Below, in pieces: positions 1 to 22,787 of a stretch of 22,787 bases of DNA (the stretch's first letter is position 1; each line of letters opens with the position of its first letter). Source of the DNA: a virus. The notes beneath the pieces are model-generated. The model worked only from the letters and a program-made list of their open reading frames with translations. It searched no databases and had not been told where the DNA came from. Both the position numbers and the translations under genes were made by a program. Where the stretch lies: positions 1 to 22,787 of the IMG/VR virus record IMGVR_UViG_3300031578_000361. One strand, 5' to 3'.

Positions 1-501
1 TCATTCAGGTCCAAGAATACGGTTGAAGTGGCCAGCATGGTAGCGGAAGAGGCGACGACCCATAAGGTGGATGCCATCTTCGTGGACGGTAATGGGGTGG
101 GCGGCGGGGTTTGCGACATGCTGAAGACCTGGGGCTATCGGGTCATTGAGGTCCAAGCCGGCGAGGGTGCCAGGGATGACGCGAAATACAAGAACAAGCG
201 GGCCGAGTTGTGGGGCCTGGGTAAGGTGTGGCTGCCGACGGCGGGGCTGCCCAACCGGGCCAAGTTGAAGACGGATCTCTCAGCCCCCTGGTTCAAGTTT
301 GACCCGCGGACGAATCAGCTGGTCATTGAGAGCAAGGAAGAGATGTTAAAAAATCGGCAGGTAAAGTCCACCGATGAAGCGGACGCACTCCTGATGACCT
401 TCGCTCAGCCGGTGGCGCGGAACGACGCTCGGGCCAGCCGGACCTATGTGGGTAACCAGGCAAGAGTTGCCCCAGGGACAGATAGGGCTATCTTCTCTTG
501 A
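1..501 (+). CDS. Terminase large subunit, C-terminal nuclease part (5' truncated)
   Basis: This is the 3' end of the large terminase, the motor and nuclease that cuts concatemeric DNA and pumps it into the prohead through the portal. The frame is open to the first base of the window, so the ATP-binding half lies outside and only 166 residues remain. They read as the RNase H-like nuclease domain. The segment FVDGNGVGGGV has the Asp-x-x-Gly pattern of the second acidic site, and STDEADALLMTF near the C-terminus matches the final conserved Asp before the DALL/T-F helix. The small linker protein and the portal follow directly, the usual order in podoviruses. The assignment rests on motif recognition and gene order. 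The missing N-terminus prevents calling the packaging type (cos, pac or direct repeat). Confidence 0.85.
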   Translation, partial: SFRSKNTVEVASMVAEEATTHKVDAIFVDGNGVGGGVCDMLKTWGYRVIEVQAGEGARDDAKYKNKRAELWGLGKVWLPTAGLPNRAKLKTDLSAPWFKFDPRTNQLVIESKEEMLKNRQVKSTDEADALLMTFAQPVARNDARASRTYVGNQARVAPGTDRAIFS

Positions 502-547
502 CAGAGTGATTCATGCTACGCTTCCCCTTACGGAAGGAGTTGCCCCG

Positions 548-754
548 ATGTCTGGACTGTTCTCGAAGCCCTCTGTTCCCAATCCCCCCGCCACACCTCC
601 TCCTGCTCCAACTCAGGCCAACACCAATACCGACATCGCGGCTCAGCAGGAGCTGCTGAAGCTACAGCGGGGCCGCAGCGCCACGCTCATGATGGGCGGC
701 GCCGGCGTGCAGACGTCGGCCAACCAGTCGTCCAAGGTGCTGCTGGGTTCGTAG
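548..754 (+). CDS. Small terminase-portal linker protein, unknown function
   Basis: This 68-residue protein starts at the ATG at 548, chosen because ggaaggagt lies just upstream at good spacing. The longer in-frame extension to 446 would overlap the terminase gene and has no such site. The N-terminal 30 residues are Pro/Ala/Thr-rich and look disordered. A short helical stretch follows, then RGRSATLMMGGAGV and a C-terminal SSKVLLG. From memory, small proteins with a GR-x-[AS]-T-[IL]-[LM]-x-GG-GV core and a K-x-LLG end occur between terminase and portal in many podoviruses. Their role is not established, although the position suggests a head-vertex or packaging accessory. The 46-base gap before it contains a TTGACA at 498-503 with no convincing -10. 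Confidence 0.7.
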   Translation: MSGLFSKPSVPNPPATPPPAPTQANTNTDIAAQQELLKLQRGRSATLMMGGAGVQTSANQSSKVLLGS

Positions 755-763
755 GAGAACGAG

Positions 764-2446
764 ATGGCGAATCCGACCGCAGATCAGTCAGCCGACGTGG
801 TGGATGAAGCTCTGCGTGAGTTCGCGTTTCTGGAAGCGGGCCGCGGTATCTGGGTGAAGCATTGGGAGAAGGTGGCGCAGCGGGTGCTGCCCTACTATTC
901 CACCAGCTTCTACCCCCAGCAGAACATGGTTCCGGGCGTGGAGCGGGCTCAGGAGCAATACGACGCGACGGCCATGGGGGCGCTATGGAAGTTCGCGGCG
1001 GCCATGGAGTCCATGATTACCCCCGCCAACAGCAAGTGGCATCAACTGCGGCCGGTGGACGCGATCCTGAAGAAGGACCGGGCGACCATGACCTGGTTCG
1101 AGCAGGTCAACGATCTGATGTTCCACTACCGATACAGCCCGCACTCCGGGTTCCAGATGAATATGCACGATGCATATGCAAGCATCGGAGCGTTCGGAAC
1201 GAGTTGCGTCTTCACCGACAAGTTCAGCGATCCGACTCGACCTGGAACGAAGGGCCTGCGGTATCGGAACGTGTTCCTTGGAGAGTTGTATTTTGCAACG
1301 AACCATCAGGGGCAAGTGGACAAGATCTACCGGAAGTTCAAGATGACCCTTCGGCAAGTCGTGCAGCGATGGGGCAAGGACAAGCTCTCTGACAAGTTGG
1401 CGTCGCTGTTTGAGTCAAAGCCTGAGTCCGAAGTGTGGTGCGTCCACGTCGTCAGGCCGAACGGGCAGTTCGATCCGGGGCGGCTGGATGACAAAGGCAA
1501 GCGGTTCAGCTCCCACTACATTCTCCAGGAAACCCGGATGCTGCTGGAAAGCGGGGGCTACCGGTGCAACCCCTACGCCGTGGCCCGATATCTGACGGCG
1601 CCTGGCGAACTCTACGGCCGCGGCCCTGCCATGAACGTGTTGCCGGCGATCCTCACAGTGAACGAGGAGAAGAAGGTCGTGCTGAAGCAGGGCCAGCAGA
1701 CAGTGGATCCGGTCTACCTGATGCACGACGATGGTATCGTGAACGGGTTTAGCCGGATGCCGGGCGCCATGAACCCAGGCGGGGTGAGCGCCGAGGGCCG
1801 GCCCTTGGTTCACATGCTCCAGCCTGGCAACATCGGCATTGGCAAGGAACTGATGGACGATGAGCGAGCCGCGATCAATGACGCGTTCCTCGTGACCTTG
1901 TTCCAGATCCTGGTGGAGACCCCCCGGATGACGGCCACGGAAGTGGTGGAACGGGCCCGGGAGAAGGGCGCGTTGCTGTCCCCGACCATGGGTCGGTATC
2001 AGAGCGAGGGCATCGGGCCTCAGGTGGAACGTGAGTTCGATCTGCTGCTGGACCAGGGGCTACTGCCCCCGCCTCCCCAGATGCTCATTGACGCCGGCGC
2101 GGAATATCGGGTGGAGTATGACGCCCCATTGAACCGGATGATGCGGGCCGAGGAAGCCGCGGGGGGCATGAGGTCGTTCCAATATGCGGCGGAAATCGCC
2201 GCTCAGACCCAGGACCCGAGCGGCATGGACATCTTCGATGTAGACGTCATGATGCCCGAGATGGCCATCATCAACGGCACACCCTACCGATGGCTGCGGA
2301 CGCCTGAAGCGATCGCCGCCGTGCGGCAGGGGCGGCAGCAGAAGGAGTCTATCCAGCAGATCACGCAGGCTCTGCCCGGGATGGCGGCCATGGCGAAGGC
2401 CGCGGCGCCTCAAGGCACGAGCCCCACACCCGGGCAGCCGTCATGA
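764..2446 (+). CDS. Portal (head-to-tail connector) protein
   Basis: This 560-residue protein is close in length to T7 gp8 (536). It belongs to the podovirus head-tail connecting protein family, which forms the dodecameric ring at one capsid vertex that nucleates assembly, conducts DNA and holds the tail. Family-like features are the N-terminal helix FAFLEAGRGIWVKHWEKVAQ, the segment ALWKFAAAMESMITPANSKW at about residues 75-95, the YLTAPGELYGRGPAM motif near 280, and the long C-terminal helical region with TATEVVERAREKGALLSPTMGR. The last 40 residues are Gln/Ala/Pro-rich. The start has a gtaggagaacgag ribosome site. It follows the linker gene by 9 bases and overlaps the next gene by ATGA, which implies translational coupling. 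Confidence 0.93.
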   Translation: MANPTADQSADVVDEALREFAFLEAGRGIWVKHWEKVAQRVLPYYSTSFYPQQNMVPGVERAQEQYDATAMGALWKFAAAMESMITPANSKWHQLRPVDAILKKDRATMTWFEQVNDLMFHYRYSPHSGFQMNMHDAYASIGAFGTSCVFTDKFSDPTRPGTKGLRYRNVFLGELYFATNHQGQVDKIYRKFKMTLRQVVQRWGKDKLSDKLASLFESKPESEVWCVHVVRPNGQFDPGRLDDKGKRFSSHYILQETRMLLESGGYRCNPYAVARYLTAPGELYGRGPAMNVLPAILTVNEEKKVVLKQGQQTVDPVYLMHDDGIVNGFSRMPGAMNPGGVSAEGRPLVHMLQPGNIGIGKELMDDERAAINDAFLVTLFQILVETPRMTATEVVERAREKGALLSPTMGRYQSEGIGPQVEREFDLLLDQGLLPPPPQMLIDAGAEYRVEYDAPLNRMMRAEEAAGGMRSFQYAAEIAAQTQDPSGMDIFDVDVMMPEMAIINGTPYRWLRTPEAIAAVRQGRQQKESIQQITQALPGMAAMAKAAAPQGTSPTPGQPS

Positions 2447-2748
2447 TGAATCTCTTCGACCAGGCCAAGGACTTCCTGTTCCGCAGACGGAACGCCTACT
2501 GCAAGGTGTTCCTCCAGATGGATGGCCAGCCGGCGCCTTATGCTGAAGAAGTGCTGGCAGACCTGGCCCGGTTCTGCCGAGCGAACGACACATGCTTCCA
2601 CGCGGACCCCCGGGTCAACGCTGACCTGGAAGGCCGAAGGGAAGTGTGGCTTCGGATCCAGCATCACCTTAGGCTGTCCGACGAGCAGCTGCAACGGATC
2701 TACCTACCCAGCCAACCCTCAGCCCTCAAGGAGATTTCCAATGGATGA
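2443..2748 (+). CDS. Bbp19-like phage protein
   Basis: This 101-residue protein starts in an ATGA overlap with the portal stop; a second ATG follows immediately at 2446. It resembles the small Bbp19 family first noted in Bordetella phage BPP-1. Shared features are an aromatic YCKVFLQMDGQ start, the core VLADLARFCRANDTCFHADP, and the signature EGRREVWLRIQHHLRLSDEQ. The family usually sits between portal and scaffold or capsid genes, as here, but its biochemical role is not known. An association with head assembly is inferred from position. There are no membrane segments and no signal peptide. The C-terminus runs into the ribosome site of the next gene, with which it overlaps by 8 bases. Confidence 0.65.
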   Translation: MMNLFDQAKDFLFRRRNAYCKVFLQMDGQPAPYAEEVLADLARFCRANDTCFHADPRVNADLEGRREVWLRIQHHLRLSDEQLQRIYLPSQPSALKEISNG

Positions 2749-3004
2749 GATGGAGTTCACCCCTTCACCGGAGACCACGGAGCCGAGCGAGCCCGAGAGT
2801 CCTGTGACCGATATCACACCCAAAGTCGTGAAGGAGGCCCGCCGGTGGAAGCCGCTGGGCGAGGAGTTCTTTCTCGACGAAGAGTTTGCCCAGCTGGTGG
2901 TCGAGCTGGGGGAAGACGGGCACGGCCCCGTCATGTTTGATCTTCAACCTGAGGAGAAGGACGGCGTAGCCGGCCACGTCCTCGTAGCGTCAATTCTTTC
3001 CTAA
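2741..3004 (+). CDS. Small acidic protein, unknown function
   Basis: This 87-residue protein starts at the ATG at 2741, supported by aaggag at 2728-2733. The frame is open back to an ATG at 2522, but that longer reading would lie inside the previous gene and lacks a ribosome site. It is strongly acidic, with a Glu/Pro/Thr-rich first 25 residues, a basic KVVKEARRWKPLG patch, then EEFFLDEEFAQLVVELGEDG, a possible amphipathic helix. I recognise no family. Its place between a Bbp19-like protein and the scaffold suggests a head-assembly accessory, which is inference only. It ends in TAA, which is also the first part of the next gene's taaggaga ribosome site. Confidence 0.6.
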   Translation: MDEMEFTPSPETTEPSEPESPVTDITPKVVKEARRWKPLGEEFFLDEEFAQLVVELGEDGHGPVMFDLQPEEKDGVAGHVLVASILS

Positions 3005-3013
3005 GGAGATCCC

Positions 3014-3124
3014 ATGTCCTGTGGTGTCGTCGCCCTCATCGCTTTCATCTTCCTGGTGCTCGGCCTCGCGGCCGGCGCACTCGTCTGGCGCAAGAACGGC
3101 GCCGCCATCGAAAAGAAGTTCTAA
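3014..3124 (+). CDS. 36-residue single-pass membrane protein
   Basis: This is a very short reading frame with a strong taaggaga ribosome site at 3002-3009, five bases before its ATG. The product begins MSCGVVALIAFIF, continues through a hydrophobic segment (about residues 4-25) and ends in a basic tail, WRKNGAAIEKKF. That predicts one membrane helix with the C-terminus in the cytoplasm by the positive-inside rule. Its stop codon TAA forms the first part of the next gene's own taaggaga site, so the gene is held between two nearly identical stop/ribosome-site/start junctions. The function is unknown. Small holin-like or superinfection-exclusion roles are possible, but nothing in the sequence decides between them. 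Codon use matches the neighbours. Confidence 0.6.
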   Translation: MSCGVVALIAFIFLVLGLAAGALVWRKNGAAIEKKF

Positions 3125-3133
3125 GGAGACTCC

Positions 3134-4024
3134 ATGTCAGATCCTGTCGCCCCCGGTAACGGACAAGGCACCCCGGCTCCTGCCGAAGGGGCCCCCGCAA
3201 CACCACAAGGAACCGCAGCAGCGCTTGCCGCGCCCCCCGCCGCACCGGCGGCCACGGCCATCCCGTGGCTTGAGGGAGCCGATCCCGCAGTGGTCGGCTA
3301 TGTCCAAAACAAGGGTTGGGAGAAGCCCGTCCAGGTGCTGGAGAGTTACCAGAATCTGGAGAAACTTTTGGGGGCGGATCGTGCGGGTAACACCGTCATT
3401 CTGCCCAAGCCGGACGCCCAGAAGCAGGAAGTAGACGCCTTCTACAACCGCTTGGGGCGTCCGGCCGATCCTGCCGGATACAAGATCGACGTGCCCGCTG
3501 GATCCGATCCTGAGTTCGCCAAGGGCGCCGCGGCCAAGATGCACGAGCTGGGGCTGAACAAGGACCAGGGTGAGAAGCTGGCGGCCTGGTGGAACGACCA
3601 GGTGGGGACGACGGTCAAGACGTCCACCGAGCAGGCCCTGGCCAAGAACCAGGAGCAGCAGACCGCGCTCAAGACGGCCTGGGGTTCGGCCTTTGACCAA
3701 AATAAAGAGATCGCTGCGGCTGCGGCTCGGGGTCTCGGCATTGAGCCTACGGCCCTGGATGCGCTTGACCAGGCGCTCGGCTTCGACAAGACGATGCAGC
3801 TTTTCTACAACATCGGAACCAAGATCAAGGAACCCGACTTTGTGGACGGCAGCGGCAACCGGGGCTTCGGCGCGGCTCTCACCCCAGGTCAGGCTCAGGC
3901 AAAAATTGCCGAGTTGAAGGTGGACAAGAACTGGGTTTCCCGCCTCATGAATCATGACGCGGCGGCCACGTCCGAGTGGAAAAAGCTCCACGAATACGCG
4001 TATCCGGAGCAGGCCAATGGATGA
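3134..4024 (+). CDS. Capsid assembly scaffolding protein
   Basis: This 296-residue protein lies directly upstream of the capsid region, where podovirus scaffolds sit. The first 50 residues are Pro/Ala/Gly-rich and disordered. The sequence then shows a pattern common in podovirus scaffold proteins: VVGYVQNKGWEKPVQVLESYQ at about 56-76, a LLGADRAGNTVILPKPD segment, and FYNRLGRPADPAGYKIDVP at about 101-118. Long charged helices follow, with Lys/Gln/Glu-rich stretches, and a C-terminal helix-turn segment, RLMNHDAAATSEWKKLHEYAYP. Scaffold C-termini usually bind capsid protein, and this one is helical and basic/aromatic as expected. The start is set by taaggaga at 3122-3129. The stop overlaps the start of the next gene. 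Confidence 0.82.
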   Translation: MSDPVAPGNGQGTPAPAEGAPATPQGTAAALAAPPAAPAATAIPWLEGADPAVVGYVQNKGWEKPVQVLESYQNLEKLLGADRAGNTVILPKPDAQKQEVDAFYNRLGRPADPAGYKIDVPAGSDPEFAKGAAAKMHELGLNKDQGEKLAAWWNDQVGTTVKTSTEQALAKNQEQQTALKTAWGSAFDQNKEIAAAAARGLGIEPTALDALDQALGFDKTMQLFYNIGTKIKEPDFVDGSGNRGFGAALTPGQAQAKIAELKVDKNWVSRLMNHDAAATSEWKKLHEYAYPEQANG

Positions 4025-4265
4025 CACCCTCGCAGTCCGGTTGGAGTGCCTGAAGCTGGCCGTCCAGGTTTCTACGGCTGAGTCCCTGGACAAGTCCATG
4101 CGGGCTCCTGAAACGGAAAGAGTTGCGGAACTCACCGAAAAGTTCTATGATCTGGTCAACGCAGGACCTACGTCTGTTGAGGTTCCCGAAGCAGTTCCGG
4201 TGACCCCACAGCAGATGCGGGGCAACAAAAAGCCGAAGATGGACAAGGACGAAATCTTCAAGTAG
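4017..4265 (+). CDS. Small protein between scaffold and capsid, unknown function
   Basis: This 82-residue protein starts at the ATG at 4017, which overlaps the scaffold stop (TGA at 4022) and is preceded by ccggagc. An in-frame upstream ATG at 3954 lies inside the scaffold gene and has no ribosome site. The N-terminus, LAVRLECLKLAVQ, followed later by EKFYDLVN, recalls small phage proteins of unknown function that share an [LA]-x-L-R-LECL-[KR]-LA opening and an A-x-x-Y/F-x-x-[FL]-V helix. The C-terminal third is Pro-rich and then basic (GNKKPKMDKDEIFK). There are no membrane segments. The position suggests a head-assembly accessory. Confidence 0.65.
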   Translation: MDDTLAVRLECLKLAVQVSTAESLDKSMRAPETERVAELTEKFYDLVNAGPTSVEVPEAVPVTPQQMRGNKKPKMDKDEIFK

Positions 4266-4305
4266 GCCCCCATCAGACGGCACACCAAAGCAAAATGGCC
4301 CCTCT

Positions 4306-4370
4306 TCCGAGGACAAGCCGAGGGTAGCGGCTCTCCCTAAAGCCAACATCTTCAACTTTTCCTCGGAGGA
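4306..4370 (+). promoter_or_regulatory. Possible hairpin masking the capsid ribosome binding site
   Basis: In the 110-base gap before the capsid gene, tccgagga (4306-4313) is the exact reverse complement of tcctcgga (4360-4367). The pairing can extend through aag/ctt after one mismatch. The right arm includes most of the capsid Shine-Dalgarno sequence, cggagga at 4364-4370. An inner pair, agccg (4316-4320) and cggct (4328-4332), could stack within the loop. Folding would hide the start of the most highly expressed gene until ribosomes or a factor open it. Arms and spacing are seen directly; the regulatory role is inferred. Confidence 0.4.
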
Positions 4371-4375
4371 CTTCC

Positions 4376-5323
4376 ATGTCCGTTAACGTCTCCACCGCAT
4401 TTGTCCAACAGTATTCCACGAACATTGGAATGCTGTTGCAGCAGCAGGGTTCGCGTCTGCGAACGTCCGTCATGAACTACGCCTTCCAGGGGAAGGCTGC
4501 GAGCGTGATGGAGCAGTTCGGCAGCGTCAACCCGGTGTTCAACCAGGGTCGCCACTCGGATACCCCGCTCATCAGCACCCCCCAGGACAAGCGCTGGGCC
4601 TACCCCAATGACGCCGACTGGGCCGACCTGATCGACCAGCAGGACCGTCTCCGGATGCTCATTGATCCCGCGGGGCCCTACACCATGGCCGGCACCTACG
4701 CCATGGGCCGCGGCATTGATGACGCGATCGTCGCCGGCATCTTCCAGAGCAACAACACCGGTGAGAACGGCACCAGCGCCACGGGTCTGCTCTCGGCCTA
4801 CAACTCCGGTTCTCAGGTGGTGGCCGCCACGGTTGGCGCCGCTTCCGGCAATACCGGCCTGAACGTGGCCAAGCTCCGCGCGGCTCGCAAGATGCTGCTC
4901 GCGGCTGAGGTGGACGTCGAAAACGATCCCCTCTACATTGCCGCCACGGCTCAGCAGCTGGACGATCTGCTCGCTCAGGTCCAGGTCAACAGCCTGGACT
5001 ACAACGAGCGGCCCGTCTTGGTGGATGGCCGTATCACCCGGTTCATGGGCTTCGAATTCATCCACTCCGAGCGCATCCCCGGCGCCGCGAACTTCAACAC
5101 CCTCTACCCCGGCAACAGCACCATCACCGGCTACACCACCGGCACCACCTGGCTGGTCCCCTTCTGGGCCAAGTCCGGTGTCGCCCTCGGCACCTGGAAC
5201 GACATCACGGCCACCGTCGATCGTCGCCCCGACAAGCGCAACTCCTGGCAGGTCTACGTCACCGGCACCTTCGGCGGCACCCGGCTGGAAGAGAAGCGCT
5301 GCGGCTTCATCACCTGCTACTGA
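4376..5323 (+). CDS. Major capsid protein
   Basis: This 315-residue protein builds the icosahedral shell. It matches the podovirus capsid family that includes BPP-1 Bbp17, which has an HK97-type fold. Recognisable stretches are the N-terminal helix FVQQYSTNIGMLLQQQGSRL, the conserved core DTPLISTPQDKRWAYPNDAD at about residues 62-81, and DLIDQQDRLRMLIDPAGPY immediately after. The C-terminal half contains NDPLYIAATAQQLDDLLAQ and VDGRITRFMGFEFIHSERIP, a beta-rich domain typical of these proteins, and it ends in RRPDKRNSWQVYVTGTFGGT. The ribosome site is ctcggagga, five bases before the ATG. Codon use is strongly biased to C-ending codons, as expected for a very highly expressed gene. A cement protein follows after 18 bases. 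Confidence 0.93.
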   Translation: MSVNVSTAFVQQYSTNIGMLLQQQGSRLRTSVMNYAFQGKAASVMEQFGSVNPVFNQGRHSDTPLISTPQDKRWAYPNDADWADLIDQQDRLRMLIDPAGPYTMAGTYAMGRGIDDAIVAGIFQSNNTGENGTSATGLLSAYNSGSQVVAATVGAASGNTGLNVAKLRAARKMLLAAEVDVENDPLYIAATAQQLDDLLAQVQVNSLDYNERPVLVDGRITRFMGFEFIHSERIPGAANFNTLYPGNSTITGYTTGTTWLVPFWAKSGVALGTWNDITATVDRRPDKRNSWQVYVTGTFGGTRLEEKRCGFITCY

Positions 5324-5341
5324 GCCTGAGGAGACAATCAC

Positions 5342-5779
5342 ATGGCTGCCTACCTTTCCACCGAACTCGGCAAGACCGCCAACCAGACGGCGGCTCCTGT
5401 CGGCTATCGGCCCGATGCGACCAGCTATCAGGGGCGCATCCGATCCATTCGGGCGTCCTTCACGCTCGCGTCCCAGGCCACCACGGACACGCTGGTGCTC
5501 GGCAATCTTCCTGCCGGCTGCACTTTCTGCGGGGGCCGCATCGTCACCGACACCTCGTTGGGCAGCTCCACGCTGGCCATCGGGATCTCGGGCGCCACGG
5601 GCAAATACCGGGCGGCTGCGACCTTCACGGCTACCGATGCCCCCGCGCTTTTCGGGGTCACCGCGGCCATCATCGAAGCGGCTTCCTCTGCCGAGCGCCA
5701 GGTCATCGGCACCATCGCCGTGGCTGCGCTTCCCGCCTCCGGCAACCTCTGTGTCGAACTCCAGTATCGGATGCCCTAA
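5342..5779 (+). CDS. Capsid cement/decoration protein, Bbp16-like
   Basis: This 145-residue, beta-rich protein sits directly after the major capsid gene with a tgaggaga ribosome site. It resembles the BPP-1 cement protein Bbp16, a jelly-roll protein that locks capsomers together. Shared-looking features are MAAYLSTELGKTANQTAAPVG at the N-terminus (described by its pattern, not a database match), IRASFTLASQATTDTLVLGN, LPAGCTFCGGRI, SSTLAIGISGATGKYRAAAT, and ALFGVTAAI near the middle. The family alternates short strands and Gly/Ala turns, as here. A role in stabilising the head is inferred from resemblance and from the neighbouring capsid gene, as in BPP-1. There is no signal peptide and no membrane segment. 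A strong hairpin begins eight bases after its stop. Confidence 0.6.
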   Translation: MAAYLSTELGKTANQTAAPVGYRPDATSYQGRIRSIRASFTLASQATTDTLVLGNLPAGCTFCGGRIVTDTSLGSSTLAIGISGATGKYRAAATFTATDAPALFGVTAAIIEAASSAERQVIGTIAVAALPASGNLCVELQYRMP

Positions 5780-5786
5780 CCTTGGA

Positions 5787-5818
5787 TTGGGGAGGTGGCT
5801 TAGCGGCTGCCTCCCCAA
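5787..5818 (+). terminator. Strong GC-rich hairpin between head and tail genes
   Basis: The arms ttggggagg (5787-5795) and cctccccaa (5810-5818) pair perfectly over nine base pairs. The stem can continue inward with wobble pairs to about 14, leaving a four-base loop. It lies just after the capsid/cement pair, where T7 places its late terminator. The tail after the hairpin is gcctttcgg, with only three T residues, so a classical intrinsic terminator is not proven. It may act as a partial terminator, an mRNA-stabilising end for the abundant capsid message, or a processing site. Confidence 0.5.
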
Positions 5819-5836
5819 GCCTTTCGGAGAGATGTC

Positions 5837-6025
5837 ATGACGACTTACTACTACGGTTTGAACCGGGGCCAGAGGATGGAGGATGTCGTCGTCGGCACGT
5901 CCACCAACAGCACGGACATCGAACTTGCCGTGAACGGCGCCAAGATCCCCGCTCAGGGAGATGCTGCCGCTCTTGTGGAAGTTCTTGAGGGCTTCCTGGC
6001 CCAGGCCAAGTTCCCGCCCGCTTAG
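5837..6025 (+). CDS. Small protein, unknown function (62 residues)
   Basis: This short gene has a good ribosome site (cggagaga) right after the hairpin. The product begins MTTYYYGLNRGQRMEDVVVG, then TSTNSTDIELAVN, and ends in a helix, ALVEVLEGFLAQAKFPPA. Small phage proteins with a T-x-YYYGL-[DN]-RGQ-x-M-x-DV opening are known to me from head-gene regions of other podoviruses, but without an assigned role. It is likely a minor virion or assembly factor by position. There is no membrane segment. Confidence 0.65.
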   Translation: MTTYYYGLNRGQRMEDVVVGTSTNSTDIELAVNGAKIPAQGDAAALVEVLEGFLAQAKFPPA

Positions 6026-6034
6026 GAGTGAACC

Positions 6035-6352
6035 ATGTCCATTCGTCGAGACGACGCACTCTACACCCTCGCGTCGAACCTCTCAGCTACGGGGGCAGCC
6101 GTCCAAATCAAGGGCGGCGACTACATGTTTTTTGCGGAAGGCACCATCGGCGGGGCTACGGTCACCCTACAGATGGCGAGTCCGAACGGAACCTTCGTCA
6201 CGGTAGGGTCGTTTACCGCGGGCACACTTCTGTCGGCCACCGCGCTTCCTGTCGCGTTCACGCGGATAAGCCTGCCCTCGGGCAGCGTCAAGTTCGCGGT
6301 TACCGGGGGAACGCCTTCCGCGCTCTACGCCTACCTTCAGGGGATGGGCTGA
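6035..6352 (+). CDS. Putative virion-associated beta-sandwich protein
   Basis: This 105-residue protein has a ttaggagtg ribosome site seven bases after the previous stop. The sequence alternates short hydrophobic strands and Gly/Ser/Thr turns. Examples are AVQIKGGDYMFFAEGTIGGA, VTLQMASPNGTFVTVGSFTA, and a C-terminal KFAVTGGTPSALYAYLQGMG, where G-x-P-S-A-L-Y-A-x-L recalls small decoration-like proteins coded before tail tubular protein A. Lack of charge and the strand pattern fit a capsid or tail surface protein, but I cannot name a characterised homologue. The gap to the next gene is 15 bases. Confidence 0.6.
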   Translation: MSIRRDDALYTLASNLSATGAAVQIKGGDYMFFAEGTIGGATVTLQMASPNGTFVTVGSFTAGTLLSATALPVAFTRISLPSGSVKFAVTGGTPSALYAYLQGMG

Positions 6353-6367
6353 ACTTCGAGGTAGCCC

Positions 6368-6928
6368 ATGGCCCAGAGCAAGATTGACTGCTGCAATAGC
6401 GCCCTACAAAAGTTGGGCGCTACCAGCATTTTAAACTTCACGGACTCGAAGGAAGGGCGCCAGTGCGCGATCGCCTACGACAGCAACAGGCGGTCCGAAC
6501 TGCGGAATCATCCCTGGGCCTTCGCCACGAAGCGAGTCCAGTTGGCGGCTGACTCCACGGCGCCGGCGTTTGACTTCCTATACCAATACACCTTGCCCGC
6601 CGACTGCGTGAAGGTGCTGCTACCCGCGGACTCCAATTTGGATTGGGTCGTCGAGGGCGGCAAGATCCTGACCAACTGGGCCGCGCCGCTGAACGTTCGA
6701 TACACGGCGGACATCGACAGTGAGCCGCTGTGGGACCCCCTTTTCTACGATGCTCTCGCCATCTCGCTGGCCATTGATTTATGTGAGTCCATCACGAACT
6801 CGACAAGCAAGAAAGCTACGCTCGATCAGGAATACGTGGCCGCGGTGAGTCGGGCCAAAAAGGCAAACGCGTTCGAGCAGTTGGCCCAGGTCGCGCCGGA
6901 TCCGTCCTTCATCACCGCGAGGTGGTGA
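6368..6928 (+). CDS. Tail tubular protein A (adaptor, T7 gp11-like)
   Basis: This 186-residue protein is close to T7 gp11 (196). It forms the adaptor ring between portal and nozzle. It has the helical family pattern: KIDCCNSALQKLGATSILNF at the start, then SKEGRQCAIAYDSNRRSELR and HPWAFATKRVQLA, the usual R-x-x-x-L-[RS]-x-H-PW-x-FA motif at about residues 38-56. The central YQYTLPADCVKVL is followed by strands and a helical C-terminus with DALAISLAIDLCESITNS. It lies one base before tail tubular protein B, the conserved order in T7-like tails. The start is set by gaggtagcccATG. Assignment is by motif and synteny. Confidence 0.88.
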   Translation: MAQSKIDCCNSALQKLGATSILNFTDSKEGRQCAIAYDSNRRSELRNHPWAFATKRVQLAADSTAPAFDFLYQYTLPADCVKVLLPADSNLDWVVEGGKILTNWAAPLNVRYTADIDSEPLWDPLFYDALAISLAIDLCESITNSTSKKATLDQEYVAAVSRAKKANAFEQLAQVAPDPSFITARW

Positions 6929-6929
6929 C

Positions 6930-9671
6930 ATGGCGCGGGCCACTTGGGTTCAAAGCAACTTCAACGGCGGGGAGTGGAGTCCTCTCGCACACGGGCGTTT
7001 CGATCTGGCGAAGTATCGGAACGCGCTTGAATTGTGCTCAAACTTTCTGCTGACTCAGCAGGGCGGCCTGACTCGGCGCCCCGGCACGCCATATGTGGCC
7101 GCGGTCAAGGACAGCACCTACGCCCCACGACTGATTGACTTCATGTTCAGTGAGTCCCAAGCCTACATATTTGAGTTTGGGGCTCGGTACATTCGGATCT
7201 ATACCAACGACGGTCAGCTCATCGAGCCCGCGCCCACGGCATATGTTGCGACAAAAACCTACTACGTCGGTGCGCTGGTGGAGAGTTCCGGAACGGTTTA
7301 CTGCTGTAAGGCTACAGCAGATGCCACACTGTACCCGCCCCCGAACATAAATTACTGGGTTCCTACAACTACGACAGTAACTTCCTGGGATGCAGACATC
7401 ACCTACACATTGGGCGCTCGAGTTCAGTATCTTGGGGTGTATTACTGCTTAACCGCTCTGGGGGCCGTTCATGATCCGGTAGGAATCCCGGGAGTGGACT
7501 CCAGGTGGACGCTGACTGGGACTACGATTGTGGAGTTCGCTGCCTCAGGCGGGAACTACACCCCCGGCGACATCGTCAGTTATCTCGGGGTGAACTACTA
7601 CTGCACGGCGGTCCCATCTGCGGCGCCCCCTGACACGGCGTATTGGTATCCATTGACGGGGTCCATCATAGAAGTTCCCACCACGTATTCAAGTTCTGAC
7701 GTGTGGGCGCTGAGCTTCGACAGTAAGGCCGATACCATATATTTGTCGCACCCCGACCACCCAACCGAGAAGTTGCAACGTCTAGGGCCAACGAAATGGG
7801 CGCTCAGCCCGGTGGCTTTTCTCGACGGCCCGTATCTGGCCACTAACACCACTACGACTACACTCACTCCTTCAGGGACGTCGGGCGCGGTCACGGTGAC
7901 GGCAAGCGCGGTCACGGGCATCAATGGTGGCATCGGGTTTTCATTGGCGGACGTAGGCCGCGCGCTCAGGTTAAAGTGCGGAGGCGTCTGGCTGTGGGGC
8001 ACGATCACGGCCTACACAAGCCCTACCGTCGTGACTTGGACCATTGCAGATCCCAACGGCCAGATGGTCCCCAAGACGGCGGCGGGCACGGCCAACGTAT
8101 CATCTGGGAGCGTGTTCAGCATTAGTTTGACCGACGGTGGGAGTGGGTATGGGGTGAGTCCGCCCGATGTCGTTATCTCTGGCGGCGGGGGTTCAGGGGC
8201 GGTAGCCTACGCCACAGTGTCCAACGGGGTCGTCATAGCTGTCACCATGAGCGTGACCGGAACTGGATACACTTCGGTGCCAGCCGTTGCGTTCGGCGCG
8301 CCAGCAGGTGTTGTTGCGTCAACCACATCCTTTTGGCGAATGGGTTTGTGGAATGCGACGGATGGGTATCCTGGTGTCGTCAAGTTTCACCAGGACCGGC
8401 TGTGTTTTTCTGGCAACGCCGCGAACCCTGGGCGCATTGACGCATCCAACACCGGGGACTACGAGAACTTCGCGCCGACAAATCTCGACGGCACCGTGGT
8501 TGACAGCAACGCATTCAGCTTCACCATCAACGAATCGCTTAACACAGTTCGATGGCTTGTGTCGGATAAGCAGGGCCTCATCTGCGGCACTGGCGGGGGC
8601 GAGTGGGCCATCGCCCCGAGCGGGGCCCAGCAAGCCATCACGCCCACGAACATCAACATGAAGCCTATCGGTAACTTTGGGTCAGCATTCGTGAAGCCTG
8701 TCCGGATCGGGAATGTGACGCTGTTCATCCAGCGGACGACACGCAAAATAAGGGAACTTATTTATCAGTTCATGTACGACACGTTCACCAACGTGGACAT
8801 CAGCCTCGTGGCCGAACATCTCACCAAGGGCGGCCTTAAGCAACTGGCGACTCAGTTCGCTCCCTACCAGATCGTGTGGATCGTGCGGACGGATGGAACC
8901 TTGGTGGGCATGACCTATGACCGGGATCAAGAAGTCAACGGCTGGCACCGGCACGCCCTCGGAGGCTACTCAGACGCGGCTCAGACGCTGCCTCCATTGG
9001 TTGAGAGTGTGGCCTGCATCCCGGCCCCGAGCACCCAGCGGGATGAGGTGTGGCTGGTGGTGAATCGCTACATCAATGGCGCCACCGTCCGCACCGTCGA
9101 ACGCATGGCCAAGGTGTGGGAAGACGGGGACGCGGTAGCCGATGCCCTGTTCCTGGACTCCAGCGCCACCTACTCCGGGGCGCCTACAACCACGGTCAGT
9201 GGGCTCACCTGGCTGAAGGGACAAACGGTAGGGGTTCTCACGGATGGGTCCGTCCACCCGGATTGTGTGGTCAGCAGCACCGGAACGATCACTTTGAATT
9301 GGGCGGCGTCTAAGGTCCAGGTCGGGCTCGGCTACGCTTCTCAGGGTAAGACGCTCCGAATCGAAGCTGGGGGCGCGGATGGCCCATCCCAGGGCAAACT
9401 CAAACGAATCATGTGGACGATCTTCCGGTTCTTCCAGACCTCGAAGTTCGACCTATGGTCTGATACCCCCGGTGTCGGCTACGAGTCCAAGGCGTTCAGG
9501 GATAGCAACGACCCGATGACGACTGCGGTATCCTTGTTCAATGGCGACAAGCGCTGGACGTATGATGGGACCTGGGCGTCGGATGGTCAGATCTCTTTCC
9601 AGGCCAGCGGGCCACTTCCATGCAACGTAACCCTGCTCATGGCCCAGGTCGACACGAAGGAGATGCAATGA
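6930..9671 (+). CDS. Tail tubular protein B (nozzle, T7 gp12-like) with extra repeats
   Basis: This 913-residue protein is longer than T7 gp12 (794). It forms the distal nozzle of the short tail, through which DNA leaves. The N-terminus has the family signature NFNGGEWSPLAHGRFDLAKY and the segment GGLTRRPGTPYV at about residues 45-56. The core includes FHQDRLCFSGNAANPGRIDAS at about 485-505 and later FVKPVRIGNVTLFIQRTTRK. Two inserted regions stand out. Residues about 105-240 hold three Y-x-x-G-x-x-V-x-[YS]-x-G-x-x-Y-x-C repeats ending in aromatic residues, like small carbohydrate-binding modules. Residues about 401-460 hold a duplicated Gly-rich G-x-GY-x-x-x-P-x-V element. Both could contact the cell surface. 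The stop overlaps the next gene by ATGA. Confidence 0.88.
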   Translation: MARATWVQSNFNGGEWSPLAHGRFDLAKYRNALELCSNFLLTQQGGLTRRPGTPYVAAVKDSTYAPRLIDFMFSESQAYIFEFGARYIRIYTNDGQLIEPAPTAYVATKTYYVGALVESSGTVYCCKATADATLYPPPNINYWVPTTTTVTSWDADITYTLGARVQYLGVYYCLTALGAVHDPVGIPGVDSRWTLTGTTIVEFAASGGNYTPGDIVSYLGVNYYCTAVPSAAPPDTAYWYPLTGSIIEVPTTYSSSDVWALSFDSKADTIYLSHPDHPTEKLQRLGPTKWALSPVAFLDGPYLATNTTTTTLTPSGTSGAVTVTASAVTGINGGIGFSLADVGRALRLKCGGVWLWGTITAYTSPTVVTWTIADPNGQMVPKTAAGTANVSSGSVFSISLTDGGSGYGVSPPDVVISGGGGSGAVAYATVSNGVVIAVTMSVTGTGYTSVPAVAFGAPAGVVASTTSFWRMGLWNATDGYPGVVKFHQDRLCFSGNAANPGRIDASNTGDYENFAPTNLDGTVVDSNAFSFTINESLNTVRWLVSDKQGLICGTGGGEWAIAPSGAQQAITPTNINMKPIGNFGSAFVKPVRIGNVTLFIQRTTRKIRELIYQFMYDTFTNVDISLVAEHLTKGGLKQLATQFAPYQIVWIVRTDGTLVGMTYDRDQEVNGWHRHALGGYSDAAQTLPPLVESVACIPAPSTQRDEVWLVVNRYINGATVRTVERMAKVWEDGDAVADALFLDSSATYSGAPTTTVSGLTWLKGQTVGVLTDGSVHPDCVVSSTGTITLNWAASKVQVGLGYASQGKTLRIEAGGADGPSQGKLKRIMWTIFRFFQTSKFDLWSDTPGVGYESKAFRDSNDPMTTAVSLFNGDKRWTYDGTWASDGQISFQASGPLPCNVTLLMAQVDTKEMQ

Positions 9672-10093
9672 ACGTGCTGCCCTTCAAAGCGGAACACCTC
9701 CTCGGGATGCAATTACAGCGGGCTCAGAATGGGTCCAAGCCGTTCATCACGGAGGAATACGCCAAGATGCTGGAGGGGCAGTTCGCGTTCACGGCTGTGA
9801 CGGATGACGATGAGGTCGTGGCCGTTGGAGGAGTCACGGAACTATGGGCCAACCGAGCCCTCGCTTGGTCGTTCATTGACTCCCGTGCGGGCAAGCATTT
9901 CGTCGCGCTCCATAGGATCGTTAAGGACTTCCTAGACATCGTCCCTTACCGAAGGGTCGAGGCTGAGACTTCCTGCGGTTTCGGCCCGGGGCACCGGTGG
10001 CTCAAGATGCTCGGGTTTGAGATGGAAGCCGAAAGGATGCGGGCGTTTCAAGTAGATGGGGGCGACAGCTCTCTTTATGCGCGGGTGAAGTGA
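9668..10093 (+). CDS. Internal virion protein A (T7 gp13-like, GNAT-type fold)
   Basis: This 141-residue protein (T7 gp13 has 138) starts at the ATG at 9668 in an ATGA overlap with the nozzle gene. A longer frame to 9620 would lie inside that gene. It has a GNAT-like layout: a first helix region GMQLQRAQNGSKPFITEEYA, strands FAFTAVTDDDEVVAVGGVTEL, the segment NRALAWSFIDSRAGKHFVAL, a helix FLDIVP, and the late strand-helix-strand RVEAETSCGFGPGHRWLKMLGFEMEAE (positions about 98-124 of the protein). The G-H-R-W-L-K-x-LGF element is typical of phage gp13-like proteins. Acetyltransferase activity is not established for this family; T7 gp13 is needed for virion assembly or infectivity. Confidence 0.75.
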   Translation: MNVLPFKAEHLLGMQLQRAQNGSKPFITEEYAKMLEGQFAFTAVTDDDEVVAVGGVTELWANRALAWSFIDSRAGKHFVALHRIVKDFLDIVPYRRVEAETSCGFGPGHRWLKMLGFEMEAERMRAFQVDGGDSSLYARVK

Positions 10094-10557
10094 TGGCAGC
10101 CCTGGCGGTGATGGCCGCCCCATATCTGATGGCCGGCTCTGCGGCGCTTATGGCGGTGGGGGCTATTCGGCAAGGGCAAGCCGCAGCGGCTTCCGCAGAT
10201 TACAACGCCAAGGTGGCCCAGCAGAATTCTCAGATCGCGGGCGACCAAGGAAACGCCGCAGTCGAAGCCCAACAGCGGGACGCCCAGCGCAGGATGGGGG
10301 CCGCAGTAGCGGCCTACGGCGCATCCGGGGTCCAGCTTTCAGATGGCTCACCCATGGACGTTCTTGAGGAGAGCGCCCGGAATTCGGCGCTTGACGCGGC
10401 CACGCTGAAATACAACTACAAGCTGCGGGGCATGGGGTTTGACAACCAAGCCAGCCTGTATTCCGCGCAGTCGGGATTCGCGTCTACGGCAGGATACCTT
10501 AACGCTGGCGCGACTTTGGCGTCCGGAACCGCGCAAGCGATCAAGTTTGGTGGGTGA
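10093..10557 (+). CDS. Internal virion protein B (T7 gp14-like ejection protein)
   Basis: This 154-residue protein starts at the ATG at 10093, overlapping the previous TGA; a GTG three bases earlier is also in frame. T7 gp14 (196 residues) is ejected and forms a pore in the outer membrane. This one has the same plan: a hydrophobic Ala/Met-rich N-terminus (residues about 1-30) that could insert in a membrane, then long helices rich in Gln/Ala (DYNAKVAQQNSQIAGDQG), the conserved GASGVQLSDGSPMDVLEESA at about 76-95, and a C-terminal Ala/Gly-rich helix. Motifs of the type S-G-V-x-x-x-x-GS-x-x-x-V-L are common in these proteins. It lies between gp13-like and gp15-like genes, as in T7. Confidence 0.8.
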   Translation: MAALAVMAAPYLMAGSAALMAVGAIRQGQAAAASADYNAKVAQQNSQIAGDQGNAAVEAQQRDAQRRMGAAVAAYGASGVQLSDGSPMDVLEESARNSALDAATLKYNYKLRGMGFDNQASLYSAQSGFASTAGYLNAGATLASGTAQAIKFGG

Positions 10558-10560
10558 GCC

Positions 10561-12561
10561 ATGCCGAAGATCCAGGGATACGAAAACCAGATCGGCGCTC
10601 AGGGGGGCATCAACTCTCAGGCGAGCCCGCTAGACTTTGGTGCTGGCGTGGGCGAGGGGCTACAGCGGGTGGGCGGCGCCATGGGCGACGTCGCCAACCA
10701 GATGTATCAGCAGCGAGTGGCACAAAATTCTACCGACGTTCACTCGTTTTTCTTCAACGCCCGCGAGCAGTGGACGAAGTCTCTTCAGACCAGGACCAAC
10801 GAAGCTACTCCCGGGGACGACACGTTTGAACCGAAGCTTACAGAAGATATGGGTAAGTGGTTGTCAGATAATTCTAGTGTAGCGACTACGCCGGAAACAC
10901 GTAGGCTTTACCAGTCACTATCGGCTGCGATGGTGAGCGAGTTCGGCCAGAGGGCGATTACGACCCAGGCGCAGCTCGCGGGCGTAGCGGCGCGGAACCA
11001 GACTACAGCGATGGTCAGGTCTGCCGGTGATACGGCGTTCAATGACCCTACCCAGAGGGACCAGCTTCAGGCCAACCTAACCTCGGCGTTCAATGACCCC
11101 AAGAGCATCTACGCCAAAATCCCGAAACCTGCTCGGGATGCCATGCTGGCCGAAGCCAAGAACTCCGTGGATCAGGCCACAGTTCGGGGCATCGTCAGGG
11201 CCAATCCAGACGTCGTGCTGGGCGCGGTGGCGCCCGCCCAGCTCGACCAGTTCAAGCCTTGGCAGAATCTCATTCAGACCTACGTCGCGCCTGGCGGCAA
11301 AGCGAACATCTCCGATGCCACAATGGCGCAGGCGCCCATCTTCACGAAGGCTGCGGCCGAGAAGGGGCTGAATCCCAACATCCTCATGGCCATGGCCGAC
11401 AAGATCCCCGGCACGGATCCCGCGGCTCTGGCCAAGGACATGGGAACTTTGGTGAGCCACTATGGCGGGGACTACGCCAAGGCTGCCGTGGCGTATCAGG
11501 TCGGCACGACTCAGCTCGATAACATCCTGCGAGTGAACGGCTCGAATTGGGAAGCCGCGCTCACGCCCGAGGCTAAGACCTACGTCGATTCTGTGATGCA
11601 GGACTCCGGTTCGGTGGCCTCACCGAACGCCGGCCAGGTGGTAGCGCCCCAGATGAACGCATCGCCCGTGGCCGCGCCTGCATCAACGCCCATCCAGAAC
11701 TCGGCCATTCCCGCATTCAACGGTCTGACTTGGGAGCAGCAGGACCAGGCGGTCAACGAATCAGTTCGGCTCCAGCAGCTTCGGATGACGATGGCCGAAC
11801 ACGCCCGGGGAGAGGCTGATCGGATCCAAGGGAAGCAGCAAGAGGCCGCGATCAACGGATACATCAGCCGCATTTATGCCCCCTCTGACAACGGCGGTTC
11901 CCCCGCAGTAAGTGAGATCGCCAACGATACGACGCTGACTGGCGAGCAGAAGAACCGGGTCGTCAGCATCATGATGAGTTATCAGCGGGAGTTGAAGAAC
12001 AACGCCGAGACCAAGTCCAACCCATGGATGTTGAACCGACTTGGGGCCGACATGGTCGCTGCGGACAATGACCCGACCCGGGCTCCCAGTCTGGACGACT
12101 CACAGTCGGCGCTGGCCCGCGGTCAGATCTCACTCAACGATTACATGCGACTCCAGGGGGTCTACAGTAGCTTGAAGGACGCCAACGGGAACAGCTTCGT
12201 TCACCAGTTGAGCGCCCACGTGCAAGACGCCCGCCGAGCGTTCCTGGCCATGCCCCAGTTCATCATGAACCCCGCTGGCGCGGAGCAGGCCGCAGCCCAG
12301 TTGCAGGGAGACCTACAGGACAAGGTTCAAGAGTTCCGAAAAGAAGGCAAAAACCCGCGGGCACTACTGAATCCCTCCGATCCGAACTACTTCTTCAAGC
12401 CCGGCACGTTGAACTCCTATGCTGTGGGGGCTCGGGGAGCGCTAGCCGACAAGGCTGCGGCCGTCGTGAAGGCATCTGTGGCTCCGGGGGCTATCGTGAA
12501 GGGATACCGATTCAAGGGTGGCGACCCTGCCAACAAGGCCAACTGGGAGAAAGCTGAATGA
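10561..12561 (+). CDS. Internal virion protein C (T7 gp15-like ejection protein) with degenerate transglycosylase domain
   Basis: This 666-residue protein is comparable with T7 gp15 (747), which forms the periplasmic tube for DNA entry with gp16. It opens with MPKIQGYENQIGAQGGI and is mostly long helices with many Gln/Ala, for example AITTQAQLAGVAARNQTTAM. Residues about 258-345 look like a shrunken SLT lytic transglycosylase. AAAEKGLNPNILMAMA matches the first helix, YGGDYAKAAVAYQVGTTQLD (from 301) matches the YGGD-x-x-x-A-x-x-AYN-x-G motif, and NWEAALTPEAKTYVDSVM matches the C-terminal T-x-x-YV motif. The catalytic Glu that normally follows the first helix aligns with Ile282, and the GLMQ loop is missing, so activity is doubtful. 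The stop overlaps the next gene by ATGA. Confidence 0.8.
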   Translation: MPKIQGYENQIGAQGGINSQASPLDFGAGVGEGLQRVGGAMGDVANQMYQQRVAQNSTDVHSFFFNAREQWTKSLQTRTNEATPGDDTFEPKLTEDMGKWLSDNSSVATTPETRRLYQSLSAAMVSEFGQRAITTQAQLAGVAARNQTTAMVRSAGDTAFNDPTQRDQLQANLTSAFNDPKSIYAKIPKPARDAMLAEAKNSVDQATVRGIVRANPDVVLGAVAPAQLDQFKPWQNLIQTYVAPGGKANISDATMAQAPIFTKAAAEKGLNPNILMAMADKIPGTDPAALAKDMGTLVSHYGGDYAKAAVAYQVGTTQLDNILRVNGSNWEAALTPEAKTYVDSVMQDSGSVASPNAGQVVAPQMNASPVAAPASTPIQNSAIPAFNGLTWEQQDQAVNESVRLQQLRMTMAEHARGEADRIQGKQQEAAINGYISRIYAPSDNGGSPAVSEIANDTTLTGEQKNRVVSIMMSYQRELKNNAETKSNPWMLNRLGADMVAADNDPTRAPSLDDSQSALARGQISLNDYMRLQGVYSSLKDANGNSFVHQLSAHVQDARRAFLAMPQFIMNPAGAEQAAAQLQGDLQDKVQEFRKEGKNPRALLNPSDPNYFFKPGTLNSYAVGARGALADKAAAVVKASVAPGAIVKGYRFKGGDPANKANWEKAE

Positions 12562-15500
12562 GCGGCCCCTGGGATGACTACACGCAACAGCCTGCGGCCC
12601 CCGCCCCGCCTCAGGAAGCCGGCCCTTGGGATGACTTTGCCCAACCGGCGTCTTCCTTCTGGGGCAACCTCGGCAAGGCGTTCAATCCGGTCATGCGGGT
12701 CACAGTTGGCGCACTGTCCGGAGGCCCAGTGGGCGCGGTTGCCGGGTTACTGACCGCTGCGCAGCAAGCATCCGAGCCTGTCCAGCCTACCCGGATGGCC
12801 CACGGGGCTCTTGAAGCGGCCCAGGCAGGGTATCAGGCATCGGCCACAGGCCTGCTTCAGCGGGGCCGGCTTCCCGACATCGTGCTCGACCCCTCCCATA
12901 AGAAGTGGTATGAATCAGCCATCTCGGCCGCGGCGTCCACCATCTCCGATCTGCCTGAGATGATCGCGGGCGGGGCTGCGGCGGGTGTCGCTGGGCTACC
13001 GACTGGCCCGGGGGCCTTGGCCCTCGGCGGGGCCGCGGCCTTTGCCACACCTACCGCGATCCGCCAGGCGCTCATGACGGCGTATTCTCTGAACCAGGTG
13101 CAGAGTTCGTCCGACTTCTTGAGCCGGGTCGGGGTCGGCATCGAGGAGACGGGAAAGTCTGCGATTGTTGGCGCCGCGATGGGCCCAGCCGGGCTCGGGG
13201 CGAAGTCCATCGTCGGCCCCGTGGCCGAGCGAGCCTTCGGAGAAGCGGGCGCAAAGATCGCTACCCAGGCCGCGGGCCTCGGGACTGAATACGGCGTCCT
13301 CACCGTGGCCCCCGCCGCGCTTGAGGGTAGGCTCCCCGAGAAGGAAGATTTCATCAACAACGCCATCCTGTTGGGCGGGTTCCACGCGGCTGGCGCCGTG
13401 TCTCAGGGCCTCCAAAATGTCTATGCCCGAACTGGAGTTCGTCCCGAAGAAGTGGCCCGAGACGCGCAAGCGGACCCGACGATCCTGGAGGACTTGGCGA
13501 AGACATCCGAATATGGTTCGGTGTCGTTCTCACCGAGCGCCCCAACCACAATCACTGTGCCAGAAGGGTTTAACGTAAGCTACACGAGTGCGGGTAAGCC
13601 GAGTTATATCGATACCCGTGGATCAGGTATCGTGCTGCACGGCACGTCTAGACCTATTGATAGCCCGAGCGATTTTCACTACTCGACTCAAAACATCTAC
13701 GGGCAGGGTTTTTACACTACTGACGGGCTTGACATAGCTAAAGGATATTCTAAAAAAGGTAGGGGCGGAAACCCAAACATATACGCAGTCACAGTGGCGC
13801 CCGGTGTGGGGGATAAGCTGTTCGACATGGAACGGCCAGTAGCGGACCCGAAAATAATTGCCGCAGTGAACGGCGCCATCGGGGGTATGGACATACCGGA
13901 CATAAAGCCAGGGGAGACCCTCAGGCAGTTCTACGACGCCGCTAGAGAGGAAAGCCACGATACCGGATACTCAGCTGACTCAATCCAAGAACTATTTCAG
14001 AGCATTCAAGAAAACTTAAAAGACATGGGGTTCAGGGGGTTTTCTCACACAGGGGGCGGTTTTTCTGGAAGAGCCCCGCACTCAGTAAATATATTCTGGA
14101 ATCCGGAAACGGACGTGAGCCTAAAGCCGCTGGACATCTCAAAATTCGAAGTGCCGAAAGCGCCTATTGGAACGCGAGGAGAATTGCAGCAGTTGTTTGG
14201 AAACCCGCCAGGGCCCGCGTCCACAGTTGAGCCGAATCCACTCAAGTCCACAGTCAACATCGCGGACTCTACCTCCTATCAAGGCGTCCGGCAGGGTCCG
14301 CTTATGGGGCCGATGGATGAGCGGATGGTGGCCCGGGATCCGGCGACTGGAAAAGACATGGGCCGACTTTGGGTCACGAAGACCCCCGAGGGGTTCGAGG
14401 TCCGGAAGGTGGAAGTGGATCCGAAGTTCCGGGGCCAGGACGTGGCCACACAACTTTATCTGGAGGCCCGGGATCGTTACGGCCCCTATCAGGGCAGCAC
14501 GGACACAACCCCTGATGGGCAAGCGCTGCTCGCCAAGCTGCGGGAAAATCAGCCTGGTATATTCGAGCCTACTCAAGCAGCTCCCGTTCAGCCCGAGCCT
14601 GAAGTCCCTCGCGCCTACCGGGAAGCAGCCGATCAGCAGGCTGCGGCTGACGCCGTCCCCGGCATCCCAATTTCCGACACGACTCGCGCCATCGCGTCTG
14701 ACTTGTTCGGCCCTCGGGTGCAGGCGCCCGGTGAACCCGAGCCGACCCACGTCAACTACAAATACCTGAACACGCCTGAACAGGTGAATGGCGCCCTGGC
14801 CCGCATGTCCGACCTGAACCTGGAAGAGATCCAGAGGCAGCGTCGGGGCACCGTGCCCTGGGAGCAGACGGAGCATGAGGCCGGGGTTCACCTTGGTCGG
14901 CTGCTGGGATCAGATGGGCCCATTCAAGCCCGAGAGCCGGGGACGGCGGCCGGCGCTGCCGAGCTTCTGGGACGGAAGCAGATGGTTGAAGGTGCTGCCC
15001 TAGACACGGTCGCAAAGGCCAAGGCCATCGCTGAAGCCCCTGGCGCGGCGTCTCCTGAGCAGTTGGCCGATCTGCTGGTGAGCGTGGACAGGGCGTCCAT
15101 GATCCAGTCTGAGTTCCTGGGCGCCCGCGCTGAAGCCGGCCGAGCCCTCAATATCCTGAAGGACACAAAGACGACGGCGGAACGCGCTGAGCAGATCCAG
15201 GCGGTCCTCGGTCGGTTCGGCAAAGACCCGGTTGAACTGGCAAAGCAGTTGGCCCAGATTGACAATCCGGAGGCCGCGGCCCGTGCGGCGCGCCGGATGA
15301 CAGCGCCCGGTTGGGAACAGAAGGCATTGGAAGTGTGGAAGGCCGGCCTCGTTTCCGGGCCCGTTACCCAGGTGGCCAACATCATGGGCAACACAACCTA
15401 TGCGGCCACTCGCCCTTTGGTAGATGCCACTGCCTCCATCTTCGGGATGCTGACCCGGGCCGAGGATCGGGTCCACTACACTGAGCCTCTGGCCCGTATC

Positions 15501-16982
15501 CTAGGTGACTTCCAAGGGACGATCGACGGGCTGAAGCAGGCTCGCACGGCGTTCATGGTAGAGGAGCCGGGGGGCAAGGCTGAGTCCAGAAATGCCATCC
15601 CCGGCAAACTGGGGTATGTCATCCGGACGCCGTTCCGTGCGCTGGAGGCACTGGACGTCATGTTCCGCGCCATGAACGATAGAGGCGAAGCCTACGCCAT
15701 GGGCGCCCGCGAAGCGGCCAAGGAAGGGCTGAACCCTGCTACTCGGGAGTTTCGGGAGCGAGCGGTGGATCTCGCCAACAACCCTCCTGAGGACTGGATC
15801 GACTCCATCGAAGCGTTCGGCAAGCGGGCCACCTTCCGGATGCCCCTCGGGGAAAAAGGAAAGGCCATCACCGAAGCCATCGTCAAGAATCACCTAGAAT
15901 GGATCGTCCCATTCCGGGGGACGCCTGCCAATATCTTCAAGGAATTGACTCGGCTTTCCCCCGCCGCGCCCGTCATCGGGGAGTGGCGGGCCGACTGGGC
16001 CAAGGGCGGCGCAGACGCAGCAAAGGCCGTCGCTGAGATGACAGTAGGGTCCAGCATCGCGGCCCTCACCATGAACTACGCATTCAGCGGCCACATCTCG
16101 GGCGCCGGCGACCCGGATCCCGCCAAGCGCCGGGTGCAGATGGCGGCTGGCTGGCAGCCCTATAGCGTGAAGATCGGTAACACCTGGTATTCCTATCAGC
16201 GGTTCCAGCCCGTGGGCACCCTCATTGGCATGGCGGCCGATGTCGCTGAGGTGTGGGAGCACATGAATCCGGAGGAGTCGGATAAGGTTCCTCGCATGCT
16301 GGCCGTGGCATTCTCCAACGCCGTGACGAATCAGACGTTTCTCCAGGGCATCACCATGCTGGTGGATGCGCTGTCTGAGCCGGATCGTCGCGGGCCCCGC
16401 CTCATTCAGAATATGACGGCGAGTGCAGTTCCCGCCGTGGTTGGGCAGACGGCCCAGTTCATGGACGACTACAAGCGGGAGATCACCAACACCCGCGAGG
16501 CTGTGATGAATCGGATCCCTGGGCTGCGAGAGCAACTGCCCGTCCAGCGCGATCCTTGGGGCGAGCCGGCGATGAACCCCTCCCGCCTGGGGGTCATCTC
16601 ACCCGTTATCGAGTCTACCCCGTCTCAGGACAAGGTCCGAACTGAAGCCGCCCGCCTGGGCGTAGGCGCCCAGAAAGCGCCCCAGGCCATCACCATACCG
16701 ACCCGGGGCTTGGTGCAGGGCTCAATGGCCCAGGTTCAGCTGACCCCCGAGCAGCGGGACGTCTTCGCTTCGGTCGCCGGCAAGACGGCCCATCAGATCA
16801 TGACCCAGATGGTCAACTCCCCAACCTGGGACGAGACTCCGGACGTCATCAAAGGCCGCATTTTCCAAGCGGTCATGGAAAAGTCCAACCGGCTCGGCCC
16901 CATGGCGGCACTTTCGGACAGCCAGAGGCAGCAGGAGATTGAGCGGGTTGTAGGAGAAGTGCAGAAGCGGCTCGAAAAGTAG
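12558..16982 (+). CDS. Giant ejection/internal virion protein D (T7 gp16-like, polyvalent) with ADP-ribosyltransferase and GNAT-like domains
   Basis: This 1474-residue protein follows the gp15-like gene by an ATGA overlap, as T7 gp16 (1318) does. Two GPWDD repeats (residues 3-7 and 22-26) open it. Residues about 110-330 are Gly/Ala-rich with membrane-active-looking segments. Residues about 350-520 read as a PARP-like ADP-ribosyltransferase: LHGT with His361, GQGFYTTD with Tyr386, and Tyr397 eleven residues later. Residues about 574-660 resemble a GNAT domain, VEVDPKFRGQDVATQLYLEA. The C-terminal 700 residues carry large-virion-protein signatures: VWKAGLVSGPVTQVANIMGN, WIVPFRGTPANIFKELTR, and GWQPYSVKIGNTWYSYQRF with PVGTLIGMAAD. 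No SLT domain is seen. Such proteins are ejected into the cell with the DNA; enzymatic roles of the inserted domains are inferred. Confidence 0.85.
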   Translation: MSGPWDDYTQQPAAPAPPQEAGPWDDFAQPASSFWGNLGKAFNPVMRVTVGALSGGPVGAVAGLLTAAQQASEPVQPTRMAHGALEAAQAGYQASATGLLQRGRLPDIVLDPSHKKWYESAISAAASTISDLPEMIAGGAAAGVAGLPTGPGALALGGAAAFATPTAIRQALMTAYSLNQVQSSSDFLSRVGVGIEETGKSAIVGAAMGPAGLGAKSIVGPVAERAFGEAGAKIATQAAGLGTEYGVLTVAPAALEGRLPEKEDFINNAILLGGFHAAGAVSQGLQNVYARTGVRPEEVARDAQADPTILEDLAKTSEYGSVSFSPSAPTTITVPEGFNVSYTSAGKPSYIDTRGSGIVLHGTSRPIDSPSDFHYSTQNIYGQGFYTTDGLDIAKGYSKKGRGGNPNIYAVTVAPGVGDKLFDMERPVADPKIIAAVNGAIGGMDIPDIKPGETLRQFYDAAREESHDTGYSADSIQELFQSIQENLKDMGFRGFSHTGGGFSGRAPHSVNIFWNPETDVSLKPLDISKFEVPKAPIGTRGELQQLFGNPPGPASTVEPNPLKSTVNIADSTSYQGVRQGPLMGPMDERMVARDPATGKDMGRLWVTKTPEGFEVRKVEVDPKFRGQDVATQLYLEARDRYGPYQGSTDTTPDGQALLAKLRENQPGIFEPTQAAPVQPEPEVPRAYREAADQQAAADAVPGIPISDTTRAIASDLFGPRVQAPGEPEPTHVNYKYLNTPEQVNGALARMSDLNLEEIQRQRRGTVPWEQTEHEAGVHLGRLLGSDGPIQAREPGTAAGAAELLGRKQMVEGAALDTVAKAKAIAEAPGAASPEQLADLLVSVDRASMIQSEFLGARAEAGRALNILKDTKTTAERAEQIQAVLGRFGKDPVELAKQLAQIDNPEAAARAARRMTAPGWEQKALEVWKAGLVSGPVTQVANIMGNTTYAATRPLVDATASIFGMLTRAEDRVHYTEPLARILGDFQGTIDGLKQARTAFMVEEPGGKAESRNAIPGKLGYVIRTPFRALEALDVMFRAMNDRGEAYAMGAREAAKEGLNPATREFRERAVDLANNPPEDWIDSIEAFGKRATFRMPLGEKGKAITEAIVKNHLEWIVPFRGTPANIFKELTRLSPAAPVIGEWRADWAKGGADAAKAVAEMTVGSSIAALTMNYAFSGHISGAGDPDPAKRRVQMAAGWQPYSVKIGNTWYSYQRFQPVGTLIGMAADVAEVWEHMNPEESDKVPRMLAVAFSNAVTNQTFLQGITMLVDALSEPDRRGPRLIQNMTASAVPAVVGQTAQFMDDYKREITNTREAVMNRIPGLREQLPVQRDPWGEPAMNPSRLGVISPVIESTPSQDKVRTEAARLGVGAQKAPQAITIPTRGLVQGSMAQVQLTPEQRDVFASVAGKTAHQIMTQMVNSPTWDETPDVIKGRIFQAVMEKSNRLGPMAALSDSQRQQEIERVVGEVQKRLEK
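13605..14120 (+). other. ADP-ribosyltransferase-like domain within the ejection protein
   Basis: Residues about 350-520 show the H-Y class pattern. His361 lies in LHGT, where His binds NAD. Tyr386 lies in GQGFYTTD, equivalent to GIYFAD of PARPs. Tyr397 follows at the same 11-residue spacing as PARP1 Tyr896 and Tyr907. NIYAVTVAPG follows as the next strand, and SVNIFWNPE (509-517) resembles the final strand that carries Glu in PARPs. Here that place seems to hold Val or Ser rather than Glu, as in mono-ADP-ribosylating H-Y-x enzymes or inactive forms. The surrounding DNA has more A/T-ending codons than the flanks. Confidence 0.6.
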
Positions 16983-17000
16983 TCCCGATCAGTCTAAAAT
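16972..17000 (+). promoter_or_regulatory. Possible sigma70-type promoter for the tailspike
   Basis: The sequence tcgaaa (16972-16977) matches four of six -35 positions, and taaaat (16995-17000) matches five of six -10 positions, with a 17-base spacer. They lie across the end of the ejection gene and the 39-base gap before the tailspike. This is the most A/T-rich gap in the structural region. It is a consensus match only; no extended -10 is present. Confidence 0.3.
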
Positions 17001-17021
17001 TTACCAAGCAGGAGATGTCCC

Positions 17022-19235
17022 ATGACCGTTTCAGCGACGCCTTACAAAGAAAGCTACACGGGGAATGGGGTCACTACCGCCTTCCCAGTGCCGTTCTACT
17101 TCCTCGTGGACACCGACCTGGCGGTAAGCGACGTGGACAACACCGTCACGCCAGCGGTCATCACGCCCCTGGCGATCAATATCGGCTACACGGTGGCGGG
17201 AGCTGGAACGCCTACGGGGGGCGTCGTCAACACGACAGTTCCTGTGGCCGTCGGTCACGGGCTCACCGTGGAGCGATCCCTCGCGGAGGACCAGCCGACG
17301 CATTTCGTGGATGGCGATCCACTTCCAGCTTCGGGCCTGGAGCAGGCGCTGGACCGCATCGTCATGCTCTATCAGCAGGCTAAGGCGGCGCTCGATCGGT
17401 CAGCTAAGTTCGTCGTCGGGAGCACATCCGCTACGGATTTGCCTGAACCTGCTGAGGGCTACGTGCTCGGGTGGGTGAGCGGCAAACTCAGGAACTTGGC
17501 CGCTGCCTCGGCCCAGTTGGCAGCGGATCTCCTCAGCACGGCCATCGGCAAGGGCGCTTCCCTCATCGGCTACCTCGCTCCCTACACGGGGGCTGTGGCG
17601 GTGACTCAGGCATCACAGAATGCAAATACGCTGAATGTTAAGAACTTTGGCGTGGTTGGTGACGGAACGACCGACGATTCAGCGGCCCTGAACGCTTTCT
17701 TCACCAACATGGTCTCGGGCGTGCTGGGCACCTGCAAGCGGGTCATCTTCCCCAACGGTCGCTACAAGATCGGGTCCACCGTCACCATCCCCCCGTTCTC
17801 CGGGGCGTCGATGAACCTTGACCAGCGATCCAGCGATGGTATGGACTGGGAAATCGACTTCTGCCGGTCCTCCATCATCTGCGCTTGTGACCAACCATTC
17901 GCCTTAACCGCTGGAACCTACCCCGCAAGTCGCAACCAGCTATACATCCATGACGGCATCTTTGTCCCTTCGGGTGCCCAGGCCGTAACGGCAGCTTTCT
18001 ACATGACGGGATCGCGGTATTGGCAGATCCAATTCGAGAGGATCAGCGCCAACAAGTGGAATGGAACCTTCGGGACCATCGTCAGCTACTACAACGACAG
18101 CGCCAGTTTCCAGGGCGGCATGATCTCTCTGAAGCATATCGAAGGCATCAACACCGCTAACATCATCACCTTTGGGGCCAATGCCGGAAGCATCGCGGCT
18201 GGGACCAATGTGGTAGATAACTTCCAGATGGAGGATATCTACCACCAGTGCGCGGATGCCTCTAGTAGCACCATCAAACTGACCAGTTTCAACCTATACG
18301 CGTCCAACCTCCAGAAGATCATCACCGCTGGTCTAGGTAAGATCGTGGACGGGAACGGGAACTACATCACGTCAGCAACCATGACGGGCTTCTACTGGGA
18401 GCCTTCTGGGGTTGCAGCGGTAAATGCTCTGGAATGCCAAATCGCCTACTCGACAATTAGCAACTTCAAGGCCATTGCCAATAGCTCCACCCAGACGGTG
18501 CGGTGGCTTGTCGGAGATATACGATTTAGCCGAATCTCAAATGTCCATGTGGATGCATCGAACCTTTCAGGGGCGCATCCTTACTCAAATGGCAGTTACA
18601 TCATCATGTATCTGACCGATGGGCGCGGCAACATTTACGACGGCTACACCCCATCCGAGTGGAATAATTGTCGCGACATCGCCGCTACCAACCGGCTTGG
18701 GACCGTCCTGGGGGTGTCGGATGACATGTGCCTGCTGGACAGTATCGACGCCAACCCTACGGGCATCACAACCAGCACAACCACCATCCTAGCCACCAGC
18801 CCATACAATCTACTTTCCATCCTGGAGGGTGGGACCTCCGTGGTTCTGGATGTCCAGTTCCACGGCTACGGCAGCGACGCCACATCTAAGATGGTGCAGA
18901 ACAATCTGGTCATCGGCACCACCACGGTCAACATCGGCGGTGCGATTACCCTAGGTTCCGGGGCCTACCTATCACGGGCGAAGGTGATCCTGGCACCAGC
19001 TTCTGGATCAACCTGGGATCTGTTCGTCCTCAACTCAGAGTCGATCAACCAGGCGGGGACGATTACGTATTCCAGCATTGGTATGATCCAAGTTGCCTCT
19101 TCCGTGGTGGTCAACTCCACCGATTCTGTGGCGTTGAACGTGGTGACAACCGGGATGTCTGCGGGTGCCGTGTGGCCGATCTCCGCAACCCTGTCCCGCA
19201 TCGGACGCGGGATGGCAAACATGGTCAATCCGTAA
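17022..19235 (+). CDS. Tailspike / tail fibre with pectate-lyase-type beta-helix
   Basis: This 737-residue receptor-binding protein has an aggagatg ribosome site. Residues 1 to about 130 resemble the T7 gp17 tail-attachment domain: a beta-rich opening with TGNGVTTAFPVPFYFLVDTD, a GLTVERSLAEDQPTHFVDGD strand pair, and the helix GLEQALDRIVMLYQQAKAAL. After a linker, FGVVGDGTTDDSAAL (from residue 209) is the classic start of the pectate-lyase-3 beta-helix used by phage depolymerase spikes, followed by VIFPNGRYKIGSTVTIP. The rest is strand-turn repeats, with a Ser/Thr/Val-rich C-terminal part that may aid trimerisation. It probably binds and cleaves host polysaccharide; the substrate cannot be read from sequence. 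No chaperone domain is evident. Confidence 0.85.
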   Translation: MTVSATPYKESYTGNGVTTAFPVPFYFLVDTDLAVSDVDNTVTPAVITPLAINIGYTVAGAGTPTGGVVNTTVPVAVGHGLTVERSLAEDQPTHFVDGDPLPASGLEQALDRIVMLYQQAKAALDRSAKFVVGSTSATDLPEPAEGYVLGWVSGKLRNLAAASAQLAADLLSTAIGKGASLIGYLAPYTGAVAVTQASQNANTLNVKNFGVVGDGTTDDSAALNAFFTNMVSGVLGTCKRVIFPNGRYKIGSTVTIPPFSGASMNLDQRSSDGMDWEIDFCRSSIICACDQPFALTAGTYPASRNQLYIHDGIFVPSGAQAVTAAFYMTGSRYWQIQFERISANKWNGTFGTIVSYYNDSASFQGGMISLKHIEGINTANIITFGANAGSIAAGTNVVDNFQMEDIYHQCADASSSTIKLTSFNLYASNLQKIITAGLGKIVDGNGNYITSATMTGFYWEPSGVAAVNALECQIAYSTISNFKAIANSSTQTVRWLVGDIRFSRISNVHVDASNLSGAHPYSNGSYIIMYLTDGRGNIYDGYTPSEWNNCRDIAATNRLGTVLGVSDDMCLLDSIDANPTGITTSTTTILATSPYNLLSILEGGTSVVLDVQFHGYGSDATSKMVQNNLVIGTTTVNIGGAITLGSGAYLSRAKVILAPASGSTWDLFVLNSESINQAGTITYSSIGMIQVASSVVVNSTDSVALNVVTTGMSAGAVWPISATLSRIGRGMANMVNP

Positions 19236-19278
19236 GCTTGTGCAGCCCTTAGCGCGAAGCAAACTCACCTGATTTTTT
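19236..19278 (+). terminator. Weak terminator candidate after the tailspike
   Basis: Starting right after the tailspike stop, gcttgtgc (19236-19243) can pair with gcgcgaagc (19252-19260) with one bulged base and one wobble, leaving an eight-base loop. A run of six T occurs at 19273-19278, but 12 bases beyond the hairpin, too far for a standard intrinsic terminator. It may be only a partial stop before the lysis genes. Confidence 0.25.
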
Positions 19279-19326
19279 GATCGCAGCAGCCCAGCGATGT
19301 GACCGCCGACAGAAAGGAGAAAGCGC

Positions 19327-19377
19327 ATGAGCTTTGACCAAGCATTCAGCCGACTCATCGCCAGCGAGGGCGCCTAG
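19327..19377 (+). pseudogene. Vestigial second copy of the lysin start (16 codons)
   Basis: An ATG with a good aaaggaga site opens a 16-codon frame, MSFDQAFSRLIASEGA, ending in TAG. It closely copies the first 16 residues of the lysin that starts 119 bases later (MDFDTAFSRLIDSEGG), including the catalytic-position Glu14. The TAG stands where the lysin has TAC for Tyr17. After the stop the similarity ends. It looks like the remnant of a duplicated or replaced lysin gene; a short regulatory leader peptide is the alternative. Confidence 0.6.
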
Positions 19378-19445
19378 CATCCGCACAGCATCCGGAGCGC
19401 CAAGAGGCAGCGGGCTGAAACCCCGCAAACACAGGAGAAAAAGCC

Positions 19446-19919
19446 ATGGACTTCGACACCGCATTCAGCAGGCTCATCGACAGCGAGGGCGGCTACACCA
19501 ACAACCCCGCCGACCCTGGCGGTGAGACCAAGTTCGGGATCAGTAAACGGTCCTACCCTGACGTGGACATCGCCAACCTCACACTCGATGGGGCCAAGGC
19601 CATCTACATGCGTGACTTCTGGAACCCACTGGGGGACGCGCATCCAGCCATCAAGTTCCAGTGCTTCGACTTCGCCGTGAACTCGGGGATTGGCACGGCG
19701 ATCCGCAAGCTCCAACTCGCCGTGGGTGTGGCCGATGATGGCCACTGGGGGCCGCAGAGCGCGGCGGCTCTCGCAGGCATGGACCTCAACGATGTGCTGA
19801 TGCGCTTCGCAGCGCAGCGGCTCATCTTCATGACTTCACTCTCTACCTGGGACTCGTTCGGCAAGGGCTGGGCGCGTCGCATCGCCAAGGATCTTCTTTA
19901 CGCAGCGGAGGATAACTGA
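19446..19919 (+). CDS. Endolysin, GH108 family muramidase
   Basis: This 157-residue cell-wall hydrolase has a caggagaaa ribosome site. The N-terminal half matches glycoside hydrolase family 108: FSRLIDSEGGYTNNPADPGG with catalytic Glu14, then ETKFGISKRSYP, and AKAIYMRDFWNP at about residues 50-61. The C-terminal half matches the peptidoglycan-binding domain often fused to it: FDFAVNSGIGTAIRKLQ, then VGVADDGHWGPQS and a C-terminal FGKGWARRIAKDL. The length is near the family norm. No signal peptide or SAR membrane helix is present, so export should depend on the holin next door. A truncated copy of its first 16 codons lies just upstream. The stop overlaps the holin start as TGATG. Confidence 0.9.
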   Translation: MDFDTAFSRLIDSEGGYTNNPADPGGETKFGISKRSYPDVDIANLTLDGAKAIYMRDFWNPLGDAHPAIKFQCFDFAVNSGIGTAIRKLQLAVGVADDGHWGPQSAAALAGMDLNDVLMRFAAQRLIFMTSLSTWDSFGKGWARRIAKDLLYAAEDN

Positions 19920-20326
19920 TGGACATCACCGGCATCGGCTCGGTAGCGGATCTCGCTTCCGGCATCATCAACAAGATCTGGCCTGACAAGACGCAGGCAG
20001 AAAAAGACCAGATGGCTCAGGCCCTTGCGCTTTTGCAGGGCCAGATCTCCATGAACCAGGGGCAGCTCGACATCAACAAAGTGGAAGCAGCCAACCCCAC
20101 GCTGTTTGTGGCAGGCTGGCGCCCCTTCGTGGGTTGGGTATGCGGCTCGGCTTGCGCGTGGAATTGGGTGGGGCTGCCCATTGCCAAGTTTGGCGCAGCG
20201 GCATTCCATCACGTCATCGACGTGACTCCTGCGGATCTGACGCAGATGCTTCCTCTACTCATGGGCCTTCTCGGCATGGGCGCCCTGCGCACCTATGAGA
20301 AGACCAAGGGTGTTGCCGCCAAGTAA
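19919..20326 (+). CDS. Holin, 3TM gene-transfer-agent type
   Basis: This 135-residue inner-membrane protein is expected to form the lesions that release the lysin. It starts in a TGATG overlap with the lysin, with gcggagga upstream. The N-terminal half is an amphipathic helical region (GSVADLASGIINKIWPDKTQ, then AEKDQMAQALALLQGQ) ending in NKVEAANPTLFVAGWRPFVG. The asparagine-to-WRPFVGW motif at about residues 58-72 is diagnostic of the 3TM holin family. Hydrophobic segments follow at about 66-90 and 108-124 (LPLLMGLLGMGALRTYEK), with a basic C-terminus. Placement between lysin and candidate spanin fits a lysis cassette. Confidence 0.82.
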   Translation: MDITGIGSVADLASGIINKIWPDKTQAEKDQMAQALALLQGQISMNQGQLDINKVEAANPTLFVAGWRPFVGWVCGSACAWNWVGLPIAKFGAAAFHHVIDVTPADLTQMLPLLMGLLGMGALRTYEKTKGVAAK

Positions 20327-20358
20327 CCGTTCAGCCCCCTTTTCACCACCGTTCAGCC
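20327..20358 (+). repeat. Two 10-bp direct repeats before the spanin-like gene
   Basis: The sequence ccgttcagcc occurs at 20327-20336 and again at 20349-20358, 22 bases apart start to start, or about two helical turns. The first copy begins right after the holin stop codon. A small inverted repeat, gcgc-ttt-gcgc, follows at about 20360-20370. The spacing would suit two protein contacts on one face of the DNA, but this is not tested. Confidence 0.5.
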
Positions 20359-20391
20359 TGCGCTTTGCGCCCACAAAGAGGATGGCCTAAC

Positions 20392-20763
20392 ATGAATCAA
20401 GCCAAGGGAGGCACGGTGAGCGCCCAACATAAAACCATCTACGACGATGAAACGGGGATGCTCACGCTGCCAGAGGCAGAACGCCGGAAGCTGCATTTCA
20501 ATCGAGGTATCAATCTCGACACCATTCTCATGTTGCTGACGATGCTGGCGGGCAGCATTTGGTGGGCTATGGGGCAGAACGACCGGGTGACGAAAAACAC
20601 CTCCGACATCCAGAAGAACAGCGCCGACATTATCGATCTGCGGGATCAGAACAAGGCCCAAGACTTCGAGTCCAATCGCCGCCAGGATCAAATCCTGGCG
20701 GTCCTCAACGAGCAGAATAAGAAGATGGACGCGATGCTGCTGAACCAACGGCGTGGCCGCTAG
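20392..20763 (+). CDS. Candidate inner-membrane spanin (single TM plus coiled coil), possible dual start
   Basis: From the ATG at 20392 the product has 123 residues. A cytoplasmic N-terminus of about 40 residues precedes one membrane helix (residues 42-60, LDTILMLLTMLAGSIWW) and a charged helical C-terminus of about 60 residues, rich in Gln/Asn/Lys/Asp, probably a periplasmic coiled coil. That is the topology of an Rz-type i-spanin. An in-frame GTG at 20416 has a better ribosome site (aagggagg at 20404-20411) and would give 115 residues, so two products may be made. No lipobox partner (o-spanin) is coded inside or next to it; the other + strand frames hold no ATG here. Other coiled-coil membrane proteins of lysis cassettes remain possible. 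The stop overlaps the opposing gene. Confidence 0.55.
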   Translation: MNQAKGGTVSAQHKTIYDDETGMLTLPEAERRKLHFNRGINLDTILMLLTMLAGSIWWAMGQNDRVTKNTSDIQKNSADIIDLRDQNKAQDFESNRRQDQILAVLNEQNKKMDAMLLNQRRGR

Positions 20764-20791
20764 TCGTCCATCGGCCAATCGACGTGGCCGC
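20752..20791. repeat. Alternating tggccg/cggcca/tggccg motif at the convergent gene junction
   Basis: tggccg (20754-20759), cggcca (20772-20777) and tggccg (20785-20790) allow two mutually exclusive six-base-pair hairpins, with loops of 12 and 7 bases. The outer copies sit in a nine-base direct repeat, cgtggccgc (20752-20760 and 20783-20791). The motif straddles the shared stop codons of the two convergent genes. No T-run follows on either strand. A bidirectional transcription barrier is possible; chance in GC-rich coding DNA is the alternative. Confidence 0.35.
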
Positions 20792-22787
20792 CAATGTAGC
20801 GTTCCCAGTCGGCACGCAGCTTTTCCAAACCGGGGTTCCAATATCCGTAGCTGGTGTCCCCGGCTTTTTCTGGCCTGACTTTCTTCCGCTTAAACGACGG
20901 CGCGACCTGCTTCAGGATCCGGCCGAAGGCGATGTCCTCAGGCAAGCGGCTTCGGATGTTGCGCGTCTTGGCCCATCTAGCGAATGCCTCCCGCAGGCGG
21001 GGCGTATGGGAGATCTCAGGCCATTCGCCTGCCCAGTCGCCGCCTTGGATCTGGCCTGAGTGGATGCAGTCCAGCCACCATTGCTGGGCCAGGTCCAGGC
21101 CGGCGTGCTTCTGCTCAATGAGCGCTGCCGTATTGGGCGCTTCGTTCACGTCTACGGTGGACAGGTCGAAGCTCTGAAAGTAGCCGAGCAACTGGGCGTA
21201 GCCCCCCTGTTCCATGCCTTCCCGCATGTCGATGAAGAACTTCCTGTCTTGGCGCCTGCCGTCCCCGAGACTGAAGACGGCAAAGCGGCGTTCGTCCACC
21301 GTGGCGGGGACGATCCATTCCTCATTGCCGATGATGACGATGCGAGACAGGTTCTTTCGGACCCGCGGTTCCTTGCCCTTGTGCTCGATGAGATGCTTCG
21401 ACCCCGTGATGAGCCCCTTGAGCCGGCCTTCGGCCCGCTTATCGCCAGCCCAGGCGGCTTCATCCAGCACGAAGCAAAGGTTCGCCTCCAGGTGAGAGTT
21501 GAAGTTACCGAGCAAGTAGCGGTCGTTGTCCGCAGTGACGTAATGGATTCCGAGCAGAGCGCCCACCCGGTCGATGAGCGCGTTTTTGCCCGTCCCCTTG
21601 GCGCCCTTGAATACCAAGGCCACCAGAGGTTTCTCCCACGGGCGCTGGATCATGTGGGCGAAGTAGCCCATGAGCCAGTTGAACAGCTTGGAGTCGCCGC
21701 CGCAGACGTTCTGAAGCGCGTGCTCCTTGAATGCTTCGACGGCCGGGTGAACTCCCGCCTTGGGCCGCACGGTGAACCCGCGCCATTGGTTATACCATCG
21801 GCTCTCAACCTTCTGCTCAGGCGCGAAGACGATGCCGTCGTATTGGCGTCGGTTCTTCCACTCCATCCACGCCATGGAGATAGGCCGGGGCTTCTCCTTG
21901 CCAACGGCCCAGGGTTGGTTGGCATGCCAGGCGTGGAAGTCGGCCACGGGGATCCGTTCCGTGCAGAACTCCCCCTCCTCATTCGTGGTTTCCTGGAGGA
22001 CGAAAGCGCCGGCCTTGATGAACGCGAACTGGCGATTGATCTCCTCAAAGGGATGGCCCTTTTCCACCGTATGTGGTGACTCGGGTGGGAGATCTTGGGC
22101 AAAAATTGCCTCAGGAGCGGCGGCGCCTTGGGGCTCACGGCCATACTTATAGGCGTGCCGGACCTTGGCTTCGAGGTCATCGAGTTCCCAAGGGGGTTCG
22201 CAGCGATCGTTCCACCCCCAGGCCATGAGCGCGAGGGCCTGGTCGACGTCACAGCCGAAGTCTTTCACCCTGGCTGCCACCTTGTAGGTGGTGAGGTCGC
22301 CGCCCTGAGATTGGATGGCGAACGGCGCCTCAGTGCTCAGCCAAGCAGATGCGCGATCAAACGCCCGATCAGGATTGATGCCGTCCAGGCTGCGGCTGCC
22401 AGCCCCACGGTCATGCTGATCCACCCCCAGACGATCAACCAGCCAAGCAGGCGCGTGTGCCAGTCGTGAGTGGCCGTTGATCTGTTGGTAGCCCTTGCCG
22501 TCAATGAGGCTGCCTGGAGCGACGATGTAGCCTCCTCGGCTGCGGATATCGAGGCCGGAACCGAGCACGTCCACGCCTTGCCGACAGGCTTCCCCGTGCG
22601 TGTATATGAGGTGGCGCCCTCCTGAAGCTGTCTCATGCTCGAGCGTGATTGGGAAGTCGGACCCGGCGAGTTCCAAACTGAGAAGCGTTTCGTCTCCACG
22701 CTTGCCCTCCTTGATGTCCACGTCTACGACGATGAGCGCTTCGTCATACCCGAAGCGTGAGGTGCTGATCCCGATGTTGCGAGACTG
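20760..22787 (-). CDS. Primase-polymerase/helicase fusion (5' truncated by window edge)
   Basis: The - strand frame is open to the window edge, so the true start lies outside; 675 residues are visible. A GTG at 22721 is not the likely start, because the conserved NIGISTS and IVVDVD motifs lie upstream of or across it. Residues about 1-120 form the Prim-Pol domain: catalytic Asp22 and Asp24 in VVDVD, TASGGRHLIY with His59, and SGLDIRSRGGYIVAPGS. A PriCT-like segment follows, with TTYKVAARVKDFG and RCEPPWELDDLEAKVRHAY. The C-terminal ATPase has Walker A GAKGTGKN (395-402), Walker B CFVLDEA (438-444) and sensor-like IVIIGNEEWIVPATVDERRF. Phages use such fusions to prime and unwind DNA at replication forks. 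It runs opposite to the late genes. Confidence 0.88.
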   Translation of the reverse strand, partial: QSRNIGISTSRFGYDEALIVVDVDIKEGKRGDETLLSLELAGSDFPITLEHETASGGRHLIYTHGEACRQGVDVLGSGLDIRSRGGYIVAPGSLIDGKGYQQINGHSRLAHAPAWLVDRLGVDQHDRGAGSRSLDGINPDRAFDRASAWLSTEAPFAIQSQGGDLTTYKVAARVKDFGCDVDQALALMAWGWNDRCEPPWELDDLEAKVRHAYKYGREPQGAAAPEAIFAQDLPPESPHTVEKGHPFEEINRQFAFIKAGAFVLQETTNEEGEFCTERIPVADFHAWHANQPWAVGKEKPRPISMAWMEWKNRRQYDGIVFAPEQKVESRWYNQWRGFTVRPKAGVHPAVEAFKEHALQNVCGGDSKLFNWLMGYFAHMIQRPWEKPLVALVFKGAKGTGKNALIDRVGALLGIHYVTADNDRYLLGNFNSHLEANLCFVLDEAAWAGDKRAEGRLKGLITGSKHLIEHKGKEPRVRKNLSRIVIIGNEEWIVPATVDERRFAVFSLGDGRRQDRKFFIDMREGMEQGGYAQLLGYFQSFDLSTVDVNEAPNTAALIEQKHAGLDLAQQWWLDCIHSGQIQGGDWAGEWPEISHTPRLREAFARWAKTRNIRSRLPEDIAFGRILKQVAPSFKRKKVRPEKAGDTSYGYWNPGLEKLRADWERYIGGHVDWPMDD

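Follow-up and report, generated by a model that had tools for sequence, protein, structure and literature searches.

A truncated lysin start between the tail fibre and endolysin genes of a tailed phage as a probable recombination scar

Introduction

Mosaic boundaries with short homologous "shoulders" have been analysed in lambdoid phages (PMC2327257, PMC3945230). It was reported there that phage Red-type systems recombine genes that are 22% diverged efficiently (PMC2327257) and that Red-beta requires pairing segments of ~23-27 bp (PMC3945230). A further system for comparison is the endolysin gene bbp2 of Bordetella phage BPP-1, which encodes a related GH108 lysin in a fibre-to-lysin region like the one described here. 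The two lysin genes share 84 nt from the lysin start at 82% DNA identity. Unlike the locus described here, the BPP-1 interval between these two genes contains the mtd/avd/TR/brt cassette, and the BPP-1 annotation lists no stub. Judged by titles and abstract openings, no description of lysin stubs was found among the papers listed.

Here, we describe a short frame between the fibre and lysin genes of a phage known from one IMG/VR virus record, whose whole stretch of 22,787 bases was analysed and is called the window below.

Gene order at the locus

The window covers the late region of a tailed phage, including a head-tail connector, the major head protein, a fibre, a GH108 lysin, and a holin with three transmembrane segments, while a primase gene lies on the strand opposite to the late genes. 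The features around the fibre-lysin boundary are collected in Table 1. The PHROG matches of the fibre protein fall mostly within residues 1-258. The fibre tip (17700-19232) has no relative in the viral_contigs or phages collections, and searches for further fibre anchors or tips returned nothing new.

Table 1. Features of the fibre-lysin region (window coordinates)
Feature	Position	Strand	Remarks
Tail fibre / tailspike gene	17022..19235	+	737 aa; N-terminal part conserved, tip unique; PHROG tail and tail-fibre families, PF12708
Fibre anchor block ADLLSTAIGKGASLIGYLAPYTGAVA	17496..17623	+	left shoulder of the exchanged tip; only fibre DNA in common with L001 (86%) and L002 (89%)
Post-fibre spacer, first part	19233..19261	+	resembles the spacer after the L001 fibre gene; gapped match, shuffle p 0.0005
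Ribosome-site-like AGGAG of the stub	19315..19319	+	7 nt 5' of the stub ATG; from sequence
Lysin 5' stub MSFDQAFSRLIASEGA, then TAG	19327..19377	+	16 codons, ATG at 19327, TAG at 19375-19377, own AGGAG; lysin similarity spans 19326-19376
Linker of 68 nt, stub to lysin	19378..19445	+	contains the lysin ribosome site AGGAG, 19433-19437
GH108 endolysin, intact	19446..19919	+	157 aa; PF05838, E 1.6e-20; phrog_315 endolysin
Holin	19919..20326	+	start codon overlaps the lysin stop; PF11351 GTA_holin_3TM, phrog_3427 holin

The stub and the lysin start

An earlier, sequence-only reading had described the mini frame as a repeat of the first 16 lysin residues with a ribosome site and a start. The frame, site, and start are present, but only 12/16 residues are identical to those of the window's lysin (positions 2, 5, 12, and 16 differ). 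At the DNA level, the stub matches the lysin start MDFDTAFSRLIDSEGGY at 40/51 bases without gaps, and a repeat search returned the pair as 51 nt at 80% with a spacing of 119 bp. When the same 51-nt comparison was made elsewhere in the window, the mean was 13.4 (s.d. 3.5) and the best score 32/51. Because these values lie far below 40/51, a chance likeness of the stub to the lysin was rejected.

The similarity ends at the stop, as had been proposed: the match stops at base 50, and after the TAG the match to the rest of the lysin is not significant (p 0.08). Upstream of the start, the likeness is at chance level when the ribosome site is excluded (p 0.69), and p is 0.10 when it is included. Since the similarity of the flanks is not significant, the block common to both copies extends from about -1 to +50. 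It was also considered whether the linker is a remnant of the lysin interior, which was not accepted given a gapped match with p 0.08; the 68 nt have no convincing relative or donor among the loci compared. A TAG does end the frame where the lysin has TAC, but a point mutation is not required to account for it, and base 51 may already lie beyond the breakpoint.

Glu14 is present in both copies, in line with the earlier observation. It is the Glu of the N-terminal EGG motif; this residue was found in 150/150 GH108 family members and has a putative catalytic role. With 16 codons followed by TAG, the stub lacks enough of the GH108 domain for an enzyme; the function is carried by the intact lysin, which has its own ribosome site.

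Related contigs and the module boundary

The closest lysins are encoded by L001 (98% aa identity) and L002 (96%), both contigs of one metagenome. The window's lysin DNA is 95% identical to that of L001 and 91% to that of L002 over 19442/19446-19921, and the right edge of the shared block is the holin start, with homology stopping at 19921. The only other DNA that the window has in common with these contigs is a fibre anchor of 114-127 nt (86-89%). The portal and tail proteins of the window and of the L001/L002 contigs are only ~24-40% identical, so that the history of the lysin differs from that of the backbone.

Up to the fibre anchor, L001 and L002 align with each other in pieces at ~65-82% DNA identity. 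Their fibre tips and spacers have no common DNA, and the alignment resumes at the lysin ATG with 93.8%; the fibre tips of the window, L001, and L002 lack mutual DNA similarity altogether. The unrelated tips of L001 and L002, together with an alignment that resumes at the lysin start, show that the fibre-lysin boundary in this phage group is a point of module exchange, whose left and right limits are the conserved fibre anchor and the lysin start codon, respectively.

As a separate observation, L001 has in its own fibre-lysin interval (2945-2980) a short frame preceded by a ribosome site, which reads MTRSKTLATLV and then stops. It is unrelated to the lysin and is perhaps the stub of another gene's start, and no longer copy was found among the loci compared.

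Second lysin starts in other records

A second stub was found in contig L163, whose source is a collection of the same type as that of the window's IMG/VR record. Here, the fibre gene is directly followed by a lysin start MNFDTAFNRLIDSEGGY (4415-4525) that agrees with the window's lysin at 46/51 bases; beyond base 52, the sequence is unrelated. The frame stops after 36 codons, the next listed gene is on the opposite strand, and no other GH108 gene was detected in the 39.6-kb record at E up to 10. The L163 stub is independent of the window's stub. The two breakpoints lie at base 50 (window) and base 52 (L163), an agreement that, with n=2, may be a coincidence.

Second starts upstream of an intact lysin are rare. 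The matches listed comprise at least 119 distinct GH108 5' ends fitting one pattern, stubs included, and among these 119 a copy scoring >30/51 within <=1.5 kb upstream is seen for the window's lysin only. All 50 records that were searched over their full length, out of 80 loci listed, contain exactly one lysin start each. In 49 of them the start opens a frame of >=151 aa, and the remaining one is that of L163; as a control, the identical query recovers both copies in the window. Genomes with two lysins, which the sequence-only reading had envisaged, thus did not appear among them.

In viral_contigs, the DNA pattern for this lysin-start group matches only L001, L002, L005, and L163. Such scans can miss, as the anchor scan of viral_contigs omitted the L001 contig even though the L001 anchor fits, and absence in pattern scans is therefore weak evidence. 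A search of genome_contigs yielded one distant lysin. PHROG 24205 has 45 positions, the first 27 of which match the lysin start only (window 19467-19526), so that short lysin-start proteins may exist elsewhere, and this PHROG may represent a recorded but unnamed family of lysin-start mini-proteins. A search with the 27 residues gave 504 records, and no short lysin-start protein was identified in the best 60 plus 60 hits spread over them.

Ancestry of the stub

Over 51 nt, the stub is identical to the L001 lysin at 44 positions, the L002 lysin at 43, the L005 lysin at 42, the L163 stub at 41, and its own neighbour at 40, although 44 against 40 is a small gap and fifty bases give little resolution. 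The longest identical run with the stub measures 23 bases in the L001 lysin and 11 bases in the window's own lysin. The latter differs from L001 and L002, where these two agree, at five sites, and the stub carries the L001/L002 base at all five. This pattern would equally fit a tandem copy that predates a change in the 5' end of the window's own lysin.

Each of the stub residues 2-16 occurs at the same position among 150 family members. In this test, which used the 150 sequences without conditioning on a pattern, random substitution delivers exclusively family residues in 1.75% of simulations starting from L001 (six changes), in 1.1% from L002 (seven), and in 0.16% from the window's own lysin (ten). 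The alanine at position 16 is found in only 1/150 members, and in a stricter version requiring residues seen at least twice, the stub fails at this position. Taken together, the identity ranking, the five sites, and the family residues suggest that the stub acquired its differences while it still belonged to a functional lysin gene and that the truncation followed afterwards.

Two further features of the lysin 5' end were considered and are not claimed. The first is a chimeric start of the window's own lysin. Its first 33 bases show excess mismatches against L001 and L002 (Fisher p 0.004 and 0.001), and a prefix scan gives p 0.017 and 0.002, the best prefix in the first comparison being 198 bases rather than 33. 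At the codon level the excess is gone (p 0.17 and 0.21), and the chimeric start is hence only suggestive. The second is a special island of DNA-level conservation, which was set aside as the conservation is mostly at the protein level: aa identity of the 5' end is 0.76, and the same-codon rate is 0.434 vs 0.375 and 0.460 vs 0.405 in the two largest identity bins.

The ancestry bears directly on a decayed tandem duplication, in which an in-place copy of the lysin, or of its 5' end, arose and the upstream member of the pair lost all sequence beyond codon 16. The sequence-only reading had offered this as an option, and the layout is what such an event would leave, namely a head-to-tail pair 119 bp apart with AGGAG and ATG on each copy. 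The two copies are, however, less alike than the stub is to the L001, L002, and L005 lysins, and their likeness is significant neither 5' of the ribosome site nor past base 50. Moreover, the stub bears no out-of-family residue of the kind expected from drift, and lysin starts are otherwise single among the records searched. We therefore regard a duplication as unlikely.

A proposed one-sided exchange at the boundary

The mini frame is most probably the stub of a real lysin gene that was severed behind base 50 when recombination took place at the border between fibre and lysin. That the conserved 5' end of the lysin bears a recombination scar had been suggested from the sequence, and on the related contigs this is the best-supported reading. 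The first 17 codons are the best-conserved DNA stretch of the gene (0.70 vs 0.45-0.63). Pairing within this stretch would have provided the homologous side of one exchange, whereas the other side would be a non-homologous joint to unrelated DNA just after codon 16. The expected product is an older lysin start, followed first by a 68-nt leader piece that includes a ribosome site and next by a complete lysin gene. As Red-type systems tolerate 22% divergence and pair over 23-27 bp, known phage recombination is able to use such homology.

The last piece to move could have been the fibre tip with the stub, the whole lysin, or the leader with the lysin start. The entry of a new lysin, as the sequence-only reading had it, is thus one option, but the upstream fibre tip is no less mobile. 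Neither a genome with the unscarred arrangement nor a donor of the linker was found.

If this reading is correct, the stub preserves a legible trace of one exchange between genes for host recognition and genes for lysis. A more speculative extension, to which we give little credence at present, is that the first ~50 lysin bases serve as a preferred recombination linker, so that fibre tip (host entry) and lysin (exit) are swapped at one seam, with the truncation at codon 17 seen in the stubs of both genomes reflecting repeated use of the breakpoint. Were the lysin start such a repeated seam, lysin stubs in metagenomes could mark recent fibre/lysin swapping. For annotators, the locus illustrates that a mini frame may have a good ribosome site without being a gene.

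Other explanations

The stub could alternatively act as a leader peptide or upstream frame that tunes the translation of the lysin, as had also been put forward. It has a good ribosome site and ATG, lies 68 nt 5' of the lysin on the same strand, and every residue is lysin-like. Conservation of the 16-codon frame, which would have favoured this idea, was seen in no relative examined, although the collections may omit very close relatives. The predicted RNA fold of 19236-19520 resembles that of shuffled sequence (z 0.27), the 68-nt gap between the stub's stop and the lysin start is long for coupling, and the lysin is preceded by an AGGAG of its own. A regulatory role thus appears improbable, and translation of the stub probably still yields a 16-residue peptide that has no function. 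Two variants were rejected: an RNA attenuator, for which there is no fold signal, and a translational hop from GGC GCC TAG to GGC GGC TAC, given that the lysin is provided with a start and a ribosome site of its own and that special structure is absent. Near the stub, there is no promoter-like site and only one terminator-like site, at chance level.

Homing endonuclease genes and integrative elements leave a restored gene beside a truncated end. The layout of stub and lysin would fit such elements, and the stub could be the footprint of one that inserted at the lysin 5' end, replaced it, and was later lost. The position would be a plausible one, as the tropism cassette of BPP-1 sits between fibre and lysin, and in the interval between fibre and lysin of Acinetobacter phage AbP2 (L261, 1228-1839) an HNH endonuclease gene directly adjoins the lysin start. 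On the other hand, only 68 nt are left, the copies differ at 11/51 bases, unlike the cores of attachment sites, and no mobile element was found at the locus, which makes this origin very doubtful. Least credible of all is an assembly artefact fusing two phage strains: the window is one IMG/VR virus record and L163 comes from a similar collection, but the longest identical run between the copies (11 bases) is too short for a k-mer misjoin, and the lysin-holin side is intact.

Comparison with known systems

Recombination between the fibre and lysin genes, as preferred here, has parallels outside phages. In the Vibrio cholerae type VI secretion effector loci (T6SS; PMC5361080), sequential replacement is described as leaving remnants of earlier genes, as in the window; those loci keep arrays of immunity genes, whereas the window keeps 50 lysin bases only. 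Homology-facilitated illegitimate recombination (PMC3240628) has one homologous side and one that is not, as proposed for the window, and would explain its one good and one ragged joint. This mechanism is described there from bacterial transformation and conjugation, and for the window phage it is a proposal.

The closest likeness in form is to the mosaic boundaries reported from tailed phages, where a short conserved coding block at the module edge is followed by unrelated DNA and related phages carry different modules. Such boundaries usually appear as one clean junction, whereas the window has two copies of the block, the left one truncated at codon 17. The probable scar is ordinary phage mosaicism of a generally known kind, with an unusually clean breakpoint.
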